From Metallococcus carri (GTDB lineage Bacteria > Actinomycetota > Actinomycetes > Actinomycetales > Dermatophilaceae), in assembly GCF_011440275.1 (NCBI RefSeq), contig NZ_JAAOIV010000004.1:1-64000 (forward strand): 64,000 nucleotides of DNA, written 5' to 3'. This document shows positions 1-64,000 of the stretch, piece by piece (the stretch's first letter is position 1; each line of letters starts with the position of its first letter). A program made the position numbers and the translations under genes. Below the pieces are notes generated by a model. It was not told the origin of the DNA. It searched no databases and worked only from the letters and a program-made list of their open reading frames with translations.

Positions 1-526
1 CCCGCTCCAACACCGTGATCGCCTCCACCAGCACCGCACCGGTCAAATCCGGGGCGCCCGAATCAGCGGCAGCACCAGGATCAGCGGGGTCGGCAGCACC
101 GGCAACGGCATCGGCAGCGGTGGCCGTCGTGGCGTCGGTGTCATCACCGGCGTGACACCCATCATCCGGCCGCCCTGCGCCGGTGGGAGAAGCTGCGGCG
201 GCACAGGCCATGCTCAGGCTGGTCTCGTCCAGGGCGGCTAACCGCTCGATCAAGGCGCGCAACTCCGCAGCGGTCGGCGCCGACAACGCCCCATCACATG
301 TCGGGGCGGCCGCAGCGGCGGGTGCCGAGGTGGGCGCCGAGGTGGCCTCCGACACGACATCCGCCGCGCCGTCCGACATGGCGGCCGGCGTAGTGGCGGA
401 GACCGGGTCGCCGACGTGACCGGCGTGGATGTCGGAGGCGTTGTTGGTGTTGTTCGAGCGCGCACTGTCCGCGCCGGCGGCCGGGTCCGGCCCTGACGTG
501 GGGGTGTTGTCGCGTGCTTCGAACAT
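1..526 (-). CDS. DUF222/HNH endonuclease family protein, N-terminal part (runs off left edge)
   Basis: An open frame on the minus strand starts with ATG at 526-524 and stays open to the window edge, giving about 175 residues. The first ~80 residues are a low-complexity Ala/Ser/Thr/Asp-rich leader. Next comes LSAPTAAELRALIERLAAL and, near the edge, DLTGAVLVEAITVLERG, the helical start typical of DUF222 proteins that carry a C-terminal HNH nuclease. The nuclease part lies outside the window. TAGAAT (538-533) ends 6 nt before the ATG, the same arrangement as in the complete DUF222-HNH gene at 34176, which supports this start and a leaderless transcript. Family assignment is by resemblance to that second gene; exact function is unknown. 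Confidence 0.62.
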   Translation of the reverse strand, partial: MFEARDNTPTSGPDPAAGADSARSNNTNNASDIHAGHVGDPVSATTPAAMSDGAADVVSEATSAPTSAPAAAAAPTCDGALSAPTAAELRALIERLAALDETSLSMACAAAASPTGAGRPDDGCHAGDDTDATTATAADAVAGAADPADPGAAADSGAPDLTGAVLVEAITVLER

Positions 527-710
527 GTTTCTATTCTAGCTGCCCGGTGTGACATTGTCAGCGTTTTTCACAGGGTTTATTTACGCTGAGAGCGAACATT
601 CGAGGCTGTCAGTGGTGCCGGTTAGCGTGGTCCCGTGTGTGCTTCTTGACGGCCGCCACCGGCACCCAATTCCGGAACGACAGAACCTCCGCCCGAAGGG
701 CCGGGAAGTG
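527..710. other. Intergenic spacer before the repeat array
   Basis: Non-coding by inspection. It holds the TAGAAT promoter element of the leftward DUF222 gene at 533-538. No RNA gene or convincing reading frame was seen; the short open frames here lack codon bias and family motifs. Confidence 0.4.
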
Positions 711-1460
711 GTCGCTATCACCGCCACATTCCTCTACTACGGATGTAGAGCACGCGAGGCGAGCTCACGGCAACCGGATCAGCAGACAGGCAGGCAGGTA
801 GGTAGGTAGGCAGTCCGGCAGGCAAGCACTGAGCTCGCCGACGACGACTGCCGGATCGACCGGCCCAGCAGCCATCCGCTTTGGACCTACACGGCTCGGC
901 GTTCTGGCCCCGCCCTCGGGAGTCGCCACTGCGGCGGGCGGGCGGACGAGGTGGCAGGAGCACGACGAGAGGGGTCGCTATTACCGCCGGATTCCTCTAC
1001 TACGGGTGTAGCGAACGCGAGGCGATCTCACGGCAGCCGGATCGGCAGGCAGTCCGGCGGCCAGGCACCGAGGCTGCCGACGACGACTGCCGGATCGACC
1101 GGCCCAGCAGCCATCCGCTTTGGACCTACACGGCTCGGCGTTCTGGCCCCTCCTCCCGGGAGTCGCCACTGCGGCGGGCGGCCGGACAAGGTGGCGGGGG
1201 CACGACGCAAACTCGTCGCTATAACCGCCACATTTCTCTACTACGGATGTAGGGCACGAGAGGCCATCGCCAGTCGACCAAAACTCGCCGCTCGGCCGGT
1301 GGTTGGTGCCCGCTCGGGCGACGACAACTCGCCGCTCGATAACTCGCGGGGAACGAGAAGTCGGCGAAGGAGAGGCCGACGCAACACGAAACAGTCACAC
1401 CCGAGAATGTGGTCGCGATAACCGCCGGATCCCTCTACTACGGACGTAAAAGCGGCAGGC
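711..1460. repeat. Tandem array of four diverged units sharing a ~38-bp hairpin core
   Basis: Four copies of a core (GTCGCTATnACCGCC, about 10 variable bases, CTCTACTACGGATGTAG) start at 711, 974, 1215 and 1412, so the units are about 263, 241 and 197 bp long plus a truncated fourth. The first core contains a perfect hairpin CTCTAC-TACGGAT-GTAGAG (732-750); later copies keep a 3-4 bp stem. Between cores, units 1 and 2 share a 75-bp exact block (837-911 and 1076-1150) and further similar sequence. Unit 1 also has a small tandem GGTA/GGCA run near 786-811. No credible protein is encoded. Function unknown: structured RNA, binding-site array, or decayed mobile repeat are all possible. Confidence 0.75.
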
Positions 1461-1538
1461 GATGACGACGGCATACCTGAGGAATCCGCAGACAGCCGCC
1501 AGCCCCGCCGGGGTGACGTACGACGTGCGGTCTCGGGC

Positions 1539-2213
1539 TCAGTCGGTGAGGTCGTCGACCGCGTCGCCGACCTCGTCGGCCATGGCGGAGGCCTGCTTGC
1601 GGTGGCGCCACCACTCGATCAGCATCGGCACGATCGACAGGAAGACGATCACGAGGATCGCGATGTCGATGTTCTTGCCGAGGCCGGGGAAGGCCTTGCC
1701 GAGCGAGGCGCCGAGCGCGACGACGAGGGCGACCCAGAGCACGGCGCCGACCGCCGACCAGGTGAAGAACCGCTTGCGATCCATCCGCGAGACGCCCGCG
1801 ACGATGGTGATGAACGTACGCACAACCGGCACGAACCGCCCGATGACCAGCGCCTTGTTGCCGTGCTTGTCGAAGAACGCCGACGTCTGTTCGAAGTACT
1901 TCTTCTTGAGGATCCGGCCGTCCCGCTCATAAAGGGGAGCACCGACGGCCCGGCCGATCTCGTAACCGACCACATTGCCGGCGAAGGCCGCCACGATCAG
2001 CGCCGGCACCGACACGAACAGCGGCACGTCGAACCCGGTGTCGGTCACCGAGAACAGCCCGATCGCGAACAGCAACGAGTCGCCAGGCAGGAACGGGAAG
2101 AACAAGCCACACTCGATGAAGACGATCGCGAGCGACACCCAGAAGAACGCACCCCCGAACTGGGCGAGCAGTTGGTTGGGGTCCATGAACCACGGGCCGA
2201 GGGAGTGCATCAC
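1539..2213 (-). CDS. DedA family membrane protein (VTT domain)
   Basis: A 224-residue integral membrane protein. Family marks are FLPGDSLL (residues 41-48), the G-N-x-x-G-Y-x-x-G-R segment (79-88) and GRFVPVVRTF followed by an Ala-Gly (125-140), the Arg-containing re-entrant motif of DedA/SNARE-associated proteins. About five hydrophobic segments are visible. Known relatives take part in undecaprenyl-phosphate or phospholipid flipping and envelope homeostasis; the substrate here cannot be read from sequence. It is transcribed alone on the minus strand, between the repeat array and the DinB gene. The first of two adjacent Met codons was used; Met at 2210 or 2183 are alternatives. Confidence 0.9.
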   Translation of the reverse strand: MMHSLGPWFMDPNQLLAQFGGAFFWVSLAIVFIECGLFFPFLPGDSLLFAIGLFSVTDTGFDVPLFVSVPALIVAAFAGNVVGYEIGRAVGAPLYERDGRILKKKYFEQTSAFFDKHGNKALVIGRFVPVVRTFITIVAGVSRMDRKRFFTWSAVGAVLWVALVVALGASLGKAFPGLGKNIDIAILVIVFLSIVPMLIEWWRHRKQASAMADEVGDAVDDLTD

Positions 2214-2280
2214 GGCGCCAGCGTAAGTGAGCCGGCTGTGAGCGCGCTGGGCGTATGCCGAGCGTCGCGAGCCTCGCGCT

Positions 2281-2871
2281 CTAGGCCCGGTCAGGTGCCC
2301 AGGGCTTGAGCCAGTCGGTTTCGGGCCAGCCCTCCAGGCCGGCCTTGAGCTCGTACATCGTTGCGCCGTCGATGGATTCGCGGATGATGTCGGCGTGGCC
2401 GGCGTGCCGGGCGACCTCCTCGACCAGGTGCAGCAGCACCCAGCGCACCTGCCAGGTCTGGGTGTCCTTGGGCCACCACGGGGCGTCCGAGGGCACCGGC
2501 ACCTCCGTTGTCATGTCGACCCGGCCGCAGACGTCGGTGACGCGCTGCTGCAGCTGTTGCACGGAGGCGTCCAACTCGGCGAGCGACTCGGTCGGGTTCC
2601 ACTCGGCGGCATACTGCGCCGCAGCCTCGTCAGCGCTGGCGATTTTCGTCGGCTCGCCCGGCGCGGCCTCGACGCGGTCCAGCCAGGAGTTCGACGCGTT
2701 CGTCACGTGGTTGACCAGCGCGGCGATCGACAGGGTGCTCTTTGTCGGAGTCGCGTGCGCCTGCTCCTCGGTGAGGCCGTAGGCCGCGCCGCGGATGCCG
2801 TCGAGCTGCTGATTGATGTAGGCGCCGAGCAGCTCGGGCTCGGTGGTGAGAGAGGGGACGTGTGCGGGCAT
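2281..2871 (-). CDS. DinB-like / DUF664 four-helix metalloprotein
   Basis: A 196-residue protein with the DinB pattern: the NHVTNASNSW segment near the middle and HLVEEVARHAGHADIIRE near the C terminus supply the three histidines usually used to bind a metal ion. Members include thiol-dependent transferases (mycothiol- or bacillithiol-linked), but most are uncharacterised. The ATG at 2871 (MPAHVPSL) was chosen because the family domain begins immediately after it; the frame stays open upstream into the WYL gene on the other strand, which is a shadow. It is divergent from the WYL regulator at 2962 with a 90-bp shared promoter region, so that regulator probably controls it. Confidence 0.85.
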   Translation of the reverse strand: MPAHVPSLTTEPELLGAYINQQLDGIRGAAYGLTEEQAHATPTKSTLSIAALVNHVTNASNSWLDRVEAAPGEPTKIASADEAAAQYAAEWNPTESLAELDASVQQLQQRVTDVCGRVDMTTEVPVPSDAPWWPKDTQTWQVRWVLLHLVEEVARHAGHADIIRESIDGATMYELKAGLEGWPETDWLKPWAPDRA

Positions 2872-2961
2872 GGTCTGCGCTCCTTGGGTTTCGGTGGTGA
2901 TCACCATGCTGTCGACGAAATAGGACAGTTCCTGTCCGCTGGGTGCCGCATGCTGGAGGAC

Positions 2962-3918
2962 ATGAGCGAAACGACGGCCCGCGTGCTGCAACTGCTCGGC
3001 TTGCTGCAGTCGCGCCCGGTGTGGAGCGGGACCGACCTGGCCGAGCGGCTCGGTGTGACCACGAGGTCCGTGCGACGCGATGTCGACCGTTTGCGCGAAC
3101 TCGGCTACCCGGTCGAGGCCGAGCGTGGCGTCGCCGGTGGCTACCGGCTCGGGGCGGGTCGAGCGCTGCCGCCGTTGCTGCTCGACCAGGACGAGGCCGT
3201 CGCCGTCGCCGTCTGCCTGCGGCTGGCCGCGACGGGCACGGTCGCGGGCATCGGCGAGGCCGCCGTGCGCACCCTCGGCAAGCTCGACCAGGTGCTGCCT
3301 GCGCGGCTGCGGGCGCAGGTCGCGGCCGTCCAGGAGGCGACGTTCACCCTCGACGCCCGGGGCCCCCAGGTCGATCCGGACGTGCTGCTCGTCCTCGCGC
3401 GAGCCATCCGGGAGACGGTTCAGGTGTCTCTCACGTATGTCGACCGGTCCGGTGCCGAGACCGAGCGCAGGTTGGAGCCCTATCGCCTCGCGGCGACCCG
3501 AAACCGTTGGTATCTGGTCGGTTTCGACCTCGGCCGGGACGACTGGCGGACGCTGCGGCTGGACCGGATGGGCGAGGTGCGGGCGACGACCTTCCGGTTC
3601 CGGCCGCGCAAGACCCCGGACTTGGAGGACTACGTGCGGCGGTCGATCACCCAGTCGCCGTACGACCTGGTCGCGACCCTCGAGGTCGAGGCGAGCGCCG
3701 ACGAGGTGAGCGCACGCATCCCGCCGTCGGTGGGCACCGTCACCGCACTCGCACGCGACCGGGCCCGGCTGGTCGTCGGCGCCGACAACGCCGACGCCAT
3801 GGCCGTGCACCTGATGCGCCTCGACCTGGACTTCCGCGTGCTCGACTGTCCGCCCCTGCAGGCCGCGCTGCGCCGGTATGCCGCCCGCGCGCGTCGGTGC
3901 GCTCGTCCCGTAAGTTGA
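2962..3918 (+). CDS. HTH-WYL transcriptional regulator (YafY/DeoR-like)
   Basis: 318 residues. The N terminus is a winged helix (SGTDLAERLGVTTRSVRRDV, about residues 22-41) followed by the wing GYPVEAERGVAGGYRL. The middle and C-terminal parts match the WYL domain (AIRETVQVSLTYVDRSG, then the conserved P-Y-R-L-A turn and NRWYLVGFD) and a WCX-like end. WYL proteins bind nucleic-acid-type ligands and act as repressors or activators. The ATG at 2962 was chosen; an in-frame ATG four codons upstream (2950) is also possible. The divergent DinB gene is the likely target, and the nitroreductase gene downstream may be cotranscribed. Confidence 0.88.
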   Translation: MSETTARVLQLLGLLQSRPVWSGTDLAERLGVTTRSVRRDVDRLRELGYPVEAERGVAGGYRLGAGRALPPLLLDQDEAVAVAVCLRLAATGTVAGIGEAAVRTLGKLDQVLPARLRAQVAAVQEATFTLDARGPQVDPDVLLVLARAIRETVQVSLTYVDRSGAETERRLEPYRLAATRNRWYLVGFDLGRDDWRTLRLDRMGEVRATTFRFRPRKTPDLEDYVRRSITQSPYDLVATLEVEASADEVSARIPPSVGTVTALARDRARLVVGADNADAMAVHLMRLDLDFRVLDCPPLQAALRRYAARARRCARPVS

Positions 3919-3923
3919 CCGAT

Positions 3924-4457
3924 GTGGAGGACGCCGGGCTGCTGCCGTTGATCAGGTCGCGCGTGAGCCCACTGGCGTTCGACCCGGCGCACGACCTCGA
4001 CCCGGCGACGGTGCAGAGCCTGCTGGAGGCCGCCCGGTGGGCGCCGTCGGCCGGCAACTCCCAACCCTGGGCGTTCCACCTCTGGCCGAGGGGCAGCGCC
4101 GGCCACCGGATGGTCATCGACCGGCTCGCCCCGAGCAGCGCGCGCTGGGCCCCGGCCGCGTCCGCGCTGGTCGTCAACCTCGCGCACGTCGAGGTGGAGG
4201 ACAGCGGGATGGAGTTCTCCGAGTTCGCCGACTACGACCTGGGTCAGGCGGTGGCTCACATGATCCTGCACGCTCACTCGATCGGCTTGTCCTGCAGGCA
4301 GTTTCGCGCTTTCGACCTGGCAGCACTCGAGCAGGATCTGCAGGTCGCGCCCGGTTGGCGGATCCGCACGCTGACCGCCATCGGCCGTGCCGCCGGCGAG
4401 ACACCCCGCACACCGCGGCGCGACGTGGCCGAGGTCGCAGCCGACGGGGTGCGATGA
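3924..4457 (+). CDS. Nitroreductase family flavoprotein
   Basis: 177 residues from the GTG at 3924. ARWAPSAGNSQPW (about 37-49) is the FMN phosphate-binding motif of the nitroreductase fold. A second family landmark is DYDLGQAVAHMILHAHSIGL, the helix at the dimer and flavin interface. These enzymes reduce nitro groups, quinones or enones with NAD(P)H; the natural substrate is not readable. The TTG at 3915 overlaps the WYL stop codon and is an alternative start giving translational coupling. The last bases overlap the ATG of the methyltransferase gene at 4454 (ATGA type), so WYL, nitroreductase and methyltransferase look like one operon. Confidence 0.82.
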   Translation: MEDAGLLPLIRSRVSPLAFDPAHDLDPATVQSLLEAARWAPSAGNSQPWAFHLWPRGSAGHRMVIDRLAPSSARWAPAASALVVNLAHVEVEDSGMEFSEFADYDLGQAVAHMILHAHSIGLSCRQFRAFDLAALEQDLQVAPGWRIRTLTAIGRAAGETPRTPRRDVAEVAADGVR

Positions 4458-5068
4458 CCGAGGTGGGTGTCGGGCCCTGGGAGGGGGAGTGGCCCACGGA
4501 CGAGCGCTTTGACCCGGAGCTGTTGCGCGACGGAGACCGCCGCAATGTGGCTGACCGCTACCGCTATTGGCGAATGTCGGCCATCGTTGCCGACCTCGAC
4601 GATCACCGACATGACTTCCATGTCGCGGTGGAGAACTGGGGTCACGACTTCAACATCGGCTCCGTCATACGGACCGCGAATGCGTTCAACGCCAAGGCTT
4701 TTCACATCGTCGGCAAGCGCCGGTGGAATCGGCGTGGCGCGATGGTCACCGATCGCTACCAGCACGAGTTCCACCACCCGCGCGTCGAGGATCTCGTGGA
4801 GTGGGCCGCCGCCGAGGGCCTCGTGCTGGTCGGCGTGGACAACCTGCCCGGGTCGCTGCCGATCGAGACCTACGACCTGCCGCGGCGATGCGTGCTGGTC
4901 TTCGGCCAGGAGGGCCCCGGCCTCAGCGAGCCGATGCGGGCGGCGTGTGAGGTGGTGCTGCACATCGAGCAGTTCGGCTCCACCCGGTCGATCAACGCCG
5001 GCGCCGCGGCGGCGATCGCGATGCACGCCTGGGTGCGCCGTCACGTCTTCGGGCAACCGGCGACGTAG
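4454..5068 (+). CDS. SpoU/TrmH family RNA 2'-O-methyltransferase
   Basis: 204 residues with the three SPOUT signatures: NIGSVIRTANAFNA (67-80), FGQEGPGLS (150-158) and IEQFGSTRSINAGAAAAIAM (171-190), which form the knotted SAM site. No N-terminal L30e-like substrate domain is present, so it resembles the short TrmH/TrmL-type enzymes that methylate tRNA or rRNA ribose; the target base is unknown. The ATG overlaps the nitroreductase stop by 4 bp. Confidence 0.9.
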   Translation: MTEVGVGPWEGEWPTDERFDPELLRDGDRRNVADRYRYWRMSAIVADLDDHRHDFHVAVENWGHDFNIGSVIRTANAFNAKAFHIVGKRRWNRRGAMVTDRYQHEFHHPRVEDLVEWAAAEGLVLVGVDNLPGSLPIETYDLPRRCVLVFGQEGPGLSEPMRAACEVVLHIEQFGSTRSINAGAAAAIAMHAWVRRHVFGQPAT

Positions 5069-5078
5069 GTTGACGGTT

Positions 5079-5399
5079 ATGGACGGAATGACCCTGCGTG
5101 CACCCGCCGACGTGCAGACCGCACCGATCGTTGCCCTCGGGCTGGTCGGCGGCTACCTCGTCGCCCGTGAGACCGGCATTCGCCCGCTCGGCGGCGTGCT
5201 GCTCGCCGGTTGCGGTGCCTTCGCCGCCCGCAGCTGGTATGCCAAGAACGGCCCCGGCATCGCGGGCGCGCTCGGGGCGGCATACCTGGGTGCCTTCGGA
5301 GCCAGCCACCCGCTCGCCAAGAAGATCGGCGCCTGGCCCTCGGTCGCCGCGGTGACCGCCCTCGCCGCAGGCGCGGCATACGCCAGCGATCGGTCGTAA
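5079..5399 (+). CDS. Small conserved membrane protein, function unknown
   Basis: 106 residues, starting at the ATG 10 bp after the methyltransferase stop. The sequence is Ala/Gly-rich with three to four hydrophobic stretches (TAPIVALGLVGGYLVA; GGVLLAGCGAFAA; GIAGALGAAYLGAFGA; SVAAVTALAAGAAYA) separated by short basic loops, so it is a small polytopic membrane protein. No family motif recognised. It probably shares the operon with the genes on either side (6 bp to the next). Confidence 0.7.
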   Translation: MDGMTLRAPADVQTAPIVALGLVGGYLVARETGIRPLGGVLLAGCGAFAARSWYAKNGPGIAGALGAAYLGAFGASHPLAKKIGAWPSVAAVTALAAGAAYASDRS

Positions 5400-5405
5400 C
5401 CAGAA

Positions 5406-5750
5406 GTGAGCAAGTTCTTCGTGCTCATCGCCTTCGAGCCCAATGCGTGGAACGACGCATCCGCGGAACAACGCGCCGCCTGGCACCAGGACCACGTCGA
5501 CTTCCACCGCGCTCTGGGCGACCGGATCCTGTCCGGCGAGGCGCTCGCGGACGCCTCGACCGCGCGGACCGTGCGCTTGCAGGACGGCGAGCCGCGAGTG
5601 ACGGCCGGGCCGTTCGCCGAGACGACCGAGATGATCGGCGGCTACTACCTGCTCGAGGCGGTCAGCCAGCAGCAGGTGCTCGGCTGGTGCGAGATGCTGC
5701 CGAGCTGCTACTCCCTCGAGGTGCGACCGGTCGTGGAGGTCGAGGTTTAG
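5406..5750 (+). CDS. YCII-related (DGPF-type) protein
   Basis: 114 residues from GTG at 5406. The single-domain ferredoxin-like fold of the YCII/DGPF family is suggested by KFFVLIAFEP at the start, the HQDHVDFHRAL helix with its histidine pair, RVTAGPFAETTEMIGGYYLLE (the G-P-F-A-E-T-x-E-x-I-G-G-Y hallmark) and a short C-terminal strand. Relatives are often found near ECF sigma factors; none is present here. Biochemical role unknown. Confidence 0.8.
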   Translation: MSKFFVLIAFEPNAWNDASAEQRAAWHQDHVDFHRALGDRILSGEALADASTARTVRLQDGEPRVTAGPFAETTEMIGGYYLLEAVSQQQVLGWCEMLPSCYSLEVRPVVEVEV

Positions 5751-5858
5751 GCGGCGTTGACGGTATGCCGGGAGCCCGAACGGGCCCATCTGCGCCGCAA
5801 GCTCAATGAACTGGAAGGATGAGCCCAACGGCACCGAAGCGTCGAAACGGAGTTCACC

Positions 5859-6887
5859 ATGCCGATCGCAACCCCCGAGGTCTACGCCGACATGCTCGAC
5901 CGGGCCAAGAAGGGCTCGTTCGCCTACCCGGCGATCAACGTCAGCAGCAGCCAGACCCTCAACGCCGCCATCCGTGGCTTCGCCGAGGCGGGCAGTGACG
6001 GGATCGTCCAGGTGTCCACCGGCGGCGCGGAATATCTGTCGGGGCCGACCGTCAAGGACATGGTCGCCGGTTCGCTGGCGCTCGCGGCCTACGCGCACGA
6101 GGTCGCAAAGAACTATGACGTCAATATCGCGCTGCACACCGACCACTGCCCCAAGGACAAGCTGGACGGCTTCGTCCGGCCGCTGCTGCAGGCCTCGACC
6201 GAGCGGGTGAAGAACGGCGGCCTGCCCTACTTCCAGTCGCACATGTGGGACGGCTCGGCGGTGCCGCTGGAGGAGAACCTCACGATCGCCAAGGAGCTGC
6301 TCGACCTGTGCGCGGCCGCCAAGGTGATCCTCGAGATCGAGGTCGGCGTCGTCGGTGGTGAGGAGGACGGCGTCGCCAACGAGATCAACGACAAGCTCTA
6401 CTCCACCCCCGAGGACGCCATCGCGACCGCCAAGGCGCTCGGCACCGGTGAGAACGGCTACTACATGACCGCGCTCACCTTCGGCAATGTGCACGGCGTC
6501 TACAAGCCGGGCAACGTCAAGCTGCGCCCCGAGGTGCTGAAGAACGCCCAGGACGCGGTGCACAAGGAGTTCAAGACCGACGACGACAAGCCCTTCCACC
6601 TGGTCTTCCACGGCGGCTCGGGCTCGACCGCCGAGGAGATCAAGGCGGCCGTCTCCTACGGCGTCGTGAAGATGAACGTCGACACCGACACCCAGTACGC
6701 CTTCACCCGCCCGGTCGCCGGATGGATGCTGTCCAACTACGACGGCGTGCTGAAGATCGACGGCGAGGTCGGCGACAAGAAGAAGTACGACCCGCGCGCC
6801 TGGGGCAAGGAAGCCGAGGCCGGTATGGCGGCCCGTGTGGTCGAGGCGTGCGAGCACCTCGGCTCGGCGGGTCGGTCCGGCAAGTGA
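5859..6887 (+). CDS. fba: Class II fructose-bisphosphate aldolase
   Basis: 342 residues, normal length for class IIA aldolases. It cleaves fructose-1,6-bisphosphate to dihydroxyacetone phosphate and glyceraldehyde-3-phosphate in glycolysis and gluconeogenesis. Visible marks: HTDHC (93-97) with the catalytic Asp and a zinc-binding His, the EIEVGVVGGEEDGV segment (159-172), HGGSGS (251-256) for phosphate binding and NVDTDTQ (273-279). The ATG follows a GGAG motif 8 bp upstream (AACGGAGTTCACC). It has its own 108-bp upstream region and overlaps the DUF3151 gene by 4 bp downstream, a common actinobacterial arrangement. Confidence 0.97.
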   Translation: MPIATPEVYADMLDRAKKGSFAYPAINVSSSQTLNAAIRGFAEAGSDGIVQVSTGGAEYLSGPTVKDMVAGSLALAAYAHEVAKNYDVNIALHTDHCPKDKLDGFVRPLLQASTERVKNGGLPYFQSHMWDGSAVPLEENLTIAKELLDLCAAAKVILEIEVGVVGGEEDGVANEINDKLYSTPEDAIATAKALGTGENGYYMTALTFGNVHGVYKPGNVKLRPEVLKNAQDAVHKEFKTDDDKPFHLVFHGGSGSTAEEIKAAVSYGVVKMNVDTDTQYAFTRPVAGWMLSNYDGVLKIDGEVGDKKKYDPRAWGKEAEAGMAARVVEACEHLGSAGRSGK

Positions 6888-7291
6888 GCGGCGACAACCT
6901 GCTCGGCATCCCCGAGACCCGGCTGGAGCCGGATCCAGCGGCGGCCGCGCTGGCACGGGGTGTCGCGCCCGCCGACGTGGCGCGCGATCACCCGGCCTCG
7001 TCGCTGGCGTGGGCCACGCTCGCCGAGGACGCGCTGCAGCGCGACGACGCGATCGCGGCATACGCCTATGCCCGCACCGGCTATCACCGGGGCCTGGACG
7101 CACTGCGCCGCGCGGGCTGGCGCGGGCAGGGACCGGTGCCGTGGGAGCACGAGCCCAACCGCGGCTTCCTGCGGGCGCTCGCGGCGTTGTCCAAGGCCGC
7201 CGGTGCGATCGGCGAGACCGACGAACAGCGCCGGTGCGCCGACTTCCTGCGCGACTCTTCGGCGACCGGGGCGCGCGAGCTCGGCCTCTAG
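6884..7291 (+). CDS. DUF3151 family protein
   Basis: 135 residues from a GTG that overlaps the aldolase stop (GTGA), so it is translationally coupled to fba. It shows the DUF3151 features: LLGIPETRLEPDPA at the start, HPASSLAWATLAEDAL, YAYARTGYHRGLDALRRAGWRGQGPVPWEHEPNRGFLRAL, rich in Ala and Arg and probably all helical. The fba-DUF3151 pairing is conserved in actinobacteria, but the protein's function is not known. Its 3' end overlaps by 4 bp the convergent DUF2332 gene. Confidence 0.88.
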   Translation: MSGDNLLGIPETRLEPDPAAAALARGVAPADVARDHPASSLAWATLAEDALQRDDAIAAYAYARTGYHRGLDALRRAGWRGQGPVPWEHEPNRGFLRALAALSKAAGAIGETDEQRRCADFLRDSSATGARELGL

Positions 7292-8346
7292 TCGAGCGCC
7301 AGCCAGGCGCCGTGCGACTGGCAGGTGCCCAGCGTGACCGGCGTGAGTGCAGAGCCGTCGCGCCAACGGTGCAGCCCGAGCACGGTCTCGGCCGTGCCCT
7401 GGGGGAGGTCCGACGGCAGGCCGGGCACGCACGACGGCGGCTCAGCGCTGACATAGCTCACCGCACCGGGCGCGGCACCGATGGCCGTGAGCACCGCGGC
7501 CCGCTGGTCGGGAGCGACATAGGTCAACGCCCACGACGAGAACACCACCAGGTGGGTGGTTGCGTCGGCGAGATCGCGTATGACGTCCGGCAGGTCCGCG
7601 ACCATGTCGCCTCGGTCGACCCGCGGCGGATCGGTCCGCAGCAACTCGACCGCGGCGTCAAAGCGCTCGACCCGCCCCGGCACCTCGGGCCACAGGCAGG
7701 CGCGCAACCACGCCAGCCGGTCGACGTCGTCGAGCGAGATCGGGTCGCGGTCGAGTCCGCGGCGGTCGACGATCGGTGGGAAGTCGAGGCTGGAAACCGT
7801 TGTCGCAGAACGGTCTTCGCCGAAGCAGTCGACCGGCGAGTCCTCCGGACCCACGGCGACTCCCGATGACAGCCGCACGCGATAGCGGTCGACTCCGAGC
7901 AGCAACCCGGCACTCGCGCCGACCTCGAGCAGCGTGATCGGCTGATCGGGCCGGTCGCAGGTCGCCGCGTGCAACAAGGCCGCGAGATAGGTCGCCCGGT
8001 TGACCTCGTTGGTCTGCGTCGTGCGCGTCGCGATCGTATGCCGCAGCTCGTCCGCGTGGTCCAGGGCCGTCTGCCGCACCGTGGCCCATGGGTCACCCTG
8101 CGGCGGGGTAGCGGCGACCGACGGAAACCATTGCGCCGCAGGCAGATCCGGGTTGCGCAGCACCAGGTCGTGCACCGCGGCAAGGAAGAGGACCGGCCGC
8201 GCCTGACCGGGCTGCGCCGACGACATCAGCCCCAGCACGTCGGGATCGTCGGCGGCGCCGCGGCAGATCGCGGCATACAGCGGCAGGTCGTGACCGGCGG
8301 CGAACTCCAGGAAGTATCGCCGGACGCGGTCCAGCCGATCGCTCAT
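7288..8346 (-). CDS. DUF2332 family protein (methyltransferase-like)
   Basis: 352 residues. Family landmarks include RYFLEFAAGHDLPLYAAICRG near the start, TNEVNRATYLAALLHAA, LLEVGASAGLLLGVDRY (a SAM-binding-like glycine turn after an acidic residue) and TTHLVVFSSWALTYV, where a Rossmann methyltransferase would place its fourth and fifth strands. I infer a methyltransferase-like fold; no substrate is known. The ATG at 8346 overlaps the stop of the upstream quinone reductase gene (ATGA), so both are cotranscribed on the minus strand. Confidence 0.8.
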   Translation of the reverse strand: MSDRLDRVRRYFLEFAAGHDLPLYAAICRGAADDPDVLGLMSSAQPGQARPVLFLAAVHDLVLRNPDLPAAQWFPSVAATPPQGDPWATVRQTALDHADELRHTIATRTTQTNEVNRATYLAALLHAATCDRPDQPITLLEVGASAGLLLGVDRYRVRLSSGVAVGPEDSPVDCFGEDRSATTVSSLDFPPIVDRRGLDRDPISLDDVDRLAWLRACLWPEVPGRVERFDAAVELLRTDPPRVDRGDMVADLPDVIRDLADATTHLVVFSSWALTYVAPDQRAAVLTAIGAAPGAVSYVSAEPPSCVPGLPSDLPQGTAETVLGLHRWRDGSALTPVTLGTCQSHGAWLALD

Positions 8347-9305
8347 CGGACGGTGAGCAGGACCTTGCCGGTGACCCGGCGTTCGGCCAGGGCGGTCAGC
8401 GCCTCGCCGAGCTGGTCGAGGGGGAAGCGCGCACCGATCGGCGGGTCGAATCGGCCGCCGAAGAGCGCCACCAACTCGTCCCACTGCTTGCGCACCTCGG
8501 CCGGTCGCGGCATCCAGTAGGCACCCCAGCCGACGCCGACCACGCTGATGTTGTTGAGCAGCAACCGATTCACCTTCACCGTGGGAATCTCACCGCCGGT
8601 GAAACCGATGACCAGGAGCCGCCCGAGCGTCGCGAGCGAGCGCAGCGAGTCGGTGAACCGATCCCCACCGACCGGGTCCAGCACGACGTCGACGCCACGG
8701 CCGTCGGTGAGCTCCTTGACCGCGTCCTTGAAACCGTCGGCGCGCACCACTTCATCAGCGCCGGCGGCCCGCGCCACCGCCTCCTTGTCGTCCGAGGACA
8801 CCACCGCGATGGTCCGTGCTCCGGCCGCACGCGCGATCTGCAGCGCGGCGGTGCCGATGCCGCCGGCGGCACCGTGCACGAGCACCGTCTCACCCGATCG
8901 CAGGCCGCCGCGGTGCAACAGCGCGAAGAGGCAGGTGAGGTAGTTCATCGGCAGCGCCGCGGCCGCCTCGAAGGACACCGCATCCGGCAGCGGGAACACC
9001 ATCGCCGGGTCCACCGCAACCGTTTCAGCGAACCCGCCGAAGCCCGGGAACGCCGCCACCCGATCACCTGCGGCGAAGCCGGACCCGCCCGGCGCCGACC
9101 GCACGACGCCGCTCACCTCGGCGCCCGGCACGTACGGCGTCGGCGGCTGGATCTGGTATTCGCCCTTGGACTGCAACAGGTCCGGGAAGCTCACGCCGGC
9201 CACCTGGACGTCGACGATCACCTTGTCCGTTGCGTCCGGCTCGGGCAGGTCGACCACCTGCGCCACGCTCGGGCCCTCGGTCGAGACGAAGTGGATCGCG
9301 CGCAT
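8343..9305 (-). CDS. NADPH:quinone oxidoreductase-like zinc-free MDR protein
   Basis: 320 residues of the medium-chain dehydrogenase/reductase superfamily, QOR-type. The N-terminal GroES-like part has YVPGAEVSGVV; the cofactor domain has VLVHGAAGGIGTAALQIARAAGA, the A-A-G-G-V-G-type NADPH motif, and VDVVLDPVGGDRF. There are no zinc-ligand cysteines, as expected for quinone reductases and acryloyl-CoA-type reductases. The electron acceptor is unknown. It lies 9 bp downstream of the phosphatase gene and overlaps the DUF2332 start, suggesting a phosphatase-QOR-DUF2332 operon. Confidence 0.9.
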   Translation of the reverse strand: MRAIHFVSTEGPSVAQVVDLPEPDATDKVIVDVQVAGVSFPDLLQSKGEYQIQPPTPYVPGAEVSGVVRSAPGGSGFAAGDRVAAFPGFGGFAETVAVDPAMVFPLPDAVSFEAAAALPMNYLTCLFALLHRGGLRSGETVLVHGAAGGIGTAALQIARAAGARTIAVVSSDDKEAVARAAGADEVVRADGFKDAVKELTDGRGVDVVLDPVGGDRFTDSLRSLATLGRLLVIGFTGGEIPTVKVNRLLLNNISVVGVGWGAYWMPRPAEVRKQWDELVALFGGRFDPPIGARFPLDQLGEALTALAERRVTGKVLLTVR

Positions 9306-9314
9306 GGCTGCTCC

Positions 9315-9995
9315 TCAGCGGTAGGTCATGAGTTCGGGTTGGGATTCCAGATGACTGTGGTCGTTGAAACTCACCAGGGTGGGCGAATCGCCTTGACCGG
9401 CAACGACTTTGGTGACCGACGAGTTCATGCAGACCTCCTGCAATCGCGTCCACACATCGGCGTGGTCGCCCAACAGACCGGTCGCGATCGAGGCGACCGG
9501 GCCCCCCGAGGTGACCGCGATCGTCATACCGTCGCGATCGAGACATCGCTCACTCGCCTCGGCGACCCGCGCGCGAAAGCCCTGGAACGACTCCTCGTAG
9601 TCCGCGAACTCGCCCGAGGTCCACCGCTCCACCGCCGCGGTGAAGACGCTCTGGAAGGCGCGCCGCGGGTGCAGCGTCCGCGCCATGTCCGCCATCAGCA
9701 CCGAGCGATGGCGGTAGGCGGGGCGGTAGGCCCGCAGGATCGCGTCGTGGTCGTATTCGTCCCAGCCGGGGTCTTCCTCGATCTCCATCCGCCACCCGGC
9801 GGCGGCGCGCATCGTGCGGGCGGTCTGCTGGTGGCGCTTCATCGCACCGGTCACGATCCGCTCCGGCGCGACACCGCGCGCCCGCAGCGCCCGGCCCAGC
9901 GCGGCCGCCTGCCGAAGGCCGATCTCGGAGAGTTGGTCGTAGTCCCGTTTGCCGAAGGACGCCTGGCCATGGCGCACGAGCAACAGCACGGACAT
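9315..9995 (-). CDS. Histidine phosphatase (phosphoglycerate mutase-like)
   Basis: 226 residues. MSVLLLVRHGQASFGKRDYDQLSEIG carries the L-V-R-H-G motif with the phosphorylated His, followed by GLRQAAALGRAL; the second catalytic His falls in the T-S-G-G-P region (IAVTSGGPVASI), where the usual G-H is replaced, so activity may be altered. The start at 9995 (MSVLLLVRHG) is preferred over the ATG three codons upstream. No conserved substrate pocket identifies the reaction. It is divergent from the HTH regulator at 10052. Confidence 0.82.
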   Translation of the reverse strand: MSVLLLVRHGQASFGKRDYDQLSEIGLRQAAALGRALRARGVAPERIVTGAMKRHQQTARTMRAAAGWRMEIEEDPGWDEYDHDAILRAYRPAYRHRSVLMADMARTLHPRRAFQSVFTAAVERWTSGEFADYEESFQGFRARVAEASERCLDRDGMTIAVTSGGPVASIATGLLGDHADVWTRLQEVCMNSSVTKVVAGQGDSPTLVSFNDHSHLESQPELMTYR

Positions 9996-10051
9996 GACCG
10001 CCAACCTACCGACCCCTCGCCCCTCCTGTCCGAGGTCCTACAGTCGGATTC

Positions 10052-11023
10052 GTGGACGGACGGTTGACCGTGCTCGGGCTGGGTCCCGACGGCGAGGCGC
10101 TGTATCGACAGGTCTTGCGTATGCCGGGTGAGCCGCTGGCCGCGCACGCGCACCGGATCGGGTGCTCGCTGACCGATGCCGAAGCAGCGCTGGCCGACCT
10201 GCAGCGGCTGCGGCTGGTGCGGGTGGGTGACGACGGTGTGGTCAGCGCTGACCACCCGCGGGCTGCTCTCGAACGGGTGGTCAGCATCGAGGAGGCGCAG
10301 CTCGCCACCCGCCGCCAACAGCTCGCGAGAGTGCGCGACTCGATCGATGCCTTCGCTGCGGATTACCGTGTGGGACAAGAGCGTTCGTCCTCCACCGTGG
10401 CTCCGCGCGAGCGGGTGGACGCGGCCGTTGTCGCGGCGGTGCGCGAGCAGTTGATGGCTTCGACCGACGGCACAGTGCGGGTCGCGGTGCGCACCGTGCC
10501 TGCCGAGCGGCCGAGTGATCTGCCGGGGGCCTTGCAACAGGTGCACGCCGGGCGGGAGCAGCGAGCGCTCTATCTCGAGAGCATCGTCGATGCCGCCGGG
10601 GACTGGATGCGCGAATGGGCCGACGCGGGCGAGCAGCAGCGGGTCACCAAGCAGTTGCCGTCGGAATTCGTCTGTTTCGGCACCGAGTGCGCCCTGGCGA
10701 CGACCGAGTGGGGTCGCGCGGACGGTGACTTCGTCGTGCTGCGCGACCCGATGGTGGTGGCGGCCTTCGTCGAACTCTTCGACCGGGTGTGGCAGACCGC
10801 CGCGGTCGTCGACACCGGTGCCACCGAGGAGAGCCTGCTGCAACTCATGCGGCAGGGCCTGAAGGACGAGGCGATCGCTCGGGTGCTCGGGGTCTCCCTG
10901 CGCACCGTGCGCCGGCGGATCGCGACGCTCATGGCCGAGCACCAGGTCGACACCCGCTTCCAGCTCGCGCTCGAACTCGCCCGCCGCGAGGGTGACGACG
11001 CGACGCGCCCCGACGACCGCTGA
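10052..11023 (+). CDS. TrmB/LuxR-type HTH transcriptional regulator
   Basis: 323 residues. The C-terminal ~60 residues are a LuxR-like helix-turn-helix (LLQLMRQGLKDEAIARVLGVSLRTVRRRIATLM). The N terminus is a small winged-helix (EALYRQVLRMPGEPLAAHAHRIGCSLTDAEAALADLQRLRLVRV) typical of TrmB-like sensors, followed by a helical linker. A central region (roughly 130-240) probably binds a ligand. The gene at 23543 has the same layout and is a paralogue. TACAGT (10039-10044) ends 7 nt before the GTG, supporting leaderless initiation. Target genes unknown. Confidence 0.82.
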   Translation: MDGRLTVLGLGPDGEALYRQVLRMPGEPLAAHAHRIGCSLTDAEAALADLQRLRLVRVGDDGVVSADHPRAALERVVSIEEAQLATRRQQLARVRDSIDAFAADYRVGQERSSSTVAPRERVDAAVVAAVREQLMASTDGTVRVAVRTVPAERPSDLPGALQQVHAGREQRALYLESIVDAAGDWMREWADAGEQQRVTKQLPSEFVCFGTECALATTEWGRADGDFVVLRDPMVVAAFVELFDRVWQTAAVVDTGATEESLLQLMRQGLKDEAIARVLGVSLRTVRRRIATLMAEHQVDTRFQLALELARREGDDATRPDDR

Positions 11024-11063
11024 GGGCCGCCGGGGCGAGTCGGCTGGGAGGAGATTCGCAGGG

Positions 11064-11822
11064 TTACCGCTTGGCCGGAGCCAGGATGTACTGCATGCCC
11101 GACACGTCGGTGACAGTGCGGGTGCTCCACACCCACTCGCCACGGAAGTTCATCTCGACGATGTCGATCTTGTTGCCATGGACCGCCTTGACCCACGCCA
11201 CGTGGCCATACGTCCGGTTGGCGCCGTGCACGCCGGGCTGGAAGACCACCATCGAGTGGGCGTACGGCTTATAGGTCACCGTCCACCCTCGGGCCTTGGC
11301 GTTGCGGGCCATGTCCTTGGCGTTGCCCATGACCAATGGGTACTTGCCGGAGTAGGCCTTGAACTTCTCGTAGGCGCCCCAGGTGCACTGACCACCGCTG
11401 CCGGTGTTGTGGCCGATCGTCTGGCCCCACGTGCGCTTGACCCCACCGGGGTTCGTGGCAGGCGGTGGGTTCTTGGCGCCCTTGCACAGCGGCGCCACAC
11501 GGGTATTGGAGCCGGTGTACACATAGGCGTCAGAGACCCAGCGGCCATTGCCGATCTTGTCCCACCAGGTCGAGCTGCCGTAGGTGCCCGTGACCCGCTG
11601 TCCACGGGCCTGGCAGACGATGGTGACCTTGGCGCCCTTCTTCAGGGTGCCTACTGCCTTGGAATGTGTGGTCGCCTTGGCTCGCACGGTCAGCGGAGCC
11701 GACGCGGTGTGGACCGTGCCGTTCGCCGCCTGTGAGGTGGCAACGCCGATACCGACCACTCCGCCCGCGAGCATCGTGGTGCCGGCGGCACCCAGCGCGA
11801 GCGTTCTCTTCAGATTCTTCAC
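11064..11822 (-). CDS. Secreted SH3-CHAP amidase/endopeptidase
   Basis: 252 residues from GTG 11822, preceded by AAAGGA about 8 bp upstream. A signal peptide (LKRTLALGAAGTTMLAGGVV, ending near SQAA) is followed by a bacterial SH3-like domain (LTVRAKATTHSKAVGTLKKG, WWDKIGNGRWVSDAYV). The C-terminal half is a CHAP domain: GGQCTWGAYEKF has the catalytic Cys, YGHVAWV the His and VEMNFRG the third polar residue. CHAP enzymes cut peptidoglycan peptides or the amide bond. The N-terminal half is closely similar to that of the gene just upstream (11846-12646), so they share a duplicated secretion and wall-binding module with different catalytic domains. Confidence 0.9.
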   Translation of the reverse strand: MKNLKRTLALGAAGTTMLAGGVVGIGVATSQAANGTVHTASAPLTVRAKATTHSKAVGTLKKGAKVTIVCQARGQRVTGTYGSSTWWDKIGNGRWVSDAYVYTGSNTRVAPLCKGAKNPPPATNPGGVKRTWGQTIGHNTGSGGQCTWGAYEKFKAYSGKYPLVMGNAKDMARNAKARGWTVTYKPYAHSMVVFQPGVHGANRTYGHVAWVKAVHGNKIDIVEMNFRGEWVWSTRTVTDVSGMQYILAPAKR

Positions 11823-11845
11823 GATCGCTGTCCTTTCTCGATCGC

Positions 11846-12646
11846 TCAGTGCTGGACCGGCGCGTTGACCGAGATGTGGATGTGGTCGTAGTGACCCTGG
11901 GTGACCTGGCCGGGGCGGCCGTAGTCGCGCCAGCCCTCGCTCGCCCGCGACATGTTCCAGATCCGGTTCTGCCAGATCACGTACTGCACGTCGAGGCGGC
12001 CGGCATACTTGCGCAGCCACGCGGCGGCGGTGTTGCCCTCCTTCAAGTTCGCGCCCTTGGCGAAGGAGCCGAACCTGCCGGGGAAGCAGTCGAGTGCGTT
12101 GCCGCTGTTGTGGTCGGTCTTGCTGCCGGGCCGATAGGCGCTGACGTCACACCGGATGCCGGGGAAGGCCTTCTGCATCTCGGCGCGAACGAAGGCCGCG
12201 CGCTTGGTGAGATGCGGTGCCCGGCTCATCGCCGGCGGATAGGGGTTGGCCCGCGGTGCACCCGGCATCTTGCCCGTGCCCGTGTCACCGCCGGTGCTGC
12301 CGTTGCACAGCTTGGTGAAGCGGCCGCGGTGGCCGGTGGAGACATAGGCATCGGACACCCAGCGATTGGTGCCGATCTTGTCCCACCAGGTCGTGCTGCC
12401 CCACGGGCTGGTGACCCGCTGGCCGCGCTGCTGGCAGTAGATGGTGACCTTGGTGCCCTTGCGGAGGGCACCGACGGCCCGGGAATGCGTGGTCGGCTTC
12501 GCACGAACCGTGAGCGGGTCGCGCACCGTGTGGACCGTGCCGCTGCCGGCTGCCTGGGATGTGGCCATGTCGACGCCGACAATGCCGCCGGTGACCACCG
12601 CCGCGCCCGAGACGGTGAGCGCGAGGGTCTTCTTGATGCTGCGCAT
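11846..12646 (-). CDS. Secreted SH3 protein with ARB-07466/M15-like C-terminal domain
   Basis: 266 residues. Signal peptide (IKKTLALTVSGAAVVTGGIV, cleavage near SQAA), then an SH3-like domain almost parallel to its neighbour's (PLTVRAKPTTHSRAVGALRKG, WWDKIGTNRWVSDAYV). The C-terminal domain contains DHNSGNALDCFP and HYDHIHISVN, the metal-binding His/Asp pattern of the ARB-07466-like relatives of M15 peptidases, so a zinc D,D- or L,D-carboxypeptidase role is plausible but not proven. It is first in a two-gene minus-strand operon (23 bp to the CHAP gene) and divergent from the HTH/NBR1-like gene at 12830. Confidence 0.85.
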   Translation of the reverse strand: MRSIKKTLALTVSGAAVVTGGIVGVDMATSQAAGSGTVHTVRDPLTVRAKPTTHSRAVGALRKGTKVTIYCQQRGQRVTSPWGSTTWWDKIGTNRWVSDAYVSTGHRGRFTKLCNGSTGGDTGTGKMPGAPRANPYPPAMSRAPHLTKRAAFVRAEMQKAFPGIRCDVSAYRPGSKTDHNSGNALDCFPGRFGSFAKGANLKEGNTAAAWLRKYAGRLDVQYVIWQNRIWNMSRASEGWRDYGRPGQVTQGHYDHIHISVNAPVQH

Positions 12647-12728
12647 GAGATTCCTCCAGTGGTTGGGTGAAGCCGGTCATCCGGAGAGCGGGGGTGCTCG
12701 CCGACCGGCACCGCTACGAGGGCCGTCA

Positions 12729-12743
12729 GGTCCTGTCAGGACC
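12729..12743. promoter_or_regulatory. 15-bp perfect palindrome, candidate operator
   Basis: GGTCCTG-T-CAGGACC lies in the 183-bp divergent region between the hydrolase operon and the HTH/NBR1-like gene. A weaker TCAG/CTGA pair flanks it. A perfect 7-1-7 inverted repeat in this position suggests a regulator site, most simply for the adjacent HTH protein. Binding is inferred. Confidence 0.5.
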
Positions 12744-12829
12744 CGGATCTGACGGAGCCGTTGACGTATGCCGGACGTCAGACCGGACGAGTTCACCCCC
12801 TGTCCTCAGCACCCGAAGGCCACATTGCG

Positions 12830-13690
12830 ATGACCACGCTCGATGAACGCCAGGTCGTGACGCGGCGCTTTGCGCAGCTGCTGTCCGACCTCCGTCAGGA
12901 GGCGGGAGCCCCGTCCTTTCGTCAGATGGCAGCGCGGTCCGGCTGCATCTCGCACGCCACGCTGCACGAGGCGACCCAGGGCCGGCGGTTCCCCACCTGG
13001 GCGACCACTCGGCAGTTCCTGCTCGCCTGCGATCACGACCCCGCGCGCTGGCGCGGCGAATGGGAACGGTGCAACCGGCTGCTCCAGCGCACTCGTCCAG
13101 CGCCCGCACCCGAGCCGGCGCCCGCACCCGAGCCGCCGTCCGCACCCCAGCAGCGATCCCGCCGGCGCTCGCCCATCGTCGCGGTCGGGGCTGGGCTCAT
13201 CGGCGCGCTCATGGGCATCGTCGCGTTCATCGCGATGCGTCCGGTCAACCCCGACGCCATGGTCGTCAACGCGATGGTGGCCGGTGGCCAAGCCGCCGCA
13301 GTCACCTGCGAAGCAAGCCCCGGGTGGTCCGGCGCCACGGCAACGGCCGGAGCGGACGGCATACAGGTCAGTGACGGCCAGGCGCAGTCCTGTGCGTCCG
13401 TGCGCCCGGCGACTCGGGTGCACAAGACCTGGAAGGTGCACAACACGGGCAGGGGCACCTGGCCGGCGCGCATGCTGCACCGCGTGAGCAGCACCGGCGG
13501 CTGCGAGAGCACCGACCGGGTGCCGGTGCCCGCGGTCCGGCCCGGTCAGACGGTCGTCGTCGGCGTCGATGTGCGCACCGCAGCGAATCCAGTTCTGTGC
13601 CAACAGGTTTGGCGGATCCGTGACGCGTCCGGGCGCCCGGCGTTCGGCACGAACGCCGATCTACTCCTGCAGTTCCTGGTCGTTGCCTGA
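12830..13690 (+). CDS. Membrane-anchored HTH protein with NBR1/FW-like extracytoplasmic domain
   Basis: 286 residues. Residues 1-85 form an XRE-like domain (FAQLLSDLRQEAGAPSFRQM, SHATLHEATQGRRFPTW) as found in actinobacterial 'transcriptional regulator' membrane proteins. A Pro/Ala linker (PAPAPEPAPAPEPPSAP) leads to one transmembrane segment (IVAVGAGLIGALMGIVAFIA, about 115-135). The C-terminal part has THKTW-like and TWPA segments and VWRIRDASGRPAF, matching the tryptophan-rich NBR1 central (FW, Ig-like) domain known in bacterial cell-surface proteins. Topology suggests a cytoplasmic DNA-binding head and an outside Ig-like domain, possibly a one-component wall sensor. Divergent from two wall hydrolases. 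Confidence 0.72.
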   Translation: MTTLDERQVVTRRFAQLLSDLRQEAGAPSFRQMAARSGCISHATLHEATQGRRFPTWATTRQFLLACDHDPARWRGEWERCNRLLQRTRPAPAPEPAPAPEPPSAPQQRSRRRSPIVAVGAGLIGALMGIVAFIAMRPVNPDAMVVNAMVAGGQAAAVTCEASPGWSGATATAGADGIQVSDGQAQSCASVRPATRVHKTWKVHNTGRGTWPARMLHRVSSTGGCESTDRVPVPAVRPGQTVVVGVDVRTAANPVLCQQVWRIRDASGRPAFGTNADLLLQFLVVA

Positions 13691-13702
13691 GAGGGTGGAG
13701 GT

Positions 13703-14839
13703 ATGACGGAGCTCGCCAAGGGTGCCAACACGACAGTCCCCGACAGTGCGCTGAAGGCCACGCTGCGCTGGCAGCCGGGGCCTGGCGTGCCCGATGTCGA
13801 CGCCTCGGCGCTGCTGCTCGGCGCCGACGGCAAGGTCGCCTCGGACGCCGACTTCGTGTTCTACAACCAGCCGCGGCATACCTCGGGGTCGGTGCGGCAC
13901 GAGGGCAAGACGCCCGGGGCCGACGCGCTCGCAGTCGATCTGCCCGCCGTCCCGGCCGAGGTCGAACGCATCGTGCTCGCGGCGTCCGCCGACGGCGGCA
14001 CCTTCGGCCAGGTGCCGGGCCTGGTGCTCGAACTTGCCACCGCCGACGGTATGCCGGCCGCGACCTTCCCGATGACCGCCGAAGCCGAGACGGCATTCCT
14101 CTGCGGCGAGCTCTACCGGCGAGGCGGTGGATGGAAGCTGCGCGCCGTTGGGCAGGGCTACAGCAGCGGATTGGCAGGCATCGCAACGGATTTCGGCATC
14201 TCCGTCGAGGATGAGCCTGAGCCAGCCGCTCCCACTCCCGCGCCGCCTGCACCCGCCGGTGTCATCAACCTCACCAAGGGCGCCTCGATCAACCTGGCCA
14301 AGACCGCCGTCATCCGGGCGACCTGCACCTGGCCGACCAAGACCGACTACGACGTGCTCGCCCTCGTGGAGTACGCCGACGGCCACGTGGAGACGGTCTC
14401 CCAGTTCGGCACGACCGACGCCCCGGACGGCTGGCGCCCGCAGACCGCGGACGGTGCGGTGCGCCATCTCGGTGACATCAAGCGTGGCGGCGGTGAGGTG
14501 GCGACGGAGACGATCGAGATCGCGCTCAACGACTCGATCCGCGGTGTCGTGCCGTTCGTCTATTCGGCGCAGGGCAACGGTCTCGGCAGTTTCAAGAAGT
14601 ACCAAGTGAGCATGGACATCGACAACGGCTCGGGCGGCCAGGTCCACATCTCCTCGGTCGACGCCAACTCCTCGCGCTTCGTCTACACCTGCGTCCCCGG
14701 CATCATCATCAACGCCGGCGCCGAGGTGCGTGTGCAAGCGCTCGAGCTGTACTCGCAGAAGGGCTCCGAGCGCCGGCCGACGGTGACCAACGGCGTGGTG
14801 CGGATGGATGCCGGTCCCACCAACCTCTATAAGAAGTAG
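13703..14839 (+). CDS. Double TerD-family protein
   Basis: 378 residues made of two TerD-type beta-sandwich domains joined by a Pro/Ala linker near residue 178 (PEPAAPTPAPPAPAG). The first (ELAKGANTTVPDSALKATLRWQPG, DVDASALLLGADGKV, SDADFVFYNQPRH) keeps the D-x-D-x-S and D-x-D-F-V-F-Y-N calcium-site residues. The second (INLTKGASINLAKT) begins like TerD but has TDYDVLALVEYADG and lacks the standard N-Q site, so it is diverged. TerD proteins bind calcium and act in tellurite, phage and stress resistance, and in development in Streptomyces. No other ter genes are nearby. It starts 12 bp after the HTH/NBR1 gene, so both may be cotranscribed. Confidence 0.87.
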   Translation: MTELAKGANTTVPDSALKATLRWQPGPGVPDVDASALLLGADGKVASDADFVFYNQPRHTSGSVRHEGKTPGADALAVDLPAVPAEVERIVLAASADGGTFGQVPGLVLELATADGMPAATFPMTAEAETAFLCGELYRRGGGWKLRAVGQGYSSGLAGIATDFGISVEDEPEPAAPTPAPPAPAGVINLTKGASINLAKTAVIRATCTWPTKTDYDVLALVEYADGHVETVSQFGTTDAPDGWRPQTADGAVRHLGDIKRGGGEVATETIEIALNDSIRGVVPFVYSAQGNGLGSFKKYQVSMDIDNGSGGQVHISSVDANSSRFVYTCVPGIIINAGAEVRVQALELYSQKGSERRPTVTNGVVRMDAGPTNLYKK

Positions 14840-14852
14840 GTCGCGCGCCCGG

Positions 14853-14858
14853 TAGCCT
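14853..14858 (+). promoter_or_regulatory. Candidate -10 element of purA
   Basis: TAGCCT lies 45 bp upstream of the purA ATG, in the short gap after the TerD stop, with AAAGGGA as a ribosome site nearer the start. The hexamer fits the actinobacterial TAnnnT consensus; no clear -35 was seen. Confidence 0.4.
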
Positions 14859-14860
14859 GA

Positions 14861-16206
<1,346 letters not shown>

Positions 16207-16207
<1 letters not shown>

Positions 16208-16443
16208 TGATCGCGCGCACGCTCAGCGGCAACGCCCCGCCGTTGACCTTCCTCATCACCTTGTGGGCGCTGACCGTCATCTTCCTCGCGCTCGCCGTGG
16301 TCGGCGCCGTCGCCTGGTGGCGCGGCCGCTCCACCGCCACACCCGAGCAGCGCGGCAAACTCACCTGCCTGACCATGGCCGGCATACCGGCCGGGGTCGT
16401 CGGCCTCTTCCTGCTCAACTGGGCCATCGGTGTGACCTGGTAA
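16207..16443 (+). CDS. Small two-helix membrane protein, unknown
   Basis: 78 residues. ATG at 16207 overlaps the purA stop by one base, so it is translated from the purA message. Two hydrophobic helices (LTFLITLWALTVIFLALAVV and GIPAGVVGLFLLNWAIGVTW) flank a basic loop (WRGRSTATPEQRGK). No family recognised. The tight coupling with purA argues that it is real. Confidence 0.65.
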
Positions 16444-16494
16444 GGCGAGCCGGTCGGCATACGCTGAGCGCATCCAAGACCACGGGAGGTCGAG

Positions 16495-16710
16495 ATGGCC
16501 AGGTGCCAGGAGTGCCGCAAGCTCATCAACGGAACGCCGCGGACGACGCTCACCGGACGGACGGTGTGCCAGCGGTGCAGCGGGCTGCAGTCGACGACCG
16601 CTGCGGGCGTCATGCAGGGCGGGCTGCCCGGTGCGGTCGCGACCCGGGGCTGGTTCGGCGCGGTCTACGACACCGTCCGTGGCAAGAAGGGCCCGCGCAA
16701 GGAGGGCTGA
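16495..16710 (+). CDS. Small zinc-ribbon-like protein
   Basis: 71 residues, with GGGAGG ideally spaced before the ATG. Two CxxC pairs (CQEC at 4-7, CQRC at 25-28) form a likely zinc knuckle in the first 30 residues; the rest is a basic tail ending KKGPRKEG. It lies 24 bp ahead of lysS, whose own promoter (TAGACT at 16720) begins just after this stop codon. No family name assigned. Confidence 0.65.
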   Translation: MARCQECRKLINGTPRTTLTGRTVCQRCSGLQSTTAAGVMQGGLPGAVATRGWFGAVYDTVRGKKGPRKEG

Positions 16711-16733
16711 ATCCCCGCCTAGACTGACCTGCC

Positions 16734-18473
16734 GTGACGGAGCAGCAACTGGACGACTGGGTTTCCCGCCTCGCCGACGAGGTGATCGCCGACGCGAAGA
16801 GCCGCGGCATCAAGGTCGTCTGCGCCTCCGGCATCAGTCCGTCCGGCCCGATCCATCTCGGCAACCTGCGCGAGGTGATGACGCCGCACCTGGTCGCCGA
16901 CGAGGTGCGCCGGCGCGGCATCGACTGCGAACACATCATCAGCTGGGACGACTACGACCGCTTCCGCAAGGTGCCGCGCGGCATCGAGGGCGTGGATGAC
17001 TCCTGGGCCGAGCACATCGGCAAGCCGTTGACCGCAGTGCCGCCGCCGCGCGGTTCGGACGCCTCGTCCTGGGCCGAGCACTTCCGCCGCCAGCTTGAGG
17101 GCGCGCTCGCCGACCTCGGCATCCGCTATCGCGGCATCAGCCAGACGCAGCAGTACACCTCCGGGGCGTATGCCGATCAGGTGATCTTCGCGATGTCGCA
17201 GCGCTCAGAGATCGACAAGGTGCTCGACCAGTACCGCACGCTGCAGCGGGCCGATGCCCCGAAGCCGCAGCAGAAGCTCGACGCCGACCAGGAGGCGGCC
17301 GCAGCAGAAGCGGCCGAGGGCTCCGGCGCCGCGACCGAGGACGACGGCGCGACCACCTCCGGTTATTTCCCCTACAAGCCGTTCTGCACGGTCTGCAACA
17401 CCGACTTCACCACAGTCACCGCCTACAACGACGCGACTGCCGAGCTCACCTACACCTGTCGTTGCGGCCACACCGAAACGGTCGACCTGCACACCTTCCA
17501 CCACGGCAAGCTGGTCTGGAAGGTCGACTGGCCGATGCGGTGGGCCTACGAGAAGGTCGTCTTCGAGCCCTCCGGCGTCGACCACCAGTCGCCCGGCTCG
17601 TCGTATGTCGTCGGCAAGCAGCTCGCGCCGATCTTCGGTTGGGAGCGGCCGATCGGGCCGATGTACGCCTTCGTCGGCATCAAGGGCATGGCCAAGATGT
17701 CCTCCTCCAAGGGCGGGGTGCCGATCCCGGCCGAAGCCCTGCAGATCATGGAGCCGCCGCTGCTGCGCTGGCTCTATGCCCGCCGCCGCCCCAACCAGGC
17801 CTTCGACGTCGCCTTCGACGCCGAGATCCAGCGGATGTATGACGAGTGGGATGCCTTGGCGCGCAAGGTTTCTCAAGGTGCCGGGCAGGCGGGTGACGTC
17901 GCCGCATGGACCCGCGCGATCTCGACGGCCGACGGTGAGCTGCCGCAGACGGCATACCCGGTTGCCTATCGCACGCTCGCCTCGATCGTCGACATCACGA
18001 CCGGCGACGAGGACCAGACGCTGCGGATCGTCCGCCAGCTCGACCCGGCCGACCCGGCGCCCGGCCTGGACGCGCTGCGGCCGCGGCTGGACTGCGTCGA
18101 GCACTGGGTCGCGACCCGGATGGCGCCGGAGGACCGCACAGTGGTCCGGACGGCCCCCGACGAGCAGGCGCTCGCCGGCGCCGACCGCGAGGCGTTGCGA
18201 ATCCTGTTGGACGGCAACGGAAAAGACCTCTCCCGCATCGAGGACGACTGGAGCCTGGACGGTTTGACCCATCAGGTCTATGGCGTGCCGAAGGTCCAGC
18301 GTGGCCTCGCCGCCGACCAGATCGTCAAGGGCGACAAGGAGTTGTCCGCGGCCCAGCGCGCGTTCTTCAAGCAGCTCTACCAGCTGTTGATAGGCAAGGA
18401 CACCGGTCCTCGGCTGCCCACCCTGCTGCTGGCCATCGGCCCCGAGCGGGTCCGCACGCTGCTCGGCGGCTGA
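16734..18473 (+). CDS. lysS: Class I lysyl-tRNA synthetase
   Basis: 579 residues. Unlike the common class II bacterial enzyme, this has class I (Rossmann) signatures: PIHLGN (39-44) in place of HIGH and KMSSSKG at about 321-327, with the class I LysRS pattern SGISPSGPIHLGNLREV. A zinc-like cluster (CTVCNTDFTTV... CRCG) and an acidic Ala/Glu insert near 180-210 are present. It attaches lysine to tRNA-Lys in an ATP-dependent reaction. TAGACT (16720-16725) ends 8 nt before the GTG start, so the mRNA is probably leaderless. Whether a class II LysRS also exists in the genome cannot be told here. Confidence 0.93.
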   Translation: MTEQQLDDWVSRLADEVIADAKSRGIKVVCASGISPSGPIHLGNLREVMTPHLVADEVRRRGIDCEHIISWDDYDRFRKVPRGIEGVDDSWAEHIGKPLTAVPPPRGSDASSWAEHFRRQLEGALADLGIRYRGISQTQQYTSGAYADQVIFAMSQRSEIDKVLDQYRTLQRADAPKPQQKLDADQEAAAAEAAEGSGAATEDDGATTSGYFPYKPFCTVCNTDFTTVTAYNDATAELTYTCRCGHTETVDLHTFHHGKLVWKVDWPMRWAYEKVVFEPSGVDHQSPGSSYVVGKQLAPIFGWERPIGPMYAFVGIKGMAKMSSSKGGVPIPAEALQIMEPPLLRWLYARRRPNQAFDVAFDAEIQRMYDEWDALARKVSQGAGQAGDVAAWTRAISTADGELPQTAYPVAYRTLASIVDITTGDEDQTLRIVRQLDPADPAPGLDALRPRLDCVEHWVATRMAPEDRTVVRTAPDEQALAGADREALRILLDGNGKDLSRIEDDWSLDGLTHQVYGVPKVQRGLAADQIVKGDKELSAAQRAFFKQLYQLLIGKDTGPRLPTLLLAIGPERVRTLLGG

Positions 18474-18482
18474 ACCCGGCAG

Positions 18483-20033
18483 TCAGACGGCGGTGAGCTC
18501 GGCGTCCTTGCGCTCGCCGGACTCGTCCGGCGCGGCCGCATCCTTGGTGGTGTGACCGCTCGGGAAGGTGAAGGCCGCGATCACCGCGCAGGCCACCAAC
18601 AGCACCGCGGCGATGCCCAGCGTGAGCTGGGCGCCGTGCACCCAGGCGGTGCGGGCCGCGTCGATCACCGCCGGTCGGCCGCTGGCGACCGCGTCGACGA
18701 TCGAGGTGCGCGCGCCGGCCGGCATCCAGCTCGGCAGACCGCCCTGAAAGGCCTGGCTGAGCACTGCGCCCAGCACGCCGATGCCGAGGGCGCCGCCGAC
18801 CTCCTGGAAGGTGTCGTTGAGGGCCGAGCCCATGCCGGCCCGCTCCTTGGGCAGCGCGTCGATCACCAGGATCGCGGCGGTGGTCATCGCCATCCGGTTG
18901 CCGATCGACATCACCGCCATACCGCCGAGGATGAGCGCGACGTGGTGGATGCCGCTCAGCACCACCGTCACCCCGACGGCTGACAGGCCCAGGCCGAGCA
19001 CCGTCGCCCACCGGTCGCCGAAGACCGTCGAGGCCCGGGCGACGATGCCATTGGACAGCACCATCACCGCGACCGTCGGCAGCGACAGCAGCCCGGCGTG
19101 CAGCGCGCTGTATCCGAAGATCAGCTGCAGCACCTGGGTGTTGACGAACATCGTCGCCATCATGATGAAGAAGACGATCGACTCGACGAGCGCCGGCGTC
19201 GCGAAGCGTCGGTTGGCGACCATCCGCAGGTCCAGCATCGGGTGTTGCGCCGTGAGCTGACGCCATCCGAAGAGGGCGCCGAAGGCGACGGCGGCTGCGA
19301 ACGAGCCCAGCGTGCGGGTCGACAGCCAGCCGAACTCCGGGCCGGAGGTGAGCCCGTAGATCAGGGCGCCCACCGTGAGCACCGAGGTGATCGTGCCGGG
19401 GATGTCGGCCGGCTCGGCGGTGCCGTCGGTCGACTCGGGCACGGCCCGCAGCAGCACCGGGATGCAGATCAGCGCGACCGGCACGTTGAGCAGGAACAGC
19501 CATTCCCAGGCGAGGTGGCCGAGCAGGAAGCCGCCGAGCACCGGCCCGACGGTGAAGCCGGCCATGGCCGCGATGCCGAAGATGCCCATCACCTTGCCTC
19601 GGGCCTCACCGGTGAAGGTGGTGAACAGCAGCGACAGGGTGCTCGGCATGACGAAGGCCGCGCCGACGCCGACGAGCAGCCGCACCGCGATCACCATCCA
19701 CACCGAGTGCGCGAGCAGCACGGCGAAGGACGCCAGCGCCATCGTGGTGAGCCCGATGAGCATCACCGTGCGGCGGCCGATCCGGTCCGACAGGTTGCCG
19801 GTGGACATCAGCAGGCCGCCGAAGGTCACCGAATAGGCGGCCACGATCCACTGCAGGTCGCCGGAGGAGGCGTGCAGGTCGCGGCCGATGGTGGGCAGGG
19901 CGACGTTGAGGATGCTGTTGTCCATCATCACCGTCACCAGGGCGAGCATCATCGCGGTCAGCACCAGCCAGTGCTCGCGCAGCGAGGTGCTGGGCGCCGG
20001 GGCGGCGCCGGAAGTCTGAGTGGGGGCAGTCAT
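18483..20033 (-). CDS. DHA2-type (EmrB/QacA) MFS drug exporter
   Basis: 516 residues with about 14 hydrophobic segments, the DHA2 number. Motif A-like GNLSDRIGRRTVMLIG follows TM2; VTVMMDNSILNVALPTI in TM1 carries the D-x-x-I-V-N/L-V-A-L-P motif of the family; GPVLGGFLLGHLAWEWLFLLNVP matches motif C. The start at 20033 (MTAPTQTSG) was chosen because TM1 begins 30 residues later; the longer frame upstream runs through the operator region. Proton-driven efflux of lipophilic drugs is expected. Divergent from the TetR gene at 20150. Confidence 0.92.
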   Translation of the reverse strand: MTAPTQTSGAAPAPSTSLREHWLVLTAMMLALVTVMMDNSILNVALPTIGRDLHASSGDLQWIVAAYSVTFGGLLMSTGNLSDRIGRRTVMLIGLTTMALASFAVLLAHSVWMVIAVRLLVGVGAAFVMPSTLSLLFTTFTGEARGKVMGIFGIAAMAGFTVGPVLGGFLLGHLAWEWLFLLNVPVALICIPVLLRAVPESTDGTAEPADIPGTITSVLTVGALIYGLTSGPEFGWLSTRTLGSFAAAVAFGALFGWRQLTAQHPMLDLRMVANRRFATPALVESIVFFIMMATMFVNTQVLQLIFGYSALHAGLLSLPTVAVMVLSNGIVARASTVFGDRWATVLGLGLSAVGVTVVLSGIHHVALILGGMAVMSIGNRMAMTTAAILVIDALPKERAGMGSALNDTFQEVGGALGIGVLGAVLSQAFQGGLPSWMPAGARTSIVDAVASGRPAVIDAARTAWVHGAQLTLGIAAVLLVACAVIAAFTFPSGHTTKDAAAPDESGERKDAELTAV

Positions 20034-20069
20034 GAGACCACTCCTTTCTCGATCAGTGTTCGGCTTCCT

Positions 20070-20082
20070 CGAACGACGTTCG
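20070..20082. promoter_or_regulatory. TetR operator candidate 1
   Basis: CGAAC-GAC-GTTCG, a perfect 5-3-5 inverted repeat between the MFS and TetR genes. Same half-sites and spacing as the repeat 40 bp away (20110-20122), which argues for one dimeric repressor bound at two sites. Confidence 0.6.
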
Positions 20083-20109
20083 AGCCGACGTCGAACACCG
20101 TACGACAAG

Positions 20110-20122
20110 CGAACAGTGTTCG
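20110..20122. promoter_or_regulatory. TetR operator candidate 2
   Basis: CGAAC-AGT-GTTCG, perfect inverted repeat with the same half-sites as 20070-20082. Additional single half-sites (GTGTTCGG at 20057, GTCGAACACC at 20090) surround both. Binding by the adjacent TetR protein is inferred from position. Confidence 0.6.
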
Positions 20123-20149
20123 ACAAGTCGAGTGTGGTTCGATGGTCGT

Positions 20150-20911
20150 ATGCCGAACTCCGAACGCCCCAGCCGCGCCCGCACGTCTGCAAGCGAGCGG
20201 CGTCGGGGCCGGCGCCCGCGGGTCAGCCTCAGCGTGGATGCCATCGTCGAGCAGGCGGTCGCGATCCTCGACCAGGACGGTCCGGACGCGCTGACCTTCC
20301 GGCGGCTTGCGGGGGATCTCGGGGTCGGCGTCGCCTCGCTCTATTGGTATGTCGACGACAAGGAGGACCTGGAGAAGCTCTGCTTCGCGCACGCGATGGA
20401 TGTCTTTATGGCCGAGCGCGAGCAGTCCGAGCTCGAGAGTGGACGACGGTCGAAGGACAAGCGGCCGCAGTGGCAGCAGCGGATCCGCGCGTTGCTGCTG
20501 GCGTATTTCGACACCGTCGAGGAGCACCCGTGGATGGCGGCGCTGTCCGGCGCGACCGTCGGCACCGATGCGCCCCAGGTGGTGCGGCTGTGGAGCGAGG
20601 TCGGTGAGACGATCAGCTCGCTCGGCTTCGACGACACCCGTGCGTTCTACATTTCCTCGACGCTCTTCGGGCACCTGATCTCGATGTCGATGCAGTCGAT
20701 GCGGATCGCCTACAGCCCGCTGCGTGATGTCTCACGTGAAGAGGTGCTGGGCGTGCTCGCCGACCGGATGTCGGCATACGCCGACGAATTCCCTTATGTC
20801 GCAAGGCTTTCCGCGGTCATGGCCACCCACGACGAGCGTGAGCAGTTCCTTGCCGGTCTCGACCTCATCCTCGCCGGCGCTGAAGCTGAGGCGGCCGCCC
20901 TCAAGCGCTGA
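20150..20911 (+). CDS. TetR/AcrR-family repressor
   Basis: 253 residues from ATG 20150 (a GTG at 20132 is possible but less likely). The N-terminal HTH is AVAILDQDGPDALTFRRLAGDLGVGVASLYWYVDDKEDLEKL, with the classic 'SLYWYV.K..L' recognition helix. A helical ligand-binding domain of the TetR_C type follows (AYFDTVEEHPWMAALSGATV). The basic leader RRRGRRPRVSLS precedes the HTH. Divergent gene 18483-20033 (MFS exporter) is the expected target through the two CGAAC-N3-GTTCG sites; drug binding would release repression. Confidence 0.9.
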   Translation: MPNSERPSRARTSASERRRGRRPRVSLSVDAIVEQAVAILDQDGPDALTFRRLAGDLGVGVASLYWYVDDKEDLEKLCFAHAMDVFMAEREQSELESGRRSKDKRPQWQQRIRALLLAYFDTVEEHPWMAALSGATVGTDAPQVVRLWSEVGETISSLGFDDTRAFYISSTLFGHLISMSMQSMRIAYSPLRDVSREEVLGVLADRMSAYADEFPYVARLSAVMATHDEREQFLAGLDLILAGAEAEAAALKR

Positions 20912-20917
20912 GGCGGA

Positions 20918-21247
20918 TCACTCCTCGCGCAGGCGCTCGTGGTGGTGGATGACCTCGTCGATCACGAAGCGCAGGAACTTCTCGCTGAACTCCGGGTCGA
21001 GCTGGGAGGCCTTGGCCAGCGCCCGCAGCCGCTTGATCTGGCGCTCCTCGCGCGCGGGATCGGCCGGTGGCAGGTCGTGGGCGGCCTTGTAGCGGCCCAC
21101 CGCCTGGGTGATCTTGAACCGCTCGGCCAGCAGGTGGATCAGCGCCGCGTCGATATTGTCGATCGACTGGCGGTAGCCGGTCAGCACCTCATCGGCAGTG
21201 GCACCGGTTTCGGTCGAGACGGCGAGCTGGATGTCGTCCTCGTTCAC
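20918..21247 (-). CDS. AroQ-type chorismate mutase
   Basis: 109 residues, all helical. YRQSIDNIDAALIHLLAERFKITQAVGRYKAAH shows the R-x-x-I-D-x-I-D-x-x-L-x-x-L-L-x-x-R pattern and the active-site Lys of the AroQ fold; SEKFLRFVIDEVIHHHE is the last helix. It converts chorismate to prephenate for Phe/Tyr. Its ATG overlaps the HelD stop (ATGA), so both are on one message, an odd functional pairing seen in actinobacteria. No periplasmic signal is present, so it is cytoplasmic. Confidence 0.88.
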   Translation of the reverse strand: MNEDDIQLAVSTETGATADEVLTGYRQSIDNIDAALIHLLAERFKITQAVGRYKAAHDLPPADPAREERQIKRLRALAKASQLDPEFSEKFLRFVIDEVIHHHERLREE

Positions 21248-23478
21248 GAGGTCACCTCCACGACGGTCATCCGGTGGGCGGCGCGGGTGAGCGCGACATA
21301 CGTGACCCGGATGCCGCCGGGGGACTCAGCAGTGATCTCGGCCGGGTCGACGATCACGGTCGCGTCATACTCCAGGCCCTTGGTCGACATCGGGTCGATG
21401 AGCAGCACGCGCTCGTCGAAGGCCTCGGTCACTGCCGCCAGCGACGCACGCCAGCGCTCGGGCGCGACGACCGCGATCAGGCCGTCGACCTCGTCCAGCA
21501 GTTCGGTGACCGCGCTCGAGACGGTGCGCACCACCTCGGCCGGGCCGGTCTGCACGATCCGGGGGTCGACGCCGGTCTCGCGCACGGCATCGGGGATGTC
21601 GGCGTCCGGCACCTCGCGCCGGATGACGTCCGCGGCGTAGTCGAAGATCTCCCGCGCGTTGCGGTAGTTGGTCGTCATCCGGAAGCCACGGCGCTCCTTG
21701 CTGCCGAAGGCCTCCTCGCGGGCCTGGCGTGCCTCGTCGGCATCCGGCCAGGAGGACTGGGCGGCGTCGCCGACCACGGTCCAGGAGGCATAGCGGCCCC
21801 GGCGGCCGACGGCGCGCCACTGCATCGGCGACAGGTCCTGTGCCTCGTCCACGAGCACGTGCGCGTATTCGCCCCAGCGGTCAATTCGCCCGTCCAACAA
21901 GCGATCTCGCATGTCCTGCGGGGTGACGCGGTATTGCACGTCGGAGCTTTGCGTGCGGCTGCCGGCGACCTCGACCTCGGCGACACCGAACTGGGAGACA
22001 TTCTCCAGCTCGTCGATCTCGTAGAAGCCACGCTCCTCGCGTGGCGCATCCGGCACGACCCCGAGGCGGGCCGACAGGTCGTCGACCAGGGCGGCGTCGG
22101 CGACCGACCAGGTGCCGACCTCCAGGGCCAGGTCGTATGACGCCGCGAGCGCCTCGGCCTCCTCTGCGCTCAGGATCCCTCGCACGTAGCGGCCGAGCCG
22201 CTCGCGGTCGCTGAGCCACAGCAGCACCTCGCGCGGGTCGATCGGTCGCCACCACTCGGCGACGAAGGCCTCGACCTCGCGGTCACCGCGGAACCGGTCG
22301 AGGAAGTCCGGCTTCTCCATGGTGCCGACGTGGGAGCGCACCTGATGCCAGGCGGCCTCGGCGAGCGCGTCGGTGGCCGCCTCGGTGGCCAGATTGTGCT
22401 GGTGGTGGCGCAACACCTGACCCCGGATGCGTTGCAGCGCAGCCTGATCCAGGTGCACCGGGTGACCGGCGATCATGGTGCGCAAGCGGGTCGGCGCGTC
22501 CGGTGCGACATCTCGGGCGGCTCGCGACAGCACGCGACGGATGCGCAGCGAACCCTTGAGGCGCGCTGCCTCGGGGGAGTCCAGCCGGGTGGCGGTGATG
22601 CCCTCGACAAGGTCGCCGAGCGAGCGCAGCGTGACCGTGTCCTCGCCGAGTGACGGCAGCACCCGTTCGATATAGGCGGTGTAGGCCGCCGACGGGCCGA
22701 CGACGAGGATGCCGCCGCTCTCGTAGCGCCGCCGGTCCGAATACAGCAGGTATGCCGCGCGGTGCAGCGCGACGACGGTCTTGCCGGTGCCGGGGCCGCC
22801 GGTGATCTCGGTGACCCCACGGGCGGTGGCCCGGATCGCCTGGTCCTGGTGTTGCTGGATGGTGGCGACGATGTCACGCATGCGTTCGCCGCGAGTGCGG
22901 GTGAGGGCGGCCATCAGCGCGCCGTCGCCGACGACGACCAGATCCTCCGGTGCCTCGGGCACCATCAGGTCGTCCTCGACCCCGAGCACCTGGGCGCCGC
23001 GGCAGCGCAGCACCCGGCGGCGCAGGACGCCCTGCGGGTCGGCGGGGGTCGCGCGGTAGAACGGCGAAGCGGCCGGCGCCCGCCAGTCGATCACCAGTGG
23101 CTCGTAATCGTCGTCCCGCACGCCCAGGCGGCCGACATACCGGATCTCCCGGGTGTTGCCCTCGGGGTCGGGCACGTCGTGCTCGAGATCGAGACGCCCG
23201 AAAACCAGCCCTTCATATTGCGTCTCCAGGGTGCGGCGCCGCTTGCCGGCGGCGAAAACCAGCACGTCGCGCTCGAAGAGGCCGGTGATCTCCTCCTCGC
23301 GCGCCTCCCCGGTGCGGTCGGTGCGCCCGCGAGCCAATCCCTCGGCCTCGACCAGCGCGGCCCGTTCGCCGGCTTTCACCAGTTCGGCGTAGACCCGGTC
23401 AACATGCTGTTGCTCGTGGTCGATCTCGGCGAGGACCTGCGGCGGGACCGCGGGCGCGCCGGTGGTGCGTGTGGTCAA
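21244..23478 (-). CDS. helD: HelD-like UvrD-family ATPase (RNA polymerase recycling factor)
   Basis: 744 residues. The N-terminal ~60 residues form a coiled-coil arm (HEQQHVDRVYAELVKAG). DWRAPAASPFYRA (131-143) is a signature seen in HelD and UvrD-like proteins of this class. Walker A is GGPGTGKT (227-234); VDEAQDLSPMQW is Walker B (about 545); TNYRN and YVALTRA are later SF1 motifs. There is no nuclease domain, and the length fits actinobacterial class II HelD, which removes RNA polymerase from DNA and in mycobacteria and streptomycetes can relieve rifampicin block. I saw no rifamycin-associated element upstream. Assignment to HelD rather than a DNA helicase is by domain layout. Confidence 0.85.
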   Translation of the reverse strand: MTTRTTGAPAVPPQVLAEIDHEQQHVDRVYAELVKAGERAALVEAEGLARGRTDRTGEAREEEITGLFERDVLVFAAGKRRRTLETQYEGLVFGRLDLEHDVPDPEGNTREIRYVGRLGVRDDDYEPLVIDWRAPAASPFYRATPADPQGVLRRRVLRCRGAQVLGVEDDLMVPEAPEDLVVVGDGALMAALTRTRGERMRDIVATIQQHQDQAIRATARGVTEITGGPGTGKTVVALHRAAYLLYSDRRRYESGGILVVGPSAAYTAYIERVLPSLGEDTVTLRSLGDLVEGITATRLDSPEAARLKGSLRIRRVLSRAARDVAPDAPTRLRTMIAGHPVHLDQAALQRIRGQVLRHHQHNLATEAATDALAEAAWHQVRSHVGTMEKPDFLDRFRGDREVEAFVAEWWRPIDPREVLLWLSDRERLGRYVRGILSAEEAEALAASYDLALEVGTWSVADAALVDDLSARLGVVPDAPREERGFYEIDELENVSQFGVAEVEVAGSRTQSSDVQYRVTPQDMRDRLLDGRIDRWGEYAHVLVDEAQDLSPMQWRAVGRRGRYASWTVVGDAAQSSWPDADEARQAREEAFGSKERRGFRMTTNYRNAREIFDYAADVIRREVPDADIPDAVRETGVDPRIVQTGPAEVVRTVSSAVTELLDEVDGLIAVVAPERWRASLAAVTEAFDERVLLIDPMSTKGLEYDATVIVDPAEITAESPGGIRVTYVALTRAAHRMTVVEVTS

Positions 23479-23542
23479 GAGACCCCCAGGATGGCTGACT
23501 GCACGACAAGCAGGAGAGTCTACGAGCCGGAGGGCCTGGCTG

Positions 23543-24556
23543 TCACAGCAGTCCGCGCTTGGCGCCGAGCACGCCGGCCTGGAACCGCGTCGTCGCGTTG
23601 AGGTGATCCATGATCCGGCGGATCCTGCGCTCGATGGTTCGCTGGGACACCCCGAGTTGTCGCGCGATGGTGGAGTCGGTGGCGCCTCCGGCGAGCAACG
23701 ACAGGATCTGCTGGTCGCGTGCGTCGAAGCCGGACACCTCGCGGGTCTGGTGTCGCAGGGGAGTGCCGAGGCGCCAGGTCCAGTCGACCAGTCGGGTCAG
23801 GGCCCGCCCGGTCGCCGCCCCGGCGGTGATGAAGAAGCCGATCGCTTCGTCGTCCTGCGCGTGCATGTCGACGACCGCGAGGCCCTGGTCGTTGACCAGC
23901 ACCGAGAACGGCAGCCCGCTCGTCAGCCGCTGGTCCTCGCCGGCTCGGGCGCGCGCGTGGAGCACCTCACCGAACCGCCCGTGCTCGATCAGGATCGGGT
24001 CGAGCACCGCGCGCGTCGACAGCGGGCTGTTGTTCTTGTTGGTCACCTTGCGCTCGTGGAACTCCAGCGGCAGCTCAAGCAGCAACTTCGTGTATGGCGT
24101 GTCCGTGCGCGAGCCGCGCACCCAGTGCTGGGCGGTGGCGAGCAATTGCTGGGTGGCTTGCCCCACGTCCACCACGCCGGCGAGCCGGGACACCCCGCGC
24201 GGCGCGGGGGAGTCGTTCATCAGGCCCTTGAGGTAGAACCGGTTCAGCCCGGGCGCGGACGACCGCAGCACGCGGGCGAATTCCTCCAGCCGTCCGGCGA
24301 AGGCGGGCAAGGACACATCGGGCGGCAGCACGCGCACGCTGTCGTCGGAGATCCGCTGCACCATGCCGCGCGAGGCGAACCGGTCGAAGGCGTCCAAGAT
24401 GTGGGTGGTGCTGAACCCGCGCCGCTGCAGGTCGGCGATCGAGACCACGGGCTGTTCGAGCATCGCCAGATAGATGCCGGAGAACTCGTCGCCGGTCTCC
24501 GGGGCGTCGGGCACGAGGTCGGCCGCCTGGCGGTCGTAATCGGGATAGTCGGTCAT
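23543..24556 (-). CDS. TrmB/LuxR-type HTH transcriptional regulator (second paralogue)
   Basis: 337 residues with the same plan as the gene at 10052: an N-terminal winged-helix segment (SIADLQRRGFSTTHILDAFDRFASRGMVQRI), a central sensor-like region and a C-terminal LuxR HTH (ILSLLAGGATDSTIARQLGVSQRTIERRIRRIM, then FQAGVLGAKRG). Many actinobacterial proteins of this type sit alone; ligand and targets unknown. Transcribed on its own, 65 bp upstream of helD (same strand). Confidence 0.83.
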   Translation of the reverse strand: MTDYPDYDRQAADLVPDAPETGDEFSGIYLAMLEQPVVSIADLQRRGFSTTHILDAFDRFASRGMVQRISDDSVRVLPPDVSLPAFAGRLEEFARVLRSSAPGLNRFYLKGLMNDSPAPRGVSRLAGVVDVGQATQQLLATAQHWVRGSRTDTPYTKLLLELPLEFHERKVTNKNNSPLSTRAVLDPILIEHGRFGEVLHARARAGEDQRLTSGLPFSVLVNDQGLAVVDMHAQDDEAIGFFITAGAATGRALTRLVDWTWRLGTPLRHQTREVSGFDARDQQILSLLAGGATDSTIARQLGVSQRTIERRIRRIMDHLNATTRFQAGVLGAKRGLL

Positions 24557-24670
24557 TCGCGTCCTCGTGCTGCGCCGGTCGTCACCCGACGAAGTGTCGG
24601 GTTGCCGACATTGTCACATGTCCGCCAGGGGCTGGACTGGACATGGCTCCCGCTCCGGGTTCATAGTTGT

Positions 24671-24696
24671 TTCAACGACCCGCAAGGGCCGTTGAA
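24671..24696. terminator. Hairpin, possible terminator
   Basis: TTCAACG-a-CCC-GCAA-GGG-c-CGTTGAA: seven outer and three inner base pairs around a GCAA tetraloop. No T run follows, so intrinsic termination is uncertain; a structured 5' or 3' RNA element is also possible. Position between the HTH regulator and the hepT end. Confidence 0.4.
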
Positions 24697-24745
24697 GCCT
24701 GTCGGACGTGTCGCCGAGTCCCCCCTCCGGCCGACCCCACAGGAC

Positions 24746-24809
24746 TTCGAGGTGGGTCCCTCCCGTGAGACCTCCCCCCTGACTCCCGGGGGGGACCCAC
24801 CGCCTCGAA
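24746..24809. repeat. 64-bp imperfect inverted repeat
   Basis: Left arm TTCGAGGTGGGTCCC pairs with right arm GGGACCCACCGCCTCGAA, all fifteen left-arm bases, with a CGG bulge on the right; the loop holds further C/G-rich runs. Its size exceeds a usual terminator. It ends 30 bp before the hepT 3' end, where it may serve as a bidirectional terminator or be part of a non-coding RNA. Confidence 0.4.
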
Positions 24810-24838
24810 CCTCTTCTCACTAGGCTCGCCGATCTGGA

Positions 24839-25182
24839 CTATGACCCGGATTCGGCCCCGCCCATCTCCTGCAACGCGTTCTCGATCGTGGTGACGATCC
24901 CTGGGAGGTCGCGCGAAACCGTCAGGCGGCTGAGACTTCCACTGACGAGCAGATAGCCATGGGCAATCCGATTGCGCATCCCCACATCAAGGCCCAATCG
25001 GATCCGAACAAGCCCGCTCGTAGCTCAGGGTCCAGTCTGGCGAGGACTTCGATGCCGGCAGAAAGGCGCATCGACACCGCGTCGACCACCAGCTGATCCA
25101 CAGTTCCCGCGGCCGCGTGCGATCGGGCCAGCTCGAAATGCATGAGCGCTTCCTGCAGATACTCGCGGGTGGTGCGGCTCAT
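24839..25182 (-). pseudogene. hepT: HepT-type HEPN RNase toxin (frameshifted)
   Basis: Reading from ATG 25182, the first ~67 residues (REYLQEALMHFELARSHAAAG, DQLVVDAVSMRLSAGIEVLARLD) match HepT; the frame then loses the family pattern. In the next frame the sequence resumes as GMRNRIAHGYLLVSGSLS and runs to a TAG at 24841, containing the catalytic R-x4-6-H motif (RNRIAHGY). The switch lies in the C4 run at 24980-24983 (plus strand); one missing base explains the loss, and total length 344 bp is one short of 115 codons. HepT is the HEPN RNase toxin of the MntA/HepT system; the short product would lack the active site. A sequencing error is possible. Confidence 0.75.
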
Positions 25183-25649
25183 AGGGGCACCGCTTCGGTC
25201 AGCACTTTCTCGCGGAGTTGAGGCCGGAGCGAATCCTCCGGCACGAGGTCCACGGGTGCTCCGAGGACGTCAGCGATCTTTTGCTCGAGACGGCCGAGTT
25301 CCATCAGGCTGAGCGGCTCATCGATCGCAAAAACGAGGTCGATGTCGGAGCCTGCATGATCCTTGCCCGTGGCGACGGAGCCGAAGACCCTCACATTGCG
25401 GCCGCCGTGCGCAGCGATCAGATGCCTCACGGTCCTCGCGTGTCGCCGGAGTGCCCGAGCAAGGGGCGAGGTCCCATGGAAATGCAGTAATCGCGACACC
25501 TCGGGCTGGCTGCGTCCGATCGACGCTGCGATCTGTGACTGACTCATGCCCGCGGACGCGGCTCGGCGCACCGCGTGCACGAGATCGGCGCGGGCCGCCG
25601 CGATGGCTTCGTCGGATCGGCGGGCCACCTCGGCCAGGGTGCCATCCAT
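25179..25649 (-). CDS. mntA: MntA-like nucleotidyltransferase antitoxin with N-terminal HTH
   Basis: 156 residues. The C-terminal part is a minimal nucleotidyltransferase: VFGSVATGKDHAGSDIDLVFAI with G-S-x3-G and S-D-I-D catalytic aspartates. MntA silences HepT by AMPylating it. Ahead of this domain lies a Xre/Cro-like HTH (AASAGMSQSQIAASIGRSQPEVSRLLHF), a fusion not present in the minimal MntA. That makes self-regulation likely, and a palindrome sits at the promoter (25659-25672). TATATT (25661-25656) ends 6 nt before the ATG. The stop overlaps the hepT start (ATGA). If hepT is truly broken, the antitoxin persists alone. Confidence 0.82.
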   Translation of the reverse strand: MDGTLAEVARRSDEAIAAARADLVHAVRRAASAGMSQSQIAASIGRSQPEVSRLLHFHGTSPLARALRRHARTVRHLIAAHGGRNVRVFGSVATGKDHAGSDIDLVFAIDEPLSLMELGRLEQKIADVLGAPVDLVPEDSLRPQLREKVLTEAVPL

Positions 25650-25658
25650 GTGATAAAT

Positions 25659-25672
25659 ATAGCAAGTGCTAT
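25659..25672. promoter_or_regulatory. Palindrome over the mntA promoter
   Basis: ATAGCA-AG-TGCTAT, a perfect 6-2-6 inverted repeat overlapping the TATATT -10 element of mntA and located about 10 bp upstream of its start. The surrounding AT-rich bases stand out from the GC-rich background. Placement suggests autorepression by the HTH of MntA; inference only. Confidence 0.55.
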
Positions 25673-25716
25673 GGGTTCGCCGGAAGCGTTGGACCAGCGG
25701 GGTGGATGTCGCCGAC

Positions 25717-25722
25717 TAGGCT
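25717..25722 (+). promoter_or_regulatory. -10 element of purD (leaderless)
   Basis: TAGGCT ends 8 nt before the purD GTG, with no ribosome-binding sequence between, which fits leaderless transcription starting at or near the GTG. It is divergent from mntA. Confidence 0.5.
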
Positions 25723-25730
25723 CGCCGATC

Positions 25731-26987
25731 GTGAAGACGCTCGTCATCGGATCCGGTGCCCGTGAACACGCAATCGTGCGCAGTCTGCGCCTGGATCCCG
25801 ATGTCAGCGAGGTGCACGCCGCTCCGGGCAATCCCGGCATCGGTGCCGTCGCCACCCTCCATCCGCTCGCCAGCGTCACCGACGCGGATGCGGTGCTCGC
25901 CGTCGCGCAGCAGGTCGGCGCCGATCTGGTGATCATCGGCCCGGAGGCGCCGTTGGTCGCCGGTGTGGCAGATGTGTTGCGGGACAATGGTTTTGAGGTG
26001 TTCGGGCCGTCCGCGGCGGCCGCGGAGTTGGAGGGCAGCAAGGCCTTCGCCAAGCAGGTGATGGCGGCGGCCGATGTGCCGACCGCGATGAGCCATGTGT
26101 GCGCCACCGACGACGAGGCGCGGGCGGCGCTCGAGGCGACCGGATCGCCATACGTCGTGAAGGACGACGGGCTGGCCGCGGGCAAGGGAGTCGTCGTGAC
26201 CGACGACTTCGACGAGGGGCTGGCGCACGCGCAGGCGTGTTTCGCCGCGGGTCACGAGGTGGTCATCGAGGACTTCCTCGACGGACCCGAGGTGTCGATC
26301 TTCTGCGTCACCGACGGCGAGACCGTGCTGCCGCTCAGCCCCGCGCAGGACTTCAAGCGGATCGGTGACGGTGACACCGGCCCCAACACCGGCGGCATGG
26401 GCGCCTATTCACCACTGGACTGGGCGCCGGCGGACCTGGTCGAACAGACCGTCACCCGGATCGCCCAGCCGACCATCGACGAGATGCGCCGCCGCGGCAC
26501 CCCGTTCAACGGCGTGCTGTATGTCGGCCTCGCGCTCACCTCGCGTGGGCCGCGGGTGGTGGAGTTCAATGCGCGCTTCGGCGATCCCGAGACCCAGGTG
26601 GTGCTGGCCCGGCTGAAGACGCCACTCGGCAGCCTGCTGCGGGCCGCCGCCCGGGGCCGGCTCGACCAGCACCCGTCCCTGACCTGGCGGGAGGACGCGG
26701 CGGTGACGGTCGTGGTGGCTGCCGCCGGCTACCCCGGCACGCCGCGCACCGGCGATCCGATCACCCTGCCGTCCGACCGCGACGACGCCTACATCCTGCA
26801 GGCCGGGACCGCGACTCAGGGCGACCGGCTCGTCGCCGCCGGTGGGCGGGTGTTGTCGGCCACCGCGATCGGTGCGGATCTCGCGGAGGCGAGGCGGGCG
26901 GCATACGCGCTGGTCGATCAGATCGACCTGGCCGGCTCGCAGCACCGCACTGACATCGCCGTGAAAGCGGCGCGCGGCGAGCTGTAG
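25731..26987 (+). CDS. purD: Phosphoribosylamine-glycine ligase
   Basis: 418 residues from GTG 25731 (KTLVIGSGAREHAIVRSL, with the N-terminal GxGxREHA signature). ATP-grasp features: GSKAFAKQVM, VVKDDGLAAGKGVVV, FNGVLYVGLAL and EFNARFGDPETQVV. It makes glycinamide ribonucleotide (GAR) in step 2 of IMP synthesis. The frame is open further upstream but those residues have no family match, and the promoter hexamer supports the GTG. Followed by a strong terminator and, after the small CsbD gene on the other strand, by purC. Confidence 0.97.
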   Translation: MKTLVIGSGAREHAIVRSLRLDPDVSEVHAAPGNPGIGAVATLHPLASVTDADAVLAVAQQVGADLVIIGPEAPLVAGVADVLRDNGFEVFGPSAAAAELEGSKAFAKQVMAAADVPTAMSHVCATDDEARAALEATGSPYVVKDDGLAAGKGVVVTDDFDEGLAHAQACFAAGHEVVIEDFLDGPEVSIFCVTDGETVLPLSPAQDFKRIGDGDTGPNTGGMGAYSPLDWAPADLVEQTVTRIAQPTIDEMRRRGTPFNGVLYVGLALTSRGPRVVEFNARFGDPETQVVLARLKTPLGSLLRAAARGRLDQHPSLTWREDAAVTVVVAAAGYPGTPRTGDPITLPSDRDDAYILQAGTATQGDRLVAAGGRVLSATAIGADLAEARRAAYALVDQIDLAGSQHRTDIAVKAARGEL

Positions 26988-26997
26988 CCCAGCAGCA

Positions 26998-27034
26998 GGA
27001 AGCCCCGGCTCGCAGGCAGCGAACCGGGGCTTCC
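26998..27034. terminator. Terminator between purD and csbD-like gene
   Basis: GGAAGCCCCGG-CTCGC and the matching GCGA-CCGGGGCTTCC arms form a strong GC-rich hairpin between convergent genes, followed at once by a small palindrome CCAGACGTCTGG (27033-27044). It likely serves both strands. Confidence 0.7.
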
Positions 27035-27051
27035 AGACGTCTGGAAGGGCG

Positions 27052-27246
27052 TCAGTTGGAGAAGCCGTCCTTGACGTTGCGAGCGGCGTCCTTGATGTTC
27101 TCGCCACCCTGCTTCACGCCGGCCTCAGCCTGGTTGGCCTGGCCCTCGGCCTGCTGGTTCGGGTCGTTGCGCGCGTCGCCGACCTTCTCCTGGATCTTGC
27201 CCTTGGCTTCCTGAGCCTTGTTCGAGATCTTGTCTCCGATACCCAT
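27052..27246 (-). CDS. CsbD family stress protein
   Basis: 64 residues, highly charged and without hydrophobic segments. MGIGDKISNKAQEAKGKIQEKVGDA matches the CsbD pattern (KAKGKVKEKVGKATGD type) and the rest continues with Gln/Glu/Lys-rich amphipathic repeats. CsbD relatives are small general-stress proteins; biochemical role unknown. Confidence 0.85.
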   Translation of the reverse strand: MGIGDKISNKAQEAKGKIQEKVGDARNDPNQQAEGQANQAEAGVKQGGENIKDAARNVKDGFSN

Positions 27247-27369
27247 GATGTGCTCCTCGTTGATCAGGGGGCAGGTACGAGCACATCTTCACCCGAATCG
27301 ATGCCGGAATGGGGAGATCGGGCTGGGCGGCTGCAAAGTTCACCCCTTCGGTGCGCAACAATCGGCGCC

Positions 27370-28257
27370 ATGACCCTGAACCTGCCGGGATTCACGCATG
27401 TCTACTCGGGCAAGGTGCGCGACCTCTACGCGCCGACGCTCGAGGACGGGACAGTCCGCGACGACCAGGTGCTGCTCGTCGCCTCCGACCGCATCTCGGC
27501 CTTCGACTACGTGCTGGACACTCCGATCCCGGACAAGGGTGCGGTGCTCACGAAGCTGTCGCTGTGGTGGTTCGAGCAGCTCGGCGACCTGGTGCCCAAC
27601 CACGTCCTCTCGACCGATGTGCCGGCCGAGGTCGCCGGCCGCGCCGTGCTATGCCAACGGCTGGAGATGCTGCCCGTCGAGTGCGTCGCCCGCGCCTATC
27701 TCACCGGCGGCGGCCTGGCCGAATACCAGCGCGACGGCACGGTCTCCGGGGTCGCGCTGCCCCCCGGCCTGGTGGACGGCTCGCGGCTGCCCGAGCCGAT
27801 CTTCACCCCCTCGACGAAGGCCGACCTCGGCGAGCACGACGAGCCCATCCCGTATGCCGAGGTCGAGCGGCTCGTCGGGTCGCCGCGGGCTGCCGCGGCG
27901 CGCGAGCTGACGGTGCGCATCCTGCAGCGCGGGGAGGCGATCGCCGCCGAGCGCGGCGTCATCATCGCCGACACCAAGGTGGAGTTCGGGATCGGCGCCG
28001 ACGGTGGGCTGGTGCTCGCCGACGAGGTGCTCACCCCGGACTCGTCCCGCTTCTGGCCGGCCGACCAGTGGGAGCCGGGACGCGCGCAACCGTCATACGA
28101 CAAGCAGTTCGTGCGCGACTGGCTGCTGTCTCCTGCGAGCGGCTGGGACCGCAACTCGGGGCAGGCGCCGCCTGCGTTGCCGACCGAGGTGGTCGAGCAG
28201 ACCCGCGCGAAATACCTCGAGGCCTACGAGCGGATCACCGGTCGTTCCTTCGGCTAA
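27370..28257 (+). CDS. purC: SAICAR synthetase
   Basis: 295 residues. It joins CAIR and aspartate with ATP to give SAICAR in IMP synthesis. Visible marks: YSGKVRDLYA (13-22), the substrate loop VLLVASDRISAFDYVLDTPIPDKG, LPVECVARAYLTGGG with the phosphate-binding turn, and LADEVLTPDSSRFWP with SYDKQFVRDWL. The ATG lies 7 nt after an ACAAT hexamer (27357-27362), so it may be leaderless. Separate from purD by the csbD-like gene. Confidence 0.97.
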   Translation: MTLNLPGFTHVYSGKVRDLYAPTLEDGTVRDDQVLLVASDRISAFDYVLDTPIPDKGAVLTKLSLWWFEQLGDLVPNHVLSTDVPAEVAGRAVLCQRLEMLPVECVARAYLTGGGLAEYQRDGTVSGVALPPGLVDGSRLPEPIFTPSTKADLGEHDEPIPYAEVERLVGSPRAAAARELTVRILQRGEAIAAERGVIIADTKVEFGIGADGGLVLADEVLTPDSSRFWPADQWEPGRAQPSYDKQFVRDWLLSPASGWDRNSGQAPPALPTEVVEQTRAKYLEAYERITGRSFG

Positions 28258-28266
28258 GACGCCGAA

Positions 28267-28300
28267 GGCCGCCGACCCCTCGGGGAAAGGGTCGGCGGCC
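28267..28300. terminator. Terminator after purC
   Basis: GGCCGCCGACCC paired with GGGTCGGCGGCC around a 10-nt loop, twelve pairs, between the convergent purC and ABC substrate-binding genes. Likely bidirectional; the usual T run is weak. Confidence 0.7.
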
Positions 28301-28310
28301 GGTCGGTGGG

Positions 28311-29399
28311 CTACTTGGCGGCCTTGACGAACTCAGTGGTGTAGGTCTTGGACAGGTCGATCTGGTCCTTCTTCGGCTTCACATTCCCCGAGAACGAGCC
28401 CAGCACGGTGAGCACGTTCTTCGCGCCGCCCTCGTCCATGACGCCGTCCCCCGTAAACATGCCCTTGGAGTCGTTGATCGCCTTGACGTAGAGCTGCTTG
28501 TCACCGCCGGCGTAGTCCGCGGGCATCTTGCTGGCGATCGTGTCGGCGCTGTTGCTATTGATGAACTTCAGCGTCTTGACGAAAGCGTTGGCGAGCTTTT
28601 GCACGGTCGGCTTGTTCGCGTTGACCCAGTCGCACGACATGTAGAGCGACGAGGCCGGGTAGAGGCCGCCGAGCGCCTTCTGGGTGCCCGCCGCGGTGCG
28701 CATGTCGAGCAGCACCGACCCCTGACCGGTCTTGGTGAGCCGCGCGACGGTGGGGTCGGTCGTCATACCGGCATCGATGCCGCCGCTGGTGAGCGCACCG
28801 ATGAAGGTCGCGTCCGCGCCCGCCTTGACCGTCGTGTACTGCGAGGTCGACACGCCGCCCTTGCCCGCGAGGTACTGGGTGAGGAAGTCGGTCGAGCTGC
28901 CCTGGCTGGTGACGCCGAGCTTCTTGCCCTTGAAGTCGGAGGGGGACTTGATCGTGCCCTGGTTCTTCTTCGACACGACCTCGACCTCGCCGGGCACATT
29001 GGCGAACTGCACCACCGACTCCAGGCACTTGCTGGAGTCCTTGGCCTGGATGTCGATCGTGTGGTCGTAGAAACCGACCACGCCCTGCGCCTGGCCGGCG
29101 AGCAGCTGGGTCTCGGCGGTGACACCGGCCGGGGTGTCCTGCAGCTCGACGTTGAGGCCCTCGTCCTTGAAGTAACCGAGCTGCTCGGTCAGCTTGGCCG
29201 GCATGTAGATCACCTTGGCGGCGCCGCCGACCATGATCACGATCTTGCCGGCGGCCGGACCGCCGCCACCGCTGGCGCTGCCGGTGCCGCCACCGTTGCC
29301 GCCCCCGTTGCCGGAGGAGGAGTTCTTGGTCTGGCAGCCGGTGAGCGCCATCGTGCTGGCGAGCAGGGCGACACCGGTGGTGAGAAGAGTGCGCTTCAT
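28311..29399 (-). CDS. ABC transporter substrate-binding lipoprotein (NMT1/SsuA-like)
   Basis: 362 residues. A lipoprotein signal (ALLASTMALTGC, lipobox ending at Cys22) precedes a Gly/Ser-rich linker and a type 2 periplasmic-binding domain: IYMPAKLTEQLGYFKDEGLNVELQDTP near the start is the usual strand/helix of NMT1, SsuA and ThiY proteins, and KGKKLGVTSQGSSTDFLTQYL binds ligand. Ligand class is sulfonate, nitrate, hydroxymethylpyrimidine or similar; sequence does not decide. First the ATPase, then the permease, then this gene in one minus-strand operon. Confidence 0.88.
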   Translation of the reverse strand: MKRTLLTTGVALLASTMALTGCQTKNSSSGNGGGNGGGTGSASGGGGPAAGKIVIMVGGAAKVIYMPAKLTEQLGYFKDEGLNVELQDTPAGVTAETQLLAGQAQGVVGFYDHTIDIQAKDSSKCLESVVQFANVPGEVEVVSKKNQGTIKSPSDFKGKKLGVTSQGSSTDFLTQYLAGKGGVSTSQYTTVKAGADATFIGALTSGGIDAGMTTDPTVARLTKTGQGSVLLDMRTAAGTQKALGGLYPASSLYMSCDWVNANKPTVQKLANAFVKTLKFINSNSADTIASKMPADYAGGDKQLYVKAINDSKGMFTGDGVMDEGGAKNVLTVLGSFSGNVKPKKDQIDLSKTYTTEFVKAAK

Positions 29400-29429
29400 G
29401 GGGGAGTGCTCCTATTTCGTGACGGGGAA

Positions 29430-30308
29430 TCAAACAGCGGTGGCGCCGGTGGACTGGGCTGGCGGGCGCCACTTCAGCAACCGGCGTTCCAGGGCGCCGA
29501 GGAAGAGTTCGGCGGTCAGGGCGAGGACGGTGCAGATCACCATCCCGGCGAAGACACCGGCGGCGTTGAACGAGTTCTGCGAGGTGTTGATCAGCAGGCC
29601 GAGGCCGTGGGTGGCGCCGGTGTACTCGCCGACGATCGCGCCGATGAGCGCGAAGCCGAAGGCCGTGTGCAGCGAGGCGAGGATCCAGCTGGTCGCGCTC
29701 GGCACCACGATCGAGCGGAGCACATCCCAGCGCGACGCGCCGAGGATGCGCGCGTTGTTGACCAGGTTGCGGTCGACCTCGCGGGCGCCCTGGAAGGCGT
29801 TGAAGAACACCGGGAAGAACACCAGAACCAAGGCGGTGACGACCTTGGAGGTCATGCCGAGGCCGAACCACAGCACGAACAGCGCGGCGAGCACGACGCG
29901 AGGGATGGCGTTCAGCGCCTGGATGTAGGGCGCGAGCACCTCCGACAGCAGCCGCGACCGGCCGAGGATGATGCCGCTCACGACGCCGAAAATCGAGCCG
30001 AGGATGAAGCCGTAGACCGCCTCCTGCAGCGTGGCGGAGATGTTGACCCAGATCGACCCGCTCGAGGTGCCCTGGGTGAACCACACGACCAACTGGTTCC
30101 AGACCTTGCTGGGCTTGGAGTAGTAGAAGTCGTCGAAGAGATAGGTGCAGCTGATCTCCCAGATCGCCAGCACGGCGACGAGCAGCACGACGCGCAGGGT
30201 GTAGACGAGCGCCTTGTGCCGGCGCATCCGCTGCTTGGCGCTGAGGCCGGCCTTGCTGACCGTTGCGGTCTGGGTCTCGGTCGTGGTCTGGTCCAGATCA
30301 AGCGACAC
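29430..30308 (-). CDS. ABC transporter permease (SsuC/NitT type)
   Basis: 292 residues with about six transmembrane segments (first at VVLLVAVLAIWEISCTYLF) and the cytoplasmic EAA loop NNARILGASRWDVLRSIVVPSA, where the EAA consensus Gly is kept. Overlaps the ATPase stop by 11 bp, so translation is coupled. Together with the lipoprotein and ATPase it forms an import system of the nitrate/sulfonate/taurine class. Confidence 0.92.
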   Translation of the reverse strand: MSLDLDQTTTETQTATVSKAGLSAKQRMRRHKALVYTLRVVLLVAVLAIWEISCTYLFDDFYYSKPSKVWNQLVVWFTQGTSSGSIWVNISATLQEAVYGFILGSIFGVVSGIILGRSRLLSEVLAPYIQALNAIPRVVLAALFVLWFGLGMTSKVVTALVLVFFPVFFNAFQGAREVDRNLVNNARILGASRWDVLRSIVVPSATSWILASLHTAFGFALIGAIVGEYTGATHGLGLLINTSQNSFNAAGVFAGMVICTVLALTAELFLGALERRLLKWRPPAQSTGATAV

Positions 30309-31098
30309 GGTTGGCTCCTGTCGTGCGGGCGATCTCGACCTCCGAGGACAGCGACTGCCACACCTCGGAGTAGATCGCGATGAACTCCGGGGTCATCCGG
30401 ATCTCCTCGACATTGCGAGGCCGGGGCAGGTTGATCGTGAACACGTCCTTGATCCGCGCTGGGCTGGCGGTCATCACCACGACCCGGTCGGCCAGCGTGA
30501 TGGCCTCCTCCAGGTCGTGGGTGACGAAGACGACGGCCGCGTTGGTGTCCGACCACAGGTTGAGCAGTTCGTTCTGCATCAGGGCACGGGTCTGCACGTC
30601 GAGCGCCGAGAAGGGCTCGTCCATCAGCAGGATCGAGGGGTTGTTGACCAGCGTCTGGGCCAGCGCGACCCGCTTGCGCATGCCGCCGGACAGCTGATGC
30701 ATGTAGTAGTTCTCGAAGCCCTTGAGGCCGACCCGCTCGATCCACTCCCGGGCCTGGTCCCTGGCCTTGTCCTTGGCCACCCCCCGCCACATCGGGCCGG
30801 CAGCGACATTGCCCAGCACAGTGCGCCAGGGCAGCATCGCGTCGGTCTGGAACATATAACCGACGCCGTCCGGTATGCCGGTCACGGGCTTGCCGGCCAC
30901 GGTCGCCGTCCCTTCGCTCGGCGGCTCGAGGCCGGAGATGAGGGACAAGGTGGTGGACTTGCCGCAACCGGTGGGACCGACGACGGCGACGAACTCGCCG
31001 GCTTCGACGGTGAGGCTGACTTCCGACACGGCCGTGTGCAGGCCGCCGGAGGAGGTCATGAAGCGTTTTGTCGCGTGATCGAGAACGACCAGGCTCAT
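30298..31098 (-). CDS. ABC transporter ATP-binding protein (SsuB/NitT type)
   Basis: 266 residues from ATG 31098. Walker A GPTGCGKST (41-49), signature LSGGMRKRVALAQ, Walker B ILLMDEPFSALD and switch His in VTHDLEEA are intact. YMFQTDAMLPWRTV is the usual Q-loop variant of the SsuB/TauB/NrtC family. A longer reading start at 31137 is possible but places translated residues across the palindrome at 31122-31139. First gene of the operon with the permease and lipoprotein. Confidence 0.92.
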   Translation of the reverse strand: MSLVVLDHATKRFMTSSGGLHTAVSEVSLTVEAGEFVAVVGPTGCGKSTTLSLISGLEPPSEGTATVAGKPVTGIPDGVGYMFQTDAMLPWRTVLGNVAAGPMWRGVAKDKARDQAREWIERVGLKGFENYYMHQLSGGMRKRVALAQTLVNNPSILLMDEPFSALDVQTRALMQNELLNLWSDTNAAVVFVTHDLEEAITLADRVVVMTASPARIKDVFTINLPRPRNVEEIRMTPEFIAIYSEVWQSLSSEVEIARTTGANRVA

Positions 31099-31121
31099 CG
31101 CGACTCCTTGGGTGACGGGAT

Positions 31122-31139
31122 GCGTGACCTGTGTCACGC
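31122..31139. promoter_or_regulatory. CRP/GlxR-like palindrome
   Basis: GCGTGAC-CTGT-GTCACGC, a perfect 7-4-7 inverted repeat that contains GTGA-N6-TCAC, the core of the actinobacterial Crp/GlxR site. It lies 24 bp upstream of the ATPase start, in the divergent region shared with the sensor kinase. It could tie the transporter to carbon status; binding not shown. Confidence 0.55.
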
Positions 31140-31220
31140 CGAACGACGGATGAACCTAGGGAGAACTGCGCCGGCCTGTCGCGGTTGTGAACGATGCGAG
31201 GGATCTGCGCGCTGATCGCG

Positions 31221-31238
31221 TTCTGCGCATTTTGCGCT
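31221..31238. promoter_or_regulatory. Tandem 9-bp direct repeat, candidate response-regulator site
   Basis: TTCTGCGCA directly followed by TTTTGCGCT, with another CTGCGC at 31205. Two in-phase 9-bp repeats upstream of the kinase promoter (TACACT, 31265-31270) are what a dimeric CitB/DcuR-type regulator might bind. Speculative. Confidence 0.35.
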
Positions 31239-31278
31239 GTGACCTGCACCACCCCGTGCGGCCATACACTCGGCGGCC

Positions 31279-32865
31279 ATGACCAGGCGGTTGCCGTTCA
31301 CCCGGCAGATGTTGCTGCTGCAGCTCGGCGTGCTGCTCGTGCTCGGCATCTGCAGCCTCGTCGCCGTCGGCTGGATGTTGCGCGTGACCATGGAGCGGCA
31401 GTACGAGCAGCGGGCGCTCGCGGTCGCACGCACGGTCGCCTCGGACCCCGAGCTGGGAGACCTCGTCGCCGTCGACGACCAGCCCAGGGTGCAGCAAATC
31501 GCCCTGACCCAGGGCCGGCGCAATGGCGCGCTCTTCGTCGTGGTCACCGACAAGCTCGGGATCCGGCTGGCCCACCCCAATCCGGACGCGATCGGCAAGA
31601 AGGTGTCCACGGACCCGCGGGCGGCGTTGTCCGGCAAGGAAGTTGTGCTGCTCGAGCGGGGCACGCTCGGGTTGTCCGCTCGTGGCAAGGTGCCGTTGCG
31701 GGATTCGGCGGGCCGGATCGTGGGGGAGGTGAGCGTCGGCTTCGCGGCGAGCGAGGTCGACGCCGCGGTCCGGTCGATGCTGTTCGTCGCCGTCCCGGTG
31801 GGGGTGCTGGGTATCGCCGGGGCCATGCTCGCGACGGCGGCTCTGGCCCGCCGGCTCAAGCGCGGGCTCTTCGGTCTCGAGCCAGCGGAGGTGGCCGACC
31901 TGCTGCGGGAGCACGACGCGGTGCTCTATGGCATCGGCGAAGGCGTGCTCGCCTTCGACACCCAAGGCCGGGTCGCCATGTGCAACGACGAGGCCCGCCG
32001 GTTGCTCGACCTGCCGGTCGAACGAGGTATACCGGCCGCCTCCCTCGGTCTGCCCGCTCGCCTCGCGGAGGCCGTCGGCGGCGAAAGCGCAGATGTGACA
32101 GCTGTTTCCGGTGACCGCGTGCTGGTTGCGCGCCATCGCGTCGTCCAGTCCGACGACCGCGAGCTGGGCAGCGTGCTCACCCTGCGAGATCGCACCGACG
32201 TGGAACAGCTGACCTCCGAGCTGGCCAGCGTGCGGACGATGACGAGCGCGCTGCGAGCACAGCGGCACGAGTTTGCCAACCGCATGCACATGGTCATCGG
32301 TCTGCTTCAGACCGGTTCACCGGACGATGCGCTGGCCTATCTGCAAGCCGGAGGTGGAGCGGTTGTCGCCGAGGATCCGTTCGACCCAGAGGCGTTGCAG
32401 TCCAACACGATTCGCGCTTTCCTCGCCGCAAAGGTCGCGTATGCCGCGGAGCGCGCGGTCACGCTGACGCTGTCGGAGACGACGTGGGTGCCGCGCAAAC
32501 TCGTCGCCCCGGTCGAGGTGGTGACGGTGCTCGGCAATCTCGTCGACAACGCCATCGACGCCGCAGCCGAACAGTCCCCGGGCCGGGTCGAGATCGACCT
32601 GCTCGGCAATGGGCGCGATCTGGTGCTGTCGGTGGCCAACACCGGCCCGGGACTGGACGAGATGCGCGCCGAAGCGATCTTCGCCGACGGAGTGAGCACC
32701 CGCGGACCCGGGCGCGGGCACGGACTGGCCATCGCTCGGCATACGGCACGAAGGCTCGGCGGTGAGGTGAGAGTGACCGCGTTCGGCGGTGGGGAAGCGA
32801 TGACGGTGTTCGTCGCCGAGTTGCCAGATGTCTTGGAGGACAAGGGAATCGGTGAGGTTTCATGA
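31279..32865 (+). CDS. CitA/DcuS-type sensor histidine kinase
   Basis: 528 residues. TM1 (LLLQLGVLLVLGICSLVAVGW), an extracytoplasmic PAS-like sensor (about 35-165, with IRLAHPNPDAIGKK and SARGKVPLRDSAGRIVGEVSVGF), TM2 (VAVPVGVLGIAGAMLATAAL), a cytoplasmic PAS (HDAVLYGIGEGVLAFD), then SALRAQRHEFANRMHMVIGLL with the phospho-His and N-box NLVDNAIDAA, G-box GRGHGLAIARHTARRLGG. This is the CitA/DcuS layout, whose sensors bind citrate or C4-dicarboxylates. TACACT ends 8 nt before the ATG. The stop overlaps the response-regulator gene by 4 bp. Confidence 0.93.
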   Translation: MTRRLPFTRQMLLLQLGVLLVLGICSLVAVGWMLRVTMERQYEQRALAVARTVASDPELGDLVAVDDQPRVQQIALTQGRRNGALFVVVTDKLGIRLAHPNPDAIGKKVSTDPRAALSGKEVVLLERGTLGLSARGKVPLRDSAGRIVGEVSVGFAASEVDAAVRSMLFVAVPVGVLGIAGAMLATAALARRLKRGLFGLEPAEVADLLREHDAVLYGIGEGVLAFDTQGRVAMCNDEARRLLDLPVERGIPAASLGLPARLAEAVGGESADVTAVSGDRVLVARHRVVQSDDRELGSVLTLRDRTDVEQLTSELASVRTMTSALRAQRHEFANRMHMVIGLLQTGSPDDALAYLQAGGGAVVAEDPFDPEALQSNTIRAFLAAKVAYAAERAVTLTLSETTWVPRKLVAPVEVVTVLGNLVDNAIDAAAEQSPGRVEIDLLGNGRDLVLSVANTGPGLDEMRAEAIFADGVSTRGPGRGHGLAIARHTARRLGGEVRVTAFGGGEAMTVFVAELPDVLEDKGIGEVS

Positions 32866-33518
32866 TCGAGGTGCTGATCGTCGACGACGACTTCCGGGTC
32901 GCTCAGGTGCACGCTGCGTATGTCGACGCGGTGAGCGGCTTCCGTGCGGTCGGCGTGGCTCACACGGCACAGGACGCGCTGGCTGCCGTGCGATCGCAAC
33001 GTCCGGATCTGCTGCTGCTCGACACCTATCTGCCCGACCAACTGGGCACCCGGCTGGCGGTCGACCTCGCTGGTGAATGCGACGTGCTCATGGTGACCGC
33101 CGACGACTCGGCCGAGTCGGTGCGCGCGGCGGTGCGGGCCGGGGCGGTGAACTACATCGTCAAACCCTTTGCCTCCGAATCGCTCGCGGCGCGGCTGCGG
33201 GCGTATGAGCGATATCGGTCGCGGGTATCGCGCGGATCGTTGACCCAGGACCAGATCGACGCGGCTTTCGCGGTGTTGCACGAGGGAGACCGGCCGCGCA
33301 CGCCGAAGGGCCAATCACCGGTCACTGCGAAGCTGGTGCGCGAAGCACTGAAGAACGCCTCCGAGGCGCGGACAGCTGTGGAGGTGGCCGACGAACTCGG
33401 CATCTCGCGGGCGACGGCGCAGCGCTATCTCGCTGCGCTGGCCGAGGAAGGACACGCGGTGATGGACCTGAGGTATGGGTCGACCGGTCGGCCGGAGCAC
33501 CAATACCGCTGGCGCTGA
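32862..33518 (+). CDS. CitB/DcuR-type response regulator
   Basis: 218 residues. Receiver domain 1-120 with acidic pocket DDD (8-10), phospho-acceptor Asp54 in LLLLDTYLPD and Lys101 in YIVKPF. The C-terminal HTH (SEARTAVEVADELGISRATAQRYLAALAEEG) belongs to the CitB type. Cognate kinase is the overlapping gene. The divergent ABC transporter (30298-31098 and onward) is a plausible target even though CitA/DcuS systems usually control carboxylate transporters of other families. Confidence 0.92.
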   Translation: MIEVLIVDDDFRVAQVHAAYVDAVSGFRAVGVAHTAQDALAAVRSQRPDLLLLDTYLPDQLGTRLAVDLAGECDVLMVTADDSAESVRAAVRAGAVNYIVKPFASESLAARLRAYERYRSRVSRGSLTQDQIDAAFAVLHEGDRPRTPKGQSPVTAKLVREALKNASEARTAVEVADELGISRATAQRYLAALAEEGHAVMDLRYGSTGRPEHQYRWR

Positions 33519-34175
33519 ACCAGATTCGCCGACCATTCTCGTTGGTTGAGCGCCGTCCTGAGTAGCGCGACGAAGGAGCGCGTATCGAAGGGCAAGGGGC
33601 GAGCTTGCGAGCACCGCGTCGAAACCTCGCCCGCCGCCGACGATTCCACGCCTGCGGGGCCTCACGGCGGCGTTGGGTGGCGGGAGGCGGCGGCGCCGCT
33701 TCGGGATGCGCCCCACCGGGAGCGGCGCCTTCGGCGCGTGCGGCGCCGCCGCCCAGCGCCCGCCGGAGCATCCCTCCAGCGGGCCGCCTACCTCCCGCCT
33801 GCCTGAGTGGTTGAGCACCGACCCCATCGTTGGTTGAGCGCCGCCCTGAGCGAGCTTCCCTCGATGGTTGAGCAAGCGGAGGAGCGCAGCGACGACGCGC
33901 GTCGAAACCGCCCTGACCTCAACGCCGGTTGAGTAAGCGAGCGAGGAACGAGCGAGCGCATCGAAACCGCCCTGACCTCAACGCCGGTTGAGCAAGGGGC
34001 GAGCTTGCGACTCCCGCGTCGAAACCATCGGTGGACCCGGGTGTTGTCGGTGGTGGCTGGCATACTTGAGTCACTGGTGTGTGCACCGCAGGAGCGTCGA
34101 AAACTGTTGTGCCACAACGAAAAAACTGTCCACAACGTCTTCTTTCCGCACACCTGTTCGGGTAGAATCCTTGGT
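33519..34175. repeat. Short palindromic repeat cluster, left of the DUF222-HNH gene
   Basis: No gene. At least four copies of a 42-44 bp element (begins GGTTGAGC, ends CGTCGAAACC) occur at 33544-33626 (long composite), 33866-33909, 33927-33968 and 33986-34026, joined by the repeated linker GCCCTGACCTCAACGCC (33911 and 33970). Each is imperfectly palindromic (GAGCGAGC... runs). Between them lies the left arm of the large inverted repeat (33659-33816). The last 150 bp holds the promoter of the HNH gene (TAGAAT, 34163-34168). Confidence 0.8.
33659..33816. repeat. Left arm of ~155-bp inverted repeat
   Basis: GC-rich block (GGCCTCACGGCGGCG..., then GGATGCGCCCCACCGGGAGC) whose reverse complement appears at 36467-36624, about 90 % identical by eye over 155 bp, ending next to a GGTTGAG repeat on each side. 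The arms enclose the 2.1-kb DUF222-HNH gene plus its short repeats. Contains strong internal hairpins around GCGGCGCCGC. Confidence 0.75.
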
Positions 34176-36242
34176 ATGTCGATCACCGCACCGACCGACC
34201 CGGCCAGCACCGATGGTGCTGCCCGGGAGCCGGTGAGTGTGCACGCCGCCGGTGGGATCGGAGCCGAGTCCACTGGTGCGCGGGAGTTCATCGAGTCGGT
34301 GCTTTTCGAAGACGGGCTGCCGGCGGCGATGGAGGTGGCGACCGACCCCGAGGTTGCCGGGATGCGCGGGTTTGACCTGGTTGAGGTGCAGTTGGCCGCG
34401 ATCAGCGTGCTGACCCGTAACGTGTTCGACCGGTTGAGTGAAGCCAACCCGTTCGCCCCGGGTGCCCCGGACCGGTTTTTCGCTGACACTGAGGTGCCGA
34501 CCGACCCGCGGGCGGGGGTGCCGGACGCGTTCGCTGCGATGCCGGAGTCATTGCTGGTGTCGGCTGGGGTGTTGAGTCCGCAGCAGGCGGCTGAGGTGGA
34601 GCGGTCCAACCGGTTGCGACAGCGGTATCTGGCGACGGTGGCGGCGGCGCATGCGGTGGCTCAGCAAGCCTTGGCGGTGCGGGCGCGGGCGGTGGCCCGG
34701 TTTGCCCGGTTTGATCAGGCTGACCCGGCGGATCATTCCGCGGCGGGGGTGCTGGGGCCCACGGTGGAACACCCGGTGGGGTATCAGGCAGCGTTGGCGC
34801 ACGAAGAGGTCGGTCCCGCCCTCGGGCTGGGTGATTATGAGGCTGGTGGCTTGATCGAGGATGCTGCGCTGGTCACCGCCCGGTTGCCGCGGGTGTTGGA
34901 GCAGGTCGGTGCCGGTGAGGTGAATTGGGCGACCGCGACCACCCTGGGCAGGGAGGTTGCTGATGCGCGCCCGGAGACCTGTGAGCAGGTGGAGGACCTG
35001 ATCTTGCAGCGGGGTGTGCAGTATCGGGCGCGTAGTGTGGCCCGCCGTTCGGCGCGCACGTTGGTGGAGCGGTTGGAGGCTTCGGCGGCGCGGCGGACGA
35101 AGAAGCGCACCCAAGCGCAGCAGACCGGGGTGTGGTTGGACCCGCACTCGGTGCCGGGGTTGGCGTTGCTGACCGCGGCGATGCCGACCGCGCAAGCAGC
35201 AGCGTTGAGGGACGCGGTCGAAGCGCGTGCTGCCGCCCGGAGGCTGGAGTACGCCAGTACCCCCGGTGGTGACCCGTACACCTTGGGGGAGCACCGGGCC
35301 GCGGCGTTGTTCGAACTCGCGATGCATAACGTGTCCCTGACCGTGCACGTGGACGTGCTCAAACCCCAGGCGGCGTGCAACACCTTCACCCCCGAAACGC
35401 CAGATGCCGCAAGCGATGTCACTGCCAACGCCACCGAGGATGCCACGGACGTCACCGAGGATGCCACGGATGGCACGACCGACACCGACACCGCCTCCGA
35501 CGCTGACGCTGACGCTGACGCCACCGAGGATGCCGCGGATGTCACGACCGACACCGCCACCGCCACCGACGCTGACGCTGACGAGGGTGACGGCGCGGCG
35601 GAGGCCACGGGCAGCGAAACGGCAAGCACCGCTGCTGCGGGTGACCAGCGTCCTGGCACGGCCACGGCCAACGAACCCAACGAGGTCGGCGAAGTCGACG
35701 AGGTCGACGAGGTTGCTTCGCCTGGTGGTGTTGGTCCGGAGGAGGTGGTGCAGCATCCGACGGCGGGGCCGATCACCGGGAGTGATCTGGCCGAGTTGAT
35801 CGGGCACCCGGCGTTCACGGCGTCGAAGGTGACGACCAGTCACCGAAATTTCGACGCGGGCGACTACCGCCTGGACGATCAGGCGATCAGTAAGTCGTAT
35901 CGGCCGCCGGAGTCGATGCGGGAGCGGGTGAAACGCCGGGACCAGCGGTGCCGGTTCCCCGGGTGCACGCGCGGGGCGAGGTTTACCGACCTGGATCATG
36001 TGGTCGCGTGGCCGCAGGGTCCGACGGCGGACTGGAACCTGCAATGTTTGTGTCGGCGGCATCACCGCACCAAACAATCCGGGTGGTCAGTCACGATGAC
36101 CCCGGGTGGCCGGTGCACCTGGACCAGCCCGGCCGGTCGGGTGTACGTGACCTGGCCAGGGTTGCTGGAAACCTACTGGGACACCACCGAACCCAGCACC
36201 GACACCAGCGACCCGGACGCCATCAACCCGGACACCAGCTGA
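34176..36242 (+). CDS. DUF222-HNH endonuclease (REP13E12-like)
   Basis: 688 residues. DUF222 region about 20-390 (EFIESVLFEDGLPAAMEVATDPE, SVARRSARTLVERLEASAARRTKKRT), then a low-complexity acidic stretch of Asp/Ala/Thr repeats (residues ~410-530: DATDVTEDATDG type), and a C-terminal HNH nuclease: DQRCRFPGCTRGARFTDLDHVVAWPQG with two zinc Cys, then NLQCLCRRHHRTK. The family includes the M. tuberculosis REP13E12 proteins. The start ATG at 34176 is 7 nt after TAGAAT, so leaderless. In-frame residues upstream (from 34005) read through repeat sequence and are not part of the protein. Flanking inverted repeats and short repeats suggest mobility or repeat-mediated gene conversion. Confidence 0.88.
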   Translation: MSITAPTDPASTDGAAREPVSVHAAGGIGAESTGAREFIESVLFEDGLPAAMEVATDPEVAGMRGFDLVEVQLAAISVLTRNVFDRLSEANPFAPGAPDRFFADTEVPTDPRAGVPDAFAAMPESLLVSAGVLSPQQAAEVERSNRLRQRYLATVAAAHAVAQQALAVRARAVARFARFDQADPADHSAAGVLGPTVEHPVGYQAALAHEEVGPALGLGDYEAGGLIEDAALVTARLPRVLEQVGAGEVNWATATTLGREVADARPETCEQVEDLILQRGVQYRARSVARRSARTLVERLEASAARRTKKRTQAQQTGVWLDPHSVPGLALLTAAMPTAQAAALRDAVEARAAARRLEYASTPGGDPYTLGEHRAAALFELAMHNVSLTVHVDVLKPQAACNTFTPETPDAASDVTANATEDATDVTEDATDGTTDTDTASDADADADATEDAADVTTDTATATDADADEGDGAAEATGSETASTAAAGDQRPGTATANEPNEVGEVDEVDEVASPGGVGPEEVVQHPTAGPITGSDLAELIGHPAFTASKVTTSHRNFDAGDYRLDDQAISKSYRPPESMRERVKRRDQRCRFPGCTRGARFTDLDHVVAWPQGPTADWNLQCLCRRHHRTKQSGWSVTMTPGGRCTWTSPAGRVYVTWPGLLETYWDTTEPSTDTSDPDAINPDTS

Positions 36243-36667
36243 CCACCCCTGCGCTGGTTGAGCGCCGTCCTGAGGGAGCGCATCGAAACCACTTGTGGCG
36301 CAACGGGTTTCGATGCGGGCTCGGCTAGCGCCTCGCCCTTACTCAACCAGCGTTGCTGTTTCGACGCGCGTCGTCGCTACGCTCCTCCGCTTGCTCAACC
36401 AGCGTTGCTGTTTCGACATGGGTGCCGCTGGTCTACGGGTTCGTTGCGCTGCTCAGGACAGCGCTCAACCCACGAGGCAGGCGGGAGGTAGGCGGCGCCC
36501 CGTAGGGATGCTCCGGCGGGCGCTGGGCGGCGGCGCCGCACGCGCCGAAGGCGCCGCTCCCGTTGGGGCGCATCCCGAAGGGGCGCTGCCGCCTCCCGCT
36601 ACCCAGCCCCACCGTGAGGTCTCGCTAGGGGAAGGAAGGAGCCGCGTCGAAGCCGCAAGCGCTCCTG
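36243..36667. repeat. Short palindromic repeat cluster, right of the DUF222-HNH gene
   Basis: Gene-free. Copies of the GGTTGAGC...GAAACC element at 36256-36290 (plus) and, in opposite orientation, 36306-36348 and 36358-36400; a partial one at about 36438-36470. The right arm of the large inverted repeat follows (36467-36624). Two short repeats face inward and outward around the gene, as on the left side. Confidence 0.78.
36467..36624. repeat. Right arm of ~155-bp inverted repeat
   Basis: Reverse complement of 33659-33816 (shared blocks GCGGGAGGCGGC, CTTCGGGATGCGCCCC, GGGAGCGGCGCCTTCGGCGC, GCCCGCCGGAGCATCCCT). The few differences are scattered substitutions, so it is not a very recent duplication. 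Short open frames in both arms encode alike Ala/Gly/Pro-rich peptides, but these look like by-products of the repeat. Confidence 0.75.
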
Positions 36668-37462
36668 TCAGCGGATCCGCCAGCCCACTGCCGGGGGTCG
36701 CGGCGACGGTACGGTGTCAGTGTCATCGAAGGGCCGGGCACCCGCGATCAGCCGGTCGACCTCGGCATTAAGCAGGAGGCCTGTGGGCAACGGAGCGCCA
36801 GCGACCTTGCGGCGCAACGACTTTGCGTCCATCAGCGCGTTGCTCACCGCGAGGACGTAATTGCCGAAGCGCTTCTTCTTCATCACCTCCGCGGTGGCGA
36901 GGACAGCATGCGCGGAGAAAGGCTGGGACAGCCCTCGGAGCGCCCGCCGCAGCCATGCCCGGTCCGGCTCGTCGGCCAGGTTGAACAGCGCAATCCCTTG
37001 GGGCTTCAGCACTTTCGCGATCACCGCCGCACACTCAACCGTGACGAGATCGGCCGGCACGCGGCCATCGGCATACGCATCGACGATCACCGCGTCAGCA
37101 CTCTCCGGCGCGAGGGCAGTGAGCCCGGCGCGCCCGTCCTGCGGCCGGACCCTGATGCGGTGCCCGCGGGGAAGCGGGAGTTCGCGGCGAACCGCCTCGG
37201 TGAGGGCAGCGTCGGGTTCGAGCACGATCTGGGGCGAGCCCGGACGCTCATGGTGGAGCCAACGCGGCAAGGTGAGCGCGGCGCCGCCGACGTGGGTGAC
37301 CGCGAGCGGGCCGGGCGGCAGGGTGTCGAGCACAAGTGCGATGTGCTGCATGTATTCGAAGGTGAGCAGTCCGGGGTCGTGCGGGTCGACATACGACTGC
37401 GGCCGTTCGTCGAGCACGAGCGTCACGCCACCGCGATCGTCGGTGCGGAAGTCGAAGCTCAT
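36668..37462 (-). CDS. Spermidine synthase-like SAM-binding protein
   Basis: 264 residues. GPLAVTHVGGAALTLPRWLHHERPGSPQIVLEPDAALTEAV shows the spermidine-synthase-like glycine motif, P-x-x-x-L-x-x-x-x-P, and the acidic residue that would bind the aminopropyl donor; SADAVIVDAYADGRVP is the usual D-x-x-D-x-x motif. The family is usually annotated as a spermine/spermidine synthase-like protein, though many members only bind SAM or decarboxylated SAM. The ATG at 37462 (MSFDFRTDD) was chosen; a longer frame upstream reads through the opposite gene. Divergent from the SCP-like gene. Confidence 0.78.
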   Translation of the reverse strand: MSFDFRTDDRGGVTLVLDERPQSYVDPHDPGLLTFEYMQHIALVLDTLPPGPLAVTHVGGAALTLPRWLHHERPGSPQIVLEPDAALTEAVRRELPLPRGHRIRVRPQDGRAGLTALAPESADAVIVDAYADGRVPADLVTVECAAVIAKVLKPQGIALFNLADEPDRAWLRRALRGLSQPFSAHAVLATAEVMKKKRFGNYVLAVSNALMDAKSLRRKVAGAPLPTGLLLNAEVDRLIAGARPFDDTDTVPSPRPPAVGWRIR

Positions 37463-37528
37463 GGGGATCCGGGATCGGTCGGGCGGCGCGGGCTTCGTCA
37501 CTGTAGTGGTGACGTGCACAATCTGCGT

Positions 37529-37900
37529 ATGGCGGCGCGGCGGCGGATCAATCCCGTGGAGGGGCGGGCGGCGGTGCTCGCGTGGTGCGCGGACCCGGGG
37601 GTGAAACGTGCCGAAATCGCTGTGGCAGTGCGGTATTCGCTGGAGGAGCTGGCACTGCAGGCGCCCGGCAGATCGGTGGAGGTGCGGGTGCCACCGTTCG
37701 GGGCGGTGCAGGTGATCGAAGGCCCAACCCATCGGCGAGGGACGCCACCGAATGTGGTGGAGATGAACGCCGCGACCTGGTTGGCCCTGGTGGTCGGCGA
37801 CCTCACTTGGAGTGAGGCCGCCGACAGCGGGGACGTGCAGGCGTCCGGAGGGCGAGCCGACCTGTCGGCATACCTGCCCTTAGTGCGACGCCCGGGGTGA
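37529..37900 (+). CDS. Sterol-carrier-protein-family protein, small
   Basis: 123 residues starting MAARRRINPVEGRAAVLAWC. The strand pattern RSVEVRVPPFGAVQVIEG followed by NVVEMNAATWLALVVGDLTWSEAADSGDVQASGGRADLSAYLPLV resembles the SCP2-like lipid-binding fold and matches small proteins located just before purF in many actinobacteria. Function unknown. Runs to one base before the convergent sunset-domain gene. Confidence 0.55.
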   Translation: MAARRRINPVEGRAAVLAWCADPGVKRAEIAVAVRYSLEELALQAPGRSVEVRVPPFGAVQVIEGPTHRRGTPPNVVEMNAATWLALVVGDLTWSEAADSGDVQASGGRADLSAYLPLVRRPG

Positions 37901-39199
37901 TCAGCGCTTTGAGGAATCCCAGTGGCGGAAGCCACCAATCTTGGCGGTCTCCTCGTCCTTGAAGTAGACCTCGGCCTCGGTGTGCTCGTAATCGGGCGAG
38001 TCCGGGGTGTGGAAGAGCATCGTGTCGGCGTTGCCCTTGATCCAGCCCGCCGGGCCGGAGCCGTCGTCGTTCGGCATGGCCGATCCGGGGCCGAAGGGAC
38101 CGTCGCCGGCCGCCTCGTCGGGTGCCTGCGGTTCAGCGGCGTATGCCGACGCGGTCGGTGACGGCTGCGCGGTGTCGGCCGTCGACGGCTGCGCGGTGCT
38201 GGAGTCGAGGTCCTCGAGCGCCGGGGGCGGGGTAGCCCAGTCGTCACCGCCGGTGGGTGCGGGCTCGGTCTTGCCCGTGGACTCGGCAGGTTCGGTCTTG
38301 GCGAGGTCCGGCTTCGCCGGTGCAGCGGGGGTCTCCTGCTGGGTCGCGGCCGGTTCCGAAGGTGCCTTGTCGAGGTCGTCCAGGGCTGGGGGCGGGGTGG
38401 CCCAGTCGTCGCCGCCGGTGGGTGCGGGCTCGGTCTTGGCCGTGGACTCGGCAGGTTCGGTCTTGGCGAGGTCCGGCTTCGCCGGTGCAGCGGGGGTCTC
38501 CTGCTGGGTCGCGGCCGGTTCCGAAGGTGCCTGGTCGAGGTCGTCCAGGGCTGGGGGCGGGGTAGCCCAGTCGTCGCCGCCGGCGGTGGGTGCGGGCTCG
38601 GTGGGTTTCGACGCGCTCGCTCCTTCGTCGCTCGCTTGCTCAACCGGCGAGGTGGAGGTGTCGTCGAGGGCGGGTGGGGGTGCGTCCCAGTCGTCGCCGC
38701 CAGTGCTGGGTGCAGGTTCGGTCTCGGCGGCGGGTTTCGACGCGGCGGCTCGTTCCTCGCCGCCTTGCTCAACCGGCGAGGTGGAGGTGTCGTCGAGGGC
38801 GGGTGGGGGTGCGTCCCAGTCGTCGCCGCCAGTGCTGGGTGCAGGTTCGGTCTCGGCGGCGGGTTTCGACGCGGCGGCTCGTTCCTCGCCGCCTTGCCCT
38901 TCGGCACGCGCTCCTTCGTCGCGCTGCTCAGGACGACGCTCAACCGACGATGGCTTCTCAACCGGCGCGGGTGAGGACTTCTCAACCGGCGTGGGGGAGG
39001 ACTTCTCAGCCGACGATGGCTTCTCAACCGGCGTGGGCGACGCTTCCTCGCGTCGCAACTGCTCGGCCTGGACACCGACCTTCTGCTTGCCCTCGACCCC
39101 GTGGATGCCGACCGAACCACCCCGCTGCGGGTCGCGCAGGAAGATCACGAGCAACAGCGCGATGATGATGAGCACGAGCACCAGGACCAGGTAGATCAC
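37901..39199 (-). CDS. Membrane-anchored repeat protein with C-terminal sunset domain
   Basis: 432 residues. One N-terminal transmembrane helix (YLVLVLVLIIIALLLVIFL), a basic turn RDPQRGG, then a disordered Pro/Ala/Glu/Thr-rich region of five repeats of GGDDWA/DxPPPALDD alternating with QETPAAPAKPDLAKTEPAEST. The last ~45 residues (GWIKGNADTMLFHTPDSPDY, AEVYFKDEETAKIGGFRHWD) match the sunset domain of channel accessory proteins (ArfC type). Three stretches of the repeats are translated copies of the GGTTTCGACGCG...GCTCAACC element (38604-38645, 38733-38774, 38862-38945), giving VEQASDEGASASKP and VEQGGEERAAASKP. The coding repeats at 38648-38776 and 38777-38904 are near identical. Confidence 0.78.
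   Translation of the reverse strand: MIYLVLVLVLIIIALLLVIFLRDPQRGGSVGIHGVEGKQKVGVQAEQLRREEASPTPVEKPSSAEKSSPTPVEKSSPAPVEKPSSVERRPEQRDEGARAEGQGGEERAAASKPAAETEPAPSTGGDDWDAPPPALDDTSTSPVEQGGEERAAASKPAAETEPAPSTGGDDWDAPPPALDDTSTSPVEQASDEGASASKPTEPAPTAGGDDWATPPPALDDLDQAPSEPAATQQETPAAPAKPDLAKTEPAESTAKTEPAPTGGDDWATPPPALDDLDKAPSEPAATQQETPAAPAKPDLAKTEPAESTGKTEPAPTGGDDWATPPPALEDLDSSTAQPSTADTAQPSPTASAYAAEPQAPDEAAGDGPFGPGSAMPNDDGSGPAGWIKGNADTMLFHTPDSPDYEHTEAEVYFKDEETAKIGGFRHWDSSKR
38604..38645. repeat. Short palindromic element inside coding sequence, copy 1
   Basis: 42-bp element (starts GGTTTCGACGCGCTCGCT, ends TTGCTCAACC), same family as those around the HNH gene. Read in the sunset gene frame it encodes VEQASDEGASASKP without a stop. 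Confidence 0.75.
38733..38774. repeat. Short palindromic element inside coding sequence, copy 2
   Basis: 42-bp element ending TTGCTCAACC, in frame, encoding VEQGGEERAAASKP; variant inner sequence (GCGGCGGCTCGTTCC). Confidence 0.72.
38862..38945. repeat. Composite short palindromic element inside coding sequence, copy 3
   Basis: 84-bp composite of two elements, aligning along its length to the 83-bp composite at 33544-33626 (reverse complement), including the GCGACGAAGGAGCGCG centre. In frame it encodes VERRPEQRDEGARAEGQGG and then the copy 2 peptide. Shows that this repeat family moved or was copied into a gene. Confidence 0.74.
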
Positions 39200-39273
39200 G
39201 GGGGAGCGTCCTTTCGGGATGCGACGAGAACCTGCGGGAAACCCTAGTCATCGCGATCGCCTACCGTTGGCGT

Positions 39274-39537
39274 GTGCAGCAGGACGAGCAGGTCAACGAG
39301 ACGAACGCCACGCGTTACCGGGTGCGGCGGGCACCCCGGTTGGGCCCCTTCCTGGCGACGGGCGCCATCGTCGGCCTCATCGTTGCCGCCATCGTGGCCA
39401 ACCTGCCCGGTGAGGACCCGATGAACCGCAATGTGTCGACGATGTCGGCCTTCGGCTATCTCGCGGTGTTCTTCGTGCCGATCGGGGTCGCGGTGGCCGC
39501 CGTCATCGTCATACTGCTCGATCGCCGCAGTCATTGA
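39274..39537 (+). CDS. Small two-helix membrane protein before purF
   Basis: 87 residues from GTG 39274 (VQQDEQVNETNATRYRVRRAP). Two hydrophobic segments, PFLATGAIVGLIVAAIVANLP and FGYLAVFFVPIGVAVAAVIVILLD, with a short polar loop. Not assigned to a named family, but a small membrane protein at this place relative to purF is common in actinobacteria. TACCGT is 6 nt upstream of the GTG, compatible with a leaderless start. Confidence 0.66.
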   Translation: MQQDEQVNETNATRYRVRRAPRLGPFLATGAIVGLIVAAIVANLPGEDPMNRNVSTMSAFGYLAVFFVPIGVAVAAVIVILLDRRSH

Positions 39538-39571
39538 CCGGCGCCCACGGCGGACGTGGGAGGATGGGCCC

Positions 39572-41167
39572 GTGCCTCGAGGCGATGGACGACTCAGTCA
39601 TGACCTGATGCCCGGCGAGAAGGGTCCCCAGGACGCGTGCGGCGTCTTCGGGGTCTGGGCGCCGGGTGAAGAGGTCGCCAAACTCACCTACTTCGGTCTT
39701 TACGCTCTGCAGCACCGTGGGCAGGAGTCCGCGGGCATCGCGACCAGCGACGGCGACAGCATCCTGGTCTACAAGGACATGGGCCTGGTCAGCCAAGTCT
39801 TCGATGAGTCCGCGCTCAGCAGCCTGCGCGGCCACCTGGCGATCGGCCACTCCCGCTACTCCACCACCGGCGGCAGCACCTGGGAGAACGCCCAGCCGAC
39901 GCTGGGCGGCCACGAGGGCGGGTCGGTCGCGCTGGCGCACAACGGCAACCTGATCAACACCGTCGAGCTGCGGGAACTGGTCGACGCCAGCCACGCCGGT
40001 CGCACCATCCGCGGTGAACTCGCCCGCGGCAACACCTCTGACACCGCGCTGGTCACCACCCTGCTGGCCGAGGACCCCGACCGCTCGCTCGAACAGGCCG
40101 CCCTCGACGTGCTCCCCAAGCTGCGCGGCGCGTTCTGCTTCGTCTTCATGGACGAGCAGACGCTGTATGCCGCCCGCGACCCGCACGGGGTCCGTCCCCT
40201 CGCGCTCGGTCGCCTCGAGCGCGGCTGGGTGGTGGCTTCGGAGACTGCTGCGCTGCAGACCGTGGGCGCCAGCGTGGTCCGCGAGATCGAACCCGGCGAA
40301 CTCGTCGCGATCGACGAGCACGGCCTGCGGTCGCACCGCTTCGCGCCGGCGCAGCCGAAGGGTTGCGTCTTCGAATATGTCTATCTCGCCCGCCCGGACG
40401 CGGTGATCCGCGGCCGCGTCGTGCACGAGGCGCGGGTCGAGATGGGCCGCGCCCTCGCCCGCGAACACCCGGTGGACGCAGACCTGGTCATCGGCGTGCC
40501 CGAGTCCGGGGTGCCGGCCGCGACCGGTTACGCGCAGGAGTCCGGCATACCGTTTGGGCAGGGGTTCGTGAAGAACGCCTATGTCGGCCGCACGTTCATC
40601 CAGCCCAGCCAGACCCTGCGGCAGCTCGGCATCCGGCTCAAGCTCAACCCCTTGGAGCATTCGATTCGCGGCAAGCGCGTCGTCGTCATCGACGACTCGA
40701 TCGTGCGCGGCAACACCCAGCGCGCCCAGATCCGGATGCTGCGCGAGGCCGGTGCGACCGAGGTGCACGTGCGGATCTCGAGCCCGCCGGTGAAATGGCC
40801 GTGTTTCTACGGCATCGACTTCGCCACCAGGGCCGAACTCGTCGCCACCGGTCTCAACGTCGAGGAGATCCGGGCCTCGATCGGCGCCGACTCGCTCGGC
40901 TATATCTCCGAGCAGGGCATGGTCGATGCGACCGAACAACCGGCGAGCGAACTGTGCACCGCCTGCTTCACCGGCAACTACCCGATCGAGTTGCCCGAGG
41001 ACGGCCGGATCGGCAAGCACGTGCTGGAGACGCTGCCGCTCGACATCGCGTCCGGGCACGACCGCTCGGTGCCGGTGCGGCCGGAGGACCGGGTCGACCG
41101 CCGCGACGCCGACGGCGTCTCCCTCGGGGTCGCCGGCGGCGCCGAGAACTCGTTGCAGCATCCCTGA
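39572..41167 (+). CDS. purF: Amidophosphoribosyltransferase
   Basis: 531 residues from GTG 39572. The catalytic N-terminal Cys of the glutaminase is Cys23 (DACGVFGVW), so a 22-residue propeptide must be removed, as in other class II members. AHNGNLIN and NTSDTALV belong to the glutaminase; RVVVIDDSIVRGNTQRAQI is the PRPP-binding loop. It makes phosphoribosylamine from PRPP and glutamine, the first step of purine synthesis. Cotranscribed with purM 17 bp downstream. No cysteine cluster motif of Fe-S type enzymes was checked in full; CTACFTG near the C terminus is consistent with one. Confidence 0.97.
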   Translation: MPRGDGRLSHDLMPGEKGPQDACGVFGVWAPGEEVAKLTYFGLYALQHRGQESAGIATSDGDSILVYKDMGLVSQVFDESALSSLRGHLAIGHSRYSTTGGSTWENAQPTLGGHEGGSVALAHNGNLINTVELRELVDASHAGRTIRGELARGNTSDTALVTTLLAEDPDRSLEQAALDVLPKLRGAFCFVFMDEQTLYAARDPHGVRPLALGRLERGWVVASETAALQTVGASVVREIEPGELVAIDEHGLRSHRFAPAQPKGCVFEYVYLARPDAVIRGRVVHEARVEMGRALAREHPVDADLVIGVPESGVPAATGYAQESGIPFGQGFVKNAYVGRTFIQPSQTLRQLGIRLKLNPLEHSIRGKRVVVIDDSIVRGNTQRAQIRMLREAGATEVHVRISSPPVKWPCFYGIDFATRAELVATGLNVEEIRASIGADSLGYISEQGMVDATEQPASELCTACFTGNYPIELPEDGRIGKHVLETLPLDIASGHDRSVPVRPEDRVDRRDADGVSLGVAGGAENSLQHP

Positions 41168-41184
41168 GGTCTAGGAGTCCCACG

Positions 41185-42294
41185 TTGAGCGAAACCCCGA
41201 TCACCTATGCCGACGCCGGCGTCGACGTGGAGGCGGGTGACAAGGCCGTCGAGTTGATGAAGGCGTCGGTGGCGCGGGCCCAGCGGCCGGAGGTGCTCGG
41301 TGGCCTCGGCGGCTTCGCGGGGCTCTTCGACGCCTCGATGCTCGCGCGGATGACCCGGCCGGTGCTCGCCACCTCGACCGACGGCGTCGGCACCAAGGTC
41401 GCGATCGCGCAGGCCCTGGACGTGCACGACACCATCGGTTTCGACCTGGTCGGCATGGTCGTCGACGACATCGTGGTGTGCGGCGCGGAGCCGCTGTTCA
41501 TGACCGACTACATCGCCACGGGCAAGGTCGTCCCAGAGCGGATCGCCGCGATCGTGTCCGGCATCGCGCGTGCCTGCGAGCAGGCAGGGGTGGCGCTCGT
41601 CGGCGGCGAGACCGCCGAGCATCCCGGTCTGCTCGAGCCGCAGGAGTATGACGTCGCCGGCGCCGCCACCGGCGTCGTGGAGTATGCCGACCTGTTGTCG
41701 CCCGACCGTGTTCGCGCCGGTGACGTGCTGCTCGGTCTGGCGTCGTCCGGGCTGCACGCCAACGGCTATTCGCTGGTGCGGCGGATCGTCGCCTCGGCCG
41801 GCTGGTCCTGGGACCGCGAGGTGCCCGAGTTCGGCCGCACCCTCGGCGAGGAGGTGTTGACGCCCACCCGGGTGTACGCCGCCGACCTGCTGCGGCTGAT
41901 CCGCACCGAAGGCGTCGAGGTGCACGCCCTGTCGCATGTCACCGGCGGCGGACTCGCAGCCAACCTGGCGCGGGTGCTGCCACCGGGGCTGTGCGGCGTC
42001 GTCGAGCGGTCCAGCTGGTCGCCGGCACCGGTCTTCGGCGTCCTGCAGCGGCTGGGCTCAGTGCCGCAGGCCGACCTGGAGCGCACGCTCAACATGGGTG
42101 TCGGCTTCGTCGCCGCACTCCCGCACAGCAGCGTCGACGCCGCACTCGAAGTGCTCACCCATGCCGGTGTGCCCGCGTGGGTGCTCGGCCGGGTTCAGCC
42201 GATGGAGGAGATCGACGCCGCTGCCGCCGAGGTGGTCACCGGCGCCAAGGGCGTGCACGGCGGCGGTGCCCAACTGCTGGGCGATTACGCCTGA
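41185..42294 (+). CDS. purM: AIR synthetase
   Basis: 369 residues from a TTG start at 41185, preceded by AGGAG. Features: ITYADAGVDVEAGDKAVELM with the N-terminal PurM motif, LATSTDGVGTKVAIA, FDLVGMVVDDIVVCGAEPLFMTDYIATGK and LALVGGETAEHPG for the ATP site, and THAGVPAWVLGRV at the end. It cyclises FGAM to AIR with ATP. In the purF-purM operon; the order SCP-like, purF, purM, DUF3073 is common in actinobacteria. Confidence 0.97.
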   Translation: MSETPITYADAGVDVEAGDKAVELMKASVARAQRPEVLGGLGGFAGLFDASMLARMTRPVLATSTDGVGTKVAIAQALDVHDTIGFDLVGMVVDDIVVCGAEPLFMTDYIATGKVVPERIAAIVSGIARACEQAGVALVGGETAEHPGLLEPQEYDVAGAATGVVEYADLLSPDRVRAGDVLLGLASSGLHANGYSLVRRIVASAGWSWDREVPEFGRTLGEEVLTPTRVYAADLLRLIRTEGVEVHALSHVTGGGLAANLARVLPPGLCGVVERSSWSPAPVFGVLQRLGSVPQADLERTLNMGVGFVAALPHSSVDAALEVLTHAGVPAWVLGRVQPMEEIDAAAAEVVTGAKGVHGGGAQLLGDYA

Positions 42295-42306
42295 ATGTCG
42301 CGCGGC

Positions 42307-42504
42307 TCAGTGCCGCGTGGCCCACTGGGCGTAGTCGTCCTCGTCACCCTCGTCGTCGCGACCAGCGTCGGCTTCATCAGCCGCTGCGGTGGACGACCTG
42401 GACCGGAGCTCACGCTCCAGCGCATTGAGGTCGGTGTCGGGGCTGAAGTACTTCAGCTCCCGGGCAACCTTGGTCTGCTTTGCCTTGGCCCGGCCGCGCC
42501 CCAT
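42307..42504 (-). CDS. DUF3073 family protein
   Basis: 65 residues. MGRGRAKAKQTKVARELKYFSPDTDLNALERELRSR is the DUF3073 signature, followed by an acidic Asp/Glu tail. Convergent with purM, a conserved actinobacterial neighbour. Function unknown, probably nucleic-acid or ribosome related, as inferred from the basic head. Confidence 0.9.
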   Translation of the reverse strand: MGRGRAKAKQTKVARELKYFSPDTDLNALERELRSRSSTAAADEADAGRDDEGDEDDYAQWATRH

Positions 42505-42695
42505 GGCGAGACCCCCTCATGTCGTGTGTGCCGAGCCGCCGGACGACGCGCCGTGCAGAGCTGTGCATCCGCGATGCGCAGGCCCGCGAGGCGAGATCGT
42601 CGGGGGGCCCGGGATCCGTGCGTTTCTGTCGTGGTGTCAACGGTACAACAGCCGTGGAACTTCCTTCGCATCTGTTCGGCGACTGGCCGACCCAA
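42505..42695. other. Spacer between DUF3073 and CopC gene
   Basis: No gene. GC-rich with scattered short repeats. No promoter motif stands out on the minus strand except possible upstream elements of the DUF3073 gene. Confidence 0.35.
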
Positions 42696-43283
42696 TCACT
42701 CGTCATCCTTGAGATAACGCCGTGACAGCAGCACGCCGCCGCCGATCAACAGCACCGCGAGCACCACGGCACCGATGACGACGGCCGGAGCGTTGTTCGA
42801 GGAATTGGTCGGCGTCTGCTGCGCCGGCGGGGTCGGCGAGGTGCTCGAGGCCGCCGAGCCGGCCGAGTTCGACGCGCTGGAGCCCGATGCCGTCGCGCTG
42901 GAGGACGTGCTGGCCGTGGCCCCCGCGACCGTGAACGCGAAGGTGCCCGAGATCGGGTGGCCGTCGGAGGAGGTGACCCGCCATACGACGGTGTACTTGC
43001 CGTTCGGCAGGCCGGGCTTCAGCGCCTGGGTGACCACCTTGCCGGTGACGATCGCGGTGCCGGAGGTGACCTCCCCTTGCGGCCCCGTGACCTTCAGCTG
43101 GGTGCCGGTCGGCTGCGCGCGATCGGAGAGGGACAACACGATCTTCTCCGGCGGCGCGACCGTGCTGCCGTCCTTGGGCGTTGTTGAGGCGACGCGGTCG
43201 TGGGCGCTCGCGGTCGGCATACCGACGACCAGCAGTGGGAGGAGAGCGGCAGCAAGCAGGGCGAGGAGGGACCGGATGCGCAT
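42696..43283 (-). CDS. CopC-like copper-binding protein
   Basis: 195 residues from ATG 43283 (MRIRSLLALLAAALLPLLVV, cleavable signal ending at ASA). CopC domain: HDRVASTTPKDGSTVAPPEKIVLSLSD with the mature-N-terminal His used for Cu(II), and NGKYTVVWRVTSSDGHPISGTFAF with the second His. A Ser/Ala-rich stalk leads to a C-terminal TM helix (APAVVIGAVVLAVLLIGGGVLL) and charged tail. CACAAT is 7 nt ahead of the ATG, favouring this start over the one 9 bases upstream. A CopD partner is not in the window. Confidence 0.85.
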   Translation of the reverse strand: MRIRSLLALLAAALLPLLVVGMPTASAHDRVASTTPKDGSTVAPPEKIVLSLSDRAQPTGTQLKVTGPQGEVTSGTAIVTGKVVTQALKPGLPNGKYTVVWRVTSSDGHPISGTFAFTVAGATASTSSSATASGSSASNSAGSAASSTSPTPPAQQTPTNSSNNAPAVVIGAVVLAVLLIGGGVLLSRRYLKDDE

Positions 43284-43340
43284 GGCGGCCATTGTGCGAA
43301 ACGAACCTGTGGGCCAGGCGGCGGGCCGGAACAGCACGAA

Positions 43341-43360
43341 AGCCCCGCCGCAGCGGGGCT
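43341..43360 (-). terminator. Terminator of tRNA operon
   Basis: AGCCCCGC-CGCA-GCGGGGCT, eight pairs and a tetraloop, directly downstream of the tRNA-Phe gene and followed on the minus strand by TTTCG. Ends the Glu-Asp-Phe transcript. Confidence 0.7.
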
Positions 43361-43370
43361 CTTCGAGAAG

Positions 43371-43443
43371 TGGCCAGAGACGGGGTCGAACCGCCGACCT
43401 AGCGATTTTCAGTCGCTCGCTCTACCAACTGAGCTATCTGGCC
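43371..43443 (-). tRNA. tRNA-Phe (GAA)
   Basis: 73 nt on the minus strand. Acceptor GGCCAGA/TCTGGCC, D arm GCTC...GAGC, anticodon stem AGCGA/TCGCT with loop CTGAAAA, TΨC arm GGTTCGACC. Anticodon GAA. A at 73, no encoded CCA. Confidence 0.95.
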
Positions 43444-43471
43444 TGATGCGGCGACTCTACGTCACCACTGG

Positions 43472-43545
43472 CGACCCCGACGGGACTTGAACCCGCGACC
43501 TCCGCCGTGACAGGGCGGCGCGCTAACCAACTGCGCTACGGGGCC
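43472..43545 (-). tRNA. tRNA-Asp (GTC)
   Basis: 74 nt. Acceptor GGCCCCG/CGGGGTC (one G-U pair), anticodon stem CCGCC/GGCGG with loop CTGTCAC, TΨC GGTTCAAGTCC. Anticodon GTC; discriminator G73, no CCA encoded. Confidence 0.95.
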
Positions 43546-43571
43546 TTGCTGGTGCAAGACCGAACTTGCTG

Positions 43572-43644
43572 TATCCCCAACGGGATTCGAACCCGTGCTG
43601 CCGCCGTGAAAGGGCGGTGTCCTAGGCCGCTAGACGATGGGGAC
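43572..43644 (-). tRNA. tRNA-Glu (TTC)
   Basis: 73 nt. Acceptor GTCCCCA/TGGGGAT, anticodon stem CCGCC/GGCGG with loop CTTTCAC, TΨC GGTTCGAATCC. Anticodon TTC. First gene of a three-tRNA array on the minus strand. Confidence 0.95.
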
Positions 43645-43736
43645 CTGTCCGACAGGTCCGCACCCGGCGGTCCGGATCCGTTGTGGACTCGGCAACTATA
43701 GGGGACGGGTGAGGCAAGCACCAAAACGCGGCCCGC

Positions 43737-44792
43737 TCAGCGGATCTTGGCGCTCGCCCACTCGATCAGCCGCTCGGTCTCCCAGGTGTCGATGATCCGC
43801 TCCGGTGGTATGCCGGCCGCCTCCGCCCGCGCGCAGCCGTACTGCTGCAGGTCCAGTTGGCCAGGCGCGTGGGCGTCGCTGTCGATGCTGAACAGGCAGC
43901 CGATGTCGCGCGCGAGCTCGAGCAGATCGTCCGGCGGGTCGGACCGCTCGGGGCGGGCGTTGATCTCGACCGCGACGTCATGCTCCGCGCAGGCCTCGAA
44001 GACTGCCTGCGCGTCGAACTGCGACGGGGCGCGCGTGCCGCGATCGCCTTGAATGAGCCGCCCGGTGCAGTGACCGAGGATGTTGGTCCACGGCTGGGCG
44101 ATGGCGCCGAGCATGCGCTGGGTGTTGGGCGCCTTGGCCATCTTCAGCTTGGAGTGCACCGAGGCGACGCGCACCTGCAGCTGGCGCAGCATCTCCTCGG
44201 ACTGGTCGAGCGTGCCGTCGTCGAGGATGTCCACCTCGATCCCCTTGAGCAGGGTGAACTGGCCGCCGAGGTGCTTGTTGATCGTGTCGATGACGCCGAG
44301 TTGCTGGGTGAGCCGGGCGGCGGTGAGCCCGTTCGCGACCTTGAGCCGCGGCGAGTGGTCGGTGAGCACCAGGTAGTCGTGGCCGAGCTCCATCGCGGTC
44401 GCGACCATCTCCTGAATCGGTGAGCCGCCGTCGCTCCAGTCCGAGTGGGAGTGGCAGTCGCCCTTGAGGGCCGCCTGGATCGCCTCGCCGCCCTCGACCA
44501 GCCGGCCGCCGTGCTCGGCCTCCAGGTCGATCAGGTATGCCGGTTGCTCGCCGTTCAGGCACGCCGCGATGACCGCTTCGGTCGAGCTGCCGATCCCGGG
44601 GAGCTGCTTGAGGGTGCCTTCCTGGGCGCGCCGTTCCAGCTCCTCGCGCGGTGTGGCGATGACCGTCTCCACGGCGCCTCGGAAGGCTTTGACCCGATAG
44701 GTGCCCGCCCGGGCGCGCTCCAGCAGGAAGGCGATGCGCCGCAGCGCGTCGACGGGTTCGGGAGCTTCAGCGGGCGGTGCGGCGGACGTCAT
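43737..44792 (-). CDS. PHP-domain protein with N-terminal HhH (PolX-like)
   Basis: 351 residues. The N-terminal ~90 residues (VDALRRIAFLLERARAGTYRVKAFRGA, GTLKQLPGIGSSTEAVI) are the helix-hairpin-helix part of bacterial family X polymerase-like proteins. The C-terminal PHP phosphoesterase domain has GDCHSHSDWSDG (metal-binding H-x-H-S-x-x-S-D-G), VLTDHS, and VASVHSKL with further metal histidines, ending FSIDSDAHAPGQL. No polymerase palm is present, so it is a stand-alone HhH-PHP protein, probably a 3'-exonuclease or phosphatase in repair. Direction opposite to the neighbouring membrane gene. Confidence 0.82.
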   Translation of the reverse strand: MTSAAPPAEAPEPVDALRRIAFLLERARAGTYRVKAFRGAVETVIATPREELERRAQEGTLKQLPGIGSSTEAVIAACLNGEQPAYLIDLEAEHGGRLVEGGEAIQAALKGDCHSHSDWSDGGSPIQEMVATAMELGHDYLVLTDHSPRLKVANGLTAARLTQQLGVIDTINKHLGGQFTLLKGIEVDILDDGTLDQSEEMLRQLQVRVASVHSKLKMAKAPNTQRMLGAIAQPWTNILGHCTGRLIQGDRGTRAPSQFDAQAVFEACAEHDVAVEINARPERSDPPDDLLELARDIGCLFSIDSDAHAPGQLDLQQYGCARAEAAGIPPERIIDTWETERLIEWASAKIR

Positions 44793-44830
44793 ACCTCGCA
44801 CTGTGCCAGGTCCGGATAGGGTCGCGCGCT

Positions 44831-45301
44831 GTGAGGGCGTGGGTGCTGCTGGCCGGGTTCGTGCTCGCCGCCGGATGGGCGGTGTGGGCGCAGCGGCGCA
44901 TGCAACGGCGGGTGCTGGCGTTCCTGGTGCGCCGGACCTTCGGGCAGCCACCTGGCAAGGGGGCGCGGCTCACGCACCTGGTGCAGGGCGGCGCGGCCGT
45001 CGCCGCAGTGGCAGTCCTCGCGCTCGCCGGGTGGGCGGAACAGGTCGAGCGGTGGTTCTGGTTGCGAATCCCGTTGGCGTTGTTGGTGTTGCTGGTCTAC
45101 GTGCCGTTCGCGGCGACGCTCGCCCGCATCCACCTGGCGCGGGTGCGGCGCGGCTCGACCCCGCAGGCTCGGCTGCAGCAGATGGGCGCCACGCCCGGCA
45201 TGGCTGAGGCCATCGCGCGAGCGGGGCGCCCGTGGGCTGTCGTCGGCTCGGTGGTGATGATCGTGGCCGTGCTGATCCTGGCCTGGCACCACCTGCGCTG
45301 A
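44831..45301 (+). CDS. Hypothetical three-helix membrane protein
   Basis: 156 residues from GTG 44831, which is 8 nt after TAGGGT, consistent with leaderless start. Hydrophobic segments VLLAGFVLAAGWAVWAQ, GGAAVAAVAVLALAGWA, IPLALLVLLVYVPFAATLA and VVGSVVMIVAVLILAW with basic linkers (RRMQRRV, RRGSTPQARL). No known motif. Convergent with the next gene (3 bp gap). Confidence 0.65.
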   Translation: MRAWVLLAGFVLAAGWAVWAQRRMQRRVLAFLVRRTFGQPPGKGARLTHLVQGGAAVAAVAVLALAGWAEQVERWFWLRIPLALLVLLVYVPFAATLARIHLARVRRGSTPQARLQQMGATPGMAEAIARAGRPWAVVGSVVMIVAVLILAWHHLR

Positions 45302-45304
45302 GGA

Positions 45305-45952
45305 CTACTCGCCGGCGCGGTGCTTGCCGCCCTGCGCCTGGTCCGTCGCGGACCCGTCGACCTGACCGAGCTGGGTCTGCACGGTCGGCACATTGGCCGA
45401 GAACTCGTCCTGGTTGCGCAGGGTGTCGGTGGTGACGGTGGGCTGCTCCGCGGGGCGCACCTCGCTGCCCGCCGGCGGCGTGCTTGCCTTCTTGGTGGCC
45501 AGGCCCTTGGCGGCCTGCTCGGCCTTCTTGGTGGCGGCATCCTGCACGGTCTTGGCGATCCAGACGACCGCGATCGCCCCGACGGCCATCAGGATGCGCG
45601 GGTGCTGCACGCCCTTGCGGCGCAGGAAGAGCTCGACCTTCTCGTCGGCCTTGACGCCGACGCCGGAGCTGATCAGCGACAGGCCACCGGCGGCCGCGGC
45701 GAGGGCCGAGGTGGAGGAGGCGGTGGTGCCGGTGGCGGTCTTGGTCGGCGCGAGACCGAGCTTGCCGCCCTCGGAGTTCGCGCGCGGACCCATCAGCATT
45801 GAGCCGGCGGTGCCGGCGATATTGGCGACCCGCAGGCCACGACGGGCCCAGCGCGGGAAGCGGGCGGGAGTCAGCATGACCCCTGCGCCCGCTGCGGCAG
45901 CGGCGATGAGGTTCTGGACGGCAGGGGAACGGAGCGCGGACGAGGTCGGCAT
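45305..45952 (-). CDS. Conserved hypothetical membrane protein
   Basis: 215 residues from ATG 45952 (MPTSSALRSPAVQNLIAAAAAGAGVMLTPARFPRW). N-terminal hydrophobic stretch, two to three further segments, a helical MAVGAIAVVWIAKTVQDAATKKAEQAAKGLATKK stalk and a polar, Gln/Thr-rich C terminus (EQPTVTTDTLRNQDEFSANVPTVQTQ). Family and role unknown. Confidence 0.62.
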   Translation of the reverse strand: MPTSSALRSPAVQNLIAAAAAGAGVMLTPARFPRWARRGLRVANIAGTAGSMLMGPRANSEGGKLGLAPTKTATGTTASSTSALAAAAGGLSLISSGVGVKADEKVELFLRRKGVQHPRILMAVGAIAVVWIAKTVQDAATKKAEQAAKGLATKKASTPPAGSEVRPAEQPTVTTDTLRNQDEFSANVPTVQTQLGQVDGSATDQAQGGKHRAGE

Positions 45953-46045
45953 ACGGCCAACTCTAGAGGCGCAGCTGGGCGAGCTGGGCGCCCTTCGGCA
46001 GGGATTCCGCGGCGCCGGGTGAGACGGGCTGACACAGTGGCCGGC

Positions 46046-46924
46046 ATGCGCTCGTTCCACGTCATCGTCAACCCCGCCGCCTCGGGCGGTGCCGCCGCGA
46101 CCAAGGGCGAGGAGCTGGCGCAGCACCTGCGCCGGCGGGGCGCGGAGGTGGCCTTGCGGCGAAGCCCCTCACCCGAGGCGATGAACGGGCTGGTCGCCGA
46201 GAGCGTCGCAGCCGGCGCGATCTGTGTCGCCGCGGGTGGTGACGGGATGGTCGATTCCGCGGTCACCCCGGCCGTGCGGCAGGGCGCCACCTTGGCGATC
46301 GCCCCGTTGGGCCGAGGCAACGACTTCGCCCGCCAGCTCGGCATACCGACCAAGACCGATCGGCTGGTGGAGGTGCTCCTGCGCGGTGAGCCGAGCGCCG
46401 TCGACGTCATCGACGTCGGCCGCCGGTTCGTCGCCTCCAGCGTGTATGCCGGGGTCGACTCGCATGTCTCGCAGATCGTCAACCGGCGGCCGTGGATTCC
46501 CGGCCTGCTGCAATATCCGGTCGCTGCCGTGCAGGGCATCGCGACCTTCGCAGCGCGCAGCTACCGGGTCACGATCGATGGCAAAACCTATGACTACCAA
46601 GGCTTTTCGGTGGTCGCCGCCAACTCAGGCTATTACGGCAAGGGCATGCACATCGCGCCGGACGCCGACCCGACCGACGGTCTGCTCGACGTGGTGATGA
46701 TCGCCACGCGGGAGGGCGCGCGGTTCACCCGGCCGCGGTTCATCGCCAAATATCCGCACGTCTATCGCGGCACGCACACCAAGCTGCCGGAGGTGACCAT
46801 CGCCCGCGGTCGCGAGGTCACCATCGAGGCGGACAATGTCGAGGCGTATGCCGATGGTGAGCGGCTTTCCGCGCTGCCCGTCACGGCTCGGGTGGTGCCC
46901 GGAGGGCTCAGCGTGCTGCGCTAG
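46046..46924 (+). CDS. Diacylglycerol/sphingosine kinase-like lipid kinase
   Basis: 292 residues. The catalytic domain has IVNPAASGGAAATKGEEL, AAGGDGMVDSAV (in place of the usual GGDGT), LAIAPLGRGNDFARQLGIP (conserved G-x-G-N-D-F-A) and VAANSGYYGKGMHIAPDADPTDGLLDVVMI, the DAGK/YegS pattern. It would phosphorylate diacylglycerol or a related lipid at the membrane. Its stop overlaps by 4 bp the convergent treZ gene. Confidence 0.9.
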   Translation: MRSFHVIVNPAASGGAAATKGEELAQHLRRRGAEVALRRSPSPEAMNGLVAESVAAGAICVAAGGDGMVDSAVTPAVRQGATLAIAPLGRGNDFARQLGIPTKTDRLVEVLLRGEPSAVDVIDVGRRFVASSVYAGVDSHVSQIVNRRPWIPGLLQYPVAAVQGIATFAARSYRVTIDGKTYDYQGFSVVAANSGYYGKGMHIAPDADPTDGLLDVVMIATREGARFTRPRFIAKYPHVYRGTHTKLPEVTIARGREVTIEADNVEAYADGERLSALPVTARVVPGGLSVLR

Positions 46925-48642
46925 GGCGCCAGGATCGCGACGCCGTCCGGTTCCACGATGACGTCGCCACCGGCGTCCATCGAGGCGTCGAAGGCGGCGA
47001 GCACATGCCCGGTCGCGGCGACCCGCACCTCGGTGTCGCCGAGATTGCACACCACCCGGTGCGCTCCGCGAGTGATCGTCACCAGGTCGCCCTCGCGCTG
47101 CGTGGTGGTGGTCTCCAGCGACGGGTCACCGAGGTCGGCAACGTTGCGGCGCAACGAAATCAGCGTGCGATACCAGTCGAGCAGCGCGGCATGGGAGGGC
47201 TCGGCGAGTTCGTCCCAGCGCAGCACCGAGACGTCCCGGGTCGAGCTGTCCTGCGGGTCGGGCACCTCGCCGCCCCAGCCGTGGTCGGCGAATTCCTCGC
47301 GCCGGCCCTTCGACACCGCGGCGGCGAGCTCGGGATCCTCGTGGTCGGTGAAGTACTGCCACGGCGTGCTCGCGCCCCACTCCTCGCCCATGAACAGCAT
47401 CGGCACATAGGGCGAGGTGAGCAGCAGGGCCGCGCCGATCGCGCAGCGACCGGGGGAGACCAGGTGCGACAGCCGCTCGCCGGTGGCCCGGTTGCCGACC
47501 TGGTCGTGGGTCTGCAGGGAGGCGACGAAGCGACGTCCGTCGGTGGCTGCCGGGTCGACCGGCCGGCCGTGCTGGCGACCCCGGAAGGTCGACCAGGTGC
47601 CGTCGTGGAAGAACGGCGTGCGGCCGGTCTTGGCGAGCGCGTCGGCATCGGCGAAGTCGGCGTAATAACCCTGGGTCTCGCCGGTCAGCAGGACGTGCCA
47701 GGTGTGGTGCACATCGTCGACCCACTGGGCGTGCAGCCCCAGTCCACCCGCGCCACCGGCGGCCCGCGGCGTCACCGTCGCGGGGTCATTGCGGTCCGAT
47801 TCGGCAATGAGTGTCAGCGGTCGGCCCACCACCGACGACAGCGAATCCGTCTGTGCCGCAAGGTCTTCCAGGAAGTGCACGGCTCGATCGTCGATGAGCG
47901 CGTGCACCGCATCGAGGCGCAGCGCGTCGAGGTGGAAGTCGCGGAACCACATCAACGCGTTGTCGATGAAATAGCGCCGCACCTCGTCGCTGTCGGGCCC
48001 GTCGAGGTTGACCGCCTGACCCCAGGGCGTGTGGTGCCGGTCGGTGAAATACGGGCCGAAGACGGGCAGGTAGTTGCCACTCGGGCCGAGGTGGTTGTAG
48101 ACCACGTCGAGGCAGACCCCGAGCCCCCGCTGGTGCGCCGCGTCGACGAATCGCTGCAGCCCCTCGGCACCGCCATACGCCTCGTGCACGGCATACGGGC
48201 TCACCCCGTCATAGCCCCAGCCGCGGGAGCCGGGGAAGGACACCACCGGCATGAGCTCGACGAGCGTCACGCCCAGGGCGGCGAGGTGGTCGAGATGACC
48301 GATCGCAGCGTCGAAGGTGCCCTCGGACGTGAAGGTGCCGATATGCAGCTCGTAGATGATTGCGTCGTCGAGGGTGGTGCCCTGCCACGAGGCGTCGCCC
48401 CAAGTGTGCGCGGACAGGTCGACTACGGCGGACCGGGCGTGCGGACCGTCCGGCTGGGCGAGCGAGCGCGGGTCGGGCCGCTCGTCACCGCCGTCGACCG
48501 AGAAGGCGTATCGGTCACCCGGCGAAGCGTCGGCCTCCACCGACCACCAGCCGTCCTCGCTGCGCTGCATCGGCACCGCTGCTTTGCCAAGGTTGAGCTG
48601 AATGTCGTTGTGCGCCAACGGGGCCCACACATCGAACCGCAT
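46921..48642 (-). CDS. treZ: Maltooligosyltrehalose trehalohydrolase
   Basis: 573 residues, GH13. N-terminal Ig-like segment (FDVWAPLAHNDIQL), then the catalytic barrel: DVVYNHLGPSG (region I), LDALRLDAVHAL (region II, nucleophile Asp), TLIAESDRNDP (region III, acid Glu) and LQTHDQVGNRATG (region IV). C-terminal beta domain (RGAHRVVCNLGDTEVRV). It releases trehalose from the product of TreY. TGATG overlap with treY shows coupled translation. Confidence 0.96.
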   Translation of the reverse strand: MRFDVWAPLAHNDIQLNLGKAAVPMQRSEDGWWSVEADASPGDRYAFSVDGGDERPDPRSLAQPDGPHARSAVVDLSAHTWGDASWQGTTLDDAIIYELHIGTFTSEGTFDAAIGHLDHLAALGVTLVELMPVVSFPGSRGWGYDGVSPYAVHEAYGGAEGLQRFVDAAHQRGLGVCLDVVYNHLGPSGNYLPVFGPYFTDRHHTPWGQAVNLDGPDSDEVRRYFIDNALMWFRDFHLDALRLDAVHALIDDRAVHFLEDLAAQTDSLSSVVGRPLTLIAESDRNDPATVTPRAAGGAGGLGLHAQWVDDVHHTWHVLLTGETQGYYADFADADALAKTGRTPFFHDGTWSTFRGRQHGRPVDPAATDGRRFVASLQTHDQVGNRATGERLSHLVSPGRCAIGAALLLTSPYVPMLFMGEEWGASTPWQYFTDHEDPELAAAVSKGRREEFADHGWGGEVPDPQDSSTRDVSVLRWDELAEPSHAALLDWYRTLISLRRNVADLGDPSLETTTTQREGDLVTITRGAHRVVCNLGDTEVRVAATGHVLAAFDASMDAGGDVIVEPDGVAILAP

Positions 48643-51056
48643 CAGGACTCCTCCTCCAACAGGGCAACCGGTCGGTCCCGCAGCAGGTCGGCGAGAAGCA
48701 CCCCGCCGTCGCTGACGTGCGGCCGGCCGGTCAGCACGTCGTTCCACCGACCGTCCGGCACCTGCAGTCGTGTGTCACGCCAGCCTCCGGTGGTGGCGAG
48801 TCGTCCGGCGGCGCGCGTCGCGACGGCGATCGCCCGAGCGCGTCGACGCCGGCGCAGGAAGCCGCCCTCGACCGAGCGCTCGAAGGCCACCGCGTGTTCG
48901 CTCTCGCTGTCGATCGGGCGGTATGCCGCGTGCTCGCCGAAGAGCGCCGGCTCATGCGACCGCAGCGTCAGCGCCCGGTGCACGACATACAGCTTCTCGG
49001 CGTCGAGGGAGTCCTCGCGGCCCGGCGGGGCATCGGACACCTGGTCGAGCAGCCGGGCCCGCTGGGTGTAGTCGACCGGCCGCCGGTTGTCCGGATCCAC
49101 CAGCGACAGGTTGACGATCTCGGTGCCCTGGTAGCCGTCCGGCACACCGGGCAGCATCAGTTGCAGCAGCTTCGCCCCCAGCGTCACCGCGCGGATCGGC
49201 TCGCGCACGGTGGCGAGCGCGCCGGCGAGGGCGGTCCGCCACTCTGGCGAATCCCGAAGTGTCACAGCGAAATTCACGACACGCTGCTCGTAGTCGGCGT
49301 CGCCGTCGACCCACGCGGTGTGCTCCTTGGCCTCGCGCAGCGCCTTCTGCAGGTAGTCGCGCAACCGCTCGTCGGAGATATCCCCCACGCCGAAGAGCGT
49401 CTGCCACACCAGGTGGGCGGTCGGGCCGTCGACACCGGTGCCCGCGGCCTGCGATCGGGCAATGCCTGACAGGGTGGTCCACCAGTGCGGGTCTCCGGCC
49501 AGCGCGAGCAGCCTCGCCCGCACGTCCTCGCTGCGCTTGGTGTCGTGGGTCGACAAGGTCGTCATCGTGCGCGGCCAGTGCTCGGCCTGATAGGCCGCCC
49601 AGTCGTGCAGCAGCGCCGGGCTGGCGTCGGCGAGCACCGTCGGGTCCGAGCCGACCTCGTTGAGCGCGATCAGCCGGTGCCAGCGATAGAAGGTCGTGTC
49701 CTCGATCCCCTTGGCCATCACCGGCCCCCAGGTCTGCTGCAGCCGTATGCCGAAGTCGGTCGCCGCCTCGTCGTCGTCCGCCAGCACGGTGAGCGGCAGC
49801 AGAGCCTCCAACTCGGGGCGCAGGTCCGGTCGCTGCTCGATGGCGCGCGCGAAGGCTTCGGCGAGCCGCGCCCGCGCGGCGGGGGACGGGCGGGCGTCCG
49901 GCTGCACATAGGCGCGATAGACCTCGCCGCCGACGAGCAACTCGACGATCGCCTCGCGCAGCCGCTCGGGGGAGGCGTCCGGCAGCGCCTCGCGGGCCCG
50001 TCGGGTCAACCGATCCACCTCGGGCGCAAGGGAATTGGCCACCACGAAGCGCTTGGCCTGCTCGACCTGATGCTCGAAATCAGGGTCGCCGCCGGCGTCG
50101 ATCCACGCCTGGTTCACCGCGTCCGCGCCGGCCGGGTCGGTGAGCGCCGCCTGCACGACGCGCAGCGCGTCATACCCCGTGGTGCCCGCGCAGGCCCAGT
50201 CGGCGGGCAGCCGCTCGTCGCCCTCGAGGATCTTCTCCACCCAGACTGGGGTGTCCTTGCGGCAGGCGTCGCGCAACCGGGCGAGATAACCGGCGGGGTC
50301 GGCGAGACCGTCCGGGTGGTCGATGCGGAAGCCGTCGATCAGCCCGGCGTGGTGCAGCTCGAGCAGCAGCTCGTGGGTGGCGTCGAACACCTCGGGCAGC
50401 TCGACCCGCACGGCGATCAGACCGTCCACCTCGAAGAACCGGCGGTAGTTGAGCAGCTCGTCCTTGTCGCGCCAGGACGCCAGCCGGAAGTGTTGGCGCT
50501 GAAGGAGTTCGGTCAGGTCGTCGGTGGTGTCGGTGCCGAGCGCAACCGGCCACACGTGGTCGAAATAGCGCAGCACCGGCTCGTCACCGGACCGGTCGAG
50601 GGTGATGTCGCCGGCCGCGAGGACGTCCTCCAGCGGTTCGCCGAGGACGGGCAGGTTGAGCCGTCCGCCGCCGACCTTCCAGTCGATGTCGAACCACTGC
50701 GCGGTCGCGGCGTCGCGGCCATCGCGCAGCACCTGCCAGACGGCCCCGTTGAGCGACTCCGGAGCGACGAAGGCCATGTGGTTGGGCACGATGTCAACGA
50801 CGATGCCGAGACCGTGGTCGTGCGCCGCCGCGGCGAGGGCCTCGAACTCCTCGCGGCCGCCGAGCTCCGGGTTGAGGCGGCTGTGGTCGACGACGTCATA
50901 CCCGTGCATGGAGCCGGGCACGGCGGTCAGGATCGGCGACAGATAGAGGTGCGAGACGCCCAGGCGCGCGAGATAGGGGACCTGCGCGCGGGCGTCGGCG
51001 AAGGTGAAACCGGCGTGCAGTTGCAGCCGGTAGGTGCCGGTGAACGGTCGTGCCAT
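48642..51056 (-). CDS. treY: Maltooligosyltrehalose synthase
   Basis: 804 residues, GH13. TYRLQLHAGFTFADARAQVPYLARLGVSHLYLSPIL at the start, then GIVVDIVPNHMAFV, GFRIDHPDGLADP (nucleophile Asp), VEKILEGDERLP and the THDTKRSEDVRARL end motif. It turns the reducing end of maltodextrin into an alpha,alpha-1,1 linkage. Forms the TreY/TreZ trehalose pathway; TreX/GlgX is not in the window. ATG at 51056 was chosen (MARPFTGTYR). Confidence 0.96.
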   Translation of the reverse strand: MARPFTGTYRLQLHAGFTFADARAQVPYLARLGVSHLYLSPILTAVPGSMHGYDVVDHSRLNPELGGREEFEALAAAAHDHGLGIVVDIVPNHMAFVAPESLNGAVWQVLRDGRDAATAQWFDIDWKVGGGRLNLPVLGEPLEDVLAAGDITLDRSGDEPVLRYFDHVWPVALGTDTTDDLTELLQRQHFRLASWRDKDELLNYRRFFEVDGLIAVRVELPEVFDATHELLLELHHAGLIDGFRIDHPDGLADPAGYLARLRDACRKDTPVWVEKILEGDERLPADWACAGTTGYDALRVVQAALTDPAGADAVNQAWIDAGGDPDFEHQVEQAKRFVVANSLAPEVDRLTRRAREALPDASPERLREAIVELLVGGEVYRAYVQPDARPSPAARARLAEAFARAIEQRPDLRPELEALLPLTVLADDDEAATDFGIRLQQTWGPVMAKGIEDTTFYRWHRLIALNEVGSDPTVLADASPALLHDWAAYQAEHWPRTMTTLSTHDTKRSEDVRARLLALAGDPHWWTTLSGIARSQAAGTGVDGPTAHLVWQTLFGVGDISDERLRDYLQKALREAKEHTAWVDGDADYEQRVVNFAVTLRDSPEWRTALAGALATVREPIRAVTLGAKLLQLMLPGVPDGYQGTEIVNLSLVDPDNRRPVDYTQRARLLDQVSDAPPGREDSLDAEKLYVVHRALTLRSHEPALFGEHAAYRPIDSESEHAVAFERSVEGGFLRRRRRARAIAVATRAAGRLATTGGWRDTRLQVPDGRWNDVLTGRPHVSDGGVLLADLLRDRPVALLEEES

Positions 51057-51124
51057 GGCTCCCATCCTGCCCGGGCCGCCGGAGCCGGCTCAGCCGGCGT
51101 CCATGCCGGGAAGATCACATGACA

Positions 51125-51162
51125 AAGGGCGCGGCATCTCGATGAGGAGATGTCGCGCCCTT
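51125..51162. terminator. Terminator downstream of small MT0933-like gene
   Basis: AAGGGCGCGGCATCTC and its complementary arm form a 16-pair stem with one mismatch (G-T type) around GATGAG. Ends the 51183-51434 gene (minus strand) and may also insulate treY. Confidence 0.7.
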
Positions 51163-51182
51163 CGAGAACCGAAGTCAGCGCA

Positions 51183-51434
51183 TCACTGCTGCTGCTGGTC
51201 GCCGCCCTGCTGGTCGGCAGCCTGGTCGCCCTGCTGCTGGTCGCCACCCTGGCCACCGAACTGGTTCTTCAGCGCCTCCTGGCCCTGGTCGACCTTGTCG
51301 GCGTACTGACCGCCGGTCTTCTCGTCGACGAAGTTGCCGGCCTGCTCGACGCCCTGGTCGACCTTGTCCGGGTTCTGGCCCGCGAAGTCCTTGGCCTTGT
51401 CGCCCAAGCCGCCTGCGTTGTCCATAAAGCTCAT
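51183..51434 (-). CDS. MT0933-like antitoxin / small stress protein
   Basis: 83 residues. MSFMDNAGGLGDKAKDFAGQ, DEKTGGQYADKVDQGQEALKNQFGGQ matches the MT0933 antitoxin-like family (FIDEKTGGKYADKI pattern), followed by a Gln-rich tail (QQQGDQAADQQGGDQQQQ). No toxin gene lies beside it, so a toxin-antitoxin role here is uncertain; it may be a stress or cell-envelope protein. Confidence 0.75.
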   Translation of the reverse strand: MSFMDNAGGLGDKAKDFAGQNPDKVDQGVEQAGNFVDEKTGGQYADKVDQGQEALKNQFGGQGGDQQQGDQAADQQGGDQQQQ

Positions 51435-51571
51435 GAGTCGTGCTCCTTCGCAATCTGGTGTCGGAGACGCCGGCGGAGCGCCGACGCGACGCCTGTCACG
51501 CTAACAAGGTCCACGCTCGCGCGGGGCGGGACGGCGAGAACACTTCGCGACCGCACAGCCATGGGATGTGG

Positions 51572-51644
51572 TGGGCCCCCCGGGGCTCGAACCCGGAACC
51601 TACGGATTAAAAGTCCGCAGCTCTACCCATTGAGCTAAGGGCCC
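51572..51644 (-). tRNA. tRNA-Lys (TTT)
   Basis: 73 nt. Acceptor GGGCCCT/GGGGCCC (one U-G pair), anticodon stem GCGGA/TCCGT region with loop CTTTTAA, TΨC GGTTCGAGCC. Anticodon TTT. A73, no encoded CCA. The neighbouring 26-bp direct repeat begins 68 bp away. Confidence 0.94.
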
Positions 51645-51697
51645 GTGCTGCCGATCGGCAGCGGCGACAAGCGTAACGGTCGTGAGCGTGGGCGAGT

Positions 51698-52902
51698 TCA
51701 CCGCGCCCGCGCGGGCGAGCGGCGGCCCGGCATACGGCGATGACCGGCGGCCCAGGCACTGATTGGTGTCGCTGCGAGGGTGAAGAGGAGGGCGAGTGCG
51801 GCGACGCCGAGCAGCGCTCCGCGCAGGTCGCTCACCTCGGTGAGTGCCCCGACGTATGCCGGGCCGAGCAGGAACCCGAGGTAGGCGGTGGCGCCGATGG
51901 TGGAGGTGGCGCGGCCGTGCTGTGCGGGGGCGACGCCACGCAGGCTGCGGCTGAGCAGGGTGGGGAACAGCGTTGCCGTGCCGAGGGCGGCAAGGACCAG
52001 CCCGACCAGGGCGACCGCGACCGACGGTGCGGTCGCGAGCACGACGCTCCCCGCTGCGGCCAGCGTGCCGCCGCCGAGCAGGATCGCGGTGGGGTGGCTG
52101 CGCGAGAGCGGTGCCAAGGTCAGTCGCGCTACGGCAGCCGTCGCGGCGAATGCCGCCGGCGCTGCTGCCGCCACCTGCGGCGAGGCACGGAAGACATCGG
52201 TGAGCATGACTGCGCCCCAACTTTGGTGAGCGTTCTCCACGGCATACGCCAGGGCGGCGATCAACCCGACCGCCAGCAGCGGTGCGATCGAGTTCGTCGG
52301 TGGGACACGGGGGTTGTGGTCGTCCGTCTCAGCCGCCGAGTCGTGGGGAGGAAGGTGCAGCGGCGCGCTCGTCAGATGCGTTGTCAGGGCGAGAGCGAGG
52401 ATGGCCGCCGCGACCACCCCGAAAACCGCAATGAGCGACAAGCCGGCACCCAACAGGGCCCCGGTGCCCAGGCTGGCCAGGACCACGCCGACGGAGAAGA
52501 GTCCGGCCGAGCGGGTGATCAGGGGACGGTCGCTCACGTGCTCCGCGCGCCCGGCCAGAGCGTTGATGGCGACATCCGCGGCGCCCGAGCTTGCGCCGAC
52601 CAGCAGCATGCCGCTCACCAGGAGCACCATCCCGTTGGCCGCGGGGAGATGAGCAGGCCGGCTCCGGCCAGGGCGGCGAGCAGCGGGGCGACGACGCGGA
52701 GCCCGAACCGGTCGACCACGCGCCCGGCGAGGGCCATCGACGGCAACGCGCCCAACCCGACGAACAGCAGTGCGGTCCCGAGCTGCCCCTGGCTGACGCC
52801 CGCGGTCCGGCGCAGGACGGGAAGGGCCGCGCCCCAGGCGCCCCAGAAGACGCCGAACGCGGTGAAGGCGGGGAAGGGCGCCCAGCTGGCTCGCGGTCTC
52901 AT
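51698..52902 (-). pseudogene. MFS transporter, frameshifted
   Basis: From ATG 52902 the frame encodes RASWAPFPAFTAFGVFWGAW and LVGLGALPSMALAGRVVDRFGLRV (MFS motif A region) for about 90 residues, then the next frame takes over with NGMVLLVSGMLLVGASSGAADVAINA and continues for ~310 residues to 51698. The junction is the C4/G4 run at 52644-52647; one missing base restores a single ~401-codon MFS protein. About 12 hydrophobic segments in total. Both pieces are the halves of one family. A loss of function, a programmed shift, or a sequencing error cannot be separated by reading. Divergent LacI gene is its likely regulator. Confidence 0.78.
51712..51737. repeat. 26-bp direct repeat, left copy
   Basis: CGGGCGAGCGGCGGCCCGGC plus ATACGG. 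Exact match to 53993-54018. It falls in the C-terminal codons of the MFS gene; the two copies bracket the MFS-LacI cassette. Confidence 0.7.
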
Positions 52903-52907
52903 GATTC

Positions 52908-52917
52908 GTAACGTTAC
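52908..52917. promoter_or_regulatory. LacI-type operator candidate
   Basis: GTAACGTTAC, a perfect palindrome with a central CG, the core of LacI-family operators (TGTAACGTTACA-like), between the divergent MFS and LacI-family genes. It overlaps the region ahead of the TATGCT promoter (52923-52928). Confidence 0.6.
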
Positions 52918-52934
52918 ACAGCTATGCTGGGCCG

Positions 52935-53981
52935 GTGCCAACGTCGCGGGGTCGGCGCCCCACCATCAAGGATGTCGCGGCGCGGGCAGGCGTGGCCCCG
53001 ATGACCGTCTCCTATGCCTTCAACCACCCGGCGCGCGTCGCCGAGGCCACCCGGGCCACGGTGCTCGCCGCGGCAGCCGACCTCGGTTATCGCCCCGACA
53101 GCACCGCCCGCGCCTTGCGCTCCGGACGCACGCGCCAACTCGGCGTCGTGGTCGGCGAGCATCTGTCCTATCTGTTCGACGACCCCCAGGCCGCGCAGTT
53201 TCTCGCCGGCATCGCCGACGTCTGCGTCACCGACAACCTGGGCATGGTGCTGCTTCCGACCCGAGGTGATGCCGATGATGTCGACCGAGTGCTCGCGGCG
53301 GCGGTCGACGGCTACGTCCTGTGGACCACGACTGCCGACGATCCCGTGCTCGCCGCCGTCGCGGGGAGCGGGCGCCCCGCCGCGATCCAGGGCGGCCCCG
53401 CCCACCCTGGTCTCGCCCACGTCGGCCCCGACGACCGGGCAGCCGCGGCCGCAGTCGCCGAAGCCACGGCGCTCGCCGACGCCACTCCCGTGGTCATCAG
53501 CTTCCCGCTCGACCGGCGGCGCGCCAGCGGCCTGTTCAGGGGTCGCGACCTGCCCACGGACGTTCCCTTTCCCGTGACCGCGGCGCGGCTCGGCGGCTAT
53601 CACGACGCGCTGACCCGCGCGGGCCACGACTGGGCTGATGTGCGGGTCGCCGTGGTGCAGCGCAACCAGCGCACCCTCGGCGAGCAGGCCGCCGCTGCTG
53701 TGCTGGAGGAGGTGGACAGCGCCGGTCCGGTGGTGATCTTGGCGATGAGCGACGAACTCGCGCTCGGTGCCCGCGCGGGAGTGGCCGACCCGCAGCGCGA
53801 CATCACCCTGACCGGCTGGGACGGCTCGCGGGAAGCCTCCGCGGCAGGCATCTGGACGGTCGCGGCCTCATTACGCGACCAGGGTCGTGCGTGTGCGCGG
53901 GCCGCCCTGTCGGGCGACCTCGACCATCAGGACGTGCCCTGGCGAGTGGTCGCGCCTGCAGGGTCGACCGCGAACCGGTGA
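52935..53981 (+). CDS. LacI-family transcriptional regulator
   Basis: 348 residues from GTG 52935, 6 nt after TATGCT. N-terminal HTH (PTIKDVAARAGVAPMTVSYAFNHPARVAEATR) and hinge (ADLGYRPDSTARALRSGRT), followed by a periplasmic-binding-like core starting LGVVVGEHLSYLF. A small molecule such as a sugar or nucleoside would be the ligand. Expected to repress the divergent MFS gene through GTAACGTTAC. The regulator is intact while its target carries a frameshift. Confidence 0.88.
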   Translation: MPTSRGRRPTIKDVAARAGVAPMTVSYAFNHPARVAEATRATVLAAAADLGYRPDSTARALRSGRTRQLGVVVGEHLSYLFDDPQAAQFLAGIADVCVTDNLGMVLLPTRGDADDVDRVLAAAVDGYVLWTTTADDPVLAAVAGSGRPAAIQGGPAHPGLAHVGPDDRAAAAAVAEATALADATPVVISFPLDRRRASGLFRGRDLPTDVPFPVTAARLGGYHDALTRAGHDWADVRVAVVQRNQRTLGEQAAAAVLEEVDSAGPVVILAMSDELALGARAGVADPQRDITLTGWDGSREASAAGIWTVAASLRDQGRACARAALSGDLDHQDVPWRVVAPAGSTANR

Positions 53982-53992
53982 GCTCGCCCGGC

Positions 53993-54018
53993 CGGGCGAG
54001 CGGCGGCCCGGCATACGG
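53993..54018. repeat. 26-bp direct repeat, right copy
   Basis: Identical to 51712-51737; lies 11 bp after the LacI stop, just before the helicase gene. Copies 2.28 kb apart, one of them 68 bp from tRNA-Lys. Confidence 0.7.
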
Positions 54019-54040
54019 TGCCTGAAAAGATGACCGGGTC

Positions 54041-56578
54041 ATGGACCTGATCTCTCGCCTGCCGGACGGCGCCGACCCCGACGAGGTGTATGCCGCGTTC
54101 GGCGCCTGGGCGACCGAGCGGGGGCTGACGCTCTACCCGCATCAGGACGACGCGATCCTCGAGCTGCTCGGCGGGTCCAACGTCATCCTCGCGACGCCGA
54201 CCGGGTCGGGGAAGTCGCTCGTCGCGGCCGCCGCGCATTTCATCGCGATGGCCGAGGACCGGGTGAGCTTCTACACCGCGCCGATCAAGGCGCTGGTCAG
54301 CGAGAAGTTTTTCGACCTGTGCCAGATCTTCGGCGCGGAGAACGTCGGCATGCTCACCGGCGATGCGTCGGTCAACCCGGACGCGCCCGTGATCTGTTGC
54401 ACCGCAGAGATTCTCGCCAATATCGCGCTGCGCGAGGGCGTGACCGCCGACATCGGCATGGTCATCATGGACGAGTTCCACTTCTACTCCGAGCCGGAGC
54501 GCGGCTGGGCCTGGCAGGTGCCGCTGCTCGAGCTGCCGCAAGCGCAATTCCTGCTCATGTCGGCCACGCTCGGTGAGGTGTCCTTCTTCGAGGAGGACCT
54601 GACCCGGCGCACCGGCCGCCCGACGGCGACGATCGCGGGGGCGGAGCGCCCGGTGCCGCTGAGCTTCAGCTGGGCGATGACCCCGCTGCACGAGACCCTC
54701 GAAGAACTGCTCACGACCCATCAAGCGCCGGTCTACGTCGTGCATTTCACCCAGGCCGCCGCCCTGGAGCGGGCGCAGGCGCTGCTCAGCCTCAAGGTCA
54801 TCGATGCCGCCGAGCGCGAACAGATCGCCGAGCTGATCAAGGACTTCCGCTTCTCCGCCGGATTCGGCAAGACGCTGAATCGCCTTGTGCGACATGGGAT
54901 TGGCGTCCACCACGCCGGGATGCTGCCCAAATACCGCCGGCTCGTGGAGACGCTCGCGCAGCGCGGCCTGCTCAAGGTCATCTGCGGCACCGACACCCTC
55001 GGCGTCGGCATCAATGTGCCGATCCGCACCGTCGTGCTCACCTCACTCACCAAATTCGACGGCACCCGGCAGCGGTTGCTCAAGGCCCGCGAGTTCCATC
55101 AGATCGCCGGGCGAGCGGGTCGGGCCGGGTTCGACACCTCCGGGTCGGTCGTCGTGCAGGCCCCCGACCACGTGATCGACAACGCCCGGGCGCTCGCCAA
55201 GGCCGGCGACGACCCCAAGAAGCAGCGCAAGGTCCAGCGCAAGAAGCCGCCCGAGGGATTCGTCAACTACACCGAGGAAACCTTCGAGCGGCTGGTCGCA
55301 GCCGAGCCCGAGCCGCTCCAGTCACGTATGCGGGTCACCCACTCGATGATGCTCAATGTCATTGCGCGAGAAGGAGATCCGTATGCCGCGATGGCTCGCC
55401 TCGTGCGCGAAAATCACGAGGACGAGCGTCGCCAGCGACGCCTCGCCCGCAATGCGATCACCCTCTATCGCGAATTGCTGACCGCCGGGGTGGTGCGCCG
55501 TCTCGACCAGCCCGGGCCGGACGGCCGCGGGGTCGAACTCACCGCCGACCTGCAGGCCAACTTCGCCCTCAACCAGCCGCTCGCACCCTTCGCGCTCGCG
55601 GTCATCGAGATGCTCGACCCCGACCAACCCACCCATGCTCTCGACGTCGTCTCGGTGATCGAGGCGATCCTCGAAGACCCCCGGCCGATCCTGTGGGCCC
55701 AGCAGCGCAAGGCGCGCGGCGAGGCGATCGCCGAGATGAAGGCCGACGGCATCGAATACGACGAGCGGATGGAGCTGCTGGAAGACGTCACCTGGCCGCA
55801 GCCGCTGCGCGACGAACTCGAGACAGCCTTCGTCACCTATCGCAGCTCGCAGCCATGGGTGCCCGAACACGCGCTCTCGCCCAAGTCCGTGGTGCGTGAG
55901 ATGTATGAAAACGCTTGGAGCTTCAGCGAACTCGTGCGTCACTACGAGCTGGCGCGCTCCGAGGGGATCGTGCTGCGCTATCTCACCGACGCCTACCGCA
56001 CGCTGCGGCAGACGGTGCCCGACCAGGCCAAGAACGACGAACTGCGCGACCTCATCGAATGGCTGGGCGAGGTGATCCGGCAGACCGACTCCAGCCTGCT
56101 CGACGAATGGGAGGCCCTCACCGACCCCTCCCGGCACACCGACGAGGACGCCGTGCCTCCCACCCCGCGGGCGGTCACCCGCAACGAACGGGCCTTCACC
56201 GTGCAGATCCGCAATGCGATGTTCCGGCGCGTGCAACTCGCCGCGCGTCGCGACATCCCCGGTCTGGCCGCGCTGGACCGCGCTGCGGCGCAGGCCACCG
56301 ACCCACCCACCGAGATCGTCATGGACGAAGCCGCCTGGGCCGACGACCTCGACCACTACTTCGCCGACCACGACGAACTGGGCGCGGGCGCGGAGGCGAG
56401 GGGGCCGGCATACCTGCGGATCACCAAGAACGACACCGAATGGGAGGTGCGGCAGGTGATCGATGACCCGGATGGCGATCACGACTGGGGGATCGACGCG
56501 CAGGTGCCGCTCGCGGCCAGCGACGCCGCCGGGGAGGCCGTCGTGGTGGTGCTCGGCCTCAACCGGATGGACGCATAG
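54041..56578 (+). CDS. DEAD/DEAH-box helicase, Ski2-like, with DUF3516-type C terminus
   Basis: 845 residues. ATPTGSGKSLVAAA is Walker A (about 48-60), YTAPIKALVSEKFF motif Ia, VIMDEFHFYSEPERGWAW the DEFH (DEVH-like) box, LLMSATLGE motif III, GTDTLGVGINVPIRTV and QIAGRAGRAGFDTSG motifs V-VI. After ~residue 400 a helical DUF3516-like domain continues to the end (YLRITKNDTEWEVRQVIDD). RNA or DNA strand separation in a degradation or repair pathway is likely. No ribosome site is seen near the ATG. Followed by a leaderless conserved gene. Confidence 0.87.
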   Translation: MDLISRLPDGADPDEVYAAFGAWATERGLTLYPHQDDAILELLGGSNVILATPTGSGKSLVAAAAHFIAMAEDRVSFYTAPIKALVSEKFFDLCQIFGAENVGMLTGDASVNPDAPVICCTAEILANIALREGVTADIGMVIMDEFHFYSEPERGWAWQVPLLELPQAQFLLMSATLGEVSFFEEDLTRRTGRPTATIAGAERPVPLSFSWAMTPLHETLEELLTTHQAPVYVVHFTQAAALERAQALLSLKVIDAAEREQIAELIKDFRFSAGFGKTLNRLVRHGIGVHHAGMLPKYRRLVETLAQRGLLKVICGTDTLGVGINVPIRTVVLTSLTKFDGTRQRLLKAREFHQIAGRAGRAGFDTSGSVVVQAPDHVIDNARALAKAGDDPKKQRKVQRKKPPEGFVNYTEETFERLVAAEPEPLQSRMRVTHSMMLNVIAREGDPYAAMARLVRENHEDERRQRRLARNAITLYRELLTAGVVRRLDQPGPDGRGVELTADLQANFALNQPLAPFALAVIEMLDPDQPTHALDVVSVIEAILEDPRPILWAQQRKARGEAIAEMKADGIEYDERMELLEDVTWPQPLRDELETAFVTYRSSQPWVPEHALSPKSVVREMYENAWSFSELVRHYELARSEGIVLRYLTDAYRTLRQTVPDQAKNDELRDLIEWLGEVIRQTDSSLLDEWEALTDPSRHTDEDAVPPTPRAVTRNERAFTVQIRNAMFRRVQLAARRDIPGLAALDRAAAQATDPPTEIVMDEAAWADDLDHYFADHDELGAGAEARGPAYLRITKNDTEWEVRQVIDDPDGDHDWGIDAQVPLAASDAAGEAVVVVLGLNRMDA

Positions 56579-56587
56579 GCTGAGTAA

Positions 56588-57220
56588 ATGACCGAGGACC
56601 GTCGACCGCGCCGACCCGCGCCGTTCACACCGCGGCAGCTCGACTCCTTCGAGAGCCGGCTGGACCCCGCGCAGGTGAGTGAGGTGGCGCACGAGACCGC
56701 CGCTGTCCTGGTGCGCACCGGACGCGCGGCTCACGATCCCGAGCTCACCCGCCGGCTGGTCAATCTCGTCGACGAACTCGGTATGTCGACCATCGCGGAA
56801 CTCTGGTCCTCGCTCCCGGCGGTCAGCCTGCCCGGGGCGCTCTGGCGGCTGTATGTCTTGCGCGAATGGGTGCGCCGCGACCCGGCGGGTGCGGTGGCGG
56901 ACTACCAGAGCGGCCGGCCCTATCTCGACGTGTCGCACGCAGTGGCCGGTGCCGCCGATCCCCCGAGTCCGGAGGGGTTGCGGGATATGGGGGATGCGAT
57001 CCTGACCGGTGCCTTCGAGGGCGACTTCGCGGTGGCGCTTGAGCGAGCGGCGGCCTTCTGCGACGTCATCTCGGTGGGCCGGGCGCACCGCGCGGACGCC
57101 AGCGACGGGCACGCCGATCAGACCGCGAGCGCCCAGACCTTCAGCGCCGCGGCCCTGGCCACGACGGCGAGCGATCTGCGGCGGTGCGCGTCCAGCTGGC
57201 GCGCCAACACCCTGGTCTGA
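56588..57220 (+). CDS. Conserved actinobacterial hypothetical protein
   Basis: 210 residues. TAGGCT ends 6 nt before the ATG (leaderless). Mostly helical: HETAAVLVRTGRAAHDPELTRRLVNLVDELGMSTIAELWSSL, SLPGALWRLYVLREWVRRDP and AFEGDFAVALERAAAFCDVISVGRAHRADAS. Actinobacterial homologues are usually next to helicase genes, but no function is known. Its 3' end is followed by hairpins. Confidence 0.68.
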   Translation: MTEDRRPRRPAPFTPRQLDSFESRLDPAQVSEVAHETAAVLVRTGRAAHDPELTRRLVNLVDELGMSTIAELWSSLPAVSLPGALWRLYVLREWVRRDPAGAVADYQSGRPYLDVSHAVAGAADPPSPEGLRDMGDAILTGAFEGDFAVALERAAAFCDVISVGRAHRADASDGHADQTASAQTFSAAALATTASDLRRCASSWRANTLV

Positions 57221-57250
57221 AACCTCGCAACTGGCACCGGGGGCGGATAC

Positions 57251-57272
57251 CTGGCACCGCACACCGTGCCAG
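57251..57272. terminator. Hairpin 1 after the helicase-linked gene
   Basis: CTGGCAC-CGCACACC-GTGCCAG, seven pairs, 31 bp downstream of the stop codon. No T tract. Confidence 0.5.
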
Positions 57273-57282
57273 ACATGCATCA

Positions 57283-57308
57283 GCGCACCAGAGGTGTCGC
57301 TGGTGCGC
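57283..57308. terminator. Hairpin 2 after the helicase-linked gene
   Basis: GCGCACCAG-AGGTGTCG-CTGGTGCGC, nine perfect pairs. Together with hairpin 1 it forms a twin structure. Confidence 0.5.
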
Positions 57309-57449
57309 CAGAGGTGAGGTGTGTGCGCCGGACCGGGAGCGCCTCACGGCGCGTGGCCGCTCGTAGCGGCTTATTGTTGGGACCCGGGGCTGCCGCGGTC
57401 CGGCGCACGGTCAGCCTAACGGCGCGGGGCGGGCGAATGTTCCAGGTTG

Positions 57450-57710
57450 CTACTTCGGCCGACCGGTGGCGAGTGTCACATCGTGGCCCTTCGTGCAGGC
57501 GCCCTCATGTGCCTGCGCGTCATCGCGGGCCTTGTCACGCGAACGCCGGCCCGGGCCGCGCCACGCGCAACTCTCGCAATAGCCGAACGTGAAGTTGCCC
57601 TCGTCCTTGGTGAGGTGCGCCGGCTTGACGTCGACGACCAGCTTCTTGGTGCCCTTGATGCCCTTGACCCGCAATAGGGTTGGCCGGCGTTTGGGGGAGT
57701 CCTTGCCCAC
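57450..57710 (-). CDS. Small conserved zinc-like protein
   Basis: 86 residues. RRPTLLRVKGIKGTKKLVVDVKP, then YCESCAWRGPGRRSRDKARDDAQAHEGAC with a CxxC and a distant Cys that could form a zinc knuckle. Basic and probably cytoplasmic. No family name recognised. Downstream of pstB on the same strand with a 29-bp gap, so it may be read from the pst operon. Confidence 0.62.
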   Translation of the reverse strand: MGKDSPKRRPTLLRVKGIKGTKKLVVDVKPAHLTKDEGNFTFGYCESCAWRGPGRRSRDKARDDAQAHEGACTKGHDVTLATGRPK

Positions 57711-57739
57711 GCCACGACGGTACTACCCGGAAGGGTGAA

Positions 57740-58516
57740 TCAGCCAAAGCGCCCGGAGATGTAGTCCTCCGTCGCCCGCTCGCTGGGGTTGTTGAAGATC
57801 TTCTGGGTGTCGTCCATCTCGATCAGGTGGCCGGGCTTGCCGGTCTCCTTGAGGTTGAAGAACGCCGTCTTGTCCGACACCCGCGCCGCCTGCTGCATGT
57901 TGTGCGTCACGATGACGACGGTGTAGTCGTCCTTGAGTTCCTCGATCAGGTCCTCGACCTTGCCGGTGGAGATCGGGTCGAGCGCCGAGCACGGCTCGTC
58001 CATCAGCAACACCTGCGGTTCGACGGCGATCGCGCGAGCGATGCACAACCGCTGCTGCTGACCGCCGGACAACCCAGCACCCGGCTTGTTCAACCGGTCC
58101 TTGACCTCGTCCCACAGGTTCGCGCCGCGCAGCGACTTCTCCGCCTTCTCCGCGAGCACCTTCTTGTCCTTGACCCCGTTGAGGCGCAGGCCGGCCGTCA
58201 CGTTGTCGGCGATCGACATGGTCGGGAAGGGGTTGGGTCGCTGGAAGACCATGCCGACCGTGCGACGCACCGCCACCGGGTCGACATTCGCGCCGTAGAG
58301 ATCCTCGTCGTCCAGCAGCACCTTGCCCTCGACCCGGCCGCCCGGGGTGACCTCGTGCATCCGGTTGAGGGTCTTCAGGAAGGTCGACTTGCCGCATCCG
58401 GACGGTCCGATGAAGGCGGTCACCGACCGCGGCTCGATCGTCATCGAGACGCCCTCGACGGCGAGGAAGGAGCCGTAGTAGACGTGCAGGTCCTGGACGT
58501 CGATGCGCTTGCCCAT
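57740..58516 (-). CDS. pstB: Phosphate ABC transporter ATP-binding protein
   Basis: 258 residues. Walker [10 protein letters not shown] (about 32-40), Q-loop [13 protein letters not shown] typical of PstB, signature [15 protein letters not shown], Walker [13 protein letters not shown] and [13 protein letters not shown]. It powers high-affinity phosphate import through PstC/PstA. Last of the pstS-C-A-B operon. Confidence 0.96.
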
Positions 58517-58547
58517 GCTGATGATTGTCCTTGCTCGAAGTGCGGGG

Positions 58548-59486
58548 TTAGTTCTTGACCTTGGTGAACCGGCCGACCAGACGGCCGAGCAGGTTGATCG
58601 CCAGCACGATCAGGATCAGCGTGCACGCCGCGCCCCATACGCGGTCCGCGCTGATCTTGTCCGCCGACATGAACTGCACGTTCGCGTTGATGAGGGTCGG
58701 CAGGGCCGCCATACCGTTGCCGGAGAAGAGGTTCTGCTGCAGGAACGGCGTGTAGTTCGCGAGCAGCAGCAGTGGAGCGGTCTCGCCCGCGACGCGGGCG
58801 AAACCGAGCAGCACGCCGGTGAGAATGCCGGAGAAGGAGGTCGGCAGGACGACCTTGACGATCGTCTTCCACTTGGGCACACCGAGGGCGTATGACGCGT
58901 CGCGCAGCTCGTTCGGGACGAGCTTGAGCATCTCCTCGGTGGAGCGAGTGACCACCGGGATCATCAGCAACGCGAGGGCGAGGGAACATGCCACCGGCAT
59001 CAACCGCCAGCCGAAGGTGGTCACCCACACCGCGTAGATGAACAGCGCGGCGACGATGGAGGGCACACCGGACAGGATGTCGACCATGAAGCTGATCGCG
59101 CGGGCCAGCTTGCCGCGGCCGTACTCCACCAGGTAGATCGCGGTGAAGACCGCGAGCGGCACCGCGATGATCGAGGTGGCGATCGACATCAGCAGGGTGC
59201 CGACGATCGCGTGCCGCGCGCCGCGGATCATCTTGTCGAAGCCGGCCGCGCCGACGCCGGACTGGTCCTTTTGCCACCAGACGATGTCGAGCATCGTGCT
59301 GAAACCCTTGGACAGGACCGTCCACATGATCCAGATCAGCGGGATGAGCGCGACGAGGAAGGCACCCCACATGACGATCGTCGCCAGGGTGTTGCGCAGT
59401 TTGCGGCTGGCCGACTCCGACCGTCCGCGCAACTCGCGACCGGAGCCGCGCAGCGGCCGCTCGGCCGCGGAGACTTCGGTGCTCAT
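58548..59486 (-). CDS. pstA: Phosphate ABC transporter permease
   Basis: 312 residues, about six transmembrane segments with the cytoplasmic loop [26 protein letters not shown] (EAA). Starts overlap with the pstC stop (ATGA, 59483-59486). Partner of PstC. Confidence 0.95.
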
Positions 59487-60487
59487 TCGGTGAAGGCCTT
59501 CCTACGCTCGATGATGACGCGGGCGATCGCATTGACGATGAAGGTGAGGACGAACAGCACCAGGCCGGCGGCGATATAGGCACCGGTGCTCTTGCCGGGC
59601 GTGAGCTCGGCGGCGTCGGCGGCGATCTTGGAGGCGAAGGTCGAGCCGCCATTGAACAGCGACCAGGTCCAGGCGGTGCCCCCGGGCAGGGTCGAGATGA
59701 TGTAGAGGACGGCGATCGTCTCGCCGAGGGCCCGGCCGAGACCGAGCATGGCGGCGCTGATCACGCCGGGCTTGCCGAAGGGCAGCACCGCGGTGCGGAT
59801 CATCTCCCATTTGGTGGCACCCAGCGCGGTTGCGGCGTCCTTGTGTGCCGCGGGCGTCTGGGCGAAGACCTCCCGGGAGAGGGCGGTGATGATCGGCAGG
59901 ATCATGATCGCCAGCACGATGCCGACGAAGAAGATCGTGGCGCCATTGCTGATGCCGGCGACCGGCTTGAAGATCGGCAGCCAGCCCAGGTAGTCCTGCA
60001 GGAAGTTCTGCAGCGGCACGATCTTGGGCGCCACGATGATCGATCCCCACAGGCCGTAGACGATCGAGGGCACCGCGGCGAGCAGGTCCACCAGGGCCGC
60101 CGCCGGACGGGCCAGCCAGGCCGGGGCGTATTGGGTGAGGAAGAGCGCGATCGCCACCGAGAAGGGCACCGCGATGATCAGGGCGACGAGCGAGGTGGAC
60201 ACGGTCGTCCACAGCAACTCCAGGACACCGAAGCGCATCGGGTCCGAGGTCTGCCAGTCGCGAGAGGTGAGGAAGTTGGCGTTGTTCGAGGTCAGCGCCG
60301 GCAGGGCCTGCACCACGAGGAAGGCGCCGATGAGCACGACGATCGCGATAACGCTGAGACCGGCGAAGGTAGCCGTCCCACCAAAGATCCGGTCTCCGAG
60401 GCGTCCGGTGGACGCGTTGTCCCCTTCCGGCTTCGAGCCGTCCGGGCCAGGCAGGGAATCACTGGCGGAAACGCCGGTGGATGTCAT
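59483..60487 (-). CDS. pstC: Phosphate ABC transporter permease
   Basis: 334 residues, six transmembrane segments and the loop KDAATALGATKWEMIRTAVLPFGKPGV (EAA motif with G). The N-terminal 50 residues are polar cytoplasmic (TSTGVSASDSLPGPDGSKPEGDN), longer than in most homologues. Follows pstS after a stem-loop. Confidence 0.95.
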   Translation of the reverse strand: MTSTGVSASDSLPGPDGSKPEGDNASTGRLGDRIFGGTATFAGLSVIAIVVLIGAFLVVQALPALTSNNANFLTSRDWQTSDPMRFGVLELLWTTVSTSLVALIIAVPFSVAIALFLTQYAPAWLARPAAALVDLLAAVPSIVYGLWGSIIVAPKIVPLQNFLQDYLGWLPIFKPVAGISNGATIFFVGIVLAIMILPIITALSREVFAQTPAAHKDAATALGATKWEMIRTAVLPFGKPGVISAAMLGLGRALGETIAVLYIISTLPGGTAWTWSLFNGGSTFASKIAADAAELTPGKSTGAYIAAGLVLFVLTFIVNAIARVIIERRKAFTE

Positions 60488-60531
60488 ATCGCCTCTACTG
60501 CTTTCGGAAACTACGGGGAAACTACCGCGAA

Positions 60532-60567
60532 GGGTCGCGGGGTACCACCGGGGGCACCCCGCGACCC
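60532..60567. terminator. Stem-loop between pstS and pstC
   Basis: GGGTCGCGGGGT...ACCCCGCGACCC, twelve pairs, in the 100-bp gap between pstS (upstream) and pstC. Without a T tract it more likely protects or attenuates the pstS message, which would give more substrate-binding protein than permease. Confidence 0.65.
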
Positions 60568-60587
60568 ATCTCGGGTGTTGCGGTCGA

Positions 60588-61730
60588 TCAGGAGATCGCG
60601 TTGACGGCGGTGGCCACCTTCTGCTGGATGGACTGCGGCAGCGGAGCCGAACCGATCTTGGTCAGCGTGCCCTGGAACTCCGGGGAGGCCATGTAGGACA
60701 GGAACGCCTTGACGTTCTTGGCCTTGGTCGGGTCGGAGTACTTGCTGCAGACGATCTCGTAGGTGACCAGGATCAGCGGGTAGGCACCCTGCGCCTTGGT
60801 CTTGTAGTCCAGCTTCAGCGCCAGGTCGTTGCCGGTGCCGCTCTGGGTGGCGGCCTCGACGGCCTTGCCGACCGAGTCGGCGGTCAGGTCGATCCCGTTG
60901 AGCTTGGAGACCTTGAGGTTGTTCTGGATCGCGTAGGACCACTCGACATAGCCGATGCCGCCGTCGGTGCCGCTGACGGCCTGCGCGACACCAGCCGACT
61001 TCGCCTTGCCCTGGCCGGTCTTACCGGTCCAGGTCTTGGAGTTCTTCTCCGGCCAGTCGGTCGGGTCGGTGGTGTTCATGAACTTGGTGAAGTTGTCGGT
61101 CGTGCCCGAGGAGTCGGAGCGGAAGAAGACCGAGATGTTGGTCGCCGGCAGGGTGACGCCGGAGTTCTCCTTGGCGATCGCCGGGTCATTCCACTTGGTG
61201 ATCTTGCCCGAGAAGATCTTGGCGATGAGCTCGTTGGTGAGGTTGAGCTTGTCAACGCCCTTGACGTTGAAGGCCACCGCGATCGGACCGGTCACCATCG
61301 GCAGGTTCCAGGCCTCGGAGCCACAGGCCTGCTTGGCCTTCTCCGGCTCGCCCTTGTCCTTCTTCAGCGCCGAGTCGGAGCCGGCGAAGTCGACCTGCTT
61401 GTTGGTGAAGGCGGTGATGCCCGCACCCGAGCCCGTGCCGTTGTAGGAGATCTTGGCGCCGGAGCACTTCTGGCTGTAGCTCGAGCTCGCCTGCTGAATC
61501 GCGTTCTGCTGGGCGGTCGAACCCTCGGCCTTGAGGTTGCCGGTGAAGCAGTCGGCGGCCCCGCCGGAACCGCTCCCGGAGCCCGAACCGCTGTCGCTGC
61601 CACTGCTGCTGCCGCCGGCGGCAGGGTTGGACGACGAGCTGTCGGAGTTGGTGGAGCTGCCACAGCCGGCGAGGGCGAGGGCAGCGACCAGAGCGACACC
61701 GGAGGCGCGGCTGATTCGCGTGATCTTCAA
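60588..61730 (-). CDS. pstS: Phosphate-binding lipoprotein
   Basis: 380 residues. Lipobox LALAGC (Cys23) then Ser/Gly-rich linker (SDSGSGSGSGSGG). Phosphate-binding core: LKAEGSTAQQNAIQQ at the strand start, ISYNGTGSGAGI, FAGSDSALKKD and SDSSGTTDNFTKF, all contacts of PstS. First gene of the operon; its 5' region contains a PHO box. Confidence 0.96.
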   Translation of the reverse strand: MKITRISRASGVALVAALALAGCGSSTNSDSSSSNPAAGGSSSGSDSGSGSGSGSGGAADCFTGNLKAEGSTAQQNAIQQASSSYSQKCSGAKISYNGTGSGAGITAFTNKQVDFAGSDSALKKDKGEPEKAKQACGSEAWNLPMVTGPIAVAFNVKGVDKLNLTNELIAKIFSGKITKWNDPAIAKENSGVTLPATNISVFFRSDSSGTTDNFTKFMNTTDPTDWPEKNSKTWTGKTGQGKAKSAGVAQAVSGTDGGIGYVEWSYAIQNNLKVSKLNGIDLTADSVGKAVEAATQSGTGNDLALKLDYKTKAQGAYPLILVTYEIVCSKYSDPTKAKNVKAFLSYMASPEFQGTLTKIGSAPLPQSIQQKVATAVNAIS

Positions 61731-61786
61731 GGGAGAATCCTCTTCGAGAGCAGGTCAGGGACGAGCGGGTTGACCCGTCGCTGGCG

Positions 61787-61792
61787 AAGGTA
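61787..61792 (-). promoter_or_regulatory. -10 element of pstS
   Basis: TACCTT on the minus strand, about 56 bp upstream of the ATG. The PHO box lies just upstream, overlapping where a -35 box would be. Confidence 0.45.
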
Positions 61793-61823
61793 GGCACGGA
61801 CCGTGACGGCCCGGGTGTCGCTC

Positions 61824-61841
61824 GGTGAACTCCGGGTGAAC
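61824..61841 (-). promoter_or_regulatory. PHO box of pstS
   Basis: Minus strand GTTCACCCGGAGTTCACC: two GTTCACC repeats with an 11-bp period, the PhoP site known in streptomycetes. It precedes the TACCTT -10. Predicts phosphate-starvation induction of pstSCAB. PhoR/PhoP genes are not in the window. Confidence 0.85.
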
Positions 61842-61906
61842 GAGTCCGGTCAAGTTGCCGAGCGATCCCCGTCAGGCTCGCGGAATCCCGCGGTTTGTGG
61901 CATAGG

Positions 61907-62863
61907 TCACGATCGGGACACAGGTGCGGGCCGGTGCCGTTCGACCGCCACCACCCGCGCGTCCGACCCCAGTCCGGCGACCTGGCAGACCAGCGCCTCG
62001 CCCTTGTCGAGGCCCTCGTCGGCGAGCTGGCGCAGGGTGTCACACCGGCCGGGGCTGGCTGCGTGCTCGGCGAGGACCGCCAGCATCGAGGGCAACAAGG
62101 GCCGATGAGTGCACAGCGCGATCGGAGCGCCCGTGCCGAGGGCCCGGACGGTATGCCGGATCGCCTTGTCCGGGTGCCGCTCGAAGGTCTCCTCGGTGAG
62201 CCCGTTCTTCCACCGTATGCCGACCTCGGCGGCCTCGGCATACGGCTCGATCGTCTGCGCGCACCGGCGGGACGGAGAGGAGACGAGCTCGCGGACGTCA
62301 TACGCACGCAGCAGCGGGATCAGCCGACGGGCCCGGCGGTGACCGGCGAGGGTCAGCGGACGCTCGGTGTCCGGCCCGCGCCAGCGGCCACGGGAGTAGG
62401 CCTCGGCGTGCCGCACCACGATGAGCGGCCACGAGCGCAGGTGAGCCTGCTCATGGGCTGCCTCGAGCGCCTGCAACTGCAGGACGTCTCGGTGATAGCT
62501 GAGCCGGGCGCGCGCTCGGGCCGGGGACAGCCAGGCCACTTCGTCGATCTCGTGCTCCAGCTGGCCGTCGCCACCGGTCACCTCCGCCGCCCAGTAGCGC
62601 ACCTCCTTGAGGTCGCCGCTGCGCAATGAGTTGACCGAGCGGGGCAATGGGATGCCCAGGCGGGGACGCAGCCCGGTCTCTTCCTGCACTTCCCGGACGG
62701 CTGCGGTGACCCAGTCCTCTCCGGGGTCGAGCTTGCCCTTGGGCCACGACCAGTCGTCGTATTTGCCGCGGTGCACGAGCAGTACCTGCAGCTCGCCGCG
62801 GCGGCGCCGCCACAACAGCGCACCCGCAGCCTGCACGGTGCGGGGCTCGCGCCCGGAGGTCAC
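61907..62863 (-). CDS. mutT1: MutT1-like Nudix hydrolase fused to histidine phosphatase
   Basis: 318 residues. The N-terminal Nudix domain has [22 protein letters not shown] (split here: [14 protein letters not shown] and REVQEETGL, the Nudix box). The C-terminal domain has [14 protein letters not shown] (R-H motif) and [10 protein letters not shown], a histidine phosphatase. This two-domain protein cleaves 8-oxo-dGTP and diadenosine polyphosphates in actinobacteria. GTG start (62863) overlaps the ppk stop (GTGA), so the two are cotranscribed with Ppk first. Confidence 0.92.
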
Positions 62864-64000
62864 CGGCGGCGGGCCTTGCGGCGGCGCTGGGCGTAGGCCT
62901 CGATCAGATCGGCCTGCAGGTCGTGTAGCGGCTGGCCGTCGGGACCGCGGTGGGTGCGCTGCCAGTGTCCGTCGCCGCGCAGGTGCCATGAGGCGACCTC
63001 CGCCGACATCGCCGCCCCGATCAGGTCGGCGAGCGCCTTGACGTGGTGGGGGTCGACGACTTGGACGAGCGCTTCGACCCGGCGGTCGAGGTTGCGGTGC
63101 ATCATGTCCGCGCTGCCGATGTAGACCACATCGGGCTGGCCCTCGATCGCGAACCGGAAGATCCGGGAGTGCTCAAGGAAGCGGCCGAGGATCGAGCGCA
63201 CCCGGATGTTGTCCGAGAGACCTTCGACGCCGGGGCGCAGCGCACAGATGCCACGCACCCAGATGTCGACCTGCACGCCCGCCTGCGACGCGGCATAGCA
63301 GGCGTCGATGATCTGCTCGTCGACGAGCGAGTTCACCTTGATCTGCACCACCGCCTGCTTGCCCTCACCGGCGGCGGTGATGCACTGCTGGATGTGGTTG
63401 ATCAGGCCGGTGCGGACCGACCGGGGAGCCACGAGCAACCGCTTGAAGCGGGCCCGGGGCGCCATACCGGACAGCTGGTTGAACAGGCGGGTGAGGTCCT
63501 CGCCGACCACCGGGTCGGTGGTGAGCAGACCGAGGTCTTCGTAGAGCCGGGCGGTCTTGGGGTTGTAGTTGCCGGTGCCGACATGGCAGTACCGCCGGAT
63601 CGTGTCGCCCTCCTGGCGGACCACCAGGCACAGCTTGGCGTGGGTCTTCAGGCCGACCAGGCCGTAGACCACGTGCACCCCCGAGCGCTCCAGCTTGCGC
63701 GCCCAGGTGATGTTGTTCTCCTCATCGAAGCGGGCCTTGATCTCCACCACGGCGAGCACCTGCTTGCCCGCATCGGCCGCCTCGATCAGCGCGTCGATGA
63801 TCGGGCTGTCACCGGAGGTGCGGTAGAGCGTCTGCTTGATCGCCAGCACCTGCGGGTCGGCCGCGGCCTGCTCGATGAAGGCCTGCACCGAGGTCGAGAA
63901 CGAGTCGTACGGGTGGTGCAGCAGCACGTCGTGACCGCGCATCTCGGCCAGGATGTCGGCCGGCTGCGACCGCTCGACCGGGGCGAGCGCCGGGTGGGTC
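62860..64000 (-). CDS. ppk: Polyphosphate kinase, C-terminal part (runs off right edge)
   Basis: 380 residues present, open to the window end. [55 protein letters not shown] (catalytic His equivalent) and [24 protein letters not shown], with [16 protein letters not shown] near the end, are the Ppk1 fingerprints. It reversibly makes polyphosphate from ATP. Its neighbour MutT1 is a usual partner in actinobacteria; linkage to the pst operon fits a phosphate-homeostasis cluster. Confidence 0.95.

Follow-up and report, generated by a model that had tools for sequence, protein, structure and literature searches.

Array at the contig end

The window, that is, the whole stretch of 64,000 nt that was analysed, comes from a draft assembly of the genome of Metallococcus carri and begins within a DUF222-HNH gene. 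The features at this end are listed in Table 1. The HNH part of the gene's label refers to a motif that we take to be present, Pfam supporting DUF222 only, and a full-length copy of the gene found elsewhere in the genome (L052) matched DUF222 (1.6e-13) with no further Pfam label. In BLASTN searches, pieces of the truncated gene were 85–98 % identical to sequences on contigs C1, C17 and C22.

A repeat search of the window recovered a core of 41 bp in four copies, all in register and spaced 263, 241 and 197 bp apart, and copies 2–4 share 85–90 % identity with copy 1. Both this arrangement and a 75-bp block said to be identical in units 1 and 2 had been reported in the original prediction, and the block is exactly 75 bp long. 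The absence of coding support was also confirmed; G+C content by codon position over the open frame of the array is flat (0.64/0.70/0.64), compared with 0.62/0.40/0.93 in the neighbouring DedA/VTT gene. The description of the core as a conserved hairpin did not hold. All 6 pairs of the stem, which encloses a 7-nt loop, are formed in copy 1, but 5, 5 and 4 of the 6 in copies 2, 3 and 4, and because the stem is perfect in the first window copy only it cannot be called conserved. Sequence resembling linker B is also found in the DUF222 units on C17 and C22. The distance from the stop codon of the DedA/VTT gene to element 4 is 89 nt and, unlike most members of the family described below, the window copies are not near any stop codon. 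Further into the window, at 35448–35583 and 38204–38897, are tandemly repeated stretches whose periods (69, 165 and 129 bp) are each divisible by three.

Table 1. Features at the left end of the window
Feature	Position	Strand	Basis
DUF222-HNH gene, N-terminal part, cut by contig start	2..526	-	ORF
REP-like element copy 1, 41-bp core	708..748	+	repeat search, profile
75-bp linker block of ~250-bp tandem unit	837..911	.	identical to 1076-1150
REP-like element copy 2	971..1011	+	repeat search, profile
75-bp linker block, second copy	1076..1150	.	identical to 837-911
REP-like element copy 3	1212..1252	+	repeat search, profile
Linker B	1275..1338	.	20-nt direct repeats 1275-1294 and 1319-1338
REP-like element copy 4	1409..1449	+	repeat search, profile
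DedA/VTT-domain gene	1539..2213	-	ORF; Pfam VTT_dom 3.1e-21

Size and distribution of the family

A BLAST search with positions 700–1000 of the window found 43 places in the M. carri genome. A 25-base pattern with up to three mismatches allowed matched 69 times, the reversed control giving 0, and the same pattern at the same stringency had no match in 37 relatives, each from a different genus than M. carri. The original prediction had proposed that copies be counted across the genome; a profile built on 75 copies (cut-off E up to 0.05) gave 91 matches, and the array belongs to a family found across the genome. The 41-bp core has the majority sequence GCGGTCGCTATAGCCGCCGGATTCCTCTACTACGGGTGTAG. 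The figure of 91 was reached by two differing rules, both of which count head-to-head palindromes twice, and because such palindromes are read on both strands the 91 copies correspond to 79 distinct centres (38 in the sister genus; score thresholds 30 for M. carri and 24 for the sister genus). The 91 copies as read make up 46 clusters, of which 20 are single, 16 are double and 10 contain three to six units. Hence, the assignment of the four array copies to a dispersed REP-like repeat family is well supported.

When the M. carri profile was applied to 119 genomes of the family, three matched, namely M. carri and two members of a sister genus (g10). A second profile, built from the g10 copies, matched 18, 28 and 2 times across the three g10 genomes examined, and in a draw of 396 genomes of the order the matching genomes were again M. 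carri and two of g10. No related form was found in either draw outside M. carri and g10, under stricter filters, such that weak matches are lost. The exact core pattern, which fits the M. carri form and not that of the sister genus, had no match in GTDB-220 species genomes and viral contigs, a collection from which M. carri records were possibly excluded. Judged by homologues of the DedA protein, M. carri is nearest to Flexivirga (best 76 %), followed by Luteipulveratus and Dermacoccus (72 %).

Sequence and arrangement of the units

Read in the sense of the adjoining gene, the unit is 5'-CTACACCC-GTAG-(TAGAGGAATCC)-imperfect palindrome around TATA-3'. GTAG forms the foot of the hairpin, and CTACACCC, which adds eight further conserved bases, lies outside it, so GTAG is not terminal. 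The tag, read as CTAC on the other strand, is kept in 83 of the 91 M. carri copies and in 41 of 45 in g10. For the string CTACTACGGATGTAG, a BlaI/MecI-type operator was considered as a candidate. Neighbouring units are arranged head-to-head in 15 M. carri pairs (12 of them at an offset of 21, which represents one palindrome in both readings) and in seven g10 pairs, and tail-to-tail in nine and six pairs, respectively. Head-tail pairs form the commonest M. carri class (21/45 neighbour pairs).

Position relative to genes

The M. carri clusters sit between called genes or overlap the end of a gene by at most about 15 nt, and a single g10 match (L192:3005) is within a gene or abuts one. The genes were called with a codon-usage script and not with a standard annotator, and start positions as well as short genes are open to error; the IMPDH gene at one M. 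carri locus (L034), for example, was called in pieces. Counting only clusters with both neighbours called, which excludes four M. carri clusters and one g10 cluster at sequence edges, 29 of 42 in M. carri and 29 of 31 in g10 are no more than 20 nt from a stop codon, compared with about 10 % of random intergenic placements (404/4000 in the window and 436/4000 in the g10 samples). The tail, the side with GTAG, is turned toward the stop codon in 28 of the 34 close M. carri copies and in 20 of 36 in g10. Nine M. carri copies and two g10 copies share exactly 12 nt with the end of a gene; TAG is the codon at that place in each of the 11, the TAG of the element being the stop of the gene. The commonest tail encodes the last codons CTA-CAC-CCG-TAG (Leu-His-Pro-stop).

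Convergent gene pairs hold 15 of 42 clusters in M. carri and 14 of 31 in g10, compared with 593/4000 and 506/4000 random placements. This excess favours an explanation in which the palindromes are transcription terminators, often bidirectional, that are kept between convergent genes and spread by gene conversion, not transposition. Such an explanation is possible, though we lean against it. Termination would not call for arrays of as many as six units or for the copies placed upstream of DUF222 genes.

Pairing and RNA folding

The two genera differ in the palindrome itself. In g10, 79.2 % of the cells in a central stem of 12 pairs around the TATA centre are paired, and 47 cells are changed on both sides, compared with 24.2 (sd 6.0) in shuffled alignments, none of 500 of which reached this value; versions of the stem slid along the element had 8 to 19 doubly changed cells. 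At one site common to two g10 genomes (L189/L191), the two stem arms differ in concert. The same 12-pair stem in M. carri had 38 doubly changed cells against 35.8 in shuffles (168/500 as high), which is no covariation beyond the shuffled level, and over the inner eight pairs double changes were fewer than in shuffles (17 against 28.4). A covarying central stem was rejected for M. carri on this evidence. The M. carri palindrome is nonetheless recognisable when set against slid versions (61.9 % paired against 28–49 %), and at its two variable centre positions 48 of 85 copies carry the non-complementary combination TC/CG, complementary combinations being limited to eight.

The stem named in the original prediction, CTCTAC/GTAGAG, fared differently in the two genera when the covariation check proposed there was made, with a slight excess of doubly changed cells in M. 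carri (4 against 1.4; 13 of 500 shuffles as high) and no excess over shuffles in the sister genus. Its outer two pairs fail to form in 41 and 39, respectively, of the 79 M. carri copies. With these pairs often open and the sister-genus signal absent, it was rejected as a family-wide structure.

Predicted folding of the 60 nt behind element-bearing stop codons followed the same division. In g10, the mean z was -6.37 behind tail-faced stops (n=18), compared with -1.90 for 150 controls (p 9e-7), and -3.09 behind head-faced stops (n=17, p 0.07). In M. carri, tail-side gene ends gave -0.60 (n=25) against -0.89 for controls (n=73, p 0.84) and the two head-side gene ends also folded as controls, while folding was strong at four gene ends where elements point in both directions (z -2.95). 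The suggestion that the repeats are structured RNAs was therefore not upheld for M. carri, where the proposed stem is frequently open and RNA behind most element-bearing stops folds no more than controls. The arms of a palindrome can be corrected by processes acting on DNA, and because of this the covariation in g10 is not on its own proof of a function as RNA.

These data bear on termination in both directions. Strong folding behind the tail-faced stops of g10 and at the four two-way gene ends of M. carri speaks for terminators, as do the sites next to guaB-family and SURF1 genes that are filled in both genera (see below). Against them, the remaining M. carri gene ends fold as controls and the centre keeps its mismatches. 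At least four T residues within the 6-nt window past the head end were seen in nine of 91 M. carri copies and in 18 of 45 in g10, where the stem arm, whose own sequence is TTTCC, raises the count.

Were the repeats a family of independent, structured small RNAs, the covariation of the g10 stem would be accounted for. We consider this highly improbable, as the copies are mostly at the 3' ends of genes, folding at most M. carri gene ends does not differ from controls, and no Rfam family at the gathering score covered the elements in the window or at 20 element loci. The Rfam scan did find a ZMP/ZTP riboswitch (L011:310-391, minus strand, 51.9 bits).

The retained mismatches would suit a further explanation, raised in the original prediction as a protein-binding array, in which the elements are binding sites of a chromosome-organising or regulatory protein that recognises a linear, asymmetric 41-bp motif, often at a spacing of about 58 bp. 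The prevalence of the TC/CG centre and the spacing of 56–60 bp in 11 M. carri head-tail pairs agree with this, and so does the chromosomal distribution in the sister genus. All 11 loci of genome G341 are at 0.07–1.38 Mb of 3.53 Mb, around the point at about 0.7 Mb where negative GC skew gives way to positive, and 19 of the 20 loci of genome G365 fall in the arc from 3.16 to 1.21 Mb. In both genomes the loci occupy one arc of some 40–45 % of the chromosome, probably around the origin. However, the origin was placed from a coarse set of 20 GC-skew samples per genome, with noise that is greatest in G365, and the bias was recognised post hoc. Placement behind stop codons and the use of TAG as a stop would not be expected of a binding site, and the g10 stem has compensatory changes. 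We therefore regard protein-binding sites as unlikely.

Occupied, empty and shared sites

Some sites that are filled in one genus are empty in the other. At 412 kb on C12, M. carri has 146 bp with two elements between genes and G365 has 25 bp and no element, and the protein preceding it ends in ATSLHP*, encoded by the element, in M. carri and in AAREA* in G365. Other occupied/empty pairs are L012 against G341, L041 and L062 against G365 and, with the element in the sister genus, L220 of G365 against G341. The occupied/empty reading covers L012, L029, L041, L062 and L220 out of the orthologous pairs found, among which are also L024, L035 and L060. Because sites filled in one genus are empty in the other, the family disperses or turns over. 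Gain or loss at each individual site is a direction that we infer.

Other sites are shared between the genera. One is between two IMPDH-family (guaB-family) genes (L034 in M. carri, L222 in G365) and the other is on both sides of one gene adjoining SURF1 (L026 in M. carri, L183 in G341). Sites common within g10, in addition to L189/L191, are L225/L218 and L184/L195. The last of these, between genes for GMP synthase and a sugar transporter, has a head-to-head palindrome in one g10 species and a tail-to-tail arrangement in the other.

DUF222-HNH units and the search for a transposase

At least four similar copies of the DUF222-HNH gene are present in the M. carri genome, and units with two to four upstream elements are found at C1:249 kb, at C17:285 kb, at the window end of C18 and at the end of C22. 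Mutual similarity of the C1, C17 and C18 units stops at or near the last element (copy 4 in the window), and that of the C22 unit continues into linker sequence. Contigs C18, C22 and C4 (G000:C4:129763-130053) end within a DUF222-HNH gene, which seems to break the assembly.

The original prediction had also entertained repeats that simply lie beside a DUF222-HNH gene. This is true of the window but is an incomplete account, as only 12 of the 91 copies belong to the four DUF222 units. Conversely, five of the seven M. carri DUF222 matches above the cut-off lack an element in the flanks examined, none was found at 29 DUF222 loci in other genomes (the best of those found), and no homologue of the DUF222-HNH gene at E 1e-15 adjoins the elements of the sister genus. 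The gene was consequently rejected as a general partner of the element. Some flanks among the 29 foreign loci carry other direct repeats that are not the REP-like element; in one genome of a different genus (L089, G313) a 55-bp direct repeat with a spacing of 168 bp is in the upstream flank of the DUF222 gene.

RAYT transposases were sought with the Y1_Tnp model (PF01797), which had no match in the draft M. carri genome, and a RAYT partner was accordingly not found there. In the family draw PF01797 matched in four of 119 genomes, each less than 90 % complete and none of them a known carrier of the element. G341 and G365 would likewise lack a Y1 gene, judging from their absence among the matches listed for this draw, which equals in size the one searched with the M. 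carri profile.

With no Y1 transposase detected in M. carri, the DUF222-HNH protein might itself be the mobiliser, in a REPtron-like unit with an HNH nuclease in place of the RAYT transposase. Four units at separate loci, each with two to four upstream elements and three ending their similarity near the last element, are in keeping with such a role. Yet the element-free DUF222 loci in M. carri and elsewhere, and the lack of a homologue beside the sister-genus elements at the threshold used, argue against it, and one history of duplication accounts for all four units. We consider it very unlikely that this protein mobilises the family.

Comparison with known repeat families

The element fits a known kind, the GTAG-tagged REP elements, and is not a new class of RNA. 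GTAG REPs have been described as short palindromic repeats in which GTAG stands at the base of the hairpin, occurring as singletons or as head-to-head, tail-to-tail and, rarely, head-tail dimers. They lie behind genes and, where these are convergent, often <20 bp from the stop codons; the TAG within the tag doubles as a stop codon (PMC3733652). In that account some families are limited to one species or genus, and in what has been described a RAYT gene is often, not always, present. The M. carri element resembles them as reported in being short, extragenic and present in many copies, in its head-to-head and tail-to-tail pairs, in its location behind genes and in the use of TAG as stop. Hence, the view that the repeat matched no described family does not hold as to kind. 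It differs from the published description in the eight additional conserved bases outside GTAG, in a stem of 12 pairs in g10 where 6–9 are given for most (PMC3733652), and in the commonness of head-tail pairs in M. carri, which are rare there. In M. carri, moreover, no RAYT gene was detected and the stem is imperfect. The host differs too; GTAG REPs are described mainly from gamma-Proteobacteria, and the word actinobacterium does not appear in the main text of that paper, its host figure aside (PMC3733652).

The E. coli REP/BIME sequences, served by TnpA-REP, are similar in having an imperfect palindrome preceded by GTAG and in forming mosaics of alternating units, and the mismatches retained in their stems are reported to be needed by the transposase (PMC8266576). 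The sequence is a different one, however, M. carri has no detected Y1 transposase, and most positions of the g10 stem pair. With the REP13E12 repeats of Mycobacterium, as described in PMC10589994, M. carri shares a DUF222-HNH gene as the repeated unit; the M. carri unit has in addition an upstream array of the REP-like element, the comparison covering the gene and not any arrays of REP13E12.

RepRanger predicts REPs widely in bacteria and archaea, and its table includes Arthrobacter, Acidipropionibacterium and Acidimicrobium, all Actinomycetota, with counts in the thousands (PMC12306157). As these predictions exist for three species, REP-like palindromes are in themselves no novelty in Actinomycetota. 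The predicted counts vary with genome size and G+C content, none of the three species is from the group of M. carri, and the likeness is one of description, not of sequence. No description of the present family was found in the literature searched, which does not prove that there is none.

Origin and possible role

Taken together, we think it probable that the 41-bp core is the unit of a dispersed REP-like extragenic family whose spread, role at 3' ends and history in the window were as follows. Spread was likely through a REP transposase (RAYT/TnpA-REP) that processed single strands and has since been lost or came from outside. Once in place, an element would become part of the 3' ends of mRNAs and would probably be passive or act as a weak 3'-end element; according to PMC12306157, lowered translation has been reported for REPs <16 nt from a stop codon. 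In the window, a cluster of elements upstream of the DUF222-HNH gene probably expanded in units of about 250 bp and was copied, together with the gene, to the at least four loci at which copies are observed.

A more radical version appears improbable to us, namely that REPs of Actinomycetota spread without RAYT/Y1 proteins and by other machinery, possibly DUF222-HNH, and that one genus gave up pairing and kept the linear sequence, the sequence and not the folded strand being what is recognised.

REPs are thought to depend on RAYT proteins, and here a REP-like family is found in an actinobacterium in which no RAYT is detectable. A multi-copy DUF222-HNH unit is shown to carry REP-like arrays. 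M. carri and the sister genus, in which the element still pairs, lend themselves to a comparison directed at the role of the hairpin and at the agent that moves the repeats.
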